Shown: positions 1 to 64,000 of the stretch, in pieces | How the letters are laid out: each line of letters begins with the position of its first letter | Numbering within the stretch: the first letter of the stretch is position 1 | DNA from: Corallococcus macrosporus DSM 14697 | GTDB lineage: Bacteria > Myxococcota > Myxococcia > Myxococcales > Myxococcaceae | DNA length: 64,000 nucleotides | Assembly (NCBI RefSeq): GCF_002305895.1 | Contig: NZ_CP022203.1 | Location: 8,218,001-8,282,000, forward strand | Direction of reading: 5' to 3' | Made by a program: the position numbers and the translations under genes | The notes under the pieces: generated by a model | The model's input: the letters and a program-made list of their open reading frames with translations, nothing else | Told to the model about the DNA's origin: nothing | Database searches by the model: none

Positions 1-423
1 GAGCTGCCGCGTGTTGAGCCATTCGGTCAGCCGCTTCTCCTGAAGCCGCTGGCCATCCCGCCCGTACTGCGCCGCCACCACCACGCGCGCCCAGGCCGGA
101 GGCCCCTTGGGCTTCTTCGCCTTCGACTTCTTCTTCGGCCGCGGCGCCGGCTTGCCCTTCTCCACCAGTGGCCACACCACCCAGACGCGCTCGCCGTCGT
201 TGGAGACGAAGTAGAAGTCGTCCACCGTGCCCAGGCACTGCGCCAGCGACCACACCGGGCCGCTCTCCTGCGTCACCTCCAGCCGGCACTGGTCCTGCCC
301 CGCCTCCACCATGCGGACGCTGTAGAGCCCGTTGGCGCTCACCCGAGCCCGTCCCCGGCGCTCCTCCGCAAGGGCGGAGGAGGACAGGCACATCAGGACC
401 AGGGCGAGCGCGGCACGGCGCAT
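1..423 (-). CDS. Exported hypothetical protein, C-terminus beyond the window
   Basis: This gene starts at the ATG at 423 and reads leftward, open for 141 codons to the window edge, so its C-terminus is missing. The N-terminus is a clear Sec signal peptide: MRRAALALVLMCLSSSALA followed by Glu-Glu, with AxA-type cleavage after about residue 19. The mature part holds two cysteines, a short beta-rich stretch and a lysine/proline-rich segment around residues 90-105. I do not recognise the family. It begins 36 bases after the atpD stop on the same strand and so may be co-transcribed with it. The position usually held by atpC (epsilon subunit) is taken by this unrelated gene. Confidence 0.7.
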   Translation of the reverse strand, partial: MRRAALALVLMCLSSSALAEERRGRARVSANGLYSVRMVEAGQDQCRLEVTQESGPVWSLAQCLGTVDDFYFVSNDGERVWVVWPLVEKGKPAPRPKKKSKAKKPKGPPAWARVVVAAQYGRDGQRLQEKRLTEWLNTRQL

Positions 424-459
424 GGTGACCTCGGCGAGAGAAGGAGCGTCCAGCCTACC

Positions 460-2005
<1,546 letters not shown>

Positions 2006-2096
2006 GCCTCCCGGGCAACTCACTGGTAAGTCCGGCTTAGCGCAAGCCACATGCCGGGCGCCACCCCCTTACTTCCCATCCGGCTGGGACACCAGG

Positions 2097-2119
2097 GGCA
2101 GCCCGCTGCTCGGGCTGCC
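2097..2119 (-). terminator. Hairpin downstream of atpG
   Basis: A perfect 9-bp stem GGCAGCCCG/CGGGCTGCC encloses a 5-base loop. It lies about 90 bases beyond the atpG stop. No uridine tract follows on the minus strand, so it is at best a weak intrinsic terminator or an RNA-stabilising structure. Confidence 0.35.
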
Positions 2120-2210
2120 GGCCCGGGCGATCAAGCTTCCCCCTGAAACGCGAAGGGCCCACCCCGGTGGACGGAGCGGGCCCAGGCGGGGCGAGAAGCC
2201 GGGGGACGTC

Positions 2211-3095
2211 CTACTTCAGCGCCTCGGCGCCGGAGACGATCTCCATCAGCTCCTTGGTGATGACCGCCTGACGCGTGCGGTTGTAGGTGAGCGTCAGGCT
2301 GCCAATCATGTCGGTGGCGTTGGAGGTCGCGTTCTCCATGGCGCTCATGCGGGCGCCGTGCTCGCTGGCCACGCTCTCCAGCAGGGCGCGGTAGAGCTTG
2401 ATGTTGACGGCCTGGGGCACCAGGCGGTCCAGCACGGCCTGGCGGTCCGGCTCGTACTTGAAGTCCACCAGCGCGGTGGAGCCCGCCGCCGGGGCCTCGC
2501 CCGGCGCGCCCAGCGTCTGCAGCGGCAGGAGCTGCGCGACCTTCACCGTCTGGGAGATGGCGGTGACGAACTCGTTGTAGACGATGTGGACCGCGTCCAC
2601 CTCGCCGTTGAGGTAGCTGGCCACCAGCTCCTCCGCCACGTCCGCGGCGGCGCGGTAGTTCAGGCGCTGGTACAGGCCGCCGAAGTCCTTGCGGATGCTC
2701 TGGCCGCGGTTGCGGAAGAAGTCGTTGCCCTTCCGGCCCACGGTGGAGAGGCGGATGCTCTCCAGGTTCGTGTTCTCGTAGAGGAACCGGTTGGCGCGGC
2801 GGATGACGTTGGAGTTGAAGCCGCCGGCGAGGCCACGGTCCGACGTGAGCAGCACCAGCTCCACGCGCTTCACCGGGCGGGCCGTGAGCAGCGGGTGGCT
2901 GAGGCTCTCATCCCCGGCGCGGGCGGCCAGGTCGGCGATGATCTGGTCCAGCATCGTCGCGTAGGGGCGCGCGGCCAGGATGTTGTCCTGCGCCTTGCGG
3001 AGCTTCGCGGCGGAGACCATCTTCATCGCCTTGGTGATCTGCCGCGTGTTCTTCACCGAGCGGATGCGCTTGCGAATGTCGCGAAGGGACGCCAT
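2211..3095 (-). CDS. atpG: F1F0 ATP synthase subunit gamma
   Basis: Gamma subunit, the rotating central stalk that couples proton flow through F0 to catalysis in F1. It has 294 residues, the family's usual length. The N-terminal helix begins [36 protein letters not shown], a textbook gamma start (given here only as a family landmark at residues 1-20 and beyond). The C-terminal helix contains the conserved [11 protein letters not shown] and [23 protein letters not shown] segments. A strong promoter-like element lies 77-105 bases upstream. The gene upstream is divergent, so atpG is first in its transcript and is separated from atpA and atpH. Confidence 0.98.
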
Positions 3096-3171
3096 GGACC
3101 GGGGAGCTCCTGTGGGGCGTTCGACCCGCGTCGTCCGGAAGGAAGGCGGGGGCAGGGTAAGACGGGGCCCC

Positions 3172-3200
3172 CTATATAGGCGGGGCGGGAGCCGGTCAAC
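3172..3200 (-). promoter_or_regulatory. Sigma-70-type promoter of atpG
   Basis: On the minus strand there is TTGACC (3200-3195), a 17-base spacer and TATAGG (3177-3172) within CTATATAG, then GGGGGCCCC. The -35 box starts 105 bases upstream of the atpG ATG. The GC-rich discriminator after the -10 box is of the kind often associated with growth-rate or ppGpp control; that role is inference. Confidence 0.6.
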
Positions 3201-3311
3201 GGATGCCTGCCGCCGCCGGCCAGACGATCGCCCGCCCCGCCCGGGGTGGCAGCCAGCCGAGCCTCCCTGGTAGCCCCTCCCCGCGGTAGGAGACGGACTT
3301 ACCTTGCCGTC

Positions 3312-3740
3312 ATGGTGGCCCCGACGTCATCCGGTCCGTTGCTCATTGTCGAAGACGACGCGGATATCCGCGCGGCCCTCCAGGACTACCTGGAGATGCA
3401 CGGCCACGTGGTGCGCGTGGCGAGCAACGGCCGGGAGGCGCTGGAGGCGCTGGCCCACCCTCCCCGTCCCGCGCTCATGGTGCTGGACATGGCCCTGCCC
3501 GTCATGGACGGCCACCGGGTGCTGACGACCCGCAAGACCAGTGAAGCCCTGGCCGAGGTTCCGGTCATCATCCTGTCGGCGGGCATGGCGGCCATGAACC
3601 CGAGGGACCGGGCCGTCTACGCGTCCATGTACAACGTGGCGGCCTTCTTGAAGAAACCCGTGGAGCCCCGGCAGTTGCTGGAGGCCATCGAGCGGCTCGC
3701 GCCAAGGCCGGCAGGTCCCCAGGCGGGCTCGCCGCCTTGA
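3312..3740 (+). CDS. Stand-alone response regulator receiver protein
   Basis: A single receiver (CheY-like) domain of 142 residues with no output domain. The acidic pocket is IVEDDAD (Glu14, Asp15), the phosphoacceptor is Asp59 in [12 protein letters not shown], the switch Ser is in VIILSAG, and the conserved Lys-Pro is in FLKKPVEP. I start it at ATG 3312. An in-frame upstream codon at 3246 would add an Arg-rich leader unlike a receiver. No histidine kinase is adjacent, so the partner is unknown. Such proteins act as phosphorelay intermediates or bind a target when phosphorylated. Confidence 0.9.
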
Positions 3741-3788
3741 TGCAGGGATGTTGCTCTGTGCTTCCAGGTGGAGGGAGGCCGGAACACA

Positions 3789-4466
3789 ATGGCCTCTCTA
3801 CCGGTGTTCTCGGGGTCCATGAAGCCAGGCGGTGCGAGACGGGTGTGGTTGCGTAGGGGCCTCGCGGTCCTGGCCGCGGGTGGGCTGGGGCTGCTCGCCC
3901 TCTCCCACTTCGTCCGGGTCAGCTACGAGGACCGCATCATCCCCCTGGAGCAGGCCCCCGAGGCCCCCGTGGCGCTGGTGTTCGGCGCGGGGCTGGCGCG
4001 GGGCGCGGTCCCCTCCCCCGTGCTCGCCCAGCGGCTGGACGCGGCCGTCGCGCTGTGGCGGCAGGGCAAGGTGCAGACGGTGCTCGTCAGCGGGGACCAG
4101 ACGAAGCCCTTCCACCATGAGACGCGCGCCATGCGGCGCTACCTGGTGGAGCACGGCGTGCCGGAGAGCGCGGTCCAGGGCGATGAAGCGGGGCTGTCCA
4201 CCTACGATAGCTGCCTGCGGGCCGCCACGGTGTTCGGTGCGAAGCGGGCGGTGCTGGTGACGCAGCGGTTCCACCTGACGCGGGCGCTGTTCATCGCCAA
4301 CTCGGTGGGCATTGACGCGTGGGGCGTGGCCGCGGACGAGGGACGGCCGACGCCCTGGCGCTACCTGGTGCGCGAGACGCTGTCGCGCGTGCTGGCGCTG
4401 GCCATGGTGGTGCTGGAGGTGGAGCCCGCCTACCCCTCTGGCCGCGCCGTGCTCCCGGAGCGCTGA
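3789..4466 (+). CDS. SanA/YdcF-like (DUF218) membrane-anchored protein
   Basis: The 225-residue protein has one membrane segment near residues 20-37 (GLAVLAAGGLGLLALSHF) and then a Rossmann-like domain of the ElyC/SanA/YdcF family. Supporting segments are ALVFGAGL, RLDAAVALWRQGKVQTVLVSG, ETRAMRRYLVEHGVP and TQRFHLTRALF. SanA-type proteins sit in the envelope and affect barrier function; the exact reaction is not known. The start at ATG 3789 is chosen because GGAGGGAGG (3770-3778) is a good ribosome binding site at the right distance. The downstream gene is 111 bases away. Confidence 0.85.
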   Translation: MASLPVFSGSMKPGGARRVWLRRGLAVLAAGGLGLLALSHFVRVSYEDRIIPLEQAPEAPVALVFGAGLARGAVPSPVLAQRLDAAVALWRQGKVQTVLVSGDQTKPFHHETRAMRRYLVEHGVPESAVQGDEAGLSTYDSCLRAATVFGAKRAVLVTQRFHLTRALFIANSVGIDAWGVAADEGRPTPWRYLVRETLSRVLALAMVVLEVEPAYPSGRAVLPER

Positions 4467-4577
4467 GGCACGGGCAGGCATGGCAGGCAGGCGGGCGGCG
4501 CGAATTGCCGCGGCCTCCGCGGGTTCTCATTCTTGAGACGAAGGCAGCCGACCCACCGCGCTTTCCGAGGAGAGGCC

Positions 4578-4850
4578 ATGCGATTCAAGAAGCTGGGGTC
4601 AGACGACGTGGGCGAGTCCACCTCGCGGCGTCACATGAATCCGGACACCGGTGAGGATGAAATCAACATCTCCGACCAGGACCTGGCGGCGACTCCGCCC
4701 CTGGAGGAGGAGCCGGACTTCCGCGACATCCTCCCGGACGAGATTCATGAGTTCCGCCGTGGTGATGAGGAAGAGGAGCCGCTGGAGTTGACGGCCCAGC
4801 CGGGGTACCGCATCCGGCCCATCGACTTCGACAAGCTGCCGCAGGGATAG
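4578..4850 (+). CDS. Small acidic hypothetical protein
   Basis: A 90-residue acidic protein with no recognisable domain, no signal peptide and no membrane segment. It opens MRFKKLGSDDVGESTSRR, has Asp/Glu clusters (for example GDEEEEPLEL) and ends in RPIDFDKLPQG. GAGGAGAGG lies just upstream of ATG 4578, which supports this start over an in-frame codon 45 bases earlier. Codon use matches its neighbours, so I take it as a real gene of unknown function. It converges on the SUKH/H1-like gene across a hairpin. Confidence 0.65.
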   Translation: MRFKKLGSDDVGESTSRRHMNPDTGEDEINISDQDLAATPPLEEEPDFRDILPDEIHEFRRGDEEEEPLELTAQPGYRIRPIDFDKLPQG

Positions 4851-4870
4851 ACGCGAGGTGAGGTCTCGTC

Positions 4871-4900
4871 GAGGCAAGGCACCGTGGCGCGCCTTGCCTC
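4871..4900. terminator. Bidirectional terminator hairpin between convergent genes
   Basis: A perfect 10-bp stem GAGGCAAGGC/GCCTTGCCTC encloses a 10-base loop, in the 61-base gap between convergent stop codons at 4850 and 4912. The symmetry would serve both strands. No clear T-tract is present. Confidence 0.55.
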
Positions 4901-4911
4901 CGAGTTCCTGA

Positions 4912-6627
4912 CTACCGGCCGCGAGCGCCCTTCTTCGCCGCGGCCTTCTTGGCGGAGGTCTTCTTCGCCACGGACTTCTTGGCCGCGCTCTTCTTGGTGG
5001 GAGCCTGCTTCGTGGCGGTCTTCTTCACAGGAGACTTCTTGGCCGCGCCCTTCCGGGCGGGAGCCTGCTTCGCGGCGCCTTTCTGGGGTGCGGACTTCTT
5101 CGCAGCGGCCGTCTTGGCAGTGGGCTTCCGCGCAGTGGCCTGCTTCGCCGCGCCCTTTTGAGCAGCGGGTTTCGCAGCGCCTCGCTTGATCGCAGCCTTC
5201 GCGGCGCCCTTCCGAGCAGCGGGCTTCGTCGCAGCCTTCGCGGCGCCCTTCCGAGCAGCGGGCTTCGTCGCAGCCTTCGCGGCGCCCTTCCGAGCAGCGG
5301 GCTTCGTCGCAGCCTTCGCGGCGCCCTTCTGAGCAGCGGGCTTCGTCGCAGCCTTCGCGGCGCCTTGCCTGGTGGCGGCCGTCGCTGCAGCGGCCTTCGC
5401 GGCGCCCTTCCGAGCAGGAGTCGCCTTGGTATCCGCCCGCTGGGCTGTCGCGGTCTTCTCCACGGCCTTCGAGGTGGACGCCGTCGTCGCGGCGGTCTTC
5501 GCCGTGCTTCTCGAAGGAGCGGGCTTCTTCGCGGCGGGCGTCTCCGAGACAGCCTCCTCGGCAGGGAGCGCCTGCGCAGGGGTCACCTCAACCGCAGCGG
5601 CGGCCTTCTTCACGGCGGTCTTCTTGGGCGCGGCCTCCTGGGCCGAAGCAGCCGCGATGAGGGAAGCCGGGGAGGAAGCCGCCTCCTGCACGGCCTTCCT
5701 CAAGACAGCAGAGTCCTCAGCGGCCTTCTTCACGCGCTGGACCTTGCCCGGCTTGCCTCGCGGGAACAGCACGCCAGCGCCGCCGATGGCGAGCGGGATC
5801 TGCTGAGCCTGTTGCCCCCGTCCCTTGCCCGACCGGGCCGTGCGAGCACTCGCCCCATCGCCCTCCTGGTACCGCGAGGACGAGGATGAATCGTCGTACT
5901 CGTAAGCGAGCTCGCGAATCGCCGCCTCTTCTTCGACGGGCGCCTCTTCAGCCGCCACTTCGTCGGCCAGCTCCGCCTCCTCGAGCTGCTCCGCCTCGTC
6001 GGCCTGCGCCGCGGCTTCGGGCGCCTCCTCGCCGGCCTCCGCCGCTTCTTCGAGCGCCTCCTCTTCCTCCTCCCCGTCGGCCTGGACGCCGGACAGCGCT
6101 CCCTGGAGGACGGCATTCATCGCGCGGGCGAAGGTGCGCTCCCCGAAGCTCTCCACCTCCGCGGGCGGGACGAGCACGTCGAGCATGTCCTTCAGCGAGC
6201 GATACAGCCGCATCTGCCGCTTCTCGCCCTCCCAGGTGCCGTAGACCCAGTCGTCGCCTTCGAGCGCCTCGACCCAGCCCGGCAACGGCCCGCCACCGTC
6301 CCCCTGCTCCACCATCGCGGACTTGCGCGAGGCGAAGAGGTGCCGGTGCTGCCCCTTCAAGCCAATGCGCCACAGCCCCGCCGCGGGCAGCCCTTCCAGC
6401 TTGAGGCGGGTCTTCTCCAGGACGCTCGGGGCCCCCTCCGCCCCGTGCAGGCGGAAGAGCTGGACCTCACCGTTGAGCTCGCCCCCGTCGAACGCCTGAT
6501 ACAGGGCGCTGAGCTCGTCGGGAAATGGAACGCCGCACTCCGTTTCGGCCCGGCGAATCTCATCGGGAGAGACGCCAGTTGACGATGCCCTGACCGACTT
6601 GCGAAGTGCCTCCAACCACTCGTGCAT
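4912..6627 (-). CDS. SUKH (SMI1/KNR4-like) protein with acidic linker and histone-H1-like tail
   Basis: The 571-residue protein has three parts. Residues 1-170 look like a SUKH/SMI1-KNR4 domain (PDEIRRAETECGVPFPDELS, then FDGGELNGEVQLFRL, then a conserved WVYGTW). SUKH domains are common immunity or adaptor modules. Residues about 185-250 are strongly acidic, rich in Glu and Ala. From about residue 330 to the end the chain is Lys/Ala/Pro-rich with KKAAAKK- and ARKGAAKAATKP-type repeats, like eukaryotic histone H1 tails, and probably binds nucleic acid. The start ATG at 6627 fits the domain boundary. Part of the tail is encoded by 39-bp tandem repeats. I know of no described protein with exactly this architecture. 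Confidence 0.8.
   Translation of the reverse strand: MHEWLEALRKSVRASSTGVSPDEIRRAETECGVPFPDELSALYQAFDGGELNGEVQLFRLHGAEGAPSVLEKTRLKLEGLPAAGLWRIGLKGQHRHLFASRKSAMVEQGDGGGPLPGWVEALEGDDWVYGTWEGEKRQMRLYRSLKDMLDVLVPPAEVESFGERTFARAMNAVLQGALSGVQADGEEEEEALEEAAEAGEEAPEAAAQADEAEQLEEAELADEVAAEEAPVEEEAAIRELAYEYDDSSSSSRYQEGDGASARTARSGKGRGQQAQQIPLAIGGAGVLFPRGKPGKVQRVKKAAEDSAVLRKAVQEAASSPASLIAAASAQEAAPKKTAVKKAAAAVEVTPAQALPAEEAVSETPAAKKPAPSRSTAKTAATTASTSKAVEKTATAQRADTKATPARKGAAKAAAATAATRQGAAKAATKPAAQKGAAKAATKPAARKGAAKAATKPAARKGAAKAATKPAARKGAAKAAIKRGAAKPAAQKGAAKQATARKPTAKTAAAKKSAPQKGAAKQAPARKGAAKKSPVKKTATKQAPTKKSAAKKSVAKKTSAKKAAAKKGARGR
5192..5364 (-). repeat. 39-bp tandem repeats encoding the H1-like tail
   Basis: Four consecutive 39-bp units (5192-5230, 5231-5269, 5270-5308, 5309-5347) plus a 17-bp partial unit differ by at most a base or two. 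Each encodes the 13-residue unit containing ARKGAAKAATKP. The length is a multiple of three, so unit gain or loss by slippage keeps the frame. Confidence 0.9.
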
Positions 6628-7108
6628 GACCCCTCCACGACATCCAGTCGCACAACCTTACGGCGGCTGTGCGCTCCTGCGCAGTGCGAGCTTTGGCTTT
6701 TGATGACACCGCGCCAGAGCTGATCCAAACCGCTCCGGCTGACAGGGCGGTCGTCCCCTCTCGCAGGCATACCTTGAAAACCCGTGGCCCCCGTCCAGCC
6801 CATCCCCTCCTCCCGAGAAACAGGGCTCGCGCGCCCGAGCGACGCCCGCGCCCCCCTCCGCGAGGACCCGCGCGACAAGGCCATCCAGGCCCCGCGCTGA
6901 TCCACCCTCCGGCGGGTGAAACGCCCTGAACCCGGCAACGGCCCGCCCCGCTGGCCGCCCAGGTGCCAGCCGGAGCGGTCGACGGCGACGGACACTCGCG
7001 CCCACGAGCCATTCTCCAGACCGTGCTTAGCCTCCGCCAGTTCGTCCCGGACGCACCGCGCGCACAGGCCGCGCGCCGTCCCGGGCTCGGGGTCCGTGGG
7101 GAGGATGC
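6628..7108. other. Divergent intergenic region, no firm gene
   Basis: This 481-base gap separates the SUKH/H1-like gene (minus) from the CotH-like gene (plus) and must hold both promoters; I found no convincing -35/-10 pair. One minus-strand reading between about 7080 and 6900 looks protein-like (CARCVRDELAEAKHGLENGS, then a Trp/Gly-rich stretch) but has no ribosome binding site and overlaps the CotH-like start if extended to an ATG at 7140. It may be a gene remnant or chance. Confidence 0.4.
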
Positions 7109-8788
7109 ATGCGAGGCGTCGCGGGGTGGTGGGTGGCATGCTGGGTGGGCCTGGCCGCTTGCGGTCCAGGTGATGGGCCGGCTCGCGAGGACTTGTCTCT
7201 TGAGGCCTCGCCGTCGCCCCCCTGGGGGACGTATCCCCGGGTTCAGCAGGACGTGCCCACCTTCGCCCTGGACGTCGCGCCGGAAGACCTCGCGAAGCTG
7301 GAGGCCGACCCGTCATCGGACGACAGGGTTCCCTGCGTGGTGACGCTGGGCGGCGCGCGCGCCACGGGACAGCTCCGGTTCCGGGGCGCCAGCACGCGGG
7401 AGCTGCCACAGAAGAGCTACAAAATCGAACTCGACTCCGGCCAGTCCCTGGAGGACCGCGACCACTTCCACCTGCTCGCGAGCTGGTCCGACGGCGGGAA
7501 GCTGACGGAGAAGTTCGCGGTGGACCTGTACACCGCGATGAAGCTGCCAGTGCCTGGCGCCCGCTACGCGCGCGTGAGCGTGAATGGCGAACACCAGGGG
7601 CTCTACCTGGACATGGAGCACGTGGGAAAGGACTGGCTGCGACACCACGGACACGCGCGTGACGCGGCCATCTACCGCTGCGGCCACCGCAACTGCGAGC
7701 TGACGCTGAAGCCCGGCCCCCACCAGGGAGACTTCGACAAGCGCCTCCCCAACGACTCCCCGGGACGCGAGGCGCTCGATGCGCTCCTGGCCTGGGTGAA
7801 CCGGGGCGATGACGCCACCTTCGACGCCATGCTGGAGCGACACGTGGACGTGGAGGCGTACCTCGGCAACCTGGTGGCGGACGCGCTCATCTCCAACAGC
7901 CTCATCGAGGACTCGGGCAGCTTCTGGATTCACGAGCCCCAGACGGACCGGTGGACGTACGTGCCGTGGGATTTGAACAACGCGCGGATGCTCTACTGGC
8001 GCACGGCGAACCCCGAGACGCCGCTCCCCGTCGACGCCTCGCCGCAGCCCTTCACGCTGTATGACGCCGCGGTTCAGGACGTCTTCGACCAGCGCGTGCG
8101 GACCCGTCCCGAGCAGCGTCCCACGTGGAGCGTGCTCGCGACGCGCGTATGGGAGCGCCCGGCCCTGCGGGCGCGGGTGCTCGAGAAGCTGGACGCCGCG
8201 CTCGAAGGCCCCTTCTCCGAGGCGCGGGCCCTGGCGCACATCGACGCCCTGTGGAAGGTCGTGGAGCCCGAGCTGCGTCAGGACGCCTCCGTCTCCGAAG
8301 CGCATGCACGCCGCGCCCGGGACGTCCTCCGGGACTACGTGCGCGGACGGCGGGCCTGGTTGCTCGATGCACGGGACGCCCTGCGCGAGCACGGGTCGGG
8401 TCCGCTGGTCATCCGCGCCATCGCGCCAGGCGCCACGGGCTTCGTGGAGCTGTACAACCGCGGCGACGTGCCCCTGCGGCTGGAGGACTACGAGGTCACG
8501 GTGAACCTGCGCGCGCCCGTGCGCCACAGGCTCCCCGCGGGCGGCCTGGAGCCCGGCGCCGCGGTCCGGCTGGAAGCCAGCGGTGACGCGTCCCGCGGGC
8601 CCCTGCACCTGCCCTTCTCCCTGCCTTCGGAGGGAGGCGAAGTGGGGGTGTTCAACGCAACCGGTGGCTCGCGTCCGCGCGTATACGGCCCCACGGATGC
8701 GGTCTGGTACGGGCCGCTGCCCGCCGGCACGGTGTACGAGCGTCAGGGCGGTGGCACGGGCGAGGACTTCGCGCCGCGACGCCCGTGA
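7109..8788 (+). CDS. CotH-like kinase-fold lipoprotein
   Basis: A 559-residue protein with a lipoprotein signal ending in GLAAC, so probably outer-membrane or surface anchored. Residues about 50-390 match the CotH family, an atypical protein-kinase fold that in Bacillus phosphorylates spore coat proteins. Segments seen are LRFRGAST..PQKSYKIEL, FHLLASWSDGGKLTEKFAVDLY, NGEHQGLYLDMEHV and YVPWDLNNARM. The last carries the likely metal-binding Asp. The C-terminal 120 residues (FVELYNRGDVPLRLEDYEV) resemble a lamin-tail/beta-sandwich domain, a common companion of CotH. GGGGAGG precedes ATG 7109. Substrate is unknown; a spore or cell-surface role is inference. Confidence 0.85.
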   Translation: MRGVAGWWVACWVGLAACGPGDGPAREDLSLEASPSPPWGTYPRVQQDVPTFALDVAPEDLAKLEADPSSDDRVPCVVTLGGARATGQLRFRGASTRELPQKSYKIELDSGQSLEDRDHFHLLASWSDGGKLTEKFAVDLYTAMKLPVPGARYARVSVNGEHQGLYLDMEHVGKDWLRHHGHARDAAIYRCGHRNCELTLKPGPHQGDFDKRLPNDSPGREALDALLAWVNRGDDATFDAMLERHVDVEAYLGNLVADALISNSLIEDSGSFWIHEPQTDRWTYVPWDLNNARMLYWRTANPETPLPVDASPQPFTLYDAAVQDVFDQRVRTRPEQRPTWSVLATRVWERPALRARVLEKLDAALEGPFSEARALAHIDALWKVVEPELRQDASVSEAHARRARDVLRDYVRGRRAWLLDARDALREHGSGPLVIRAIAPGATGFVELYNRGDVPLRLEDYEVTVNLRAPVRHRLPAGGLEPGAAVRLEASGDASRGPLHLPFSLPSEGGEVGVFNATGGSRPRVYGPTDAVWYGPLPAGTVYERQGGGTGEDFAPRRP

Positions 8789-8829
8789 GCAGGTTGAACG
8801 CGACACCCGAGCCCGTTAGGCAGGAGGCC

Positions 8830-9174
8830 ATGGCACATCCCGTGAGCTACGAGGGGACGGCGGAGAACTTCGACCAACTGGTCCTGGAGCCCAAGGGCGA
8901 GCTGGTGGTCGTCGACTTCTGGGGTGACGGCTGCCCGAACTGCGACATCTACGCGGCGGCCGAACCCGCCCTGCTGGCGGAGCTGGAGGGCGCGCCGATG
9001 CGCGTCGTGAAGGTGAACGCGTATCAGTACGAGGACCTGGCCAGGCGCTTCGGCCTCTTCGGCATCCCGACCTTCCTCCTGTTCCGCGAGGGGAAGCTCA
9101 TCGGGAAGATGAGCCAGTACTATGGGAAAGAGTACTGGCTCGGCGTCATCCGGGACCACCTGCCCGCCGCGTAA
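8830..9174 (+). CDS. Thioredoxin-like protein
   Basis: A 114-residue thioredoxin-fold protein that would exchange thiols and disulfides in the cytoplasm, as no signal peptide is present. The active site is CPNC (Cys35 and Cys38) in FWGDGCPNC rather than the classical CGPC, and the cis-Pro loop is GIPTFLLF. The start at ATG 8830 is supported by CAGGAGG directly upstream; an in-frame codon at 8785 lies inside the previous gene's end. It follows the CotH-like gene by 41 bases on the same strand and may be co-transcribed. The altered dipeptide suggests a different redox potential from housekeeping thioredoxin. Confidence 0.9.
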   Translation: MAHPVSYEGTAENFDQLVLEPKGELVVVDFWGDGCPNCDIYAAAEPALLAELEGAPMRVVKVNAYQYEDLARRFGLFGIPTFLLFREGKLIGKMSQYYGKEYWLGVIRDHLPAA

Positions 9175-9180
9175 CGCGCC

Positions 9181-11199
9181 TCAGCGCTTTGCAACCAACA
9201 CGCTCCCAGTCTTGCGGAGCACGTTGAACAGCTTGTCCCGGTCCAGCTCCGACTTCGCGAAGGCCTTCGTGACGAAGACCTCCTCGAGCGTCGCGTCGGC
9301 CGCGTCGAACTCACCGTTCTCGTAGTGGTGCTTCGCCTTCACCTTGGCCTGGATGTCGTGGTCGTCCGCGATGACCACGTCTGCCTTCAGCACGCCGCCA
9401 ACCCGGAGCGAGGCGTCGTTGCCATGGCCCCACACCACCTGGGCCACCAGGTCCTTGCCCACGACGACCTCGCTGTCCGTGTCCACGCCGGTGGCGTGAA
9501 GCGTGCCCCCGACCACGAGCAGCCCTTCCATCCCCGCGTTGCGCACCACGCCCTCCACCGTGAGGTCTCCCGTCACGAGCAGCGGCCCATCGAGGTGCAC
9601 GTCGCCCTTCACCACGAGGTCCCCACGCACGAAGCGCGGCGGCTTGGAGAGACGCGGGGCCTTCTCCTCCGCCGGCAGCACGTCCCGCGCGAGCTCCACC
9701 ACCGCCATGGCCGTCCAGGGGAGCTCGCCCTGGAGCGCGCCCGCGAGCTGGTCCCACGACGTGGCGCCCTGCAGCGCGAGCCCCTTCAGGACCTGTTCGA
9801 CGCCCTCTACGTTCTTGTCCTCGAAGTACCAGGCCTTGAGCAGCGTCTTGCGCTGACGCTCCAGCGCCTCCAGCAGCGGCCTCACGTCCAACGTGCCCGC
9901 CTTCCCCTTGGGGGCCTTGGCGCCCAGAAGCTGGGCAAGGGACGCGTTCTTGTGCTCCAGCGCTTCCTGCACGGGCGTCTGGCCGCTGCCATTCTTGAGC
10001 GAGGCATCCGCTCCCGCCTTGAGCAGGACCTCGATGACAGGGCCTCGCTCCTTGAAGCGCGCGTGCTGGTGCAGCGGCGTCCAGCCCTTGCCCGCGTTGG
10101 GGTTCGCTCCCGCGTCGATGAGCGCCTGGGCCACGTCGGCCTGACGCGCCTCGAAGAGCGCGGTCCGCCCTGACGCATCGAGCGCATCCACGGGCACGCC
10201 GCCTTTCGCCAGCGGCGCGATGCAGGACACGCTGCCGTGCTCGGCCGCGACGTGCAGCGGCGTGGACTTCTTGGAGTCAACCGCCTCGGGGGCGACACCG
10301 AGGCGGAGCAACTCCGTCACCAGCGCCGCGTCATCCACCATCGCGGCCAGGTGGAGCGCGCTGTGCTTGCTGGAGGCCCTCGCCTCCAGGCTCGCGCCCA
10401 GCGCGACCAGGGCCAGCACGCGGCCCGTGCGACTGTTTCCTTCAAAGCCTGGGCCGAAGAAGGGCTTCGCATCCAGTCCCGCCGCGAGCAGGAGCCCCTC
10501 GTCCAGGTCCTTGGCCTTCTTCCCCTTGGGGCGCGCAGCGGGCTTCTGCTTCCGCAGCCACGCGTGAAAGCCCTCGTCGGAGAAAGCGCCCTCCAGCCCC
10601 TGGAAGTTGAGCGGGTCACTGTCATCCGTCACGCCCTGCGCGCACATGCCAGGGTGCTCCTCCACCTTGGCGAGCAGCTCCCGGTAGCCCTGCTCCTGCT
10701 TGCCCTGCGTCAGCGCACGCCAGGCTTCGAGTCCACGGCGTCCACGTTGGTGGTCCGGGAGTGGCCGCATGCTGTCGGCCTCGTCCAGCGCGGCCTCCAC
10801 CTCGTCGAGCTGCGCCACGGTCGGCTTGCGCCGCACCAGGTCCTCCGCCCACTGACTCAGCGCCAGTGAACGCGCGCGATGGGCGAGCGTCAGCTTGCTG
10901 CTGGGTTTCGTCCCTCGCGTCAGCTCCAGGATTCGGTCGCGCAGCCGCCAATGCTCGGCCTTCAGCGCTCGCTCCCAGCGGTGCGGCTCCATGCGGCGCG
11001 TCGGGTCCAGCGCCCAGCTCAACGAGTGGAGTCCCAGCAGGTGCTCGGGCTCCGCATCCACCACCTCGCGGAGCAACGGAATCGCCTGGTCGAGCTGCGG
11101 CGGCATCTCGTCCAGCAGGCTGTCCGCCTTCTTCATCAACGCAGCGACATCGACCTTCTTCGGAGCTTGAGCACGCGGCATGGCAAGGGAAGCTGCCAT
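9181..11199 (-). CDS. Ankyrin-repeat protein with C-terminal beta-roll-like region
   Basis: A 672-residue cytoplasmic protein in three parts. Residues 1-230 are helical and TPR-like (AIPLLREVVDAEPEHLLGLH). Residues about 260-430 hold ankyrin repeats, for example HSALHLAAMVDDAALVTELL, STPLHVAAEHGSVSCIAPLA and WTPLHQHARF, which mediate protein binding. From about residue 530 short beta repeats such as GDLVVKGDVHLDGPLLVTGD and LLVVGGTLHATG suggest a bactofilin-like or beta-helical fold. No enzymatic motif is visible. A second in-frame ATG at 11181 is an alternative start; neither has a clear ribosome binding site. It converges with the thioredoxin gene, leaving 6 bases between stops. Confidence 0.8.
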   Translation of the reverse strand: MAASLAMPRAQAPKKVDVAALMKKADSLLDEMPPQLDQAIPLLREVVDAEPEHLLGLHSLSWALDPTRRMEPHRWERALKAEHWRLRDRILELTRGTKPSSKLTLAHRARSLALSQWAEDLVRRKPTVAQLDEVEAALDEADSMRPLPDHQRGRRGLEAWRALTQGKQEQGYRELLAKVEEHPGMCAQGVTDDSDPLNFQGLEGAFSDEGFHAWLRKQKPAARPKGKKAKDLDEGLLLAAGLDAKPFFGPGFEGNSRTGRVLALVALGASLEARASSKHSALHLAAMVDDAALVTELLRLGVAPEAVDSKKSTPLHVAAEHGSVSCIAPLAKGGVPVDALDASGRTALFEARQADVAQALIDAGANPNAGKGWTPLHQHARFKERGPVIEVLLKAGADASLKNGSGQTPVQEALEHKNASLAQLLGAKAPKGKAGTLDVRPLLEALERQRKTLLKAWYFEDKNVEGVEQVLKGLALQGATSWDQLAGALQGELPWTAMAVVELARDVLPAEEKAPRLSKPPRFVRGDLVVKGDVHLDGPLLVTGDLTVEGVVRNAGMEGLLVVGGTLHATGVDTDSEVVVGKDLVAQVVWGHGNDASLRVGGVLKADVVIADDHDIQAKVKAKHHYENGEFDAADATLEEVFVTKAFAKSELDRDKLFNVLRKTGSVLVAKR

Positions 11200-11254
11200 G
11201 AGTCAGTGACGTGCGCGCACATGAAACTCGCGGGCCACGAGAACCATCGCCATC

Positions 11255-11341
11255 CGAGAATTCTCGCGCGCCAAGCAGTGGCATGGCCGCTGCTTGCTCA
11301 CAGTCCTCGGGACCACACGCACCATCACCTTGAATTCAAGG
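11255..11341. promoter_or_regulatory. Two perfect palindromes in a divergent gap
   Basis: CGAGAATTCTCG (11255-11266) and CCTTGAATTCAAGG (11328-11341) lie between the divergent ankyrin gene and the small coiled-coil gene. Both are centred on GAATTC and are AT-richer than their surroundings. They could be operators for a dimeric regulator; no regulator is suggested by the context. Confidence 0.25.
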
Positions 11342-11393
11342 ACGACACTGCCTTACCCGCCACTTGGCCCCCGTGGCGGCGCGGCCTACTCTC

Positions 11394-11657
11394 ATGCACG
11401 ACCTCATGCCCTTCGAGCCCTACCACGTCGACCCGGATGACCCGCGCGCGCCGCCCCAGGAGGTATGGGACGCGCTCTCTCCCGAAGAGCGCCAGCGCAT
11501 CATCGACAGCCTTCCATCCAAGCTCGACCTTGCCGAGGCCCGCCTTTCGAAGCTCAGGCGGCAACTCGCCGAGGAGACCCGCCGCCGCGAGGAGGCGGAG
11601 CGTCAGCTCGCCGAGGCCCGGGCGGAAATCGAACGGCTGCGCGGTGGACGCGGCTGA
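11394..11657 (+). CDS. Small coiled-coil protein, possibly a shortened Uma2-family relative
   Basis: An 87-residue protein from ATG 11394 (a second ATG lies at 11406). The head contains VDPDDPRAPPQEVWDALSPE then ERQRIIDSLPS, a pattern I associate with the N-terminal region of myxobacterial Uma2-family (restriction-endonuclease-fold) proteins. The rest is a charged coiled coil (LAEETRRREEAERQLAEARA). The nuclease core that would normally lie between is absent. It may therefore be an internally deleted Uma2 relative or an independent small protein. It converges with the ABC transporter gene with only 3 bases between stops. Confidence 0.55.
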   Translation: MHDLMPFEPYHVDPDDPRAPPQEVWDALSPEERQRIIDSLPSKLDLAEARLSKLRRQLAEETRRREEAERQLAEARAEIERLRGGRG

Positions 11658-11660
11658 CGT

Positions 11661-13523
11661 TCAGTCCTGGTACCCGCGCGCCTGCAGCCGGAACAGGTGC
11701 GCGTAGCGGCCGTCCTTCGCCATCAGCTCGTCGTGGCTGCCCAGCTCGTCCACCTGCCCGTTGTGGAGCACGGCAATCTGGTCCGCCATGCGCACCGTGG
11801 AGAAGCGGTGCGAAATCACAATCGCGATGCGGTCCGCCGCCAGCGCCTGGAAACGCTCGAACAGCGCGTGCTCCGCCTCCGCGTCGATGCTGGCCGTGGG
11901 CTCGTCCAGAATCAGCACCTCCGCGTCGTCACGCATGAAGGCCCGCGCCACCGCCAGCTTCTGCCACTGGCCCGCCGACAGCTCCTGCCCCTTCTCGAAC
12001 CAGCCGCCCAGCATCGTGTCGTACTGCTGCGGCAAGGCCGTAATCACCCCGCTGGCCCCACCCTCCTCCGCCGCCTTCACGATGCGGCCACGGTCCTCCA
12101 GCGCCGGCACGTGCCCCAGGCCGATGTTCTCCGCCACGTTGAACTGGTAGCGCACGAAGTCCTGGAACACCGCCCCGAAGCGGCTGCGCAAATCCTCCAC
12201 GTCCATGTCCTTCAGGTTGACGCCGCCGTAGAGGATGTCCCCGTCCACCGGCTCGTACAGGCGCAGCAGCAGCTTCACCAGCGTGCTCTTCCCCGCCCCG
12301 TTCTCCCCCACCAGCGCCAGCTTCTGACCCGGCTTCAGCGTCAGGGACACGTTCTTCAGCGCCCACGCCTCCTTGCCCGGATAGCGGAAGGACACGTCGC
12401 GCAGCTCGATGGCGCTGTCATGGCCTCGCGGCACGGAGCGCGGCGGCGACACGCGCGTCGCCTCGCCGCCGGTGGGGATGTCCAGGTACGCGAACAGGTT
12501 GCTCATGAAGAGCGCGTCCTCGTACATGGAGCCCACGCTGGTCAGGATGCCCTGGAACGCCGCCTGCCCCTGACGGAACACGCTCAGGTACAGCACCATG
12601 TCGCCCACCGTAATCGCCCCGCTCGCCGCGCGGCCCGCCACCAGCAGGTAGCAGCCGTAGAACGCCCCCAGCGAGAGCACCCCCAGCCCCAGCCCCCACG
12701 CCATCCGGCGGTAGGCCAGCGCCCGGTCCTCCGCGAAGAACTTCTGGAAGAGCGTGCGGTACCGCCCCAGCACCAGCGGCCCCAACCCGAAGAGCTTCAC
12801 CTCCTTCACGTGGCTGTCCCGCGTGAGGATCCACTCCAGGTAGTTCAGCTTGCGCCCCTCCGGCGCGCGCCACGAGTAGAGCCGGAAGCCCGCCATGGCC
12901 AGCCGCGCCTCGGCGATGAAGGCCGGCACCGACGCGGCCACCAGCACCACCACGCTCCACGGCGACAGCGCCACCAGCAGCGCGGCGAAGGTGCCCAGGG
13001 TGATGGTGTTGCGGACAATGGAGAACGCCTGCGTCACCAGCGACAAGGGCCGGCTGTTCGCCTCGCGCCGCGCGTTCTGCATCTTGTCGTAGGTGGCCGA
13101 GTCCTCGAAGTGGCGCAGCTCCAACGCCAACGCCTTCTGGAGGATGCGCTCGTTGAGCAGGTTCCCCAGGTTGGCGCGCAGCAGCTCACGCGTCAGCGTC
13201 AGCCCGCGGTCCACCACCGCCGAGCCCAGCATCAGCCCGAACTCCAGCCCCACCAGCCCGTACACCCGCGAGCGGGCCTCCACCGAGCCCTGCGCCGCCG
13301 CCACCACCGAGTCCACGATGAGCTTGCCCACCCAGGCGATGGCCGCCGGCAGCAGCGCCGCCACCAGCGTCAGCGCGCCCAGCACCACCGCGCCGCGGGG
13401 GCTGGCCTGCCAGAAGAGCCGGAACGTGCCCGGGAGCTGCTTGAAGAGGCTGCCTGCGTTCTGGAAGCGGGCCTTGAGCGACAACGGGACGTCGGTGGCT
13501 GTGGCGGCGGGACGAGGAGACAC
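11661..13523 (-). CDS. ABC exporter, fused permease and ATPase
   Basis: A 620-residue half-transporter. The N-terminal ~320 residues form a six-helix membrane domain (for example GAVVLGALTLVAALLPAAIA and LGLGVLSLGAFYGCYLLVAG). The C-terminal ATPase has Walker A GENGAGKST, signature LSAGQWQK, Walker B VLILDEPTASID and the switch His in VISHR. It should work as a homodimer in the inner membrane, exporting a lipid, peptide or drug-like substrate that the sequence does not reveal. The signature LSAGQ differs from the usual LSGGQ. Translation starts at GTG 13523; an ATG 13 bases upstream is out of frame. The USP gene ends 36 bases upstream on the same strand, so the two may share a transcript. Confidence 0.93.
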   Translation of the reverse strand: MSPRPAATATDVPLSLKARFQNAGSLFKQLPGTFRLFWQASPRGAVVLGALTLVAALLPAAIAWVGKLIVDSVVAAAQGSVEARSRVYGLVGLEFGLMLGSAVVDRGLTLTRELLRANLGNLLNERILQKALALELRHFEDSATYDKMQNARREANSRPLSLVTQAFSIVRNTITLGTFAALLVALSPWSVVVLVAASVPAFIAEARLAMAGFRLYSWRAPEGRKLNYLEWILTRDSHVKEVKLFGLGPLVLGRYRTLFQKFFAEDRALAYRRMAWGLGLGVLSLGAFYGCYLLVAGRAASGAITVGDMVLYLSVFRQGQAAFQGILTSVGSMYEDALFMSNLFAYLDIPTGGEATRVSPPRSVPRGHDSAIELRDVSFRYPGKEAWALKNVSLTLKPGQKLALVGENGAGKSTLVKLLLRLYEPVDGDILYGGVNLKDMDVEDLRSRFGAVFQDFVRYQFNVAENIGLGHVPALEDRGRIVKAAEEGGASGVITALPQQYDTMLGGWFEKGQELSAGQWQKLAVARAFMRDDAEVLILDEPTASIDAEAEHALFERFQALAADRIAIVISHRFSTVRMADQIAVLHNGQVDELGSHDELMAKDGRYAHLFRLQARGYQD

Positions 13524-13559
13524 GGTCCGCGTTCATAACGCGGACCGCGCCGCCCCGCT

Positions 13560-14495
13560 TCACGATGCGGGGAGCAGGTGACGCGACACCAGCACGTCGC
13601 AGCCCGCGCGCGCCAACACCCGCTCCGTCAGCGGCGTGCGCGCCTCCACGGCGGACATCGCCAGCGCCAGCAGGTCCGAGCCCCGCTCCGACGCCTCCGC
13701 CAGGATGCCCTCGGCCGGCTCGCCGCAGCGCACCCGCACCTCCAGCTCGCGCCCCGCCTCCCGGTAGGGCGCCAGGAAGCGGCCAAGCGCCACCCTCGCC
13801 TGGTCCTCACGCTCCTGCCGCAGCATCAACCCCCGCTCCGCCGGCGCGTTGGCGCGGCGCAGCGCCGCCTCCTGCTCGCCGATGTCCGCCACATGCAACA
13901 CGTCCACTGGCGCCGGCGCGGGGCACAGGCGCAAGGTCAGCTCCAACGCCCTGCGCGACTCGCGCGAGAAGTCCACCGCCACCAGGGGCCTGCCGTAGGG
14001 CCGCACCGGGTGCGGCACCACCACCAGCACGGAGACGCCCAGGCGCCGCGCCATCCGCCGCACCGTGGACTCCGCCGCCAGCTCGCGCACCGGGTACGTC
14101 ACGTGCGGACGGCCCACCACCACCAGCTCCGCGCCCGAGGCCAGCGCCACCGCCGACGCCACCTCCACCGGGTCTCCGTGCCCCAGCTCCTCCCGCACCT
14201 CGACGTCCACCCGGTTGCGCAGCCGCCTGCACACGGACGCCACGGCCTTGCGCAGGCAGCGCTCGCCGGACTGCGTCCCACCAGGCCCCCCTTGCCCATC
14301 CAGCACAGGGGCCACGTGCAGCACGCAGAAGACACCGCCGTGTCCCAGGGGAAGGCGCAGGGCGCGCGCCAGGGCGAACTCGGAGCGCAGCGTGAAGTCC
14401 GTGCCCACCACCACCCGCGACAGGCCCCGCTGCCCCCGGGCGAGCCCCGGAGGGAGGAGCGGCAACGCCGGCCTCGAAAACTGTGACGACCTCAT
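13560..14495 (-). CDS. Tandem universal stress protein
   Basis: A 311-residue protein with two USP domains (about residues 25-160 and 165-308). The first has RVVVGTDFTLRSEFALARAL and ELVVVGRPHV, the second PLVAVDFSRESRRALELTL and DLLALAMSAV. The usual ATP-binding G-2x-G-9x-G(S/T) motif is not well preserved in either half, so it may not bind ATP. USPs are soluble stress-adaptation proteins. GGGAGGGAG just upstream supports ATG 14495. It lies directly upstream of the ABC exporter gene. Confidence 0.88.
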   Translation of the reverse strand: MRSSQFSRPALPLLPPGLARGQRGLSRVVVGTDFTLRSEFALARALRLPLGHGGVFCVLHVAPVLDGQGGPGGTQSGERCLRKAVASVCRRLRNRVDVEVREELGHGDPVEVASAVALASGAELVVVGRPHVTYPVRELAAESTVRRMARRLGVSVLVVVPHPVRPYGRPLVAVDFSRESRRALELTLRLCPAPAPVDVLHVADIGEQEAALRRANAPAERGLMLRQEREDQARVALGRFLAPYREAGRELEVRVRCGEPAEGILAEASERGSDLLALAMSAVEARTPLTERVLARAGCDVLVSRHLLPAS

Positions 14496-15004
14496 CTCAC
14501 TCCCTCCTTCCCTTCCGCCAGACCCACCGTGTCAGTGTGCGTGTAGCGATGGCGGTGACGCCTCGCAGCATCCCGGAGGTGTCCGGTCGCTCCGCCGCTC
14601 CGTGGGCGGCCGCGTCCTCCGCGCCCCGCTCCACACCCCAAGATTCAGGCGCCGCGCGCCGGGCGCCACCAGGCCCGGCGTGCCGCAAAGGCCTCGGCCG
14701 GGCAGGCCTCCCGGACCTGCCCACCTCCACCCAGGGAACACCGCGCGGTGCGCGGGGGTGCGATGGAACGAGTCGTTCGTCTCGCGTGCAACGGCCCCCT
14801 GAAAAATCTCCAGCGGCCGGGCCGCCGTACCCCCTGACGGTGGCGGAGGGCAGGCGTCCTCCACGGGGCTTGGCCTGCTTGGCACGTCCGAAGCGCGACA
14901 GAAGGTCCGGGCGGAGCACGGCCGGTACTTTGCAGAGGGGTCCGGCGGGCAGCGAAGGGTGCGGTCGGGCGGGGCGGTGGAACGCCGAAGAAGGGGGAAG
15001 TGCC
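14496..15004. other. Intergenic region with a sigma-54-like element
   Basis: This 509-base stretch has no supported gene. At 14879-14895 TTGGCACG-N6-GC matches the invariant GG-N10-GC spacing of sigma-54 promoters, although the -12 element reads AAGC rather than TTGC. It lies about 110 bases upstream of the 52-residue gene at 15005 and points toward it. The remainder is GC-rich without visible repeats. Confidence 0.35.
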
Positions 15005-15163
15005 ATGCGCGGGGTCATCACCGGACGAGAGGTGGTCGCCAACCTGGGGCTCATCTACCGGGAGTTCGGGACGGGCTGCGTGCTGCGCTGCCTGTGGGTC
15101 ATGCTGAGCGGAAAGTCGACGACGTTCCTCGAGGTGGCCTGTCCTCCGGTGATGAAGCGGTAG
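15005..15163 (+). CDS. Small 52-residue protein
   Basis: A short protein starting at ATG 15005 with AAGGGGGAAG as ribosome binding site 4-13 bases upstream. It opens MRGVITGREVVANLGLIYRE and contains a hydrophobic, cysteine-containing middle (VLRCLWVML) and the ending FLEVACPPVMKR. Third positions are strongly G/C like real genes here. I do not recognise a characterised family; the middle could touch a membrane or mediate protein contacts. It stands alone, with a perfect terminator hairpin immediately after it and a possible sigma-54 element before it. Confidence 0.6.
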   Translation: MRGVITGREVVANLGLIYREFGTGCVLRCLWVMLSGKSTTFLEVACPPVMKR

Positions 15164-15172
15164 CGGAAGCAG

Positions 15173-15206
15173 CGCGGGCCGCGGAGGAGTGCCCCCGCGG
15201 CCCGCG
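15173..15206. terminator. Bidirectional terminator hairpin
   Basis: A perfect 12-bp stem CGCGGGCCGCGG/CCGCGGCCCGCG with a 10-base loop fills the 72-base gap between convergent stops at 15163 and 15236. It is the strongest hairpin seen in the window. It lacks a T-tract, as is common in high-GC genomes. Confidence 0.65.
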
Positions 15207-15235
15207 TCACCTCAGGTCATGTCACCGCGCCAGCG

Positions 15236-18200
15236 TCACTGCGGGACGCTGAGCCGCAGCCGCAGCAGCGTCGGCTCCACCCAGGCGCTCGCCTCGGGGC
15301 CACCGGCCTGGGCTTGCGCATCCAGGGACGCGTCGATGGCGACCTTCAGCCGGTCCGCCCGCGACGTCACCGCCGGGTGCAGGTCCTGGAGGATGTCGTG
15401 GGCCGGGAGCACGGCGGCGGTGCTGAACAGCGCGTACATGTCCATCACGTCGTTCATCACCGGGACGACCTCCACGTCCTGCAGGGTGTCGTGCCCGGAG
15501 AGGACGGCGTCCTCGCCGTACAGCAGGCCGCGCAGGTGCTCGTCGTGCTCCAGCGACAGCGGCAGCGCCAGCGCCGCGTAGGCCTGCCACACCATGCGAG
15601 TGCCCGTCATCCGCTTCGCCTGGAGTTGCAGCGCGTCGCCGGCCTGGTTCATCCGCGTCGCGATGGAACCGTAGAACTGGCGCTGCTGGGACTTCAGCTC
15701 GTCCACCATCCGGGTGCGGATGGCGCCGCGGAAGGCAGTGGCCATGGCGTAGTCGGACGACGCGATGTTCTGCGAGACGTAGCCCCAGCGCTTCACCATC
15801 CACTCCTGGGGATTCTGCGCGTTGTTGGGGTTGTAGGTGGGCCGGTCCTGCCCGCGCACCATGGCGACGAACTCCTGGCCCCCGGTGAAGCGGTGCGCGA
15901 ACACGCGCTCGGACTTCCACGAACTGGTCGCGCTGTCCCAGGAGGTGTAGCGGACGTACACCGTGGACTCCAGCCGGTACTTCCGCTCGTACAAGCCGCC
16001 CAGGCCCGTGAAGACCTCCGAGTAGAGCTGCCAGCTCCCCTCACCACACAGGTCGATGGAGGCGCCGTCCACGTTCATGTTGTCCGCGATGAGCAGCGGG
16101 CGGAGCACGTCGTGGTTCCAGCGGGCCGGGTCCACGCCCAGGTAGTCCGCGGCGCCGTCGCCGTTGTAGTCGCCCCACTGGCCGCCGCCGCAGGGGACGA
16201 TGGGCTTCTCGCCCTGCTTCAGGAAGTGCGTCGCCGGCTCCTGCTCGGGCACGCCCCACAGGTCGATGCCGTACATGCCCCGGCCGGGGTCATTGCGCCA
16301 CGTGGTCTCCGCGTTTTCGAGGAGCGTCTTCATCCACGCCCAGTCGGCCGTGTAGCGAGTGTGAATCCCGGCGAACAGCGGCTTGCCGATGTTCTTCAGC
16401 GCCGTTTCGAGCTTCGTGCCCTGGGCGATGAGCTCGTTGTGACGGGGCGTGAGCATCTGCGCGCCGAGCACGGGCTGCTCCTCGAAGAGCTGCGCGTAGG
16501 CCTCAGCGCCCGCCATCCAGTCCTTCGGGCTGGAGATGCGCTCGGGGTGCAGCATGGACAGCCCCAACTGCGCGGGGAACTCGCGCAGGTAGTTGATGTT
16601 GTAGGAGAGCTTGTGCGTGGACAGCTCGTCCGCGGGGCTGATGTCCGGGTTGGAGCCGCGTCCATCAATGCCCGCGAGCACCGTGGACACGTGCGCGTCC
16701 ACCGCGCCCCAGATGGAGAACCGGGATTCCGCGGGAACGAACTCCTCTTCGTAGCGCATGGGGGTGGGGTGGCGCGAGTTCCAGCCCAGGTAGGTCCAGG
16801 CCGCGTACTCGAAGGCGTCGTTCTTCGTGTCGGTGAAGTACTCGTACATGTTCTGGTCCACGCGGTTCAGCCCCGCGTGCAGCGCGTACAGCGCCTCCTG
16901 GACCTCCTCCACGTTCTGGTTCACCCGGCCCAGCTCCCAGTCCACCAGGGCGAACCGGGAGTGCATGTCGCGGTGGATGTCATTGAGCTTGCGGTCCACC
17001 CGGTCGAAGCGGCTGAGCATCCGTCCCTGCAGCTCCACGACGAGCTGATGGAGCTTGCGCAGCTCCGTGAGGATGACCTGCTCGATGGGCGGCTCGGCCG
17101 GCTTGCGCAGGATGGAGAAGAGCTGGATGACCGCGCCGACAATCTGGCCGGTGAACACGGCGGCGCCGATGATTTGGAAGCCCTTCACGCCCGCGTCGAG
17201 GAAGCCGGCGACCTTCTCCGCGACCTTGATGGAGCTCTCCGCGTACTTCGCCACCGACTCCAGGGTGGTGCCCAGCGCCTTGCTGAACCGCACGATGTCC
17301 GAGGCGAGCTGCGTCTGGCCATCAATCTTGAGGATCTCCGCCACCAGCCCCAGGCCGACCGACACGCCCTCCTTCACGCCACCGAGCGTCTCCTTCAACG
17401 ACGTCCCGCGCGTCTTCGCCGCCGCGATGGCCTCCGCGAGCGCCGTCTCCTCCGGCGTGGCCAGGGTCGTCAGTGACGCCGCCTCGGGCTCGCCGCCGCC
17501 TTCATCCAGGGACTGCCCCTGCTGGGCGGGCCGCTTCAGCGCGATGGCGGCGCGGTACGCCTGCTCGGCGGTGTTCAAGTCATGGAGCATGTCCGAGTAC
17601 TGCTCCACGGCGGCCAGCCCCGCGGTGGACGCGGTGGTCACGAACCCCCGCGCGTCCTCCGGCGTCACCGACAGCCGGCCATCCGGCCCGAGGCGCGGCA
17701 GGACGAAGGCCGCCAGGGGCCCCAGCGGCTTGGCGGCGAGCATCTGCGCGGCGGTGTGGCTCGTCTGGAAGCCCACGCCCGCGCCAATCCCTCCGCCATT
17801 CACCGCCGCCGCCAGCGCGGCGTTGCCCTGGGCCAGGTCATGCAGCTTGGACCAGGTGTCCTCGGTGAAGGCCTCCACCTCGCCGTAGCGGTCCACGAAG
17901 GACTGGGCGTTGGCGAGCCCCCGCTCCAGGTCCAGGCCGTTGTGCATGCTGGCCAGCAGCGCGCGCGCATAGGCCCGCAGCGCGCGGCCCGGCGCCGTCG
18001 CGGTGGACAGGTGCGGCTGGGCCCGCGCGAGCATGCGAATCATCGTCCGCACCCGGGGGCCGGAGCCGTCGTTCGCCGGGTCGAAGGGGTAGACGTTCAG
18101 CGCGGTGGAGATGGCGTTGAGCCCCGCCGTCAGGTCCGCCTGGGAGAGCGCCGGGTTGTCACGGGCCAGGAAGTACGCCGCGCCCGCCAGCAGGTGCAGC

Positions 18201-19252
18201 CGCGGGTGCTCGTTGGCCATGGCCGCCGCCGCGTAGACGCGCCGGTTCACCTCCTGCGCGGACAGCGAGGAGAGGCTGTGGCACTCCGAGCAGGTGATGG
18301 GCGCGTCATACACGGGCGCGCCGCGGCTCCCCGACGCGGCCCACTGCGCCGCCGCCTGCGCCTGCACCTGCGCCACCGTGGCGGTGGCGGGCGCCTGGCC
18401 CTCCCCGAAGCCCGGACCGCAGTCCGCGTCCGGCGCCAGGCCGTGGCTGACGTCGCGGCAGGTGCCGTTGAGCTGCGGGCCGCTGCCAGCGCCGCAGGGG
18501 CCAATCATCGCTCCACACTGCGTCGCGCTGGTGACCCAGGCGCCGTCCACCTGACACGTCCGGGGGTTGAGGCAGGCCACCGTGCAGGCCTCCTCCACCG
18601 TGCCGCACTGCGGGCCGGTGCCCGTCCCCAGCGCCGTGGGGTAGTTGTAGAAGGTGATGTAGCAGTACTCCTCGCCCACGCCTGGCGCGGCGCCCTTGAA
18701 GTCCTCACCGCCCGCGCGGGCGGACTCCGTGCCTCCGCCGCCGGGCTTGCCGCCGATGTACCAGAGCCAGGTGATGCCGCCCCACGTGGACGCGGGCGCG
18801 TTCGCCATCATGTGGTTCCGGGCGGGGTTCTCACACGAGAAGTCGTCTCGCGTGCCCAGCGGCAGCACGGCCTCGTGCACGCCCAGCGCGTAGCCGAAGT
18901 CTGTGTGCTGGCAGGTGCCGTACGACGTACACGTCTTCGGGCTGGTGTCCGCGCCGCAGGCCACGCTCGAGTGCTGCGCGTGACATTCCAGGCTGTAGGT
19001 GAAGCCGCCGGTACACGCCCAGTCGCCCGTCTCGAGGTCCTCCGGCGTGCAGGCCAGGCCGTCCTCGACGGTCCGCGCCGCGACGGGGCCATCGGACGGC
19101 GCCGTGGCCCCGGGCGCGGGCTCGCCGCAACCCCAGAGCGCCACCGCGGCCAGCAGGCCGTGGAACCAGCGCGACCGCCCGCGCCTGGCGGACGCGTGCG
19201 CGCCAGGCGGGCACACGTCTCCCCTCAACGTCGAAATTCGCGACACATGCAT
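15236..19252 (-). CDS. Large multidomain surface lipoprotein of unknown function
   Basis: A 1338-residue protein with a lipoprotein signal ending LWGC (Cys42). Residues 65-300 are cysteine-rich with repeated short Cys motifs and secreted-enzyme-like text. A CSECH motif near residue 320 has the CxxCH form of c-type haem attachment, but it stands alone. Residues about 690-715 are strongly hydrophobic (FQIIGAAVFTGQIVGAVIQL) and are flanked by long amphipathic helices and a coiled coil (RFDRVDRKLNDIHRDMHSRF). This is reminiscent of alpha-helical pore-forming proteins. Near residue 1030 GDYNGDGAADYLGVD resembles an FG-GAP/calcium-binding repeat. The start at ATG 19252 follows GAGGGGGAAA. I do not recognise the full-length family. 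Confidence 0.8.
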   Translation of the reverse strand: MHVSRISTLRGDVCPPGAHASARRGRSRWFHGLLAAVALWGCGEPAPGATAPSDGPVAARTVEDGLACTPEDLETGDWACTGGFTYSLECHAQHSSVACGADTSPKTCTSYGTCQHTDFGYALGVHEAVLPLGTRDDFSCENPARNHMMANAPASTWGGITWLWYIGGKPGGGGTESARAGGEDFKGAAPGVGEEYCYITFYNYPTALGTGTGPQCGTVEEACTVACLNPRTCQVDGAWVTSATQCGAMIGPCGAGSGPQLNGTCRDVSHGLAPDADCGPGFGEGQAPATATVAQVQAQAAAQWAASGSRGAPVYDAPITCSECHSLSSLSAQEVNRRVYAAAAMANEHPRLHLLAGAAYFLARDNPALSQADLTAGLNAISTALNVYPFDPANDGSGPRVRTMIRMLARAQPHLSTATAPGRALRAYARALLASMHNGLDLERGLANAQSFVDRYGEVEAFTEDTWSKLHDLAQGNAALAAAVNGGGIGAGVGFQTSHTAAQMLAAKPLGPLAAFVLPRLGPDGRLSVTPEDARGFVTTASTAGLAAVEQYSDMLHDLNTAEQAYRAAIALKRPAQQGQSLDEGGGEPEAASLTTLATPEETALAEAIAAAKTRGTSLKETLGGVKEGVSVGLGLVAEILKIDGQTQLASDIVRFSKALGTTLESVAKYAESSIKVAEKVAGFLDAGVKGFQIIGAAVFTGQIVGAVIQLFSILRKPAEPPIEQVILTELRKLHQLVVELQGRMLSRFDRVDRKLNDIHRDMHSRFALVDWELGRVNQNVEEVQEALYALHAGLNRVDQNMYEYFTDTKNDAFEYAAWTYLGWNSRHPTPMRYEEEFVPAESRFSIWGAVDAHVSTVLAGIDGRGSNPDISPADELSTHKLSYNINYLREFPAQLGLSMLHPERISSPKDWMAGAEAYAQLFEEQPVLGAQMLTPRHNELIAQGTKLETALKNIGKPLFAGIHTRYTADWAWMKTLLENAETTWRNDPGRGMYGIDLWGVPEQEPATHFLKQGEKPIVPCGGGQWGDYNGDGAADYLGVDPARWNHDVLRPLLIADNMNVDGASIDLCGEGSWQLYSEVFTGLGGLYERKYRLESTVYVRYTSWDSATSSWKSERVFAHRFTGGQEFVAMVRGQDRPTYNPNNAQNPQEWMVKRWGYVSQNIASSDYAMATAFRGAIRTRMVDELKSQQRQFYGSIATRMNQAGDALQLQAKRMTGTRMVWQAYAALALPLSLEHDEHLRGLLYGEDAVLSGHDTLQDVEVVPVMNDVMDMYALFSTAAVLPAHDILQDLHPAVTSRADRLKVAIDASLDAQAQAGGPEASAWVEPTLLRLRLSVPQ

Positions 19253-19354
19253 GGAGGATTTCCCCCTCGTTCGGACCTGCGACGGCGAGGATGGCCGTCC
19301 AGGAGCGGATACGGAGGGAACGCGAAATCCTGGTCCTCATCCGAAATGAAACGA

Positions 19355-19379
19355 GCCGCGAGGAGACCTTCCTCGCGGC
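19355..19379 (-). terminator. Intrinsic terminator of the CsbD-like gene
   Basis: A 10-bp perfect stem GCCGCGAGGA/TCCTCGCGGC with a 5-base loop lies 50 bases beyond the CsbD-like stop. On the minus strand it is followed by TCGTTTCATTT, giving a T-rich tail, so this is a plausible Rho-independent terminator. Confidence 0.65.
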
Positions 19380-19428
19380 CCGAATCCCTCACATGCAGGT
19401 GCCCGGTGAAGGCCGGGCAGGAGGACGG

Positions 19429-19620
19429 CTAGGGCTCGTCCCGGCGCGGCTTGTCGGAGTCGACCGCGTCCTTGATGACGCGCTTGGCGTCCTCAATCTT
19501 GCCCTTGACGGCGCCCTTGGCGGAGTCACGCTTGCCCTCGGCTTCCAGCTCACGGTCGCCGCTCGCGACGCCGGCCACTTCCTTGACCTTCCCCTTGGCC
19601 TTGTCGGTCCACTCGCCCAT
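19429..19620 (-). CDS. CsbD-family stress-response protein
   Basis: A 63-residue hydrophilic protein matching the CsbD family. It opens MGEWTDKAKGKVKEVAGVAS and continues with a GDRELEAEGKRDSAKGAVKG-type core. In Bacillus the family belongs to the general stress regulon; its biochemical role is not established. AAAGGAGA precedes the ATG at 19620, which fixes this start against longer in-frame alternatives. It is followed by a good intrinsic terminator and therefore looks monocistronic. Confidence 0.92.
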   Translation of the reverse strand: MGEWTDKAKGKVKEVAGVASGDRELEAEGKRDSAKGAVKGKIEDAKRVIKDAVDSDKPRRDEP

Positions 19621-19864
19621 GACAGGTCTCCTTTCACTCCAGACAGCGCGTTGGAGCCAGAGTGTGGGCATTCCTGGAAGCGCGGACAGGAAGGCCTCGC
19701 CCACCTGCCCGCCCCACGGGCGGCCGGGCCAGCGCCGGGCAGGCCGGGCACGACATGTCGGTATTTCCGCGCAGGCTGGATGAGACGGAGCGTGACTGAA
19801 CATTGACGGCGGGCGTTCCGGGTCGCACGCTGGGGTCAACGCTACCCAGGAGCACCGCTTCCCG

Positions 19865-21640
19865 ATGGCCACCCCCCCGCTTCCGACTCCAGGCGCCCTG
19901 CTTCGCCGGCTCTACCTGCTGCGGTCTGTCGTCACGACGGTGGCCTTCACCCCCGCCGTGTACGTCGACATGCAGTTGCTCGACCTCTCGGGTGCGAGGG
20001 AGTTCCAGATATTCCTGGGCATCATCACCCCGGTGGTGCTCGGGCTGTGCGCGGTGGTGCAGCCGCTGGTCGTGATGCCGTGGCTGATGAAGCGCGCCAT
20101 GGCCTCGCAGGGGACGCAGCGGGTGGAGCGGCTGATTCGCATCCCCTCCGCCATCGCCTTCGTGGAGATGATGGTGTCGTGGACGCTGGGCGGCATCCTC
20201 TTCAACGGCGGCGCGGTGCTGCTGTTGGACCGGCCGGCGTCGGTGGTGATGGTGGGCGTGGCGGTGGCGGTGAGCGCGGGGCTCTTCAGCAGCCCGCTGG
20301 CGTACATGCTTTTCGAGCGGGTGATGCAGCCCACGGTGCTGGACGCCTACCAACGCGCGCCCAGCACGAAGCCCGCGGGTGAGGGCTTCGCGCCGCGTCA
20401 GCTCTGGCTGCTGCCGGCGATGGTCGTCTCGGCGCTGCTCATCACCTGTCTGGCCAGCATCGTCACGCTGCACCTGCGCCTGGAGCGCGGCATGGGCGCG
20501 CTGGCGGAGGACCTGGCGGCGCAGGGCGACACCGCGGCGGCCGAGCGCGTGCGGGCCACGGTGGGGCCCCTGGAGGCGGAGCTGGTGCGGCCGGTGGTGG
20601 TGCTCGGCGGGTATGCCGCGCTGGGCTCCATCCTCACCGCGGCCTGGGCGGCCCGCCGGCTGGCGCGGGGCTCGCGCGCGGTGGGCGCGTCCCTGGAGGC
20701 CCTGGTGGAGGGCCGCGCCGCGCCGCCGCAGTGGGTGTCCACCGACGAGGTGGGCGACCTGGCGGCCTCCACGTGGCAGCTCTATCAGCGGCTCCAGGAG
20801 ATGCCGCGCTCGCTGCGCGCCTCCGCGGGGGACCTGGCCGAGGCGGGCAACCGGCTGTCCCTGGCCAGCTCCCAGCAGAACCAGACGCTGTCGCGACAGG
20901 CCGCGGCGCTGCACCAGGCGCGCGCCACCGCGCAGGAAATCCAGCAGGCGTCCCACGTCACGCACTCGCGCGCCACCAGCATCCTCCAGGTGGCCGAGCG
21001 CGCCGCCGCCGTGGGCAAGCTGGGCGAGGAGTCGCTGGCCGGCACGGAGAAGGGCCTCACCGTCATCCACGACATCGCGACCGGGCTGCACGAGCAGATG
21101 CTGGACCTGGAGCAGCGCGCCCGCGAGGTGGGCCGCGTGTCGGAGGTGGTGAAGTCGCTGGCGGACCAGTCCCACATGCTGGCCATCAACGCGGCGATTG
21201 AAGCCACGCGCGCGGGCGAGCACGGCAAGGGCTTTGGCGTGGTGGCGCGGCAGATGCGCGATTTGGCGGACCAGTCCATCCGGGCCACCAACCAGGTGCG
21301 CGGGCTGCTGGAGGGCATGGCCACCGCCACCCAGCAGGCCACGGCGATGTCGGACCAGGGCGCGGAGGGCGTGGCCGAGGCGCTGGAGCCGCTGCGCCAC
21401 AGCGGCGAGCGGCTGCGCGAGCTGGCCGGCCTGTCCAAGGAGTCCGCGGCGGCGGTGCGGCAGATTACGGAGGCCGTGTCGCAGCAGCACGCGGGCGTGG
21501 ACCAGCTCTTCGCGGCGGTGCGCGAGCTGGACGAGCTGACGACGGACACGCTGCGGCACCTGGACACCACGCAGCAGGCGGCCTCGGCCGTGAGCCACGC
21601 GACGGGGCAGGTGTCGCAGTTGGCTGAACGCTACGTCTGA
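19865..21640 (+). CDS. Orphan membrane chemoreceptor with multi-helix N-terminus
   Basis: A 591-residue methyl-accepting chemotaxis-type protein. The N-terminal ~275 residues hold about six hydrophobic segments (for example LGIITPVVLGLCAVVQPLVV, VVMVGVAVAVSAGLF, LLPAMVVSALLITCLASIV) instead of a two-helix periplasmic sensor. A HAMP-like linker follows (SLEALVEGRA..STDEVGDL). The signalling hairpin tip is near residue 445 (SHMLAINAAIEATRAGEHGK), which would contact CheA and CheW. No che genes adjoin it, so it probably feeds a system encoded elsewhere. The sensed signal may be membrane-borne, since there is little periplasmic sequence; that is inference. A ribosome binding site (CAGGAG) lies about 12 bases upstream. 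Confidence 0.88.
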   Translation: MATPPLPTPGALLRRLYLLRSVVTTVAFTPAVYVDMQLLDLSGAREFQIFLGIITPVVLGLCAVVQPLVVMPWLMKRAMASQGTQRVERLIRIPSAIAFVEMMVSWTLGGILFNGGAVLLLDRPASVVMVGVAVAVSAGLFSSPLAYMLFERVMQPTVLDAYQRAPSTKPAGEGFAPRQLWLLPAMVVSALLITCLASIVTLHLRLERGMGALAEDLAAQGDTAAAERVRATVGPLEAELVRPVVVLGGYAALGSILTAAWAARRLARGSRAVGASLEALVEGRAAPPQWVSTDEVGDLAASTWQLYQRLQEMPRSLRASAGDLAEAGNRLSLASSQQNQTLSRQAAALHQARATAQEIQQASHVTHSRATSILQVAERAAAVGKLGEESLAGTEKGLTVIHDIATGLHEQMLDLEQRAREVGRVSEVVKSLADQSHMLAINAAIEATRAGEHGKGFGVVARQMRDLADQSIRATNQVRGLLEGMATATQQATAMSDQGAEGVAEALEPLRHSGERLRELAGLSKESAAAVRQITEAVSQQHAGVDQLFAAVRELDELTTDTLRHLDTTQQAASAVSHATGQVSQLAERYV

Positions 21641-21661
21641 CGCGGCGGCGCCACCACCGCC

Positions 21662-22516
21662 TCAGCCGTCAACCGGCGCGTCGTCCTCCCCACCCGAGGG
21701 GAGCAGCGGCGCCAGCCGCCCTTCGGGGCTCAGCACCGGCGCGCGCAGCAGCACGGCGAGCCGCCCCACCAGCACCGCCAGCCGGCCCAGCCGCTCCCGA
21801 GGCTCCTCGGCGCCCCCCTCGAAGCTGGCCGCGTCCAGGTAGGCGAGCTGCGCCGAGGCCCGCCCGTGCAGCCCCGCCACCCGCTGCTCCAGCGCCGTCA
21901 GCCGCGTGCGCAGCGCGCCCAGGAAGCGTGTTGTCCGTCCCAGGAGCGCGGAGGCCTCGTCGAGCGCCCGCGCGCCTTCTTCCGGAGCACACCCGGCCAG
22001 GATGAAGCGCGCCGAGGCCGTCTCGTAGAGCGGCGTCCCGTCCAGCACCACCGGCGGCGCGTCCTCGTCCAGCCAGCCCCGGTCCAGCCACGCCAGCGCG
22101 GGCTCCAGCTCGGCGGGCACGGCGACGCCCGCGCCCAGCAGGGGCCACTCCCGCCTCGCCGCGAGGGAGGGAGACTCCTGGAGGAGCGCTCGCAGCGCGT
22201 CCAGGGACTCGGCGTCGAGCAGCTCGGCGTCCCGCGCGTGCCCCCAGCGCTCCAGCCGCTCCAGCAGCGCCCCGAAGGGCACCAGCACCTCCGCGTGCAC
22301 CCGCGCCTGGAGCGCGCCGTAGGCGGCCACGCCGTCACGCACCTGGAGCCGGTCCGCCCGGAGCGCGGCCACGGCCACGCGGTGCCGCGCACGCGCCTCG
22401 CCCAGGCGGGCGTCCTCGGGCGTTTCGGCGCGGGGCTCCGACAGCACCTTCCGCACCCCCAGCCCCAGCGCCGTCAGCACCAGGCCACCCACCGCGAATG
22501 GGATGAAGAAGGGCAT
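21662..22516 (-). CDS. Hypothetical protein with one N-terminal membrane anchor
   Basis: A 284-residue protein beginning MPFFIPFAVGGLVLTALGLG, a single membrane anchor, followed by a long Ala/Leu/Arg-rich helical cytoplasmic domain. No catalytic motif is visible. I choose ATG 22516 because the anchor begins there; an in-frame ATG at 22567 would add 17 polar residues. The helical tail (RTRLTALEQRVAGLHGRASA) suggests a coiled coil. It lies downstream of the carotenoid desaturase gene on the same strand with a 105-base gap and may be co-transcribed. Confidence 0.65.
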   Translation of the reverse strand: MPFFIPFAVGGLVLTALGLGVRKVLSEPRAETPEDARLGEARARHRVAVAALRADRLQVRDGVAAYGALQARVHAEVLVPFGALLERLERWGHARDAELLDAESLDALRALLQESPSLAARREWPLLGAGVAVPAELEPALAWLDRGWLDEDAPPVVLDGTPLYETASARFILAGCAPEEGARALDEASALLGRTTRFLGALRTRLTALEQRVAGLHGRASAQLAYLDAASFEGGAEEPRERLGRLAVLVGRLAVLLRAPVLSPEGRLAPLLPSGGEDDAPVDG

Positions 22517-22621
22517 GCCGCGCGACTCCCGTCCTGGAGGAACAGTTGCCAGCTTCGCATCCACCATGCCCGGCGTATACGGGCGGCCCTTCCCCGCCCG
22601 CTCGCCCGGCGCGCTGGCCGC

Positions 22622-24190
22622 TCAGCCCGCGCGAGCCTGGGGCGCGGCTTCCGGCTCCAGCGGCGGCACATACGGCCAGCCCGGCAGCGGCCCCTTGCCC
22701 GCCTCGCGCGTCAGGTAGTCCGCGGCGATGTTCGCGCTCTCCATGATGGTCAGCAGGCCGCTCCCCGGATGCGTGCCGCCGCCCACGAAGTAGAGCCCCT
22801 CGATGTCGCGGTTCTTCACCTTCGGCCGCAGCGGCCCCAACTGCAGCCACGTGTGCGACAGGTTGAACACCGCGCCCCGGAACACGTTGAAGTCGTCCCG
22901 CCACGTCTCCGCGGTGAAGTAGCGCTCCTCGCGGAGGTGCTCGCGCACGCCCTTCAACCCCACCTTCTCCAGCATCGCGGGGATGCGCTCGCGCAGCGCC
23001 TGCTCCGTCTTCGCCCAGTCCACCGGGCGCCCCGTGTTCGGCGTGGGCACCAGCACGTACAACGTCGAGTGGCCCGCTGGCGCGCCGGACGGGTCCGTCA
23101 CCCCCGGGTTGCACACGTAGAAGGGCGGGTCCTCCACGTCCACGTGCCGGTCCTCCAGCGCGTCCCGGTCCGTGCGCCGCGCGGACTCCGACAGGTAGAT
23201 GAGGTGGTGCGGCAGGTCCGCGTACACCGTGTCCAGGCCGTAGTACGCCATGAAGGTGCTGCACGAATACTTCGCCTTCTCCAGCGCCGCGTCCGTCAGC
23301 CGCGAGCCCTCCCGCGCCTCCGCCGGAATCAACGACCGCGCGGCGTAGGCCAGGTCGGCGTTCACCACCACCGCGTCCGCCTCCAGCACCTCGCCGCCCG
23401 CGAGCTTCACGCCCACCGCGCGGCCCGCGTCCACGCGCACCTTCTCCACCGGCGTGCCCAGGCGGAAGGTGGCGCCCAAGTCCTCCGCGCAGCGCATCAT
23501 GCCGCGAGCCAGCGCCCGGAAGCCGCCCTCCACGTGCCACACGCCGAAGGCCAGCTCCAGGAAGGGAATCACGCTGAACACCGACGAGCACGTCGTGGGG
23601 TGCAGGCCCAGGTACTTGGACGGGTACGCCAGGGCGTACGTCACCCGGTCGTCGTGGAAGAAGCCGTCCAACTGCCGGTACAGCGTCTGCCACGGCTTGA
23701 AGCGCAGCGTGGGCGCCAGCCGCCACGGCGCGTAGTAGCCCAGGTTGTCCGCGGAGGTGCAGATGAACTTCTCGTAGGCGATGCCGTACTTCTCCCGCCC
23801 GTCCGCCATCCACTGGCGCAGCGCGGACGCCTGCCGCGGGCCGAACTTCGCCAGCTCCGCCTCCATCCGGTCCAGGTGGCGCGTGGTGTCCAGGTGCGTC
23901 CCGTCCCAGAAGTGCACCCGCGTGTTGACGTCCAGCGGGAGCAGCTTCACGTAGTCCTCCAGCCGCCGCCCCGCCCGCCGGAATATCTGCTCCAGCACGC
24001 CCGGCAACTGGAGGATGGAGGGCCCGGTGTCCACCGCGTACTCGCCCGCCGCCCCCAGCGTCAGCCCCTTCATCCGGCCCCCGGGCACCGCGTCCTTCTC
24101 CACCACGGTGACCTGGAAGCCCTGCCCCGCCAGGTTGATGGCGGCTGACAGGCCTCCCGGTCCGGCTCCCACGACGATGACGTGACGCAC
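22622..24190 (-). CDS. crtI: CrtI-type phytoene desaturase (likely CarC equivalent)
   Basis: A 522-residue FAD-dependent carotenoid desaturase that introduces double bases of conjugation into phytoene on the way to coloured carotenoids. The N-terminal dinucleotide fold is VIVVGAGPGGLSAAINLAGQ (GxGxxG at residues 8-13) and the C-terminal CrtI signature is GLYFVGGGTHPGSGLLTIME. Length is normal. In M. xanthus the phytoene dehydrogenase gene carC lies apart from the carBA cluster and is switched on by light through CarQ. An isolated crtI here fits carC, but the assignment rests on context. Translation starts at GTG 24190 behind GAGGGAGGC. A 177-base divergent gap upstream would hold the promoter; I could not identify a CarQ site with confidence. 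Confidence 0.92.
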   Translation of the reverse strand: MRHVIVVGAGPGGLSAAINLAGQGFQVTVVEKDAVPGGRMKGLTLGAAGEYAVDTGPSILQLPGVLEQIFRRAGRRLEDYVKLLPLDVNTRVHFWDGTHLDTTRHLDRMEAELAKFGPRQASALRQWMADGREKYGIAYEKFICTSADNLGYYAPWRLAPTLRFKPWQTLYRQLDGFFHDDRVTYALAYPSKYLGLHPTTCSSVFSVIPFLELAFGVWHVEGGFRALARGMMRCAEDLGATFRLGTPVEKVRVDAGRAVGVKLAGGEVLEADAVVVNADLAYAARSLIPAEAREGSRLTDAALEKAKYSCSTFMAYYGLDTVYADLPHHLIYLSESARRTDRDALEDRHVDVEDPPFYVCNPGVTDPSGAPAGHSTLYVLVPTPNTGRPVDWAKTEQALRERIPAMLEKVGLKGVREHLREERYFTAETWRDDFNVFRGAVFNLSHTWLQLGPLRPKVKNRDIEGLYFVGGGTHPGSGLLTIMESANIAADYLTREAGKGPLPGWPYVPPLEPEAAPQARAG

Positions 24191-24367
24191 GCTGCCTCCC
24201 TCGTTCGCCGCGGTGGCCTACCGGATGCCGGGGGCCCGCGGTACCCGGGTGAACGAAATTCCACCCGCTCCTTCCGCTGGCGAACGCGCGAACCGGCCAG
24301 GACGTTACAAGCGCACCGCCCGGCACTGGCACCCAGGCGAACACCATTCCAGCCTTCCCGCGCCACC

Positions 24368-26137
24368 GTGCCACCGCACCTCTCCGCCCACCCGCGGCGC
24401 AACGCCGCCGCCTACTGTTCGGTCCTGGTGGGGCTGCTCATCACCGCCGTGTCGGCCGTCTATGTCCGGCAGAGCCTCGACGAGCGCCGCCTGCGCCGCT
24501 TCGACGGCGCGGTCCATGACGGAGTGCTGGCCCTCCAGCAGCGCCTGGAGCTGAACCAGGCGCTGCTCCTGGGGGTGCTGGGGCTGTTCACCGGCAGCCA
24601 CTACGTGGACCGGGAGGAGTTCGACGCCTACATGGAGAGCCTGGAGCTGAACCGCGACTTCCCGGGGCTGCAGGGCATCGGCTTCGCGCGGTGGCTGCGG
24701 CCGGAGGACCTGGCCCAGTACGACGAGGAGGTCCGCGACAGGCGGGTGCCGGGCCACACGGTGTGGCCCCCGGGCCCGCGCGAGGCCTACACCGCCATCG
24801 TCATGATGAACCCCCTGGACACGCGCACCCAGCGGGGCCTGGGCTTCGACATGCTCACCGAGCCCAGCCGCCGGGCCGCCATGCTGCGCGCCCTGGACAC
24901 GGGGCAGATGGCCGCCACCCGCAGGGTGCGGCTCATCCCGGAGTGGGAGGACGCCCAGGGCCGCGTGGGCTTCGTCCTCTTCGTCCCCGTCTACAGCCGC
25001 CCGAGGGACACCCTGCCCGACGGGGCCCCCACCGAACACCTGCGCGGCTTCGTCTACCTCCCCATCACCATGGAGGACCTGACGGACGAGCTGCACTTCA
25101 CGGGCTACCCGGAGACCATCGAGCTGGCGGTGTACGACGGCACGGAGGTCCGCGACGACGCGCTCCTCTTCGCGTCCGTCCCGCCCGCGTCGATTCGCGA
25201 CCCCGCCTTCCAACAGGACGTTCACCTGGGAGTGGCCGGCCAGCGCTGGACGCTGCGCTTCACCGCGCGCCAGGCCTTCGCCGCCACCAGCGCCACCGGG
25301 CAGCTCGGCACCGTATTGGGCGCCGGGCTGCTGGTGACGCTGCTGCTGTTCCTCATCACCCGCTCCCAGGTCCGCGCCCGGGCCGCCGCCGAGGCCGCCA
25401 ACGAGGAGCAACGGCGGCTGACGGGAGAAGCCCGGGCCGCGGTCCAGGTGCGCGACGACTTCCTCAGCATCGCCGCGCACGAGCTGCGCACGCCGCTCAC
25501 CAACCTCAAGCTCCAGCTCCAGTTGCTGTACCGCCAGCTTCGCGCCGAGGCCCCGCCGGACCTGGAGAAGCTGGCGCAGCGGGTGCAATCGAGTGAGCGG
25601 CAGACCTCGCGCCTGGCGAACCTGGTGGACAGCCTGCTGGATGTGTCCCGGCTGGCGCGCGGACGGCTGGAGCTGGACCTGGAGCCCGTGGACCTGGACG
25701 AGCTGGTGCGCGAGTGCGTCCGCCGCTTCGAGACGGAAGCCCAGGCAGCGGGCGCCGGGTTGGCGGTGGACTCGCCCGGCCCCGTGGTGGGCCGGTGGGA
25801 CAGGATGCGGCTGGAGCAGGTGCTCACCAACCTGCTGTCCAACGCGTTCAAGTACGGCCAGGGCGCCCCCGTCGACGTGCGCCTGCGCGGGGACGCCACG
25901 CACGCCACCCTGGAGGTGAAGGACCGCGGCATCGGCCTTCCCCCCGAGGACGCGCAGCGCATCTTCGGCCGCTTCGAGCGCGCCGTCTCCAGCCGCCACT
26001 ACGGCGGGCTGGGCCTGGGGCTCTTCATCACCCGCCAGCTCGTGGAGGCCCTGGGCGGCCGCATCAGCGTGGCCAGCACCCCGGGCCAGGGCGCCACCTT
26101 CACCGTCGTGCTGCCGCGAACGGGCCCTCACGTCTGA
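24368..26137 (+). CDS. CHASE-domain sensor histidine kinase
   Basis: A 589-residue membrane histidine kinase. A first membrane helix (YCSVLVGLLITAVSAVYV) is followed by a periplasmic CHASE domain of about 240 residues (MNPLDTRTQRGLGFDML), a second helix (LGTVLGAGLLVTLLLFLIT), a HisKA domain with His371 in AAHELRTPL, and an ATPase domain with LSNAFKYGQ, DRGIGLP and GGLGLGLFITRQL. CHASE domains sense extracellular small molecules. No receiver gene is adjacent. Start codon GTG 24368 is the first in-frame codon consistent with the helix; no strong ribosome binding site is visible, so the start is uncertain. It is divergent from the crtI gene. Confidence 0.88.
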   Translation: MPPHLSAHPRRNAAAYCSVLVGLLITAVSAVYVRQSLDERRLRRFDGAVHDGVLALQQRLELNQALLLGVLGLFTGSHYVDREEFDAYMESLELNRDFPGLQGIGFARWLRPEDLAQYDEEVRDRRVPGHTVWPPGPREAYTAIVMMNPLDTRTQRGLGFDMLTEPSRRAAMLRALDTGQMAATRRVRLIPEWEDAQGRVGFVLFVPVYSRPRDTLPDGAPTEHLRGFVYLPITMEDLTDELHFTGYPETIELAVYDGTEVRDDALLFASVPPASIRDPAFQQDVHLGVAGQRWTLRFTARQAFAATSATGQLGTVLGAGLLVTLLLFLITRSQVRARAAAEAANEEQRRLTGEARAAVQVRDDFLSIAAHELRTPLTNLKLQLQLLYRQLRAEAPPDLEKLAQRVQSSERQTSRLANLVDSLLDVSRLARGRLELDLEPVDLDELVRECVRRFETEAQAAGAGLAVDSPGPVVGRWDRMRLEQVLTNLLSNAFKYGQGAPVDVRLRGDATHATLEVKDRGIGLPPEDAQRIFGRFERAVSSRHYGGLGLGLFITRQLVEALGGRISVASTPGQGATFTVVLPRTGPHV

Positions 26138-26140
26138 TTC

Positions 26141-26168
26141 TTGACTTTTCACGAATTCCGCCTAAACA
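26141..26168 (+). promoter_or_regulatory. Sigma-70-type promoter of the iron-regulated pair
   Basis: TTGACT (26141-26146), a 16-base spacer and TAAACA (26163-26168). The Fur box begins 12 bases beyond the -10 element, so it would cover the transcription start. The local sequence is clearly AT-richer than its surroundings. Confidence 0.55.
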
Positions 26169-26180
26169 GCTCCTGAAATT

Positions 26181-26199
26181 GAGAATGCGTATCGTTTTC
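26181..26199 (+). promoter_or_regulatory. Fur box
   Basis: The 19-base element GAGAATGCGTATCGTTTTC matches the Fur consensus GATAATGATAATCATTATC at 13 of 19 positions. It sits 67 bases upstream of the lipoprotein start and just after a -10 element. The expected behaviour is repression by Fur-Fe2+ and expression under iron limitation. Confidence 0.65.
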
Positions 26200-26266
26200 A
26201 CCATGACCCCACAGGTCCGCTCCCGGTGAAACGGCGCCCCACTCCACATTCAGGAAGGCCGTCTTC

Positions 26267-27475
26267 ATGAAGCGTTTGTTCAACCGTTCGTCCTCGCGAC
26301 TCTCCGCCGCGGCGCTCGCGCTGTCCCTGCTGGGAGGCTGTGACGACTCGGGCGATGACTCCACCGGGTCGCTGTATGCCATCACCACGCAGGACCTGAA
26401 CGCCGACCCGGCGGTGAGCTACGTGGTGGTGACGCGGGACGCGGAGCGGAGCGCGGAGCTGTCGCTGGACGGCGCCATCCCCGTGACGGGCCGCGCGCTG
26501 GGCGTGGGCGTCCGCAAGTCGGGCCACGTCTACGTGGTGTCGGACGACAGCCCCACCGTGACGCGCTACTCGCTCACCGAGGCGGGCGGCCTGGAGCAGA
26601 CGGGCACGGTGAGCTTCGCCAGCCTGGGGGTCATGTCGCTGGGCGAGTACCAGGCGAACTTCCAGTTCGTGTCGGACACGAAGGCGTACTTCTTCGACGG
26701 CATCACCGCGCAGGTCGTCATCTGGAACCCCACGGCAATGAGCGTCACCGGCAGCATCCCGCTGGGTGAGCTGGAAATCGAGGGCACGGAGATGGCCTTC
26801 TCGGGCTCGGTGCTCTCGCACGACGGGCAGCTCATCGTCCCGGTGGGCTGGCGCCCCGCGGTGGGCGTGGGCATCACCCAGCAGGCGGGCGTGGTCAGCG
26901 TGGACACGGCGACGGACACGGCGACCATCGCCACGGACCCGCGCTGCGGCTACACGCATGACCCGGTGCTCGGCCCCGACGGCAAGGTGTACCTCGCGAC
27001 GGAGGCCTATGGCGCGGCCGTGCGCCGGACGCAGGGCGACGAGGTGCCGGAGCCGTGCCTGCTCCGCTTCGACCCGCGGACGCGCACGTTCGACGCGGAC
27101 TTCTACCGCCCCCTGTCGGCGCTCGCGGGCGGCGGCACCGCGGGCTCGCTCGTCCCCGGCCCGTCGGGCACGGCGTACCTGCGCGTGCTGGATGAGGGCG
27201 TCGCCCCGGTGCTGGAGGGCACGCACCCCCGCGGCGTCGCGAGCGGCGCGGGCTGGCAGTGGTGGCAGCTCGACCTGTCCACGCTGGCGGCGACGCACGC
27301 CACCCAGTTCCCGGCCACCTCGGGCAGCAGCTTCCTCTTCCACACCGAGAGCCAGACGCTCTACACGGAGTTCGGCGCGGGCTCCGCGACCACGACGCTG
27401 CACGTGCTGGGTGACCACGGCCGGTCCACGCTGACGACGCGGGGCCTGTCCTTCTCGCTGGTCCAGCTCCGCTAG
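26267..27475 (+). CDS. Iron-regulated lipoprotein, MxcI-like
   Basis: A 402-residue lipoprotein with signal peptide ending LLGGC (about residue 25). The mature part is beta-rich with repeated blades of the form YVVSDDSPTVTRYSL, YFFDGITAQVVIW and LIVPVGW, so a beta-propeller is likely. It resembles MxcI, the lipoprotein encoded with the myxochelin siderophore genes and their TonB-dependent receptor in myxobacteria; this match is from memory. The Fur box and promoter upstream support a role in iron or siderophore handling at the outer membrane. AGGAAGG precedes ATG 26267. No siderophore synthesis genes are in the window. Confidence 0.7.
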   Translation: MKRLFNRSSSRLSAAALALSLLGGCDDSGDDSTGSLYAITTQDLNADPAVSYVVVTRDAERSAELSLDGAIPVTGRALGVGVRKSGHVYVVSDDSPTVTRYSLTEAGGLEQTGTVSFASLGVMSLGEYQANFQFVSDTKAYFFDGITAQVVIWNPTAMSVTGSIPLGELEIEGTEMAFSGSVLSHDGQLIVPVGWRPAVGVGITQQAGVVSVDTATDTATIATDPRCGYTHDPVLGPDGKVYLATEAYGAAVRRTQGDEVPEPCLLRFDPRTRTFDADFYRPLSALAGGGTAGSLVPGPSGTAYLRVLDEGVAPVLEGTHPRGVASGAGWQWWQLDLSTLAATHATQFPATSGSSFLFHTESQTLYTEFGAGSATTTLHVLGDHGRSTLTTRGLSFSLVQLR

Positions 27476-27499
27476 TCCCCGCCGCCCACGGAAGTCCCC

Positions 27500-27526
27500 G
27501 GGGCTCCGCGCACGCCGCGGAGCCCC
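27500..27526 (+). terminator. Terminator-like hairpin between the paired iron genes
   Basis: A perfect 10-bp stem GGGGCTCCGC/GCGGAGCCCC with a 7-base loop lies 24 bases after the lipoprotein stop and 40 bases before the next gene. With no T-tract it may cause partial termination or protect the upstream mRNA rather than end all transcripts. Confidence 0.5.
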
Positions 27527-27566
27527 TGTCGCCGCACCCTCTATTCCACCCTCTCCTGGAGTGTCC

Positions 27567-28190
27567 ATGCGTCTTCCGTTCCGCATCGCGGGCGTCGTCG
27601 TCGTGTCTTCGCTGTGGTCCCTGCCTGCCTTCGCCACCAGCACGGGTGTCACCGGGCAGACGGGCAAGGATGGCCCCACGTGCAGCACCTGCCACCAGGG
27701 TGGGGAACTGCCCACCGTCGCCATTGAAGGGCCCGCCACGCTCGCGCCGGGCGCCACCGGCCAGTACACCTTCATCATCCGAGGCGGCCCGGCCAGGACG
27801 GGCGGCGTGGGCATCGCCGTGGACAGCGCGGCGGCCACCCTCCAGCCCGGCGCGAACACGAAGAAGCTGGGCGTGGAGCTGACCCACACCCAGCCCCAGC
27901 CCTTCACGGACAACGAGCTGCGCTTCAACTTCAGCCTCGTCGCGCCCGCGACGGACGTCACCCTCACCCTCTTCGGCGCCGGCAACTCCGCCAACGCGGA
28001 CTTCCACACCGACGGAGACCGCGCCGCCACCACGAAGCTGAGCGTGAAGGTGGGCCAGGGCACGCCCGACGCGGGCCCGGATGAGGGCGACGACGAAGGC
28101 GGAGGCTGCGCCGCCGCGGGCAGCGCGCCGCTGTGGGCGCTCCTGGTGGCCGCATCACCCGTGGCCCTGCCGCGCCGCCGCCGGAGCTGA
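27567..28190 (+). CDS. Exported CxxCH protein with MYXO-CTERM-type sorting tail
   Basis: A 207-residue exported protein. It has a signal peptide (VVVVSSLWSLPAFA), then a single CSTCHQGG motif near residue 37, an immunoglobulin-like beta domain (residues about 50-165) and an Asp/Glu-rich linker. It ends in a Cys, hydrophobic helix and arginine cluster (GGGCAAAGSAPLWALLVAAS then RRRR), which fits the MYXO-CTERM surface-sorting signal. CxxCH could bind a c-type haem or a metal. It follows the Fur-controlled lipoprotein by 91 bases on the same strand, so a role in iron or haem at the surface is plausible. The start at ATG 27567 is preceded by CTGGAG; an in-frame GTG lies two codons earlier. Confidence 0.75.
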   Translation: MRLPFRIAGVVVVSSLWSLPAFATSTGVTGQTGKDGPTCSTCHQGGELPTVAIEGPATLAPGATGQYTFIIRGGPARTGGVGIAVDSAAATLQPGANTKKLGVELTHTQPQPFTDNELRFNFSLVAPATDVTLTLFGAGNSANADFHTDGDRAATTKLSVKVGQGTPDAGPDEGDDEGGGCAAAGSAPLWALLVAASPVALPRRRRS

Positions 28191-28233
28191 GGACATCGTT
28201 TCCAGCGGGTGGGTGAGGCGCGTGCGACCGGCG

Positions 28234-28257
28234 AGGTGAAGAGGCGCCTCTTCACCT
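28234..28257. terminator. 24-bp perfect palindrome after the CxxCH gene
   Basis: AGGTGAAGAGGC directly abuts its reverse complement GCCTCTTCACCT. As RNA it would form a 10-bp stem with a GCGC tetraloop, 43 bases beyond the stop at 28190. It could end the iron transcript or be a protein-binding site upstream of the kinase-like gene. Confidence 0.45.
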
Positions 28258-28271
28258 GACGCCCATCGCCA

Positions 28272-28292
28272 TGTAAACTGCGGAGGTTTACA
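28272..28292. promoter_or_regulatory. Palindromic operator upstream of the kinase-like gene
   Basis: TGTAAAC-N7-GTTTACA is a perfect inverted repeat, AT-rich in a GC-rich background, ending 19 bases before the GTG start at 28312. The form is typical of sites for dimeric repressors. The XRE-type regulator encoded just beyond this gene (29512-29859) is a candidate binder; that link is inference. Confidence 0.5.
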
Positions 28293-28311
28293 CCCTCAAT
28301 CGGGAGTCTCC

Positions 28312-29505
28312 GTGCCCACCCACCCCTCGCAGCTCCGCTCGCACCTGATTACCGAGGAGGAGCGGGCACGCGCGCATCCCGAGCGACGGCCGACCCTCTT
28401 CCAGGTCGCGGACACGCGGTACGTCTATGTCCGCACCCTGGACACCCGCCCCAACGGCGAGGTCCTCATGCTGGCCGAGCGGCAGGAGCGCCACGGCCTG
28501 AGCGGCCCCGTCCTCATCCGGCGCGTGCGCTCGCCCGCCACGTTCGAGCGCAGACAGCGGCTGGTCGAGGAGGTCCAACTGGCCTACCGGCTGAACCACG
28601 CGGCCATCGCCAGGGTCCACCTGTTCACCGTCCAGTCAGGCAAACCCTACGTCATCATGGAGTACGTGGACGGCCCCACCCTGGATGCCGTGCTGAGCTT
28701 GATGGCCCTGCGGCGCCAGCCGGTCTCCACCGCCTTCGCCCTGTACGTAGGGGCGGAGGTCGCCGACGCATTGGCCTACGCGCACAGACTGGAGGATGAC
28801 CAGGGGGCGCGGCTGGGGCTGGTGCACCGGGACGTGAGCCCACGCAACGTGAGCGTGGGGTTGGGTGGGGAGGTGAAGCTGACGCACTTCGGCGCGGCCT
28901 ATACCCATCTGGCCGGGCGCGAGGAGACCCGGGGTGGCCTGCGCAAGGGAGATGCCGCCTACACTTCTCCGGAGTACCTGAGCTGCCTGCCCCTCACGCC
29001 CGCGGCGGACCTCTTCTCACTGGGGCTCGTCCTGCTTGAGCTGGCCACCGGGCGCCACCTCTTCCATGACGCCCTGGAGACGCCGGCAAAGCCGCCTCCC
29101 TCGCGGCACCGGGCCCCCGTGGAGGAGGAACCCTCGCTGCCGCTCACACACCTGATGATGCTGATGGACGCCTTCACGCCAGACGACGTGGAGGAGGCAA
29201 CCAGCGGGCTGCCCGAGGGGTTCCGGGCCGTGCTGGGGAAGGCCCTCCGCAAACCCGCCGCTGAGCGCTACGCCACGGCGGAGGACATGCGCGACGCGCT
29301 GCGGGAGTGCCTCGTCCAGGCCCAGGAGTCCATTGGCGGCCGCCCCTATGGCCGAAAGGAAGCCGCCGAGGAGCTCGCGCGCCTCATCACCGACGCCAGC
29401 CAGCACCGCGACGAGGCGGAGCCCGGTGACGAGCGGTTCTTCTCCTCGAAGCTGGAGGCGCATGAGCTCGGAGCGGCCCGCTTCGGTGAGACGACCGAGC
29501 CCTGA
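28312..29505 (+). CDS. Ser/Thr protein kinase-like protein, probable pseudokinase
   Basis: A 397-residue protein with the eukaryotic-type kinase fold but altered catalytic residues. The catalytic loop HRDVSPRN is intact (Asp174). However, the metal-binding DFG is replaced by HFG (His192), and the strand that should carry the ATP-anchoring Lys reads PVLIRRVR (Arg near 70). The glycine loop is not recognisable. It has no membrane segment. It is probably catalytically weak or inactive and may act as a binding partner or regulator of another kinase. GGGAG precedes GTG 28312. It converges with the XRE gene with 6 bases between stops. Confidence 0.8.
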   Translation: MPTHPSQLRSHLITEEERARAHPERRPTLFQVADTRYVYVRTLDTRPNGEVLMLAERQERHGLSGPVLIRRVRSPATFERRQRLVEEVQLAYRLNHAAIARVHLFTVQSGKPYVIMEYVDGPTLDAVLSLMALRRQPVSTAFALYVGAEVADALAYAHRLEDDQGARLGLVHRDVSPRNVSVGLGGEVKLTHFGAAYTHLAGREETRGGLRKGDAAYTSPEYLSCLPLTPAADLFSLGLVLLELATGRHLFHDALETPAKPPPSRHRAPVEEEPSLPLTHLMMLMDAFTPDDVEEATSGLPEGFRAVLGKALRKPAAERYATAEDMRDALRECLVQAQESIGGRPYGRKEAAEELARLITDASQHRDEAEPGDERFFSSKLEAHELGAARFGETTEP

Positions 29506-29511
29506 CGCCTC

Positions 29512-29859
29512 CTATCTGCCCAGCGCGCGGGCCATCGTGATGAGCGCCTCCAGTTGCGGCTCGTCCAGCTCGCGCGCCAGCGTCACCAGCCGGCGGAGCA
29601 GCGGCGGCTCCTTCTCCAGGTCGCGCCGCGCCTCCTTGCCGGGCCGGGCCAGCCCCAACAGCTCATCCGTGGAGACGCGGAGGACCATGCTGAGGCGGCG
29701 CAGCATGCCCGCGCTGGGCACCATCTTCCCCCGCTCCACGCGGCTGTAGACCATGGGGTGCATGTCCACCATGGCCGCCACCTCCACCTGGGTCAATCCC
29801 AGACGTGCCCGCGCCTCGCGCGCCGCCTTGCCCACCATCATGCCCAGTTGCTCGTCCAT
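29512..29859 (-). CDS. XRE-family helix-turn-helix regulator
   Basis: A 115-residue protein with an N-terminal Cro/CI-type helix-turn-helix: ARARLGLTQVEVAAMVDMHP followed by YSRVERGKMVPS and LRRLSMVLRVSTDELLGL. The C-terminal ~45 residues are helical (LLRRLVTLARELDEPQLEAL) and probably mediate dimerisation. It should bind DNA as a repressor or activator. It sits between two kinase-family genes, convergent with one and divergent from the other (187-base gap), so it may control either. No ribosome binding site is obvious at the ATG at 29859. Confidence 0.88.
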   Translation of the reverse strand: MDEQLGMMVGKAAREARARLGLTQVEVAAMVDMHPMVYSRVERGKMVPSAGMLRRLSMVLRVSTDELLGLARPGKEARRDLEKEPPLLRRLVTLARELDEPQLEALITMARALGR

Positions 29860-30045
29860 GTGAGGGGAAGCTAGCGCACCCGGCGGGAAGACAAGGCTCT
29901 ACCTGGGAAGTTCTTGAGGAGATAAACTCGCGCCTCCGCCCATGCCGCCGCGCGCAGCTCATCGAGAGACAGCCCCCATGCGCCCGGGAGGCGAGGCCCC
30001 TGTCAGGAGGGACGCGCACCGGAGCGGATGCCCGGGAGGAGGCCC

Positions 30046-31929
30046 ATGATGGCCCGGCGCCTTCGAGGGGACGTGGCCATCGGCACCCAGGTGGGTGGCT
30101 TCGTCGTGGAGGCCTTGCTTGGGATGGGAGGCTGCGGCGCCGTCTTCCGGGCCCGGCGGGGCGACGCGCGCTTCGCGTTGAAGCTCCAGTCGCTCGCCGC
30201 GCTGGGCGGCTGGGCCCACCGGGAGGTCGACATCCTCCGGCGGCTGGACCACCCCAACGTCGTGCGCTTCCACGCGTGCGGCCTGTGGCGGGACACCGCC
30301 CCCGAGTGGTTCTACCTGGCCATGGAGCTGGTGGAGGGGCGGCCCCTGAACCAGTGGGTGGACGAGGAGAACCCCAGTCCTCGGCAGGCGGCGGCGCTGG
30401 CGCTGGGGCTGGCCCGGGGGCTCGCGGCGGCGCACGCGGCGGGCGTCCTCCACCGGGACCTCAAGGAGTCCAACATCATGGTGCGCGACGCCACCGGGGC
30501 GCCCGTGCTCGTGGACTTCGGCGTGGGCTCCTACCCCGGCGCGCCCCGCCTCACCTGGGGGGTGCTCCCGCCCGGCACGCCGCAGTACCGCAGCCCGGAG
30601 GCGCTGGCCTTCCGCAAATCACACGCGGACGTGGAGGGGGCGCACTACGCGCCCACCGCCGCGGATGACCTGTACGCGCTGGGCGTGGTCCTCTACTGGG
30701 TGCTGACGGGCCACGCCCCCTTCCCCGCCCCCGGGACTCCCTCGGAGGTGGAGCACGTCATCTCCCAGCCTCCTGAAGCGCCTCGCGCCGTGAACCCGAG
30801 GGTGCCGGACGCGCTGGACGCGGTGTGCTCGCGGCTGCTGGAGAAGCAGCCCACGGCGCGCTTCCCCAGCGCCGCCGCCCTGGCCGAGGCCCTGGAGCTG
30901 GCGCTGGCCGCCGCGGACGGCGAGTGGGACAGGCCGCTGTGCGCGTCGTGGGAGGAGGCGCCCGCGCCCGCCGTGCCGCCTCCGCCCCAGGGTGGGCTGG
31001 AGGCCTGGCTGCACCAGGGTGAGCCCGCCTTGTCTCCGCCCAGGCGTGGCAGACGACCGGGGCGCGCCCGGCCCTCCGCCGGGGGTGGCCGCGCGAGTCC
31101 AGGGGACGCACGGGAGGAGGTGGCGCCACGTCCGGGGGGCGCGCGGATTTCGCTGAGAACCCCTCGCGGCTGGAGGCCCGCCGCGCTGGCGCTGACAGTG
31201 GGCCTCCTGACCGCGCTGACGCTCGCATGGGCGCTCACGCGACGCGAAGGCGCGCGGCCAGTGGGCAGGGAGCGCCCAGAAATGGCGTCAACCCATGCCT
31301 CACCGGAAGCTGTCCGAGCCGCGGCCCCGCCCACATCGGCGGCCCATCTCCCCGCGACCGCTGCCGCTCCCATGGCGCGCGCCCCGAAGGAAGCCTCACC
31401 CGTGAAGAAGCCAGACCTCGCTCCCTCCTCTCCGCCCCCGTCACAGCCATCACGCTCGGTGGGCTCGCTGGCCCGGCGCGCCGCCATCACGGCCGCCACA
31501 TGCACCGCGTTGGCCTGCCAGAGTGGGCCCGAGGTGCGCCCCGCGCCCCCCTCCGAGCCGTGCCCGGAGGGCGCGGTGCAAGCCATGGAGGCGCGAGGTC
31601 TCCGCATCGGTGAGCTGGGCAGCGTGCACTTCGCCCGTGGGGAGCCGAAGAACGTCACCGTGCGCGAGGGATGGGTCCGACTCCGCGTCGGGGCCACACC
31701 CTATCCCCTGGCGGGTGCGACCCTGAGCGGACGACTCATCGTGAGTGAGCGGGTCTACGGCCGCTTCACGGAGGCAGAGATGAATGGCGAGCGCTTCCCC
31801 GTGTGCATCGAGCTGCTCTATCCGGGCGACGACCTGCGCGGCCACCCTCGCGTGGCGGGAAACCATTTCCCCGCGGAGCCCATCATCCGCTCCGCCAGCG
31901 GATTGAGGCTGGTGAGGCGCTTCGAGTGA
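30046..31929 (+). CDS. Membrane Ser/Thr protein kinase
   Basis: A 627-residue kinase with all key residues: glycine loop GMGGCGAVF (26-34), Lys46 in FALKL, HRDLKESN (Asp138) and DFG (Asp157). A Pro/Arg-rich linker is followed by a membrane helix near residues 377-397 and a ~190-residue C-terminal region with an internal lipobox-like stretch (TALAC). This points to a cytoplasmic kinase with an outside sensor domain. The start at ATG 30046 is preferred because GGGAGGAGG lies directly upstream; an in-frame ATG at 30028 has a poorer site. In Myxococcus such kinases are often followed by a DUF2381 gene, as here. Confidence 0.92.
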   Translation: MMARRLRGDVAIGTQVGGFVVEALLGMGGCGAVFRARRGDARFALKLQSLAALGGWAHREVDILRRLDHPNVVRFHACGLWRDTAPEWFYLAMELVEGRPLNQWVDEENPSPRQAAALALGLARGLAAAHAAGVLHRDLKESNIMVRDATGAPVLVDFGVGSYPGAPRLTWGVLPPGTPQYRSPEALAFRKSHADVEGAHYAPTAADDLYALGVVLYWVLTGHAPFPAPGTPSEVEHVISQPPEAPRAVNPRVPDALDAVCSRLLEKQPTARFPSAAALAEALELALAAADGEWDRPLCASWEEAPAPAVPPPPQGGLEAWLHQGEPALSPPRRGRRPGRARPSAGGGRASPGDAREEVAPRPGGARISLRTPRGWRPAALALTVGLLTALTLAWALTRREGARPVGRERPEMASTHASPEAVRAAAPPTSAAHLPATAAAPMARAPKEASPVKKPDLAPSSPPPSQPSRSVGSLARRAAITAATCTALACQSGPEVRPAPPSEPCPEGAVQAMEARGLRIGELGSVHFARGEPKNVTVREGWVRLRVGATPYPLAGATLSGRLIVSERVYGRFTEAEMNGERFPVCIELLYPGDDLRGHPRVAGNHFPAEPIIRSASGLRLVRRFE

Positions 31930-31960
31930 CCCCGCGTTCCAACACCTGGGGTCTCCCGTG

Positions 31961-32881
31961 ATGAATGCCTCCGCGGCGGTCCTGCTCGTTCACTCACTCC
32001 TCACGACCCAAACCGCCGCGCCCCCGCTGTCCACTGCCGCCCCATGGGCACCGGCAGCGCGGCGCCTCACGGTGGGCCTCCAAGCCCCTCGGTTCGCCGC
32101 GCAGCCCCTGGAAGTGCGCATCAGCCCAGGAGTGGGCACGCTGCTGCTCTTCGACACGCCCGTGGCCCGCGCGGAGTTGGAGAACGAGCAGCGCTTCACC
32201 CGCGTGCGGTTGGCGGGTGACACCCTGACGCTGATGCCCTCCGCGAGCGTGGAGGACAGCGAGGCGCTGCGGCTGACCGTCCACTTCGCGGATGGCGCCG
32301 CGCCCGCGAGCGCGACCTTCCGGTTGGTGCCCCACCCCACCCTGGCCGACCGTCAGGTGGAAATCCACCGACACGCCCGAAGCGCGGACTCACTCCACGC
32401 CGAGTTGCTGGAGAAGGAGGGGGAGGTGCGCCGCCTGCGAGAAGAACTGGTACGAATGGAGGCTGCCCGGAGCCTGCCAGATGGCCTCACCGGCATGCTG
32501 GCCATCAGGCATCTGGACAAGAATGGCGTGCGGGCGCGTTGGAATGATGAACACCTCCTGCGCCATCCGCGCAACACGCTCAAGGTCAGGACCGCGACGA
32601 CCTACCGTGCCGCTGCCCGGGTGGCGGTGGCCGTCGAGTGTGAGGAACTGCGGGGGGGCGCGCCATGGGAGGCCCGGGGCGCAACCTTGGTTCCCCGCGA
32701 GGGGGCCGCGCTCCGCGTGCTCCGTGTGTGGCAGGAGGCGCCCACCGCCGCGGGCATACCAGGCCAATTCATCGTGGAGGCGGAGGCCACGGACACCATG
32801 AGCCCGGGCCCCTACACGCTGACGGTCTGGGCGGAGGGCGACAAGCGCTCCGTCATTCTGGGTAACGTGATGTTTCCGTGA
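31961..32881 (+). CDS. DUF2381 (TIGR02268) family exported protein
   Basis: A 306-residue protein of the myxobacterial DUF2381 paralogous family. It has a weak N-terminal signal peptide (AAVLLVHSLLTTQTAA), a beta-rich first half (PLEVRISPGVGTLLLFDTPV), a helical coiled-coil segment (LLEKEGEVRRLREELVRME) and a beta-rich C-terminal domain. Its function is unknown. Members are regularly encoded next to membrane Ser/Thr kinases, and here the gap is 31 bases, which suggests a shared transcript and a role as the external partner of the kinase. A GTG one codon upstream (31958) is an alternative start. Confidence 0.85.
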   Translation: MNASAAVLLVHSLLTTQTAAPPLSTAAPWAPAARRLTVGLQAPRFAAQPLEVRISPGVGTLLLFDTPVARAELENEQRFTRVRLAGDTLTLMPSASVEDSEALRLTVHFADGAAPASATFRLVPHPTLADRQVEIHRHARSADSLHAELLEKEGEVRRLREELVRMEAARSLPDGLTGMLAIRHLDKNGVRARWNDEHLLRHPRNTLKVRTATTYRAAARVAVAVECEELRGGAPWEARGATLVPREGAALRVLRVWQEAPTAAGIPGQFIVEAEATDTMSPGPYTLTVWAEGDKRSVILGNVMFP

Positions 32882-32908
32882 GCGAGGCCGCCGGGCGGTC
32901 GTCATTCC

Positions 32909-33148
32909 ATGCACCGCCCGTGTCCTCGCACACGGCACTCCAAACGCGGGTCCAACGTGTCGTGGGTGACAGCACAGGACGACTCTCACAATGCGGACCT
33001 TCCCGAGTGGAGGCGCCGCTGCATTCGAAACTACGGCGACTGCAAGGAGGGGCTGTTTGCCGGGCCCTGCTACGACTGCCTTCGCATGTGTGAAGGCCAG
33101 CAGGACTGGCCTATTGAAGTGTGCGGCCCCAAGCGGAAGAAGAGGTGA
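32909..33148 (+). CDS. Short Cys-rich protein resembling a myxobacterial toxin tail
   Basis: A 79-residue reading frame. Its last ~50 residues (LPEWRRRCIRNYGDCKEGLF, then CYDCLRMCEGQQDWP and CGPKRKKR) carry six cysteines and look like the C-terminal ends of larger myxobacterial polymorphic toxins. The first ~30 residues look non-coding and no ribosome binding site is visible. It may be the surviving 3' end of a toxin gene whose front was lost, or a small free-standing protein starting at an internal codon. The DUSAM gene follows by 7 bases, as expected for a partner gene. Confidence 0.5.
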   Translation: MHRPCPRTRHSKRGSNVSWVTAQDDSHNADLPEWRRRCIRNYGDCKEGLFAGPCYDCLRMCEGQQDWPIEVCGPKRKKR

Positions 33149-33155
33149 TGACCTC

Positions 33156-33530
33156 ATGACCGAGCGCCCTCAATGGAATTCGCTCCGTGCCCTTTCCCAC
33201 CGCGTGTTGCGGAACGGCGAGCCTCTCGTGCTCACAGAGGAAGTGCGCTCACTGCTGCTGAAGACCGCGCAAGAGGTCGCCATCCGCGATGCTGACGCTG
33301 CGTTGGCCACGGATGAGGGCGTCTTGGCGCTGATGCATGAGGCCACACGCCGCATCACGGAGGGCTCGAACAGGCTCACGGATGCGCTGCATGTGATGTG
33401 GCAGCACCAGCGTGTTGGCGATTACGACAGCGCGCGGAAGCTCATGCGTGACGTGTTGGCCGTCGAAGTCGTGCCGTACTACCGGGAGCTTGCACAAGGC
33501 CAACTCGAAGACATGGACGACGAGGCGTAG
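33156..33530 (+). CDS. DUSAM-domain protein
   Basis: A 124-residue soluble helical protein of the DUSAM family (TIGR02267), which is expanded in Myxococcus and Stigmatella. Matching segments include EEVRSLLLKTAQEVAIRDAD, RRITEGSNRL and the C-terminal LAVEVVPYYRELAQGQLEDM. Function is not established. The tight placement after a toxin-tail-like frame suggests an immunity or antitoxin-type role; that is inference. The start at ATG 33156 follows GAGGTGATG, and a longer in-frame reading would overlap the preceding frame. Confidence 0.82.
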   Translation: MTERPQWNSLRALSHRVLRNGEPLVLTEEVRSLLLKTAQEVAIRDADAALATDEGVLALMHEATRRITEGSNRLTDALHVMWQHQRVGDYDSARKLMRDVLAVEVVPYYRELAQGQLEDMDDEA

Positions 33531-33651
33531 CGTCCTCGTCAGGAGCGCTCCCTGGGAGAGGTCCTCCGGGCCCTCTGCGCCGATGTCATCCGGCAGAGCG
33601 GGACACGCGTCGAACCGGGGAGCACGCCTGGACTCCATTTGGAGCCCCCCC

Positions 33652-33879
33652 ATGACCGTGGATGCCGTCATCCAGGAGCCCGCGCGCGCCGTCCTGGCAC
33701 GGGTGCTCAACAGCGCCAACCGGCGCACCGTGTGGCCCCTGCGTGGACGGGGCTCGGAGGCCGGATACCTACTCTCACTCCACCGAGTCTTTCGCCTCGC
33801 TGGCGGCACGCCCCCCCCCCACACACACCTGAGCCCAGCGAGAATGCCCCCTCCGAAGCGAAATGCTTCGGGCGGGTGA
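33652..33879 (+). CDS. Possible short ORF or gene fragment
   Basis: A 75-residue frame from ATG 33652 with GGAG 7 bases upstream. The first ~40 residues (MTVDAVIQEPARAVLARVLN and on) show coding-like third-position bias. After about residue 42 the bias fades and the frame crosses a C10 tract. It looks like the 5' end of a gene that has decayed or been shifted at the homopolymer. No family recognised. Confidence 0.3.
   Translation: MTVDAVIQEPARAVLARVLNSANRRTVWPLRGRGSEAGYLLSLHRVFRLAGGTPPPHTHLSPARMPPPKRNASGG
33811..33828. repeat. C10(AC)4 simple-sequence tract
   Basis: Ten cytosines are followed directly by four AC dinucleotides. Such tracts are prone to slippage and to sequencing error. It lies inside the possible short ORF. 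Confidence 0.95.
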
Positions 33880-34203
33880 CCGCGCCTCACAGCACGAACC
33901 GTCACGTCCGTGGGGCGCAGCCTCGGTCAGGCCCCCGACCCATGACACACCCGCTGCAGCTTTACCTCCGAGCTGTCCGATTTGACGGGGGCAATTAAAC
34001 TTTGGGTAGGGCACTTCACACCGAGCACCCCGCATGCACTGCGAGTCAGCCCGGACCGGTAGAGTTGCATTGGAGAAAGCAAGCCGGTTTGAATCGCTGC
34101 GCGCCACGGGGGCGTCCAGCCTCCATGAGGGTCGGAAAGCCTTACCTATTCACGCTGTCCATCCAGCGCCATGGAGTTGCGTTTCGAAGTGGGGGGAGTC
34201 TTC

Positions 34204-34944
34204 ATGAGTCGCCTGTTGCCTTTGCACGTCACCTCCCACGAGGTGGCGTTGGAACCTCTTTGGGAGAGCCGCCAGGGGCACATCATTGGGACGGACGGCG
34301 AAGGTCGGCCGGTGGTGGACTTCGACGGCAATCCGGTGGGCCCTCGCGTAGCACGCAAGGCCGTGCGGATGGACGCAGAGGGAATCAAGGCTGCCGTCGA
34401 GTCACGGCAACCAGTGGAGATCCGCTTCGAGGAGGGAGACCCGCGGCTCCCCATCATCATGGCGCTGCTGCCCGTTGCGCCGCGGGCCTCACGCCTGGAT
34501 GCGATTCCGGGCGCGCGGATTGAGACCGCCGAGTCGCCCGCTCACGTCATTCAAGGCCGGGACGGGCTCGTGCTGCGCTGCGGGGACGCTGCCGTCACCC
34601 TGCTGCGCAACGGGAAGGTCTCCCTGCAGGGAACGTCCGTCGAGACCTCGGCGGAGGGCGCCGTGCGCATCAAGGGCATGGCGGTTCAGGTCCACACGCC
34701 GGGTGTGCCGGACGCCCGAGGGGGCCAGGCCGAAGCAGAAAGCCATCCTGCAGCGGGCCACCGCCCGAGCGACGATGAGGCAGACATCCAGGTCATCCAA
34801 GGCAGGGAGCGCCTCGTCCTGCGGTGTGGCAAGGCGCGCCTGACGCTCCTGCGCAGCGGGCGAATCCTGCTGGAGGGGACCTGCGTGGAGACGTGCGCCG
34901 AGGGCGTCGTCCGTCTCCAGGGCGGCTCCATCCAAATCAATTAG
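34204..34944 (+). CDS. DUF6484-type type VI secretion-associated protein
   Basis: A 246-residue protein, first gene of the cargo module. The N-terminal ~90 residues (GHIIGTDGEGRPVVDFDGNP, then VGPRVARKAV) fit the DUF6484 pattern found in VgrG/PAAR neighbourhoods. The C-terminal half is a tandem duplication of a beta unit: HVIQGRDGLVLRCGDAAVTL and IQVIQGRERLVLRCGKARLT, each followed by a LLEGT/VETxAEG strand pair. That resembles the repeats of a VgrG spike tip. It may decorate the spike or chaperone the effector. GGGGGAG precedes ATG 34204. The next gene starts 10 bases on. Confidence 0.75.
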   Translation: MSRLLPLHVTSHEVALEPLWESRQGHIIGTDGEGRPVVDFDGNPVGPRVARKAVRMDAEGIKAAVESRQPVEIRFEEGDPRLPIIMALLPVAPRASRLDAIPGARIETAESPAHVIQGRDGLVLRCGDAAVTLLRNGKVSLQGTSVETSAEGAVRIKGMAVQVHTPGVPDARGGQAEAESHPAAGHRPSDDEADIQVIQGRERLVLRCGKARLTLLRSGRILLEGTCVETCAEGVVRLQGGSIQIN

Positions 34945-34954
34945 GGGGCATGCC

Positions 34955-36250
34955 ATGGTGCTGGAGGACGTGCTGGAGGAGCACCTGGACGAGGCGGCCT
35001 TCCGGTGGCTGCAATGGGAGCGGGCCCTGGAAGCCCCGGACTTCACCCTCTTGGACGTGGCGAGCCAGGAAGCGCAGTTGGCGGCGCACCTGCATGGACT
35101 GGTGCTGGGCGGCGCGGAGGCCGCCGAGTCCTTGCTCTGGCCCGCACTGGACTCCGGAGAAGCAACGCGAATCACCGCTGCCGCGTATGTGCTGCTGGGC
35201 CAGGGACACGTCCAGGCCCTCCTCGACTTCATGGCTGGTGGCGCGCCCGAGGCGAGGGCGGCGGTCCGACGCGCGGTGGAGTTGAGCGCCGCCCCCAACC
35301 TGGGTGAGCACCTGCTCCCGCTGCTGAAGCGGGAGGACGTCTCCCTGCGGGCCCACCTCTTGGAGGCGCTGGCCTTCCGGTACGAAGCGCCTCCTGATTT
35401 GCTTGCGGAGTACTTCCTCCACGATGAGCCGCAGGCGCGAATGGCGGCGTTACGCGCCAGCTCGCCTCTTCGCGAGGACACGGTGCGCCACCTCCTCCCT
35501 CGACTCCTCGAGTCCGAGCACCCGGGGATTCGCGCCGCGGCGATGGAGGCCGGCCTCGCTTCGGGCGCGCGCATGGCCTGGGAGGCCTGCCGCCAGGCGG
35601 TGCGCGCGTGCAATGCCCACTCGCACCAAGCCATGGTGCTGCTCGCCCTCTTCGGCACCGACGCCGACACGGCCCTGCTGGTGGACATGTTGGAAGGGCG
35701 GGACATGCGCCCGCATGTCCTCTGGGCCCTGGGCTTCAGCGGGCGCCTCGGGGCCATGGAGGCCTGCCTCGCGCTGCTGGAGGACCCCCTGGTGGCACGG
35801 CTGGCGGGGGAAGCCTTCTCGGCCATGACGGGCCTGCAGTTGGAGGGCCTCCATGCCCTCCCTCCCGGCGAGAGGCCCGAAGGAGCGCCCCTGCCACCCG
35901 AACTCCAGGAGGACCTGGACGCCGACCTGGTGCCCAAACCCGAGGATGACCTGCCCTGGCCGTGCATTGGCGCGGTGAGGTACTGGTGGAAGGAGGCTCG
36001 GCCTCGCTTCCACGCCGAGCGACGCTATCTGAACGGCCAGCTTCTCGAAGGCCCCGTATTACTGGAGGCCCTCACGCACGGCCCCATGCGGCGCCGGCAC
36101 GTGCTGGCGCGGGAGTTGGCCATTCGCGGCAAGGGCCAGCACCGCATTCCCACCCGGGCCTTCTCCCCGCGCCAGAGGGCGGCGCTGGCCCAGGCCCGCG
36201 TGGCCTGCGAGCAACTGAGACTCTTCCCCCTGGAGCGCACGCTGCGCTGA
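34955..36250 (+). CDS. TIGR02270-family HEAT-like protein
   Basis: A 431-residue soluble helical protein of the TIGR02270 family, which occurs beside DUF2169 and PAAR genes in type VI secretion loci of myxobacteria and proteobacteria. Repeated helix pairs (ASQEAQLAAHLHGLVLGG, DVSLRAHLLEALAFRYEAPP, HPGIRAAAMEAGLASGA) suggest a HEAT-like solenoid. The C-terminus has a conserved-looking PCIGAVRYWW and RFHAERRYLNGQ. A role as effector chaperone or adaptor is inferred from context. It sits in the operon between the DUF6484 gene (10-base gap) and the DUF2169 gene (14-base gap). Confidence 0.85.
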   Translation: MVLEDVLEEHLDEAAFRWLQWERALEAPDFTLLDVASQEAQLAAHLHGLVLGGAEAAESLLWPALDSGEATRITAAAYVLLGQGHVQALLDFMAGGAPEARAAVRRAVELSAAPNLGEHLLPLLKREDVSLRAHLLEALAFRYEAPPDLLAEYFLHDEPQARMAALRASSPLREDTVRHLLPRLLESEHPGIRAAAMEAGLASGARMAWEACRQAVRACNAHSHQAMVLLALFGTDADTALLVDMLEGRDMRPHVLWALGFSGRLGAMEACLALLEDPLVARLAGEAFSAMTGLQLEGLHALPPGERPEGAPLPPELQEDLDADLVPKPEDDLPWPCIGAVRYWWKEARPRFHAERRYLNGQLLEGPVLLEALTHGPMRRRHVLARELAIRGKGQHRIPTRAFSPRQRAALAQARVACEQLRLFPLERTLR

Positions 36251-36264
36251 CGCGAGGAGTCGCC

Positions 36265-37389
36265 ATGCAAATCAGCGAGAACAGCACGGGCATGTCCGCG
36301 GGCCTCACCGTGGCGACGGACGCCCAGGCGCGCGAGCAGTGCGTCGTCGCCGTCAAGGGCACCTTCCTCATGGACGGCCGCGGCGAGCCCCAACTGGCGG
36401 AAGTGCAACGTCCACTGGCGTACTCGGACGAGCACCATGGGGCCCCCGAAACGACGAGCCTCCTCTGGGAGAATGACTTCGCGTTGACGAAGCCCCTGGT
36501 GGACCTCCTCGTGCAGGGCCATGCCGTCGCACCGCACGGGCGCGCGACGGAGGCGATGTTGGTGCGCGTGGAGATGCCGGGCCGGCACAAGGACCTCCGC
36601 GTCATGGGGGACCGCTACTGGGAAAAGGGGTTGACGGGCGTGAAGCCAACGCCGCCCAAGCCCTTCGTCCGCATGCCCCTTCGCTATGAGCTCGCCTTCG
36701 GTGGAGTGGACACCTCCCACCCGGAGCCGAAGCACCACGGCGCGGAGTTGCGCAACCCAGTGGGCAGAGGCTTCCGTCAGAACCCGCGCGCCGCGGATGC
36801 GGTGGGGACGCCGCTGCCCAACCTGGAGCACCCCCGGCACGTCCTCGACAGGTGGGAGGGGAAGACGGTGCCGGTGGGCCTGGGGCCCGTGAGCCGTGGC
36901 TGGCAGCCGCGCCTGGCCCACGCCGGCACGTACGACGAGCGCTGGCTGGCGGAGGACTACCCCTTCCTTCCCCGGGACTTCAACCCGCGCTACTTCCAGT
37001 GCGCGCCCGAGGACCAGCAACTGCCAGCCTTGCGCGGGGGTGAGGTGTTCCGGTGCCTGGGCATGGCCGAATCCGGCCCCTGGACGGTGACGCTGCCGCG
37101 CCGCCAGGTGCCTGTGGCCTTCCGCTTCCGCGAGTCCGACGTCCGCGCGGAGGCGCGCCTGGACACGGTGCTGCTCGACGCGGATGCCCGCGAAGTGGTG
37201 GTGACGTGGCGGGCCTCCGTGCCGCTGGGAAAGAAGCTCTCCCAACTTCGCGAGGTGCTGGTGGGCCTGCCACGCCCCAGCGTGAAGGAGGGGCCGGTGA
37301 GATACCTGCGCGGCAAGCCCTACTTCCGAGGACTGGGGGCACTGGTTTCCTGGAGGCAGCGCACGCGGCGGCCGGGAGGGCCGTCATGA
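36265..37389 (+). CDS. DUF2169-family type VI secretion accessory protein
   Basis: A 374-residue protein of the DUF2169 family, known in several species as an adaptor that loads PAAR-type effectors onto the secretion spike. It begins QCVVAVKGTFLMDGRGEPQL and contains ENDFALTKPLVDLLVQGHA, MPLRYELAFGG and RNPVGRGF, all typical. The mapping from family to role is established; its cognate effector here is inferred to be the DUF4150 protein two genes on. The start at ATG 36265 follows CGAGGAG. Its stop overlaps the next start by 4 bases (ATGA). Confidence 0.9.
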   Translation: MQISENSTGMSAGLTVATDAQAREQCVVAVKGTFLMDGRGEPQLAEVQRPLAYSDEHHGAPETTSLLWENDFALTKPLVDLLVQGHAVAPHGRATEAMLVRVEMPGRHKDLRVMGDRYWEKGLTGVKPTPPKPFVRMPLRYELAFGGVDTSHPEPKHHGAELRNPVGRGFRQNPRAADAVGTPLPNLEHPRHVLDRWEGKTVPVGLGPVSRGWQPRLAHAGTYDERWLAEDYPFLPRDFNPRYFQCAPEDQQLPALRGGEVFRCLGMAESGPWTVTLPRRQVPVAFRFRESDVRAEARLDTVLLDADAREVVVTWRASVPLGKKLSQLREVLVGLPRPSVKEGPVRYLRGKPYFRGLGALVSWRQRTRRPGGPS

Positions 37390-38450
37390 GCGCCACGCCT
37401 CTGTACGTCGCCGCCGCGGGCATGGCCTGCCCGCTGGGACTGAGCGCCGAGTCGGCCGGGGCCGCCCTGCGTGCGCGGATGAACCGCTTCAAGAGGAGCC
37501 GCTTCCACGACGATGACGGGGCGCCCATTGTCCTCTCCGAGGCCACGACGCTCGCCCCTGAGTCGCGGCGAGAGGAACGCGCCCTGGGCCTGCTGGGCAT
37601 GGCGGTGGCAAGCGCCGTGCGCGGGCTGGAGGAAGGCGAACTTGCCCACCTGCCCCTGGTGGTGGGCACGTCAGCGCCGGAGCGTCCAGGCGGTGTCCCG
37701 GAGGTGTTCCCCCAGGCACTCGAGCACCTTCAGCGAGGACACGGGCTTCGGCCGGAGGGCACCTTGTCCCGAAGCCTGGCCCTGGGGAATACGGCGGGAC
37801 TCCGGGCGCTGGCCGAAGCCCGGCTCCTGCTGACCCGTCACCCGCGGCTTCCCGGCTGCCTGGTGGCCGCGGTGGACACCTTCATCAACGCCACGAGCCT
37901 CGACGGCCTGCTTCGACAGGGGAGGCTGCTGCGCCCGGACAACTCGGACGGAGTGATTCCCGGCGAGGCCGCCGCCTGCCTCCTGGTGACGCGCGGGCCT
38001 CCTCGCGACGACGCATGCCCGCTCCGACTGGCGGGCCTCGGCTTCGGCCAGGAGCGGGCCACGCCGGAGTCGGACGAACCGCTGCGCGGGCTGGGGCTGG
38101 CGCGGGCCTACCGGGAAGCGCTGGCCGAGGGCGGTGTGGATGTCGCGGACGTGGACTTCCGCGTCGCTGACGCCTCTGGAGAGGGCTATGGCTTCAAGGA
38201 GCTCTCCCTGGCCCTCTCTCGGCTGCTGCACACGCGCAGGGAGTCCACGCCCCTGTGGCTCCCGGCGGAGTCCCTGGGGGAGACAGGGGCCGCGTCGGGC
38301 CTGGTGGCCCTGGCCTGGGCCTCAATGGCCATGCGCCACGGGTATGCGCCCGGCCCCCGGGCCCTCATCTCCACGTCCGACTCGGCCGGGGGGAGAGCAG
38401 CGGCACTCTTGCGCGGTCCTGACACGTACGCTCCACGAGGGATGCCCTGA
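37386..38450 (+). CDS. Thiolase-fold (beta-ketoacyl synthase-like) protein without clear active site
   Basis: A 354-residue protein with the overall pattern of a beta-ketoacyl-ACP synthase: YVAAAGMACPLGLSAESAGA at the N-terminus, a middle strand CLVAAVDTFINATSL, and GETGAASGLVALAWASMAM near the C-terminus. At the expected nucleophile position the usual DTACSS-type cysteine is replaced (VDTFIN), and the catalytic histidines are not evident, so it is probably not a working synthase. Such degenerate synthases recur in DUF2169/PAAR cargo modules with no defined role. Overlapping junctions on both sides (4 bases and 1 base) tie it firmly to the operon. Confidence 0.82.
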   Translation: MSATPLYVAAAGMACPLGLSAESAGAALRARMNRFKRSRFHDDDGAPIVLSEATTLAPESRREERALGLLGMAVASAVRGLEEGELAHLPLVVGTSAPERPGGVPEVFPQALEHLQRGHGLRPEGTLSRSLALGNTAGLRALAEARLLLTRHPRLPGCLVAAVDTFINATSLDGLLRQGRLLRPDNSDGVIPGEAAACLLVTRGPPRDDACPLRLAGLGFGQERATPESDEPLRGLGLARAYREALAEGGVDVADVDFRVADASGEGYGFKELSLALSRLLHTRRESTPLWLPAESLGETGAASGLVALAWASMAMRHGYAPGPRALISTSDSAGGRAAALLRGPDTYAPRGMP

Positions 38451-39550
38451 TGAAGGTATTCGCCAATGGCAATGAGGTGGCCTGCGCTGACGGGGATGGG
38501 AAGGTGGTGGCGGCCTTCCCGGACGTGTGCATGAGTCCTCCCCCACCGCCAGCGGGGCCGGTACCGGTGCCCTACCCGAACACCTCCTTCTCCCGGGACA
38601 TGAAGCAGGGCAGCAAGCGCGTCACCATCAACGGCAAGCCCGTCATGCTGAGGGACGAGTCCTATTACGCGACGTCCCCGCTGGGGAATGAGGCCGCCAC
38701 CCGCAACTTCGGAGCGGGCATCATCTCCCACCAGGTGACAGGGAAGACGCACTTCATCTCCTGGTCGATGGATGTCCAGTTCGAGGGCAAGAATGTCCCG
38801 AGGCATATCGACCTCACCACCTCCAACCACGGCAGCAACGCGAACAACGCCGTCCCCACCCCCAACCTCGCGCGGAGCGCCACGAGCAGTCCAGGCCAGG
38901 CCGCCTTCACCGCCTGCCCGTGTTGCAACGGGCCGCTGCACGAGAACCAGAAGGACCCGGTGACGGGACAACCCTTTGAGACCATTCCGGAGATGGAGTT
39001 CTACGGGCGTATCGCGCGCTACCGGATGGAAAGGCGCGCGGAGATGCTGGGCATCCTCCATCAGGTCGCGGAGGGCAAGCTGCCGATGCCGCCCTGGGCG
39101 AACAAGCCCGACGCGAAGTCCGGCCTGCCCGTCAAGGACAACATCATCCGCATGGGGGACGAGTGCGAGCGCGACTTCAAGAAGCTCCAAGAGCTTCGGC
39201 AGAAGCACCCCAACTGCCCCAACGTACACAACCCGCCGGACCAGGGGTGCGGTGTTCACTTCAAAGTCCTGGAGCCCGGACTGGCAGGCAACACCAAGGA
39301 CGGCGGACGCTGGGAGTCAGCCCGAACACAATCAATTGAAGAGTGGCGCCTGAAGGGGCATGCCATTCCCAGGAACGACAAAATAAACCACATGACCCCG
39401 GCGGATGCTGGCGGATGCCCTTACTCGGTACAAAACCTCGTTCCCACCAACGTCCTCAAAGGTGACTGCCTGGAAATTGAAGATACCCAGACTCGTCTTC
39501 AAAACATGATGCCTCCCAAGAGCACCGAACGTAAGCTGCTATTCCGGTGA
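38450..39550 (+). CDS. PAAR-like DUF4150 type VI effector with C-terminal toxin candidate
   Basis: A 366-residue protein. Residues 1-125 are a PAAR-like DUF4150 domain (PDVCMSPPPPPAGPVPVPYP, NTSFSRDM, ISHQVTGKTHFISWSMDV, HGSNANN), which caps the secretion spike. The middle has CPCCNGPLHENQKDP. The C-terminal ~100 residues are Cys-rich and contain NHMTPADAGGCPYSVQNLVP, reminiscent of HNH-type nuclease toxins; this is inference. GC content falls noticeably in the last ~230 bases, as seen at swapped toxin ends. The gene overlaps the previous stop by one base and is followed after 4 bases by a probable immunity gene. Confidence 0.82.
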   Translation: MKVFANGNEVACADGDGKVVAAFPDVCMSPPPPPAGPVPVPYPNTSFSRDMKQGSKRVTINGKPVMLRDESYYATSPLGNEAATRNFGAGIISHQVTGKTHFISWSMDVQFEGKNVPRHIDLTTSNHGSNANNAVPTPNLARSATSSPGQAAFTACPCCNGPLHENQKDPVTGQPFETIPEMEFYGRIARYRMERRAEMLGILHQVAEGKLPMPPWANKPDAKSGLPVKDNIIRMGDECERDFKKLQELRQKHPNCPNVHNPPDQGCGVHFKVLEPGLAGNTKDGGRWESARTQSIEEWRLKGHAIPRNDKINHMTPADAGGCPYSVQNLVPTNVLKGDCLEIEDTQTRLQNMMPPKSTERKLLFR

Positions 39551-39554
39551 GTCC

Positions 39555-40457
39555 ATGCGCCCTTCTTATCTTCGGCACAGCTTTCTTCCTTGGGGACATG
39601 GTCTACATTTCGCCAAGCCACCACCGCCCGGCGTCGAGAACCCGCGTCACCTCGCCAGCGATGACCCCTGGCATGTAATTCCTTGCGTCCTGGCAAACCT
39701 GCAGCAAGGCAGGTTCGAAGTCTCTCGGATGCTCGTCAGGCTGATGCATCAGGAACGGGATGCGGAGATCTGGAACGTCTGTGCGACCCTCCTATCCTAC
39801 GCTGCCCCCTACTCCGTCATACGTGAGCTTGAAGCCTCCTCCGAGGAGTTGCTAAAATCTGACGAACATAGTCCATACACCCGACGTTACTTCTGCGAGA
39901 TCCTTTCACGCTCGGCCGGCGTGTGGGGCGTGCCCCATTTGATCCGCCATTATCGGGAACTGAAGGACCGAAAAGTTGAATCCGAAGTAGAACATTACAT
40001 TTCACTGATGTTGGAGCCCGAGCCGAGGGCAATCTGGCACGGCCCGCGGATTGTGTGGGAATCAAACGAATTACCTCCCCCCTTCGAGGAATCCACGCCA
40101 TTGTTCATGAAGGAGGAGTACCTCAACCTGGTCGAAAGAACATTTCAGGAGGTTGTCTCGACCCAGAAGCTCTTTGAGCAAGATGCGCTTTGGGAGGGGG
40201 GACGCCTGGATATCAGGGCTGTCGCGCAGCGCCTCCTGACACGGGTACGCGATTGCACACATCCGGACCGCATCGAGGTAGGGCGTATGCTCCTCGAAGG
40301 CACCACAGGATTGGATTTCCGCGCGTTCTTTAATGGCTCTGGCCGACTGCAAAGCCTCACTGCGGCTGCAATTACCGAGGAATTCCTCGAACGGGGGGAT
40401 GCCGACAAGTATCAGCCCGGAGTCCGCTACTTCTTTGGTCATCGAATCCCAGATTGA
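39555..40457 (+). CDS. Putative immunity protein for the DUF4150 effector
   Basis: A 300-residue soluble protein of no family that I recognise. It is helix-rich (WHVIPCVLANLQQGRFEVSR, EIWNVCATLLSYAAPYSVIR) with a C-terminal YFFGHRIPD. It begins 4 bases after the effector stop, has clearly lower GC and less biased codons than the rest of the window, and closes the operon. Position and composition point to a horizontally acquired immunity gene protecting the producer from the toxin. The DNA evidence cannot prove that. A regulator or unrelated cargo gene is the alternative. Confidence 0.7.
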   Translation: MRPSYLRHSFLPWGHGLHFAKPPPPGVENPRHLASDDPWHVIPCVLANLQQGRFEVSRMLVRLMHQERDAEIWNVCATLLSYAAPYSVIRELEASSEELLKSDEHSPYTRRYFCEILSRSAGVWGVPHLIRHYRELKDRKVESEVEHYISLMLEPEPRAIWHGPRIVWESNELPPPFEESTPLFMKEEYLNLVERTFQEVVSTQKLFEQDALWEGGRLDIRAVAQRLLTRVRDCTHPDRIEVGRMLLEGTTGLDFRAFFNGSGRLQSLTAAAITEEFLERGDADKYQPGVRYFFGHRIPD

Positions 40458-41051
40458 TTGAATGCGCCTGTCCTCGACATCGAATTCCGGAAGCGCGAAA
40501 CCTTCGCGTCCGCGTGCAAGGCCTACAGCCGCATCCTTGAGGCTGGCCGCAGCCCCCGAGAGCACGTGACCCTCGCAGAGCAGTACGCCGCGTGCGCTGC
40601 GCCGGCCGACGAGCGCGTATCGGCGGCCGAGGTGGAGGAGCTCGTCCGCGAGGCCGCGGCGGCGCGGAATAGGTGGGAAGCGCATTCTCGCGCGGTGTGT
40701 CCCTGCCGCATGAGACGTGACGTGTGTCGCAACGGAAGGAGGCACTTCCATCAGCCGGTGAGGAGCAGTCGCGTCTTTCGTGTGAATCCTCGCTCCCTCC
40801 GCGTCGACTACGACTCCGGCCCGAGAAATGGCAATCGCCCATTGGGGCAACGCCGCTCACGGGCCAATGCCGCCCATGGACGGCTGCGGGTGTCCTCCGG
40901 AGCGCCCTCCAGGTCCAGGCCCCCCTCGGTCGTCCCCTGGGGCGGTGATCGAGCGCTCACCCGGCCCGCGCGAGAGCCCCTGCCCAGGCCAGGAGGTGGA
41001 GACCTGTCCTATTCCCCCCGGAGCGGGGGCCCGTCCCCCTGCCGCCACTGA
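40458..41051 (+). pseudogene. Decayed open frame continuing in phase after the immunity gene
   Basis: Directly after the immunity stop the same frame stays open. For about 75 codons it reads like protein with high third-position GC (RKRETFASACKAYSRILEAG, AEEVEELVRE-type helices), then loses coding character after about 40690. There is no ATG or ribosome binding site. It looks like the tail of an older gene left behind when the lower-GC effector and immunity cassette was exchanged. The rest of the gap to 41114 shows no other gene. Confidence 0.35.
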
Positions 41052-41114
41052 AGACTGGTGGACACCGCGACCGGAGAGCGACATCAGTGTTCGACAGTGG
41101 CCACGTCCACGTCT

Positions 41115-41606
41115 ATGTCCCATGGCATGAGCCCCGCACCCACGGAGGTGCTGCTGTTCACCCTGAACGGCCAGCGCTACGGACTGCCCGCACCCGACGT
41201 GCGCGAGCTGGTACGCGCGGCGCGCCTGACGCCCCTGCCCCGCTCGCCCGCCGTGGTGGAGGGCCTGTTGGACTTGCGGGGCGAGCTGTTGCCGGTGCTG
41301 GACCTGCGGCTGCGCTTCCGCCACCCGCCCCGCGCGCTGTCCCCCATGGACCACTTCATCGTGGCCGCCGCGGGCGCCCGGAGCGTCGTGCTGCGGGTGG
41401 ACCGCGCCGAGGGCCTGCGCGTCCTCACGCCGGACGAGTGGGACCCCACGCCACGCGAGCTGCCCGGCGTGGGCTACGTGGCGGGCGCCGTGAAGCTGAA
41501 GGACGGGCTCGTCCTGGTCCATGACCTGCGCACCTTCCTGTCCGAGGCCGAGGCCCTGGAGCTGGACGCCGCCATGGCCACGCCGCTGGAGCCGGAGCCC
41601 GCGTGA
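41115..41606 (+). CDS. cheW: CheW-type coupling protein, first gene of the left chemosensory operon
   Basis: A 163-residue CheW scaffold that links chemoreceptors to CheA. Typical segments are VLLFTLNGQRYGLPAPDVRE, LLDLRGELLPVLDLRLRF, VVLRVDRAEGL and the final KDGLVLVHDLRTFL. ATG 41115 or the in-frame ATG 41127 could be the start; no strong ribosome binding site is visible. Its stop overlaps the cheR start by 4 bases. It is one of two CheW proteins in this operon. Confidence 0.9.
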   Translation: MSHGMSPAPTEVLLFTLNGQRYGLPAPDVRELVRAARLTPLPRSPAVVEGLLDLRGELLPVLDLRLRFRHPPRALSPMDHFIVAAAGARSVVLRVDRAEGLRVLTPDEWDPTPRELPGVGYVAGAVKLKDGLVLVHDLRTFLSEAEALELDAAMATPLEPEPA

Positions 41607-43228
41607 ACTGGGGTCCCTGGAGCCATCCGGGTTACGCGGAGGTGCTGGCGCTGGTGGAGGAGCGCGCCGGGCTGGTGCCGCCGAGCTGCCCCGCCTCCGC
41701 GGAGGAGGGCATCGCCCGCGCCATGGCCCGGGCCGGGCTCAAGGACTTCGACGCCTACCGCGCGCGGCTCCTGGAAGCGCCCGCCGCGTTGGATGACCTG
41801 CTCATCGAGCTCACCGTCGGGGAGACGTACTTCTTCCGCACGCCCGAGCACTTCGAGCACCTGCGCGGCGTCGTGCTCCCGGAGCTGCGCGAGCGCCATG
41901 GCCCGGAGCACACCGCGCGGATGTGGAGCGCCGCGTGCTCGTCCGGCGAGGAGCCCTACTCCATCGCCGCCCTGCTGATGAGCGAGGGCTGGAGCGAGCA
42001 CATGTCCGTGTACGCCACGGACGTGTCGCGCGGCGCGCTCGCCCGGGCCCGGCAGGCCCACTACGGCGACTGGTCCCTGCGCGGCGGCTGGGCGGACCGG
42101 ATGCGCGCGCACCTGCGCGCCGAGGGACGCCGGTACGTCCTGTCCCCGGAGGTGCAGAAGCGCGTGCGCTTCAGCTACCTCAACCTCGCGCTCGACACCT
42201 GGCCGTCCGCGGACAGCGGCATCTGGAAGCTGGACGTCATCTTCTGCCGCAACGTCCTCATCTACTTCAACCGGCCCACCATCGAGGCCGTCGCGCGCCG
42301 CCTCCACGACGCGCTGGATGAGGGGGGCTACCTCTTCACCGGCCCGTCGGATCCGCCGCTCGGCGGGCTGGCGCCGCTGGAGTCCGTCCTCACCGAGTGG
42401 GGCGTGTTCTACCGCCGCCCTCTGGCCGGGGCCTCGCTCTCCCTGCCCATCCCGGCCGCGTGGACCGAGCCGCCCACCGTCGCCGCGACGACGGCGCCCA
42501 CGTGGAGCCCGTCCTCCACGGGCGCGCCCGGCGCTGGGACGGCGGCGCATCCCGGCATCCGGCCCCCGGGACAACCTGGCGGCACGGGGACCATGACGGG
42601 GCGCCCCGGCGCCGCGGCCTCCCCGCGCCCAGGCGACGCCGGCGCGGACGCTCCCCCTGGGAAGGCGACGGGCCCCGGCGCGTCCCCGGCCCCCGAGCGC
42701 CAGGGGCGCGCCCCCAGCGCCGCGGCCCTGCACGCCGCCCGGCAAGCCCTGTCCCGCGGCCACTGGCGCGAGGCGGCCCAGCACCTGGGCGCGCTGGACC
42801 CGGACCCGGACACCGCCGCCACGGCCGTGCGCGCGCTGGCGAACCTGGACGCCGCCGCCGCCGTCTACGCCTGCGCCGAGGCCGCCACCCGGCACCCGCT
42901 GGTCGCGGGGCTTCGCTACCTGGAGTCCCTGTTGCTCCTGGGACAGGGGCGGCTCGCGGACGCGGAGCGCGCCGTCCGGCAGGCGCTGTACCTGGAGCCC
43001 ACACTCGTCGTCGCGTGGCTCATCCTGGGGCGCGTGCTACGCAGGCACGGCGACCCGGCCGGCGCCGTGAAGGCCTGGCGCGAGGCGGAGCACCTGTGCG
43101 ACGCCCTCCCCCCGGACGCGCCGCTCCCCCACGCGGACGGCGAGAGCGCCAGCAGGCTGGCGGAGGTGGCGCGCGGTGAGCGGTCACGCATGGAGGCAGC
43201 CCTGGCTGCCGGTGAGGAGCTGAGCTGA
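41603..43228 (+). CDS. cheR: CheR methyltransferase with C-terminal TPR region
   Basis: A 541-residue chemoreceptor methyltransferase that transfers methyl groups from S-adenosylmethionine to receptor glutamates. The catalytic part (1-280) has VGETYFFRTPEHFEHL, the SAM motif MWSAACSSGEEPYSIA, YATDVSRGALARAR and FCRNVLIYF. A ~90-residue Pro/Gly/Ala-rich linker follows, then a TPR-like domain (residues about 375-530) with LLLGQGRLADAERAVRQALY and EPTLVVAWLILGRVLRRHGD. TPR tails on CheR are known in myxobacteria and probably target partner proteins. It starts at GTG 41603 inside the cheW stop and ends in TGATG with the next gene. Confidence 0.92.
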   Translation: MNWGPWSHPGYAEVLALVEERAGLVPPSCPASAEEGIARAMARAGLKDFDAYRARLLEAPAALDDLLIELTVGETYFFRTPEHFEHLRGVVLPELRERHGPEHTARMWSAACSSGEEPYSIAALLMSEGWSEHMSVYATDVSRGALARARQAHYGDWSLRGGWADRMRAHLRAEGRRYVLSPEVQKRVRFSYLNLALDTWPSADSGIWKLDVIFCRNVLIYFNRPTIEAVARRLHDALDEGGYLFTGPSDPPLGGLAPLESVLTEWGVFYRRPLAGASLSLPIPAAWTEPPTVAATTAPTWSPSSTGAPGAGTAAHPGIRPPGQPGGTGTMTGRPGAAASPRPGDAGADAPPGKATGPGASPAPERQGRAPSAAALHAARQALSRGHWREAAQHLGALDPDPDTAATAVRALANLDAAAAVYACAEAATRHPLVAGLRYLESLLLLGQGRLADAERAVRQALYLEPTLVVAWLILGRVLRRHGDPAGAVKAWREAEHLCDALPPDAPLPHADGESASRLAEVARGERSRMEAALAAGEELS

Positions 43229-43839
43229 TGCCGGGGTCCGGCGGAATCGACTGGGAGGCCACGCGCGCGCGGCTGGCGCGGCTGGCCGACCTGGAGAAGG
43301 AACAGGGCGCCCTGTCCCCCGAGGAGGCCACGGCGCTGCTGGAGGCCCGCGCCCGGTCGCTCGCGCGCGAGCCCCGGCCCGAGGTGGAGCCCGGCACCCT
43401 GCGCGAGGTGGTCCGCTTCAAGGCCGGCGGCCAGCGCTACGCGTTGGAGTCCCGCTTCGTGCTGGAGGTGGCCCGCGCGCCCGAGCTGGTGGCGCTGCCG
43501 GGCGCCCCGCCCGCGCTGCGGGGCCTCACGCTGATGCACGGCGAGGTGCTGCCCGTGGTGGAGCTGGCGCCGCTCTTCGGGCGCCCGCCGTCGGACACCC
43601 CGGGGCCGCTGCTCGTCGTGGGAGCGGCGCGCGCGGAGCTGGGCGTGCGCACCGAGGAAGTCGAGGAGGTCACCGTGCTGGCGGGCAGCGAGCTGCTGGA
43701 GCCGCCCTCCTCCCTGGACGACGTGGCCGGGCACCTCGTGTCCGCGGCCGACAGGGACGGCACGCTGATACTGGAGGGAGAGGCGCTCCTGGGTGACAGT
43801 CGCCTCATGTTCGAATTGTCCGACGAAGGAGCAGTATGA
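43228..43839 (+). CDS. cheW: CheW-like coupling protein with N-terminal extension
   Basis: A 203-residue protein. The first ~55 residues are a charged helical extension ([20 protein letters not shown]), followed by a CheW domain: [40 protein letters not shown] and a C-terminal [10 protein letters not shown]. The conserved features are weaker than in the first CheW, so it may couple a different receptor or act as an adaptor for the CheR. It overlaps the neighbouring genes by 1 and 4 bases. Confidence 0.85.
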
Positions 43840-45479
43840 GCATCGGGAACCGCATCGCACTCGGCTTCGGACTGTCGCTGCTGATGTTGCTCATCGTGGC
43901 GGGCGTGTCCTTCCAGGGCGCCAACCAGCTCACGACGAGCACCGCGGGGCTGCTGAAGGCCCATGAGAACTTCCGCATCATCCGCGAGGTGCGCGCGCTG
44001 CTGATGGACGCCGAGTCCGGCCAGCGCGGCTACATCCTCGCCGGGGAGGAGGCCTACCTGGTGCCCTACCGCGAGGCCGTGGCGACGCTCCGGGACGACA
44101 TGGCCCGGCTGCGCGAGGCCATGGCGGACCACCCCGCCCAGCGGGCCCGGCTCAACCGGCTGGAGCCCGTGGTGTCGCAGCGCCTGGAGCGGCTGGACGA
44201 GGGCATCCGCCTCCGCCGGGAGCAGGGCCTGGAGGCCGGCGCGCGGTACATCCAGGGCGGCCAGGGCAAGGAAATCATGGCCCAGGTGAAGACCATCATC
44301 GACGAGATGCTGGTGGCCGAGCAGGAGCGCTGGGACGAGTACTCCGACGCCGCGCGGGAGATGGCCCAGCGCATCCTCTGGGTGCTGGGCATCGGCACGC
44401 TGCTGGGCCTGCTCATCGTCGGCGGGGGCAGCTACCTCATCACCCGCGGCATCACCACGCCGCTGCGCGCGCTCATGGTGGGCGCCGAGCAGCTCGGGCG
44501 CGGGAAGCTGGAGCACCGCATCGAGGTGAAGGGCCAGGACGAGACGGCCCAGCTCGCGCGCGCGTTCAACGACATGGCGGAGAAGCGCCAGCAGAACGAG
44601 GTCCAGCTGGAGAAGGAGTCCGAGCAGCGCGAGCACACGCTCCGCACCGTGGCCGAGTTCGTCAACCAGCTCGCCGGCGCCAGCGCCGAAATCCTCTCCA
44701 GCACCACCGAGCAGGTGGCCGGGGCCCAGGAGCAGGGCAGCGCGGTGACGGAGACGGTGAGCACCATCGAGGAAATCACCAAGACGTCCGAGGAGGCCGC
44801 CGGCCGCGCCCGCGCGGTGAGCGACTCCGCCCGCCACGCCGAGGAGGTGGGCCGCAGCGGCCGCCGCGCCGTGGAGGAGGCGGTGGGCGCCATGGGCGCG
44901 GTGCGCGAGCAGGTGGAGTCCATCGCCTCGCGCATCCTCGCCCTGGCCGAGCAGGCCCAGGCCATTGGCGACATCATCACCACCGTCAACGACATCTCCG
45001 AGCAGACGCACATGCTGGCGCTCAACGCCTCCATCGAGGCCAGCCGCGCCGGCGAGCACGGCCGCGGCTTCGCGGTGGTGGCCTCCGAGGTGAAGGCCCT
45101 GGCGGACCAGTCCAAGAAGGCCACCGGCCAGGTGCGCCAGATTCTGGGGCAAATCCAGAAGGCCACCCACGGCGCGGTGATGACCACCGAGGAGGGCACC
45201 AAGAGCGTGGCCACCGCCACCCGCGTGGTGTCCGAGGCGGGCAGCAACATCCAGACGCTGTCGGACCTGCTGGCCCAGGCCTCGCTGACGGCGGCGCAGA
45301 TTGCCGCCTCCGCCAACCAGCAGGCCACCGGCATCGGGCAGATTCGCCAGGCCATGCATGACGTGAACCAGGCCACGCAGCAGGCCCTCATCTCGTCGCG
45401 GCAGACCGAGCGCGCCATGCAGGACCTCAACGGCATGGGCCAGAAGCTCAAGGGGCTGCTGGGAGAGTACGGGCGCTGA
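43836..45479 (+). CDS. Chemoreceptor with CHASE3 sensor domain
   Basis: A 547-residue membrane chemoreceptor. Membrane helix 1 ([16 protein letters not shown]) is followed by a helical CHASE3 domain (residues about 35-175; [20 protein letters not shown]), helix 2 ([20 protein letters not shown]), a HAMP domain ([20 protein letters not shown]) and a cytoplasmic signalling hairpin whose tip is near residue 398 ([20 protein letters not shown]). CHASE3 domains sense extracellular cues of unknown nature. Conserved tip residues show that it can engage CheA and CheW. It is the only receptor in this operon and overlaps cheA by one base. Confidence 0.95.
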
Positions 45480-47674
45480 TGGACCGCGACCGGTTGGCCC
45501 AGGCGCTGCTGGCCACGTTCCTCGAGGAGCTCGAGGGGCACGTCGTCTCGCTCAACCGCGAGCTGCTGGCCCTGGAGCGCGAGACGGCGCCCGCGCGCAT
45601 CGCGGAGCGCGTGGCGTCCCTGCTGCGCACGCTGCACAGCGTGAAGGGCGCGGCGCGCGCGGCCAGCGCCACCCTGGTGGAGACGGCCTGCCACCGCATG
45701 GAGGAGCTGCTGGAGCGCGTGCGGGACACGGGCGCCGGCACGCCCGAGGTCTACGAGCTGTGCTTCACCACCGTGGACGCGCTGGACGACGCGGGCCGGC
45801 GCCTGGCCGCGCGGCAGGACCTTGCGGGCTCGCCCCTGGAGACGCTGCTGCCCCAGTTGGAGCGCGCCGCCGGCACCCGGGCCCCCGCGCGCGCCGCGCC
45901 CCCGCCGCGCGCGCCGCCGCCGCCGTCCGCGCCGCTCCCACCGACGGCCGCGCCGCTCGTGGACCTGGCGCCACCGCCGGCCCCATCCGCCAGCGCGGAG
46001 CCTCCCGCGGGCGGCGCGCCCCCGGGCGCCGAGGCGCTGCCCGTCCGCGTCTCCGCGCAGAAGCTGGACGCCCTGCTGGCGCGCAGCGGCGAGCTGCGCG
46101 TGGCGACCTTGCGCCTGGAGGGCCGCGCCGAGGCGCTGGAGTCGGTGCGCGAGACGCTGGCCCAGGCGCGCGAGGCGGTGCTCGGCACCCCGGGCGAGCA
46201 GGCGCTGCTGCGCGCGCAGACGGAGCTGGCACGGGTGACGCTGGAGCTGGCCGCGGACCGGCGGACGCTGGGCGGCGTGGCCACCGGGCTGGATGACGAG
46301 GTCCGCCGCGCGCGCACCCTGTCCTTCGAGGAAGGCTGCGAGGGCCTGGAGCGCGCCGCCCGCGACGTGGCGCGCAGCCTGGGCCGCCAGGCGCGGCTGG
46401 AGATTCAAGGCGGAGCGCTGGAGCTGGACCGCTCGCTGCTCCAGGGCCTGCGTGAGCCGCTGCTGCACCTGGTGCGCAACGCGGTGGCGCACGGCCTGGA
46501 GGCGCCCGAGGAGCGCCAGCGCCTGGGCAAGGACGCCGAGGGCCGCGTCACCCTGTCCGCGCGCCTCAAGGGCAGCCGCGTCGAGGTGACGGTGGACGAT
46601 GACGGACGCGGCCTGGACCTGGACGCGCTGCGACGGCAGGCGCTCGCCCGGGGCCTGCGGGTGCCCGACGACGACGAGGAGGTCGCGCGGCTGGTGTTCC
46701 TGCCCGGCCTGTCCACCGCGACGCAGGTGACGCAGGTGGCCGGGCGCGGCGTGGGCCTGGACGTGGTGCGCATGCACGTGGAGGGGCTGCGCGGCGGCGT
46801 GGAGGTGACGACGCGGCCGGGCCAGGGCACCTGCTTCACCCTGGACGTGCCCCTCACGCTGAGCACGCTGCGGGTGCTGCTGGTGTCCGCGGGCGGCCAG
46901 ACGCTGGCGCTGGCCAGTGAGAGCGTGGCGCGGCTGGTGCGCCTGGCGCCCGACGAGGTGCGCGACATGGAGGGCCGCCCCGCGTGGGCGTCCGGTGACG
47001 CGCTGGTGCCGCTGGCCTCGCTGGCGGACGTGCTGGGCCTGCCGCCCGGGCCGCCGCGCGCGCGCCGGGGCGCGGTGGTGCTGGCGGCGGGCAGCGCGCG
47101 CGCCGTGGTGGTGGTGGACGAGGTGCTGGCCGAACAGGAGGCGCTGGTGCGCTCCCTGGGCCACCGCGTGCGCCGGGCCCGGCACGTGTCGGCGGCGGCG
47201 GTGCTGCCGGACGGGCGGCTGTCGCTGCTGCTCAACCCCGTGTCCCTGGTCCGCGCGGCGGGTGGCCGCCCCGCGGCCTCGCTCTTCCCCGCGCCCGCCA
47301 CCCAGAAGACGCGGCGGCGGGTGGTGCTGGCGGACGACTCGCCCACCACGCGCGCGCTGGAGCAGAGCATCCTGGAGAGCGCGGGCTATGAGGTGGTGCC
47401 CTGCGTGGATGGCGCGGACGCGTGGGAGCGGCTCCAGTCCGGCGGCGCGGACGCGCTGGTGCTGGACGTGGAGATGCCGCGCATGGACGGCTTCGCGCTC
47501 ACCGAGGCCGTGCGCGCCTCGCCGCGCTTCTCCCGCCTGCCGGTGGTGCTCGTCACCGCCCGCGGTAAACCGGAGGACAAGGCGCGCGGGCTGCAGGCCG
47601 GCGCCAGTGCCTATCTGGTGAAGAGCGCCTTCGACCCGACGAGCCTGCTGGAGACGCTGAGAAGACTGCTATGA
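45479..47674 (+). CDS. cheA: CheA-receiver hybrid kinase
   Basis: A 731-residue hybrid. The HPt domain has His53 in LLRTLHSVKGAARAA. A Pro/Ala linker follows, then the dimerisation and ATPase domains (LLHLVRNAVAHGLEAPEER, DDDGRGLDLDALRRQA, GRGVGLDVVRMHVEGLRGGV), a CheW-like regulatory domain and a C-terminal receiver with phosphoacceptor Asp663 in LDVEMPRMDG. All catalytic elements are present. It should autophosphorylate on His53 and pass phosphate to its own receiver and to CheB. No separate CheY is in the operon, so the fused receiver may be the output or a phosphate sink, as in FrzE. Confidence 0.95.
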   Translation: MDRDRLAQALLATFLEELEGHVVSLNRELLALERETAPARIAERVASLLRTLHSVKGAARAASATLVETACHRMEELLERVRDTGAGTPEVYELCFTTVDALDDAGRRLAARQDLAGSPLETLLPQLERAAGTRAPARAAPPPRAPPPPSAPLPPTAAPLVDLAPPPAPSASAEPPAGGAPPGAEALPVRVSAQKLDALLARSGELRVATLRLEGRAEALESVRETLAQAREAVLGTPGEQALLRAQTELARVTLELAADRRTLGGVATGLDDEVRRARTLSFEEGCEGLERAARDVARSLGRQARLEIQGGALELDRSLLQGLREPLLHLVRNAVAHGLEAPEERQRLGKDAEGRVTLSARLKGSRVEVTVDDDGRGLDLDALRRQALARGLRVPDDDEEVARLVFLPGLSTATQVTQVAGRGVGLDVVRMHVEGLRGGVEVTTRPGQGTCFTLDVPLTLSTLRVLLVSAGGQTLALASESVARLVRLAPDEVRDMEGRPAWASGDALVPLASLADVLGLPPGPPRARRGAVVLAAGSARAVVVVDEVLAEQEALVRSLGHRVRRARHVSAAAVLPDGRLSLLLNPVSLVRAAGGRPAASLFPAPATQKTRRRVVLADDSPTTRALEQSILESAGYEVVPCVDGADAWERLQSGGADALVLDVEMPRMDGFALTEAVRASPRFSRLPVVLVTARGKPEDKARGLQAGASAYLVKSAFDPTSLLETLRRLL

Positions 47675-48735
47675 AGAACGACCCGTTGCGCATCCTGGTG
47701 GCCGAGGACTCGCCCACCGCCCGGCGCCTGCTGGTGGAAATCCTCCGCGCCGACCCTGGCCTGACGGTGGTGGGCGAGGCGAAGGACGGCGTGGAGGCGG
47801 TGGAGCTGGCCCAGCGCCTGCGGCCCAGCCTGGTGACCATGGACATCCAGATGCCGCGCATGGACGGCCTGGAGGCCACCCGCCGCATCATGACGGAGGT
47901 GCCCACGCCGGTGGTGGTGGTGTCCACCCTGGTGGAGCGCGACATCCAGACGTCCATGGCCGCGCTGCGCGCCGGCGCGCTCGCCGTGCTCCAGAAGCCC
48001 CTGGGCCCGGAGTCACCGGACTTCGACGCGGAGAGCCGCCGCCTGCGCGACACGCTCAAGGCCATGGCCGAGGTGAAGGTGGTGCGCCGCTGGCCGGACC
48101 GCGCCACCACGCCCGTGCCCGTGCCCGCCGCCGTCCCCGCGCCCCCCGTGGCGCCCGCGCGCCCCGGCGTGGTGGCCCTGGCCGCGTCCACGGGAGGCCC
48201 GGCCGCCCTCTTCCGCCTGCTGTCCGAGCTTCCCGCCAGCTTCCCCGTCCCCGTGCTGGTGGTGCAGCACATCGCCATTGGCTTCAGCCAGGGCCTGGCC
48301 CACTGGCTGCGCACCGCGGGCCCCCTGCCCGTGAAGGTGGCGGAGGACGGTGAGCCCCTGCTCCCCGGCCACGTGTACCTGGCGCCGGATGATCGCCACC
48401 TCGGCGTGAGGGGCGAAGGCCGGGCGGAGGTCTCCCGGGCCGCGCCGGTGAATGGCTTCCGGCCCTCCGCGACGTGGATGTTCCGCTCGGTGGCCCGCGC
48501 CTACGGCCCCGCGTCGCTGGCCGTCATCCTCACCGGCATGGGCCAGGACGGCCTGGAGGGCGTGCGCGAGCTCCACCGCGCCGGGGGCCGCATCCTGGCC
48601 CAGGACGAGCAGTCCTCCGTCGTCTACGGCATGCCCGGCGTGGTGGTGGGCGCCAACCTGGCCCACGAGGTCGTCGCCCTGCCCGACCTGGCGAGCCGCC
48701 TGGCCGCGGCCTTCCGGAGCAACCCGGGAGTTTGA
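47671..48735 (+). CDS. cheB: CheB methylesterase
   Basis: A 354-residue receptor glutamate methylesterase/deamidase. The receiver domain has Asp58 in MDIQMPRMDG, and the C-terminal esterase has its Ser in AASTGGPAALF, His in VVQHIAIGF and Asp in GMGQDGLEG. Phosphorylation by the hybrid CheA should relieve inhibition of the esterase, closing the adaptation loop with CheR. It overlaps cheA by 4 bases and ends the operon; a 116-base gap separates it from the next kinase. Confidence 0.96.
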   Translation: MKNDPLRILVAEDSPTARRLLVEILRADPGLTVVGEAKDGVEAVELAQRLRPSLVTMDIQMPRMDGLEATRRIMTEVPTPVVVVSTLVERDIQTSMAALRAGALAVLQKPLGPESPDFDAESRRLRDTLKAMAEVKVVRRWPDRATTPVPVPAAVPAPPVAPARPGVVALAASTGGPAALFRLLSELPASFPVPVLVVQHIAIGFSQGLAHWLRTAGPLPVKVAEDGEPLLPGHVYLAPDDRHLGVRGEGRAEVSRAAPVNGFRPSATWMFRSVARAYGPASLAVILTGMGQDGLEGVRELHRAGGRILAQDEQSSVVYGMPGVVVGANLAHEVVALPDLASRLAAAFRSNPGV

Positions 48736-48851
48736 GTCAACCGCGCCAGAACATTGGATTTTAGAACATCTGGAAGAATCGCGGGGTGCTGGGATGGCCT
48801 GCCGTTCGGCCGGTGTCATGATGGGGGTCTCCCTCCAGGCCCGTTCCCCCC

Positions 48852-50561
48852 ATGGCAGCTCGACTCCCCGCATCCCTCGCCTCCGTCTTCGCCGTGCTCC
48901 CCGACCCGTCCTACGTCCTGGATGACGCCGGACGGGTGCTGGTGTGCAGCCGGGCGGGGGCCACCACGGTGGGCCGGCTCCCCGAGGAGCTGGTGGGCCG
49001 GCACTGGGGGGAGCTGGGCTTCCCGCCCGAGGAGCTGGCGCGGCTGGAGACGGCGCGCGCGCGGGTGATGCTCACCCAGGACACCTGTGAGCTGGAGGCG
49101 CCCTGGACCACGCAGGCGGGCCCGCGGCGTCACGCGCTGGTGCTCAGCCCGCTGCCCTCGGAGGACGGCGGCCCCGGGTGCGTGCTGGTGACGGCGCGGC
49201 CCCTCACCGACGCGGAGGCCGTGTTCTCCCGCGCCATGGAGCTGGAGCTGGCCGCGCGGGCGGAGGTGGAGCAGGCCGAGCGCCGCCGCTCCTTCCTCTA
49301 CCAGGCGATGACGACGCTCTTCACCCACCCGCCGGACCCGCAGGGCATGTACACGCTGCTGGCGCACCTGACGGTGCCGGACCTGGCGGACTGGTGCCTG
49401 GTGGACGCGCTGGAGCAGGGCCCCTGGGTGACGCGCGTGGCGGTGGCCTGCCTGGACCCGACGCAGCAGGAGCGCTCCGGCGCGCTGCCCACCCGCACCG
49501 GCCTGCGGGACGACGCGCCCGTGGGCCTCTTGCGCGTGCTGCGCACCGGGGAGCCGGAGCTGGTGCCCGCGGTGACGGATTCCCTCCTGCGCGCCGCCGC
49601 CGCGGAGCCCGCGCACCCCGCGCTGCTGCGGCTGCTCCAGGCGCGCTCGTACATGATTGTCCCCCTGCGCGCGCGCGGCCACACGCTGGGCGCCGTCACC
49701 TTCGTGTCCTCCGGCTCCGGGCGGCGCTACGGGCCGGACGACCTGGCGCTGGCGGAGGACCTGTGCCTGCGCGCCAGCCTGGCCATCGACAACGCGCGGC
49801 TGGTGGGTGAGTCCCGGCGCGCGGCGCGGGCCCGCGAGGATTTGCTGGCCGTGGTGTCGCACGACTTGAAGAACCCGCTGGGCGTGGTGCAGCTCGGCGC
49901 GGCGCTGCTGATGCGCGGCGCGGGCTCCAGGCCGGGCGGTGAGAGCGTGGCCAAGCAGGCCACCCGCATCCAGGACGCCACCGAGCGCATGTCGCGCCTC
50001 ATCTCGGACCTGCTCGACTGGGGCCGGCTGGAGGCGGGCGGGCTGCCGCTGGAGTGGGGCGAGCACGGCGTGGCGGGGCTGCTCACCGAGGCGCTGGACT
50101 CCATCCGGCCGCTGGCGGAGGCCAAGGGCCTGCACCTGTCCGTGGAGTTCCCCGCCGCCGACGTGCGCGTGCGCTGCGACAGGGTCCGGGTGCTCCAGGT
50201 GCTGGGCAACCTGCTGGGCAACGCGGTGAAGTTCACCACCGCGGGGGGCCACCTGACGCTGGGCGCGCGGACGCGCGGCGGCGAGGTGTCCATCCACGTG
50301 CGCGACACCGGCGCCGGCATCACCCCGGACGCGCTGCCCCACATCTTCGACCGCTACTGGCAGGCCCGCGACGCGGCCAGCCGCGGCACCGGCCTGGGCC
50401 TGGCCATCGCCAAGGGGCTGGTGGAGGCCCACGGCGGCGGCATCCGGGCGGAGAGCGTGCTGGGCGAAGGCAGCGTGTTCACCTTCACCCTGCCCTCCGC
50501 GTCCGCCTCGGCGTCCCAGCCGGCACACCCGCCGCTCGTCCGCGGCGCCACGGACGCCTGA
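48852..50561 (+). CDS. Cytoplasmic PAS/GAF histidine kinase
   Basis: A 569-residue soluble kinase. It has an N-terminal PAS-like domain (SVFAVLPDPSYVLDDAGRVL), a coiled-coil connector, a GAF domain (residues about 160-320; YMIVPLRARGHTLGAVTFVS), a HisKA domain with His337 in VVSHDLKNPL, and an ATPase domain with LGNLLGNAVKFT, DTGAGITPDALPHIFDRYWQ and GTGLGLAIAKGLVEAHGG. There is no membrane segment, so it senses an internal ligand. The gene follows the chemosensory operon on the same strand but is separated by 116 bases that include a direct repeat of AGAACAT. It may signal to the receiver protein at 52337-52723. Confidence 0.93.
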   Translation: MAARLPASLASVFAVLPDPSYVLDDAGRVLVCSRAGATTVGRLPEELVGRHWGELGFPPEELARLETARARVMLTQDTCELEAPWTTQAGPRRHALVLSPLPSEDGGPGCVLVTARPLTDAEAVFSRAMELELAARAEVEQAERRRSFLYQAMTTLFTHPPDPQGMYTLLAHLTVPDLADWCLVDALEQGPWVTRVAVACLDPTQQERSGALPTRTGLRDDAPVGLLRVLRTGEPELVPAVTDSLLRAAAAEPAHPALLRLLQARSYMIVPLRARGHTLGAVTFVSSGSGRRYGPDDLALAEDLCLRASLAIDNARLVGESRRAARAREDLLAVVSHDLKNPLGVVQLGAALLMRGAGSRPGGESVAKQATRIQDATERMSRLISDLLDWGRLEAGGLPLEWGEHGVAGLLTEALDSIRPLAEAKGLHLSVEFPAADVRVRCDRVRVLQVLGNLLGNAVKFTTAGGHLTLGARTRGGEVSIHVRDTGAGITPDALPHIFDRYWQARDAASRGTGLGLAIAKGLVEAHGGGIRAESVLGEGSVFTFTLPSASASASQPAHPPLVRGATDA

Positions 50562-50834
50562 CAGGACGAGGCCGGGCACGCCGACCGCGCCTCGTGAGCC
50601 ACCGCGCGCCTGGCTTTCTCCATCCTCCCTCGAAAGTGAGCCCTGAAATTCTTGTTTCACCCAGGGTGGCATCCACCCGGGTCGCATTCGTCTGTCACGG
50701 GTGCATCGCGGCGGGCGGCGGTCGCCTCCCGTCCAGGCAGCGGTCGCGCCCCACTTTGCGCTGACGCCTGCCTGGCCTCGCGCGGGGCGGAGAGCGGGGT
50801 ATGGTTCCATTCCCACCGCTGGAACCGAAGAGGC

Positions 50835-52340
50835 ATGCCCCCCACCCCCGCCAAGAAGCGCCAGCGTCCTCTGGCCGAGCCTTCCGCCGAGGCGCCCTCG
50901 CCCGCGCTGCTCCAGACGCTCCTGGAAGCCCTCCCGGACGCCTTCTTCCTGCTCGACGCGCGGTGGTGTCTGGCCTACGTGAATCCAGACATGGGCCGGC
51001 TGCTGGACGGCGTGGCGCGGCCGCATGACGACGTTCGCCGGGCCTGCCCGGAGCTGCTGGAGCTGGGCCGCTACCTGCGCTTCGAGCAGCCCGTCTCCGA
51101 GCAGCCCTCCGTCCGCTACGAGCACGTGTGGCCGGAGGCGGAGACGTGCTTCGACGTGCGCGTGCGCCCGGTGGAGGGCGGCCTGCTGGTGCACTGCCGG
51201 GACATCACCGAGGAGCGCAAGGCCCGCGAGGCGCTGCGCCGCAACGGCGAGGTGTTCCGCGCCATCCTGGAAGGCACCACGGACGCCGTCTACACGAAGG
51301 ACCTGGAGGGCCGCTTCACGATGATGAACGCGGCGGGCGCCAAGGCGGTGGGCTACCGCACCGAGGACGTGGTGGGGCGCACGGACCACGAGCTGTTCGA
51401 CCCGGCGGTGGCGCGCACCAACGCGGCGAATGACCGCGAGGTGTTCGCCTTCGGCCGCACCGTCACCTACGAGGACGCGCAGCCGGGCGTGGACGGCCCG
51501 CGCGTGTGGCTGTCCACCAAGGGCGTGCTGCGCGACGTCGAGGGCAAGGTGTTTGGCCTGTTCGGCATCAGCCGCGACATCACCCAGCGCAAGTGGGCGG
51601 AGGAGGAGGCCCGGCGGCACTCCGAGTTCCAGGAGCAGCTCATGGGCATCGTCACCCATGACATCCGCAGCCCGCTGGGCGCCATCATGAACTGGTCGCG
51701 CGTGCTGGCCGCCGGCGGCACCGACGAGGACGCCCAGCGCACCAGCCAGCGCATCGCCACCGCGGCGGTGCGAATCGAGCGGCTCACCCGGCTGCTGCTG
51801 GACTTCACGCGCACGCGGCTGATGGGCGGCGTGGCCATTGAACCGCGGCCGGTGGACCTGAAGGACCTGGCGGCCAAGGTGGCCCACGAGTTCGGCGTGG
51901 CCTTCCCCCAGCGCACCGTGGAGGTGGACCCCAAGGGCAACACCCAGGGCGTGTGGGACCCGGACCGGCTGGCGCAGGTGACGTCCAACCTGGTGGAGAA
52001 CGCGCTCAAGTACAGCCCGCCGGAGACGCCGGTGCGGCTGACGGTGCGCGGGCTGCGCACGCGGGTGGTGCTGGAGGTGCACAACGCCGGCCGCCCCATC
52101 CCGGACAACCTGCTGCCCCACCTCTTCGAGCCCTTCCGCGGCGGGCCCCAGAGCTCGCGCACGCTGAAGATGAGCTACGGGCTGGGGCTCTTCATCGTCC
52201 GGGAAATCGTCCAGGCGCACGGCGGCACCATCGAGGTCCGCTCCGACGAGTCGGAGGGCACCACCTTCACCGTGACGCTGCCGCGCCGCTCCATGCCGGC
52301 CCGGCCGCCCGTGCCGCCCACCGGCATGCCGCGCCTCTAG
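50835..52340 (+). CDS. Cytoplasmic double-PAS histidine kinase
   Basis: A 501-residue kinase with two PAS domains (about 25-140: LLEALPDAFFLLDARWCLAY; and 150-260: AILEGTTDAVYTKDLEGRFT), a HisKA domain with His275 in IVTHDIRSPLGAIMNW, and an ATPase domain with VENALKYSPPETPV and SYGLGLFIVREIVQAHGG. The N-box is intact; the G1 box reads HNAGRPIPDNLL instead of DxGxG, so ATP turnover may be altered. It is soluble. The start at ATG 50835 has only a short AGAGG upstream. Its stop overlaps by 4 bases the stop of the convergent receiver gene. Confidence 0.92.
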   Translation: MPPTPAKKRQRPLAEPSAEAPSPALLQTLLEALPDAFFLLDARWCLAYVNPDMGRLLDGVARPHDDVRRACPELLELGRYLRFEQPVSEQPSVRYEHVWPEAETCFDVRVRPVEGGLLVHCRDITEERKAREALRRNGEVFRAILEGTTDAVYTKDLEGRFTMMNAAGAKAVGYRTEDVVGRTDHELFDPAVARTNAANDREVFAFGRTVTYEDAQPGVDGPRVWLSTKGVLRDVEGKVFGLFGISRDITQRKWAEEEARRHSEFQEQLMGIVTHDIRSPLGAIMNWSRVLAAGGTDEDAQRTSQRIATAAVRIERLTRLLLDFTRTRLMGGVAIEPRPVDLKDLAAKVAHEFGVAFPQRTVEVDPKGNTQGVWDPDRLAQVTSNLVENALKYSPPETPVRLTVRGLRTRVVLEVHNAGRPIPDNLLPHLFEPFRGGPQSSRTLKMSYGLGLFIVREIVQAHGGTIEVRSDESEGTTFTVTLPRRSMPARPPVPPTGMPRL

Positions 52341-52723
52341 TCCAGGTAGCGCCGCAGCAGCGCCATCAGCGCGGCGCCGTCGAAGGGCTTGGCCACGAAG
52401 TCGTTGCAGCCGCTGTTGAAGCACGCGCGCACGCTGCGCGCCTCCACGCGGGCGCTGCACAGGATGATGGGCGTGCGCCGCGTCGGCTCGCGGCCCCGCA
52501 TCATCCGGCACGTCTCCAGCCCGTCCAGGTGCGGCATCAACACGTCCAGGAACACCAGGTCCGGCCGCGCCTGCTCCGCGCGCGCCAGCGCCTCCAGCCC
52601 GTCGCGCGCGACGATGGCGTCATGCCCCAGCTCCGCCAGCAGCATCCGCTGGAGCAGCAGCACGGTGTCCGAGTCATCCGCCAGGAGGACCTTCTTGCGC
52701 CGGGGCGCGCCGCGCGCCGTCAT
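52337..52723 (-). CDS. Stand-alone receiver protein
   Basis: A 128-residue CheY-like protein from ATG 52723. The acidic pocket is LLADDSD (Asp16 and Asp17), the phosphoacceptor is Asp60 in VFLDVLMPHLDG, and the conserved Lys lies in FVAKPFDG. It has no output domain. Its start overlaps by 4 bases the stop of the upstream receiver-like/PilZ gene, so the two are translationally coupled. It is convergent with two histidine kinases, which are its likeliest phosphodonors. It could also serve the flanking chemosensory systems, neither of which has its own free CheY. Confidence 0.93.
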   Translation of the reverse strand: MTARGAPRRKKVLLADDSDTVLLLQRMLLAELGHDAIVARDGLEALARAEQARPDLVFLDVLMPHLDGLETCRMMRGREPTRRTPIILCSARVEARSVRACFNSGCNDFVAKPFDGAALMALLRRYLD

Positions 52724-53835
52724 GGGTGCGCCTCCGCCTGGCACAACTGGCGCAACTGCATGAGGCGCGGCGGGCCCATGCCCAGGAAGCGCACGCCCAT
52801 GCCGTACGGGTGGGACACGCCGCCCCGGGGCGCGTAGGCGTGGGCCCAGGCCACCACGCCGTGCGCCTCCAGCCGCTCGCCCAGGGTGGGCAGCAGGATG
52901 TGCAGCCCCACCGCCGCGCCCGCCTTCGCCGGAACGAGGGTGCGCACGAAGAGGCCGCCCGGACTCAGCGCGCTGGACACGCCGGAGCGCCACTCCGCGC
53001 CGCGCGGCCCCGACTCGCCGAAGGACACCGGACAGCAGAAGCGCACCCGCTCCTCCACGCGCAGCGAGGACGCCTCGCGGCCCAGCAGCGCGTGGATGCG
53101 GGGCAGCACCGTGGACGGGCGCACCGGCGCCTCCGCGTCCAGCGTGAGCGACGGCACCCCGGCCAGCAGCGGCTGCGGCCGCGGCGGGAACAGGCTCCGC
53201 GGCGCCCCCGGCGGGCCCTCCCGCGCCACCACCAGGTGGGGCCGCTCCCCGTGCGACACCACCCGCGCGGCGCCGCCGCCCACCGTGGCGCTGTAGAGGA
53301 TGCGGTGGCCACACGCCTCCAGCAGGGCGCCCAGCCCGCCCCAGGCCAGAGGTCCGCTGGCGCCGGCCAGCAGCACCAGCCGCGGGCGCTCGCGGGGCGC
53401 GCGCGCGGACGGGGCCCCCGCGCCTTCCAGCATCGCCAGCCGCGCGCGCAGCTCATGCGTGCGCAGCGGCGTCAGCAGGCAGTCCTCCACGCCCTCCGCG
53501 TCACCCACCTCGAGCACCTCCGCGGGCGTCTCCGGCTCCGCCACCAGGATGAGGGGTGGGCCCTCCGCCCCCAGGCGCAGCCTCAGCGCGCGCAGCCCCA
53601 TGCCCGTGCCGTCCGCCAACTGCCGCCAGTGCACCAGCACCAGCGACGGCCGCGCGTGCCGCACCTCCAGGAAGGCCGACTCCAGCGAGGGCACCTGCGA
53701 GGCCTCGCACCGCAAGGGCCGCAGCGCCCGGGACAACGCCAGCCAGGACTCGCTCGTGGCCCCCACGCACAGCACCCGCGGCGCTGCTTCCACCGGACCC
53801 GGTGAAGGACGCACGCGTCCTGGAGCCGTCATCAT
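52720..53835 (-). CDS. Degenerate receiver domains fused to a PilZ domain
   Basis: A 371-residue protein. Residues 20-135 and 150-245 look like two receiver folds that lack the phosphoacceptor aspartate (the position reads LVLVHWRQLADGTG in the first). The C-terminal ~110 residues are PilZ-like (VEERVRFCCPVSF, SSALSPGGLFVRT, GMGVRFLGM), related to the myxobacterial TIGR02266 group. PilZ domains bind cyclic di-GMP through RxxxR and D/NxSxxG; here the RVEER element is present while the second motif reads ALSPGG, so binding is uncertain. GGGAGG precedes ATG 53835. It forms an operon with the receiver gene downstream. Confidence 0.82.
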   Translation of the reverse strand: MMTAPGRVRPSPGPVEAAPRVLCVGATSESWLALSRALRPLRCEASQVPSLESAFLEVRHARPSLVLVHWRQLADGTGMGLRALRLRLGAEGPPLILVAEPETPAEVLEVGDAEGVEDCLLTPLRTHELRARLAMLEGAGAPSARAPRERPRLVLLAGASGPLAWGGLGALLEACGHRILYSATVGGGAARVVSHGERPHLVVAREGPPGAPRSLFPPRPQPLLAGVPSLTLDAEAPVRPSTVLPRIHALLGREASSLRVEERVRFCCPVSFGESGPRGAEWRSGVSSALSPGGLFVRTLVPAKAGAAVGLHILLPTLGERLEAHGVVAWAHAYAPRGGVSHPYGMGVRFLGMGPPRLMQLRQLCQAEAHP

Positions 53836-54020
53836 GCGGAGCCTCCCTGGTCTTCATCCCCCCCGGCCCGCCCAACCGCCCTCATCCCGTGACTCCGAAG
53901 TATGAGAAACGGCCACTCGGCGGAAATCCCCCTGGGTCAGATTCCAAAGACAGATGGGGAATAAAAGACATCGCGCACCGACCGGAGGCCCCCCGGGGTC
54001 CGCGGCGCCACGCGGCGGCG

Positions 54021-54995
54021 TCAGACGCGGGCGACGTTGACGCCCGAGTCGACGGCCTGCAGGTCGTCCCCGAAGCGCAGGTCCAGCGCGACACCCGCGG
54101 GGGGCTCGTAGGGGGCGCGTCCCACCTGCGCCGTGCCGAAGCGGGGCAGGAAGGGCGCCACCACGTACGAGCGGAAGCACCAGGCGAAGAAGCTCACCGG
54201 CTTGAGGGCCGGGTCCATGGCGGCCTCGATTTTCGCGTGCGCCTGGGGCAGCAGGCTCCAGTGCAGGCCCGGCGTCTCATGGTGCACGGCGTGGAGGCCA
54301 TTGTTGAAGAGGAAGAAGTTGATGAGGCGGCCGGTGAAGCTGCGGCTGTGGTCGTGCTCGCTCCAGGGGTCCGTGTGGACGTGCTGGATGTAGTTGAAGA
54401 ACATGATGGTCCACAGCGAGAAGAGCGCGGGCACCAGGAAGGCCAGCGCCCAGACGCGCGCGCCGCCCGCCACGCCGTGCATCGCCATGGCCAGCCCCAG
54501 CAGCGCCGCGTGCGTGCCGCCCCAGACGGCGTACTGGGTGAGAATCTGGCGGTACAGCGGGCGGTTGCGCTCGCGGGCCTTGTCGATGAACGCCTTGGTC
54601 GGCTCCTGCTGCCAGTACGTGGAGACGAAGGGGAAGAGGAAGGCCACCAGGAAGTTGTGCTTCTTGGAGTAGCGCCAGGTGATGGTGGCGTCCCCCGCCT
54701 TGTTCACGAACTTGTGGTGGTTGAGGTTGTGCGTCGGAATCCAGACGAAGGTGGGGTAGCCGTAGAAGAGCGACAGCCACATGCCCATGGCCTCGTTCAG
54801 CTTCCGGCTGCGGAAGGTGGGGCAGTGGTTGTGGTTGTGCGCGATGACGCCTGCCGACAGCGCCAGGTAACACGCCAGCGGGCAGAGGTAGGGAATCCAC
54901 GCGGGGGCCACGTACATCGACAGGGCCACCACGGGCATGGCCAGACACCACAGCATCGTCCGGCGGTCAGCGGCGTATCGGAGCATGCCGGCCAT
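54021..54995 (-). CDS. Fatty acid desaturase linked to the chemosensory operon (Des7-like)
   Basis: A 324-residue membrane di-iron desaturase that introduces a double bond into fatty acyl chains. Histidine boxes are HNHNH (53-57), HNLNHH (89-94) and HAVHH (235-239), with an additional HVH at 205-207. Hydrophobic segments flank them (MLWCLAMPVVALSMYVAPAW, VWALAFLVPALFSLWTIMFF). It ends the second chemosensory operon, 61 bases after cheB. In the published M. xanthus Che7 system a desaturase is encoded with the receptor pathway and a HEAT protein. ATG 54995 is used; ATG 54986 is an alternative. Confidence 0.92.
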   Translation of the reverse strand: MAGMLRYAADRRTMLWCLAMPVVALSMYVAPAWIPYLCPLACYLALSAGVIAHNHNHCPTFRSRKLNEAMGMWLSLFYGYPTFVWIPTHNLNHHKFVNKAGDATITWRYSKKHNFLVAFLFPFVSTYWQQEPTKAFIDKARERNRPLYRQILTQYAVWGGTHAALLGLAMAMHGVAGGARVWALAFLVPALFSLWTIMFFNYIQHVHTDPWSEHDHSRSFTGRLINFFLFNNGLHAVHHETPGLHWSLLPQAHAKIEAAMDPALKPVSFFAWCFRSYVVAPFLPRFGTAQVGRAPYEPPAGVALDLRFGDDLQAVDSGVNVARV

Positions 54996-55056
54996 CCTGA
55001 CGCAGCCGGGCCTCCCCTGCCATCCACCCCCCCGGCATTTCGTGGAAGGGTGAAAC

Positions 55057-56106
55057 TCAACGCACATGGCGCCGCAGCAGCCCCAGCATGCCCTCCAGCG
55101 GCGCGCTGGCGGTGGCCAGCCCGGCTTCGTTCACGGCGCGCGGCATGCCGTACACCACGCAGGAGGACTCGCTCTCCGTGAGCACGGTGCCTCCGGCCTG
55201 GCGGATGGCCCGGGCCCCCGCGACGCCGTCATCCCCCATGCCGGTGAGCACCAGGCCCACCGCGTCCGGGCCCCAGCTCCGCGCGGCGGACTCGAAGAGG
55301 ACGTCCACGCTGGGGTGGTGCTGCGTGCGCAGCGGCTGCCGGTCCAGCCGCGCGAGCGTCACCGCCCCGTGGCGCTCCAGCTTGAGGTGCTGCCCGGAGC
55401 GGGCCAGCACCACCCGGCCGGGCCGCAGCTCCAGCCCGTCCACCGCCTCCAGCACCTCCAGCGCGCAGTGCGCGTTCAGGCGCCGGGCCACCGCCTCCGT
55501 GTAGCCCGCGGGGATGTGCAGCGCGAGCGCCACCGGGGCGGGGAAGTCCACGGGCAGCTCCGACAACAGCCGGGTGAGCGCCTGCGGCCCGCCGGTGGAC
55601 GTGCCCACCACCACCAGGCTCTTCGCCGCCGCGCGGGCCGCCGGCGCGGCGGACGTCTGCGCGGCCGGCGCCGCGGGCTCGGGCAGCGCGCGCGCCACCG
55701 CGCCCGCGGCCGTGCGGACCTTCTCCACCAGCTCGCTGCCCAGCTCGTAGAGCCGCTCGGTGGCGAGCGCGGTGGGCTTGTGCACCAGCTCCACCGCGCC
55801 GGCCTGGAGCGCGGCCACCGCCAGCTCGCTCTCCTCGCCCGCGCTGCTCACCACCACCACGCGGGGCATGGAGGCGCCGGAGGCGAGCGCGCGCAGCACG
55901 CCCAGCCCGTCCAGGCCCGGCATCACCAGGTCCAGCGTGAGCACGTCCGGGGACAGCTCGGCCACCTTCTCCAGGGCATCCAGGCCGTCGCGCGCCACGC
56001 CCACCACCTCCAGGCCGTCCGCGCCGGAGAGCACCTGCCGCAACACCTTGCGGGCGAAGGCGGAGTCATCCACCACCAGCACGCGAATGGGAGACACCGC
56101 GGTCAT
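55057..56106 (-). CDS. cheB: CheB methylesterase of the second system
   Basis: A 349-residue CheB. The receiver has Asp59 in LTLDLVMPGLDG. The esterase has Ser in VGTSTGGPQAL, His in LALHIPAGYTEAVARRLNAH and Asp in GMGDDGVAG. An Ala-rich linker joins the two. It starts at ATG 56106, overlapping the cheR stop by 4 bases. It should remove receptor methyl groups added by the adjacent CheR when phosphorylated by the CheA of this operon. Confidence 0.96.
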   Translation of the reverse strand: MTAVSPIRVLVVDDSAFARKVLRQVLSGADGLEVVGVARDGLDALEKVAELSPDVLTLDLVMPGLDGLGVLRALASGASMPRVVVVSSAGEESELAVAALQAGAVELVHKPTALATERLYELGSELVEKVRTAAGAVARALPEPAAPAAQTSAAPAARAAAKSLVVVGTSTGGPQALTRLLSELPVDFPAPVALALHIPAGYTEAVARRLNAHCALEVLEAVDGLELRPGRVVLARSGQHLKLERHGAVTLARLDRQPLRTQHHPSVDVLFESAARSWGPDAVGLVLTGMGDDGVAGARAIRQAGGTVLTESESSCVVYGMPRAVNEAGLATASAPLEGMLGLLRRHVR

Positions 56107-56924
56107 GGACCCGCCTTGGTATAGAAGAAGGTGCCGCGCCGCTCCTCGCAGGTGAGCGCGGTGCCGAAGCGCATCAGGGATTCGGAGGTGCCCACCAGCA
56201 GGTGCCCCCCTGGCACGAGCGCGCGCGTGAGGGAGGACACCACCTGGCGCGCGGTGTCGTCCTGGAAGTAGATGAGGACGTTGCGGCAGAGGATGGCGTC
56301 GAAAGCGCCCAGCTCCGCCACCGCCCGCGCGTCCACCAGGTTGACGCGCCGCCAGTCCACCGCCTCCACCAGCTCCGGGCGCACGTGCGGCCGCCCCGCG
56401 CGCGTCTCCAGCCACCGGCCCTCCACGCCCGGCGGCAGCGCGCGCAGGGAGCGCAGGTTGTGCTCCCCGGCGCGGGCCCGCTCCAGCGCCCGGGCGCTCA
56501 AGTCACTGGCCACCAGCTCCACGCCTCCGAGCACCCCCGCCTCCGCGAGCAGCATCGCCAGCGTGAGGGGCTCCTCGCCGGTGGAGCAGGCCGCGCTCCA
56601 CACCCGCGGCCGCCGGCCGGCGCGCACCGCGGGCACCAGCAGGTCCTCGGTCAGCACGCGCAGCGGCAGCGGCTCCCGGAAGAAGTACGTCTCGTGGACC
56701 AGCAGCGAGTCCACCAGCGCGTCCAGCGCCTCGGGGCCCGCCGGGTCGTAGCGGAGGTAGTAGTAGTAGTCGAGCAGCGAGTCGAAGCCCGCGTCCAGCG
56801 CGCGGGGCACGACCTTGTCGGCGAGCAACTCCCGGTCCTCGGGGGCGTAGTGCAGCCCGGCGCGCTGCTCGATGAGCGCGGCCAGGATGGCGAACACCTG
56901 GGGAGACATGGGCAGTGAGAACAT
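56103..56924 (-). CDS. cheR: CheR methyltransferase of the second system
   Basis: A 273-residue receptor methyltransferase. Motifs are VHETYFFREPLPLRVLTEDL, the SAM loop VWSAACSTGEEPLTLAMLLA, VASDLSARALERARAGEHNL and ILCRNVLIYFQDD, ending in GTSESLMRFGT. Unlike the CheR in the first system it has no TPR tail and is of normal length. ATG 56924 is used; an in-frame ATG at 56909 also fits. It starts 10 bases after the HEAT-repeat gene. Confidence 0.95.
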   Translation of the reverse strand: MFSLPMSPQVFAILAALIEQRAGLHYAPEDRELLADKVVPRALDAGFDSLLDYYYYLRYDPAGPEALDALVDSLLVHETYFFREPLPLRVLTEDLLVPAVRAGRRPRVWSAACSTGEEPLTLAMLLAEAGVLGGVELVASDLSARALERARAGEHNLRSLRALPPGVEGRWLETRAGRPHVRPELVEAVDWRRVNLVDARAVAELGAFDAILCRNVLIYFQDDTARQVVSSLTRALVPGGHLLVGTSESLMRFGTALTCEERRGTFFYTKAGP

Positions 56925-56934
56925 GGCGGTGGTT

Positions 56935-59301
56935 TCAGCGACTCAGCACCAACCGGCATGCCCGCCGGACCTCGGGGTCCTCGTCCTGCGTGGAGGCGCG
57001 CTCCAGCGCCTCGTGGGCCTCCAGCGTGCCCAGCGCGGCCACCGCGGGCACCGCGGCGCGCCGGCCCGCGGGACTGGCGGACACCAGCAACTGCAGCAGC
57101 GCGGCGCGCGCGTCCGAGCGGCGCATGCGGGCCAGCGCCGCCACCAGCAGCGGCGCCGTCACCTCGTCCGCCGCCTCCAGCGCGGCCAGCAGGCCCGGCA
57201 GCCGCCCCTCCAGGGGCAGCGCCAGCGCGCTCACCACCCGCTCGCGCAGCGTCATGTCCCCCAGCAGGGACACCAGGGCCTGCGTGGCCGGCACGCCGGG
57301 CCGCGTGGCGATGAAGCCCACCGCGGCGCTGCGCACGCTGTCGTCCCCGTCGCCGGCGGCGTGCAGCAGCGCGGGCAGCGTCTCCGGCGCGTCGTACTCC
57401 GCCACCGCGGACAGGGCCACGAGCCGGGTGGCCGCGTCCTCCGACTTCGCCGCCTCCAGCAGCACGGGCAGGGCGTCCGGGCGCCGGCCCACGCCCAGGC
57501 CCAGCAGGGCGGCGCGCCGCACGTCCGCGTCCGCGCTGGCCGCCGCGCGCTGGAGCGCCGTCATCGCGCTCTCCGTGTGCATGTGCGCCAGCGCGTCCAC
57601 CACCGCCACGCGCACCTGGCCCGCGGCGTCGTCCGCCAGCGCGACGATGGCGTCCGCGGCGGCCTCCTCGTTCAGCTTCCCCAGCGCCTGGCACGCGTAG
57701 TAGCGCACCCACGGGTCGCGGTCATTGAGGCCGCGCAGCAGCGTGGAGGTGATGCGCGCCTCCTTCTCCGTCTGCCCCAGCGCGCGCATGGCCGCCGCGC
57801 GCGTGCGCTCCGACTCGTGGTTGGCCGCCGTCAGCAGCGCGTCCACCGCGCGCGGGTCCTCGATGAAGGGCAGGCCGTAGATGGCCGCGTCGCGCAGGCG
57901 CTCGTCGGGGTCCCTCATGGCCTGGAGCAGCACGTCCAGCCCGTTGGCATAACCGAAGTACGAGATGATGCGCAGCGCCGCGCGGCGCAGGCGCACGTCG
58001 GGGGAGCGGGCCGCCTGCAGCGCCAGCTTCTCCGTGGTGTCGCTGCCCAGGGACTGGATGGCCCCCACCGCGGCCTGCACCACGCGCAGGTCCTCGTCCA
58101 CCAGCCGCTCGAACAGGGCCGGCACCGCGGCCGGGCTGCCAATGCGGGACAGCGTGTCCGCCGCCAGCGCGCGCACCGACGCGTCCCGGTCCTCCAGGCA
58201 CGACATGACGTCCGGCACCGCCGCGGCCCGGCGGCCCACCAGCGGCAACAGCACGCGGCGCCGGGCGCTGTCCCCCTCACGCAATGCCTGGAGAATCTGC
58301 GCGTCCGCGTCCGCGCCCAGCTCCGACAGCGCGCCGGCCGCCGCGCGCGCCACCGACGGGTCCGGCCCGTCCAGGAGCTTCAACAGGCCGGAGGCGGCGT
58401 CCAGGCCGCCCACCCAGCCCAACAGGCGCGACAGGGCCGTCTTCTCCGTGGTGTCCGCGCTGGAGACGCCCTGCGACAGCCGCCGCCCCAGCACGGCGGA
58501 CTCCGGGCCCCGCACCGCGGTCTGCACGGTGCGCGACCCGCCGAAGCGCTGCACCTGGGCCTCGTGGATGTCCACCAGCGCCACCGCCGCCGCGCGCACC
58601 GACGCGTCGTTGCCCTTGCGCAGCAGCCCCACCAGCGCGGGCACCGCGGCCTCCTGGCCGGTGCGGCCCAGCGCGCGCGCCACCTCCAGGGTGTAGAAGG
58701 GGTCCGCCAGCAGGGCCAGCAACGCGGGCACCACCACCGGGTCCCCGCACCGCCCCAGCACGTCGATGGCGGGGAAGATGCGGAAGAAGTTGCCGCTGCC
58801 CAGCGCCGCCAGCAGCGCGTCCACCGCCGCGCCGCCGCCCACGCGGCCCAGCGCCTCGATGGCCGCCACGGCCACGTTGTCGTCCGGGTGCACGGTGAGC
58901 CGGGACAACAGCGGCACCGAGCGCCGGCTGCGGCGCCGGCCCAGCACCTGGGCCACGTCACAGACGATGGCGGGGTTGCCGTCCTCGCTCAGCGCCTCCA
59001 GCGCGCCCTCGACGTCCCCCGTGGACGCCACCAGCGCCTCCACCGCGGCGGCCAGGCGCGCCTCGCTGTCGCGGCGGTGGACCAGCACGTCGCGCAGCGG
59101 CGCCACGGCCGGCGTCCCCAGCTTCGCCAGGGCGCCCACCACGGCGCGCCGCACCGCCCAGCTCTGGGCGTCCAGCCCGCCCACCAGCAGCGACAGGCTG
59201 GCGGCGCCGCGCCGGGCGAGCTGCTCCACCTCGTCCACCTGCGAGCGGTCCTCCGCCGACAATGTCAGGGGATGCAACGACGTCGAGGATGCCCCCGTCA
59301 T
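56935..59301 (-). CDS. HEAT-repeat protein of the chemosensory operon (Cpc7-like)
   Basis: A 788-residue all-helical solenoid made of about twenty or more HEAT/PBS-lyase-type repeats, for example [60 protein letters not shown] and [20 protein letters not shown]. It has no catalytic motif, signal or membrane segment, so it is a binding scaffold. Its position between mcp and cheR matches Cpc7 of the M. xanthus Che7 system, where this protein couples the pathway to aggregation and sporulation. It overlaps the mcp stop by 4 bases. Confidence 0.93.
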
Positions 59302-61847
59302 GCCCGCTGCTCCCGCGGCGTCGGGGCCGCTTCGGGGTTGTCGCTCCCGCCACCCAGCGCGCCGCGCAGCCGCGTCAGGCTCTCCGCCTGCGCGCCCTGC
59401 AGCCGCGAGAGCTGGGACAGCCGGCCCGCCACCTCCTGCACCTCGGTGGCGGTGGTGGCCGCCGCGCGGGTCTGCTGCGTGGTGGCGGTGGTGATGTCGC
59501 GGGCCCGGAGGCGAAGCTCCTCCACGCTCTTGGCCAGGCCCTCCATCACGGTGGTCGCCTCCGCGCTGGCGCGCGCCACCACGGCCACGCCGGACGCCTG
59601 GCGGCCGGCGGCGTGGGTGAGCGAGGTGAGCGCCTCCGCCTGCTCGTCCAGCGCGCGCGCCGTCTGCCGGGCCACGCGCCGGACCTCGTCCGCCTCCCGC
59701 ACCAGGCCGGTGAGCGCCTTGGCCTGCTCCTCGGTGGCCCGCGTCACGGAGGCGGCCAGCTTCGCCACCTGGCGGCTGGCCGTCTCGCCCTGCTTGAGGG
59801 CCCGGGCCTGCTCCGTCATGCCCCGCGCGGACTGGGCCACCTGCTTGCGCGTCTCCTCCATGGCCCGCGTCACCTCCTGGGAGGCCGTGGCCTGCTCGGC
59901 CAGCCCCACCAGGGTGCGCTGCGTGGCGGTGGCCGCCTCCTGCGCCAGCGTCCCCACCCCCGCCACGTCCCGGCTCTGCGCCGTCACGGCCGCGCTCACG
60001 CCCTGGACCAACTGGCGCATCTGCGAGGTCCCCTTGGCCAGGTCCGCCGCCGCCAGGGCCTGCTCCTGCACGGCGCGCGACACCTTCTGCGCCACCTCCG
60101 CGAGCTGCCCGTTGGAGCGCACCACGTCGCGCAGCGCGCGCGCCTGCTCCGCCGTGGCCTGCATCGTCTGCCGCGCCATGCGCCGCATCTCCGCGCCGCC
60201 CTGCGCCAGCGACTGGGCCGCCTGCGCCTGCTCCGCCGCGGACGAGGCGATGGCCCGCCCCTGCTCGCTCACCTTCGAGGTGCCCTGCACCAGCGCCTGG
60301 GTGGCCTGCACCTGCTCGCCGGAGGCGCGGGACACCTCGCGCACGTTGAGGCCCAGGTCATCCACGCCCTTGAGGATGGTGGACAGCGCGCGCTCGGCGT
60401 CCGCCGCCAGCGCCGCGCCCTCGTCCGCCGCCCGCACGCCCTCGCCCGTGGCGGTGGCCGCCTCGCGCGCCGTCGTCTGCAGGCCCCGGACGATTTTCGC
60501 CACGTCCGAGCTGGCCGCCGCCGCGCGGTCCGCCAGCGCGCGAATCTCCTCCGCCACCACCGCGAAGCCCCGGCCATGCTCCCCGGCGCGCGCCGCCTCG
60601 ATGCTGGCGTTGAGGGACAACAGGTTCGTGCGGTCCGCGATGAGGTTGATGGTCTGCACGATGTCGCCAATCTCCTCGGCGCGCCGGCCCATCTCCTTCA
60701 TCACCCCGGCCGAGCCGGTGATGGACTCGCGGATGCGGCCGAAGCCCGCGATGGAGCGCGTCACCGTGGCGCCGCCCTCGCGCGCCGTGGTGCCCACGCG
60801 CTCGGCGGTGGTGCGCGCCTCCTCCATCATCTGCGCCACCCGCCGCGTGGACGACTCGAGCTGCGCGGAGGCGGTGGCGCTGCCGGCCGCCAGGGTGTTG
60901 ATCTGCTCCGAGGCCTTCGCCACCGTCTGGGCGGAGCGCGCGAGCTCTTCAATGGTGGCCGCGTTGGCATCCACCACCGCCGCGTTCTTCTCCGCCGTGG
61001 CGGCCACCTCCTCCACGCTGGCGGCCACCTCCTCCACCGTGGACGCGGTGGTGGCCGAGTGGGACTCCAGCGCGCGGGCGTTCTCCGCCACGCCCTTCAC
61101 GCTGCGCGCCAGCTCCTCCACCGTGGCCGCCGTATCCTCCACGCTGGAGGCCATGCTCGTGGCGTCCCTGGACACCTCGGCCAGGGAGCGGACCAGCCCC
61201 GTCACCGCCTGCGTCACCTGCCCCACGCGCTCGCCCACGCCCTGGGAATCCGTGGACAGCCGGGCAATGCCCTTGGCCATCTCCTCGGCGGTGGCGGCCA
61301 CCTGCTCCGTGGCGGCGGCGCTGGCCTGGTTGCGCGCGACCAGGTCCGCCACGGTGGCGTTCATCTCCGTCATGGAGGCCAGCAGCTCTTCACTGGACGC
61401 GGCCAGCTCCTCCGCGTTGGCGCTCACGCCCTTCACCGAGCGCGACACCTCCTCCAACGCCCCCGCCGTGGTGTCGGACGAGGCCGCCAGGTGCGCGGCG
61501 TCCTTGCGCACGCCGGCCACGGAGGCGTTCACCTCCTGCAAGGTGCCCGCGGTGGCCTCGGCCTCCTGGGCCTGGGCGCGCGCGGACTCGCTCACCGTGC
61601 GCTGCGAGCGCACCAGCTCCTGGACGGACTGCCCCGTCTCCTCCGCGTACGCGGCCACCAGCTCGATGGCGGCGCGCACCTGCTCCAGGGCCGCGACCTG
61701 CTCGTTGCCGCCCGAGGCCAGCCGCGCCGCGAGCCCCTCCACCGACTGCACCAGGCCCACGCCCTCCTGGACGCCGCGCAACGCGTCCTCGGCCAGGGTG
61801 CGCGCCTCCACCTGCCCCGCCCCTGCGTTACCGCTGTCCGTCGCCAT
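59298..61847 (-). CDS. Very long soluble chemoreceptor
   Basis: An 849-residue receptor with no membrane segment and no separate sensor or HAMP domain. Nearly the whole chain has Ala-, Ser- and Glu-rich heptad character (for example [20 protein letters not shown]). The signalling tip [20 protein letters not shown] lies near residue 416, almost exactly in the middle, so two arms of about 415 residues would fold into one long antiparallel bundle. That is longer than usual cytoplasmic receptors. Sensing may come from a partner such as the HEAT-repeat protein; that is inference. It overlaps the cheW stop by 20 bases. Confidence 0.93.
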
Positions 61848-62274
61848 CCAACGTCTCCTCCCCGATGACCCGAGGGAAATCGATGAGCATCACCAGCCGC
61901 GGGCCCACCTGGGCCACGGCCTTCACGAACCCGTGCGCTCCCTCCACGACCAGCGGAGGGGGCGGCTTGAGCTGCTGGGGGTCCAGCTTCAGCACCTCGC
62001 GGGCGCTGTCCACCACCAGCCCCACGACCCGGTTGCCGAGCTGCGCCACCACCACCCGGGAGTCCAGCGTGCGCGCCACCGCCGGCAGCCCGAAGCGCAG
62101 GCGGGCATCCACCACCGGGATGACGCGCCCGCGCACCTGCACCAGCCCGGCCACGTGCGGCGCGGCGCCCGGCACGGGCGTGGCCCCCGTGAAGGACTCC
62201 ATCTGGAGCACGTCCGCCGCGGGCAGCACGTACTCCGCTCCGTCCACCTTGAACACCACGTGCAGCACGCTCAT
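61828..62274 (-). CDS. cheW: CheW coupling protein of the second system
   Basis: A 148-residue CheW domain protein: [60 protein letters not shown] and [20 protein letters not shown]. It should bridge the soluble receptor and CheA. It overlaps the cheA stop by 4 bases and the receptor start by 20 bases. Length and motifs are fully typical. Confidence 0.95.
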
Positions 62275-64000
62275 ATGAGGCGCCCTTCTTCCCGGGCCAG
62301 GCCGCCCTGCCGCCGCGGCGAACCCTTTGCGCGCGCGAGCCCCAGCGCAGCCAGGTCCAGCACCAGCGTCGGCTGGCCATCCCCCAGGTCCGTGGCGCCC
62401 ACCACGCCGGGCACGCGCACCAGGGGGTCCTCCAGCGGGCGCAGGACGATTTCCTGCTGTCCCACCAACCGGTCCACGCCGAACGCGATGAGCTCACCGC
62501 GCTGGCGCACGAGGAGCGCCTTGGCCGCCGGGCCCTCACACCCGCCCAGCCCCGCCCGGCCCAGCAGCCGGGCCAGCGTCAGGAGCGGCACCGTGTTGCC
62601 CCGGCGCTCCACCAGGCACACGCCCCCCGCGCCCGCCGGCCGCACCACCTGCGCGGCGTCCACCTCGATGAGCTCCTCCACGGAGCCCACCGCGACGGCG
62701 TAGCGCAGCCCGGCGCACTCGAAGACGAGCGCGTCCAGCAGCGTAATCGTCAGCGGCACGCGGAGCCGGAAGGTGGTGCCGGCGCCCGGGCGCGTCTCCA
62801 GCCCCAGCTCTCCGCCCAACTGGTCCACGATGATGCGGTGGACGATGTCCATGCCCATGCCCCGCCCGCTCGTCGCGTTGGCGGCGTCCCGGGTGGAGAA
62901 GCCGGGGCGGCAGAGGACCTCCAGCAGCGCGTCCGGCGAGGCGGGCACCGGCACGCCCGCGCGCGCGGCCACCGCCTGCGCGTCCACGCCGCGGCCGTCA
63001 TCCGACACCGTGAGGTCCAGGAGCCCTCCGGCCCGGCCATGGCTGGCCACGCGCACCACGCCCTCGTCGGGCTTGCCCGCGGCGCGGCGCGCCTCCGGGA
63101 GCTCCAGCGCGTGGTCCACCGCGTTGCGCACCAGGTGCACCAGCGCGGGCAGCAGCCGGTCCGCCACGGCCTTGTCCAGCTCCGCGTCGCCCACGTCCAG
63201 CTCCAGCCGCACCGACTTGCCCGTGCTGCGGCGCAGGCCGCGCACCAGCAGCGGCAGCCGCTCCAGCACGTCCCCCACCCGCACCATGCGCAGGCGGAGG
63301 ATGGCCGCGCGCATGTCGCGGAGCTGGCGCGCGTTCTCCTGGAGGATGGCCTGCAGCTCGCGCGTGGGCGCCCCGGCCGCCGTCAGCGCCGCCACCGCGC
63401 GGGCCAGGCGCGAGCGGTTGACGACGAGCGCCGCCAGCCGCTCCAGGGCCTCGTCCAGCCGGGACACCTCCACCCGCAGCGAGCCGCCGCCCCGCCGCGC
63501 CTCCTCGGGCTCCTCGTCCGGGGCCGCGAGCTCGGGCAGCGGCTCCGGCGCGCTGGCGGGCGCCGCGGTGAGCGCGCGCACCGACGCGGGCGGGCCTCCC
63601 GCCGCCTCCAGCAACGCGGCGTCCGGGGCCTCGGTGAGCAGCAGCAGCACGAAGGTGAGCGCCCCGCCGCCCGCGGCGGGGCCCGACAGGGGCAGCACCT
63701 TCACCGTGTCGCCCAGGGCCGCCACGCGCTCGCGCACGCTGTTGATGGTGACGCCGTGGGCCGCGCGGTCCGCGCCGGGGATGAAGTCCAGCCGCACCGC
63801 CCGGCGTCCGCCGGTGGCGCCCGTGACGAGCTGCTCGCGCTCCGCGGCGGAGAGCCGGGCGGCCACCGCCTCCTCCAGCGCCAGCGCGGCGGGCGCGGCC
63901 CTCGGGGCGCCGCCGCCCGAGCTCCCCTCGGCCTCGAGCGCCTCCAGCCGCGACAGCAGCCCCGGCGGCACCGGCGCGGCCTGCTTGCCCGCGGCGAGCT
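62271..64000 (-). CDS. cheA: CheA histidine kinase, N-terminus beyond the window
   Basis: The frame is open to the right edge, so the HPt domain and start lie outside. The visible ~576 residues contain the P2/dimerisation part (SLRVEVSRLDEALERLAALV, RMVRVGDVLERLPLLVR), the ATPase domain (LVHLVRNAVDHALELPEARR, DDGRGVDAQAV, FSTRDAANATSGRGMGMDIV, RPGAGTTFRL) and the CheW-like regulatory domain (VGSVEELIEVDAAQVVR). There is no C-terminal receiver, unlike the CheA of the left operon. It phosphorylates CheB here and an unknown output regulator. Confidence 0.95.
   Translation of the reverse strand, partial: LAAGKQAAPVPPGLLSRLEALEAEGSSGGGAPRAAPAALALEEAVAARLSAAEREQLVTGATGGRRAVRLDFIPGADRAAHGVTINSVRERVAALGDTVKVLPLSGPAAGGGALTFVLLLLTEAPDAALLEAAGGPPASVRALTAAPASAPEPLPELAAPDEEPEEARRGGGSLRVEVSRLDEALERLAALVVNRSRLARAVAALTAAGAPTRELQAILQENARQLRDMRAAILRLRMVRVGDVLERLPLLVRGLRRSTGKSVRLELDVGDAELDKAVADRLLPALVHLVRNAVDHALELPEARRAAGKPDEGVVRVASHGRAGGLLDLTVSDDGRGVDAQAVAARAGVPVPASPDALLEVLCRPGFSTRDAANATSGRGMGMDIVHRIIVDQLGGELGLETRPGAGTTFRLRVPLTITLLDALVFECAGLRYAVAVGSVEELIEVDAAQVVRPAGAGGVCLVERRGNTVPLLTLARLLGRAGLGGCEGPAAKALLVRQRGELIAFGVDRLVGQQEIVLRPLEDPLVRVPGVVGATDLGDGQPTLVLDLAALGLARAKGSPRRQGGLAREEGRLI

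Follow-up and report, generated by a model that had tools for sequence, protein, structure and literature searches.

A conserved gene of one myxobacterial family encodes a SUKH-like head, an acidic block and a histone H1-like tail

In the myxobacterium Corallococcus macrosporus DSM 14697, a gene at positions 4912–6627 of the window (the whole stretch of 64,000 nucleotides that was analysed) encodes a protein of three consecutive parts, a conserved head of ~175 residues with similarity to SUKH domains in its first half, an acidic block, and a Lys/Ala/Pro-rich tail resembling histone H1. The gene is conserved with this layout as a single copy in a syntenic position, and its head is strongly constrained. 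We have moderate confidence that the protein is a nucleoid-anchored adaptor, in which the head would hold a conserved partner, the tail would bind DNA, and the acidic block would tune that binding.

Gene and protein layout

The reading frame is uninterrupted and starts with ATG. The host genome of the window is 8.97 Mb in a single contig, and its closest named relatives are Myxococcus species. The features of the locus, in window coordinates, are as follows.

4912–6627, minus strand: whole gene, 571 aa, with orthologues in 64 genomes
6655–6686, minus strand: conserved upstream element CACTGCGCAG-N16-TAAGGT, 32 bp, from the upstream alignment
6630–6636, minus strand: ribosome-binding site GGAGGGG, assigned by sequence, 2 bases 5' of the ATG and conserved in the upstream alignment
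6118–6627, minus strand: N-terminal SUKH-like domain, residues 1–170; the conserved block reaches about residue 180 (window position 6088)
6460–6576, minus strand: match to PF09346 (SMI1_KNR4), residues 18–56, 27.7–27.9 bits, the sole matching stretch
5890–6078, minus strand: acidic block, residues 184–246, ending in RELAYEYDD
4915–5631, minus strand: basic Lys/Ala/Pro histone-H1/HC2-like tail, about residues 333–571, from profile match and composition
5190–5417, minus strand: in-frame 39-bp (13-codon) repeat array inside the tail, from Tandem Repeats Finder
4533–4850, plus strand: small acidic protein of ~90–105 aa, encoded convergently, no Pfam match, adjoining the gene in most orthologous loci

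A SUKH-like domain joined through an acidic linker to an H1-like tail had been described in the sequence-only reading, and this layout is real: the head, the negative stretch and the basic tail follow in that order in all 40 parsed close orthologues, which lie on distinct contigs. The linker corresponds to residues 184–246, with a net charge of −20 in the best 40-residue window, and the RELAYEYDD at its end recurs in several genera. The final 100 residues of the protein consist of 28% Lys, 6% Arg and 33% Ala, with 0% Asp/Glu. The in-frame repeats that had been noticed in the tail were recovered by Tandem Repeats Finder with a period of 39, 5.8 copies and 89% matches.

The upstream element is recognisable in most lineages aligned, contains the 8-bp palindrome CTGCGCAG, and is probably a promoter or operator. 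Under the searched pattern, no second exact copy of the element was present in the genome, and a sigma-70 promoter scan found nothing.

Similarity of the head to SUKH proteins

SUKH members act as versatile immunity proteins whose genes often lie in toxin loci or form tandem arrays (PMC3482391). When the isolated head was compared with the SMI1_KNR4 profile (PF09346, cut-off 25.4 bits), it scored 27.9 bits with residues 1–170 and 27.7 bits with residues 1–180, and the full-length protein scored 25.0 bits, slightly below the cut-off. The match spans profile positions 1–46 of 125, and it is found at E ≤ 0.1 in 13 of 14 homologues, down to 36% identity. For the remaining ~120 residues, the C-terminal half of the head, no match was found, though they are highly conserved within the family. 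Since the match is limited to residues 18–56, the head can be regarded as SUKH-like in its first half, and the assignment holds in this narrow form. The earlier attribution of residues 1–170 to SUKH thus stands in that the similarity exceeds the Pfam cut-off, but it applies to a core motif and not to the whole domain. The protein shares this motif with SUKH-1 (SMI1/KNR4) proteins and differs from them in the C-terminal half of its head, which has no detectable SUKH similarity, in its basic tail, and in its lack of a toxin context.

The genome encodes four further SUKH-1 proteins, which group apart and can be aligned with the head only across the first ~55 residues. A profile–profile comparison with these four aligned 53 columns at a probability of 41%, and when one of the four was aligned with the head, no convincing common C-terminal half was seen. 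Sequence searches of the PDB with the head returned chance matches alone (E 0.36 or worse), and the AlphaFold model of the head (18 orthologues) had a mean pLDDT of 44. PF02559 (CarD_CdnL_TRCF) was absent from the protein by Pfam search, and the matches to this family in the genome lie elsewhere.

Evolution of the three parts

The orthologues range from 363 to 654 aa, and the frame is intact in every parsed close orthologue. The dN/dS values in close pairs are 0–0.16 for the head, 0.14–0.52 for the acidic region and 0.24–0.72 for the tail. Purifying selection on the head is strong, and the tail evolves faster and with many indels. Orthologues with 98.7–99.1% identical head DNA nevertheless encode proteins of 485, 494, 538 and 590 aa, and the variable tail length anticipated from the repeats is therefore seen between close species, each represented by one genome. 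In two of these close pairs, all gaps are multiples of three; in other pairs some gaps of the nucleotide alignment are out of frame with the ORFs open, as expected when repeats are aligned. Since tail length shifts fast under a near-fixed head, close relatives provide a natural series for the role of tail length.

The negative stretch is weak in two of the close orthologues (L023, net −9 over 40 residues; L007, −11) and missing from all three distant homologues (L063, L064 and L065), which indicates that the basic design can do without the acidic block. The distant homologues have basic tails, which amount to 14 aa in L063, a long Arg/Lys tail in L064, and a long Lys tail running off the contig in L065. 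Because basic tails occur in these proteins without an acidic block, the tail is probably ancestral and the acidic block was probably added later. Between the acidic block and the tail, a PAVIAAERRIKSLK-like motif is present in two copies in L022, L023 and L075, and the Archangium orthologues have a single copy, PVVAAAERRVVQLR.

Composition and putative ligand of the tail

The histone H1-like character proposed for the tail was partly supported by comparison with HC2 (PF07382, cut-off 40 bits), against which the tail scored 36.5 bits by hmmscan, below the cut-off, and the tail plus its in-frame neighbours scored 42.2 bits in a six-frame search. HC2/HctB of Chlamydia, with similar proteins in Bordetella and relatives, likewise has a Lys-rich, length-variable repeat tail; the entire Chlamydia protein is 165–237 aa, and the available portion of the source mentions neither a SUKH-like head nor an acidic block (PMC2848022).

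In the same genome, K/A tails are also carried by unrelated domains, and proteins with such tails were counted via the HC2 profile. In L078 (G000:C1:3684011), a short Lys/Ala-rich N-terminal tail is joined to a small folded domain, which is perhaps DUF1801-like. Another protein of the genome, L076 (G000:C1:2694138), has an N-terminal H1-like Lys-rich stretch and two apparent EF-hand calcium-binding loops (DRDRTGTIDRAE and DTDRTGKISWNE), and is possibly a calcium-responsive nucleic-acid-binding protein.

Nucleic acids of any sort can be bound by Lys/Ala-rich tails, and RNA, ribosomes or polyphosphate could equally be the ligand of the tail studied here. It is conceivable, at a low probability, that the tail has polyphosphate as its ligand or serves as a tether for storage granules, so that the protein would space granules like AlgP and PhaF, with its head on the granule or on a granule protein. 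These two Pseudomonas proteins, as described in the available portion of the source, likewise combine an N-terminal domain with an H1-like K/A/P repeat tail and function in granule positioning, PhaF by nucleoid tethering; AlgP is located at polyphosphate granules and keeps them spaced, and its 154-aa KPAA-repeat tail is required (PMC9239181). However, our head has no Pfam match to any granule-associated family, and no polyphosphate or PHA gene was found among the neighbours examined. The head of AlgP is helical and that of PhaF granule-binding, and the same portion of the source mentions a SUKH-like domain for neither (PMC9239181).

An RNA- or ribosome-binding protein is also an unlikely reading, in which the tail would serve to chaperone RNA or to anchor the protein to ribosomes, with a translation or RNA-decay factor recruited by the head. 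The present data fit DNA and RNA alike, but by sequence the tail comes closest to the chromosome-associated HC2, and CarD, which offers the best parallel within this genome, binds DNA.

We give still less credence to the possibility that the tail is neutral low-complexity sequence generated by replication slippage, with the head alone being important. The rapid turnover of the repeats, the tail dN/dS of up to 0.7 and the mere 14 basic residues of L063 would agree with such a tail, but the composition would not. Summed over 30 orthologues, the C-terminal 120 residues include 1037 Lys and 155 Arg (1192 of 3600 residues), 13 Glu and 2 Asp (15 residues), and zero Phe, Trp, Tyr or Cys, these counts being non-independent observations from proteins of common ancestry. 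Lys constitutes 22–35% of the last 150 residues despite a genome of ~70% GC. Since Glu is rare even though Lys (AAG) and Glu (GAG) codons are one transition apart, selection for positive charge is indicated. A wholly neutral tail was rejected because the tails of the 30 orthologues are nearly free of acidic and aromatic residues and because every parsed close orthologue has an intact frame. The constraint on the tail falls on its charge composition, not on its exact sequence or length.

Distribution and genomic neighbourhood

The gene was found in 64 of the 145 genomes of its order, with one copy each, and all of them belong to one family and represent 11 genera. Class- and phylum-level searches found no genomes with the gene beyond that family, and the other searched families of the phylum were negative. 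No match was obtained in three genomes of a genus that is otherwise positive, which is likely due to assembly gaps since each of these assemblies has ~900–1500 contigs. A Myxococcus-like locus with a 93% identical head and the same gene order is present in a record titled 'Comamonas sp. KCTC 72670' (L004), which is probably mislabelled or contaminated.

The usual gene order is atpD, atpG, response regulator, DUF218, small acidic protein, the SUKH-like gene and thioredoxin, with small variations. CotH and an ankyrin protein are also encoded at the locus, and in some lineages no response regulator or CotH gene was seen there. In genome G042 (L094, G042:C19), the locus has the response-regulator, DUF218, small-protein and thioredoxin genes and lacks only the SUKH-like gene, with <200 bp and no visible relic between the small-protein and thioredoxin genes. 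This arrangement represents either a natural loss of the gene or its ancestral absence. In five other gene-less genomes, the region beside atpG is without those neighbours too, and in G086 the contig stops beside atpG, so the place of the gene is outside the reach of that assembly.

Among immunity superfamilies, SUKH is the most versatile (PMC3482391), and the sequence-only reading mentioned immunity among the roles of the family. That the protein serves as an immunity protein of a polymorphic toxin system, with an incidental tail, is very improbable and was rejected, since the gene occupies one syntenic place beside the ATP synthase genes as a single copy in nearly every genome having it, no toxin gene was present among the neighbours examined, the head is highly constrained and not diversifying, and the tail is found in every complete close orthologue. 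The single copy, the synteny, the constrained head and the compositionally constrained tail argue against toxin immunity and for an adaptor anchored to the nucleoid or another polyanion.

Proposed function and known parallels

As a nucleoid-anchored adaptor, the protein would bind one conserved partner protein through its folded SUKH-like head. The tail, presumably disordered and H1-like, would make sequence-independent contacts with DNA or another polyanion and thereby keep the partner at the nucleoid. The acidic block, for which the sequence-only reading suggested a possible fold-back onto the tail, may compete with DNA for the tail and tune the binding by autoinhibition. A DNA-tethered adaptor fits the strict conservation of the head together with a presumably disordered basic tail kept in composition.

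This arrangement resembles CarD, which is encoded in the same genome (L083) with a folded head, an acidic run and a basic tail with four RGRP motifs. CarD of Myxococcus is likewise restricted to myxobacteria, and its head, acidic block and basic disordered repeat tail occur in the same order. The CarD head is a protein-interaction hub that binds RNA polymerase and CarG, and the tail binds DNA (PMC8156234, PMC4374960); the available portion of one source also reports that the tail can be exchanged for histone H1 or for the disordered C-terminal region of H1 (PMC8156234). On the other hand, the CarD head belongs to a different family (PF02559), and its HMGA-like tail has RGRP AT-hooks in place of the K/A/P repeats. 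A further difference is that the partners of CarD are known, namely CarG and RNA polymerase.

Taken singly, SUKH domains, H1-like tails and head–acidic–basic layouts are already known. In the open-licence literature searched, we found no study of this protein, nor any gene conserved in a myxobacterial family that combines SUKH, acidic and H1-like parts. We tentatively consider a further reading, which is possible but rather doubtful, that the protein is a lineage-specific chromatin-type regulator with a repurposed SUKH head and an acidic/H1-like, tunable DNA tether, independent of CarD. If this is true, the length of the tether would be evolvable, and the protein would be a parallel to CarD restricted to one myxobacterial family. 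If the nucleoid-anchored adaptor is correct, a nucleoid-bound protein would have as its head a domain that is chiefly associated with toxin immunity, and myxobacteria would have, beside CarD, a second and independent case of the eukaryote-like combination of a folded head, an acidic block and an H1- or HMGA-like tail.
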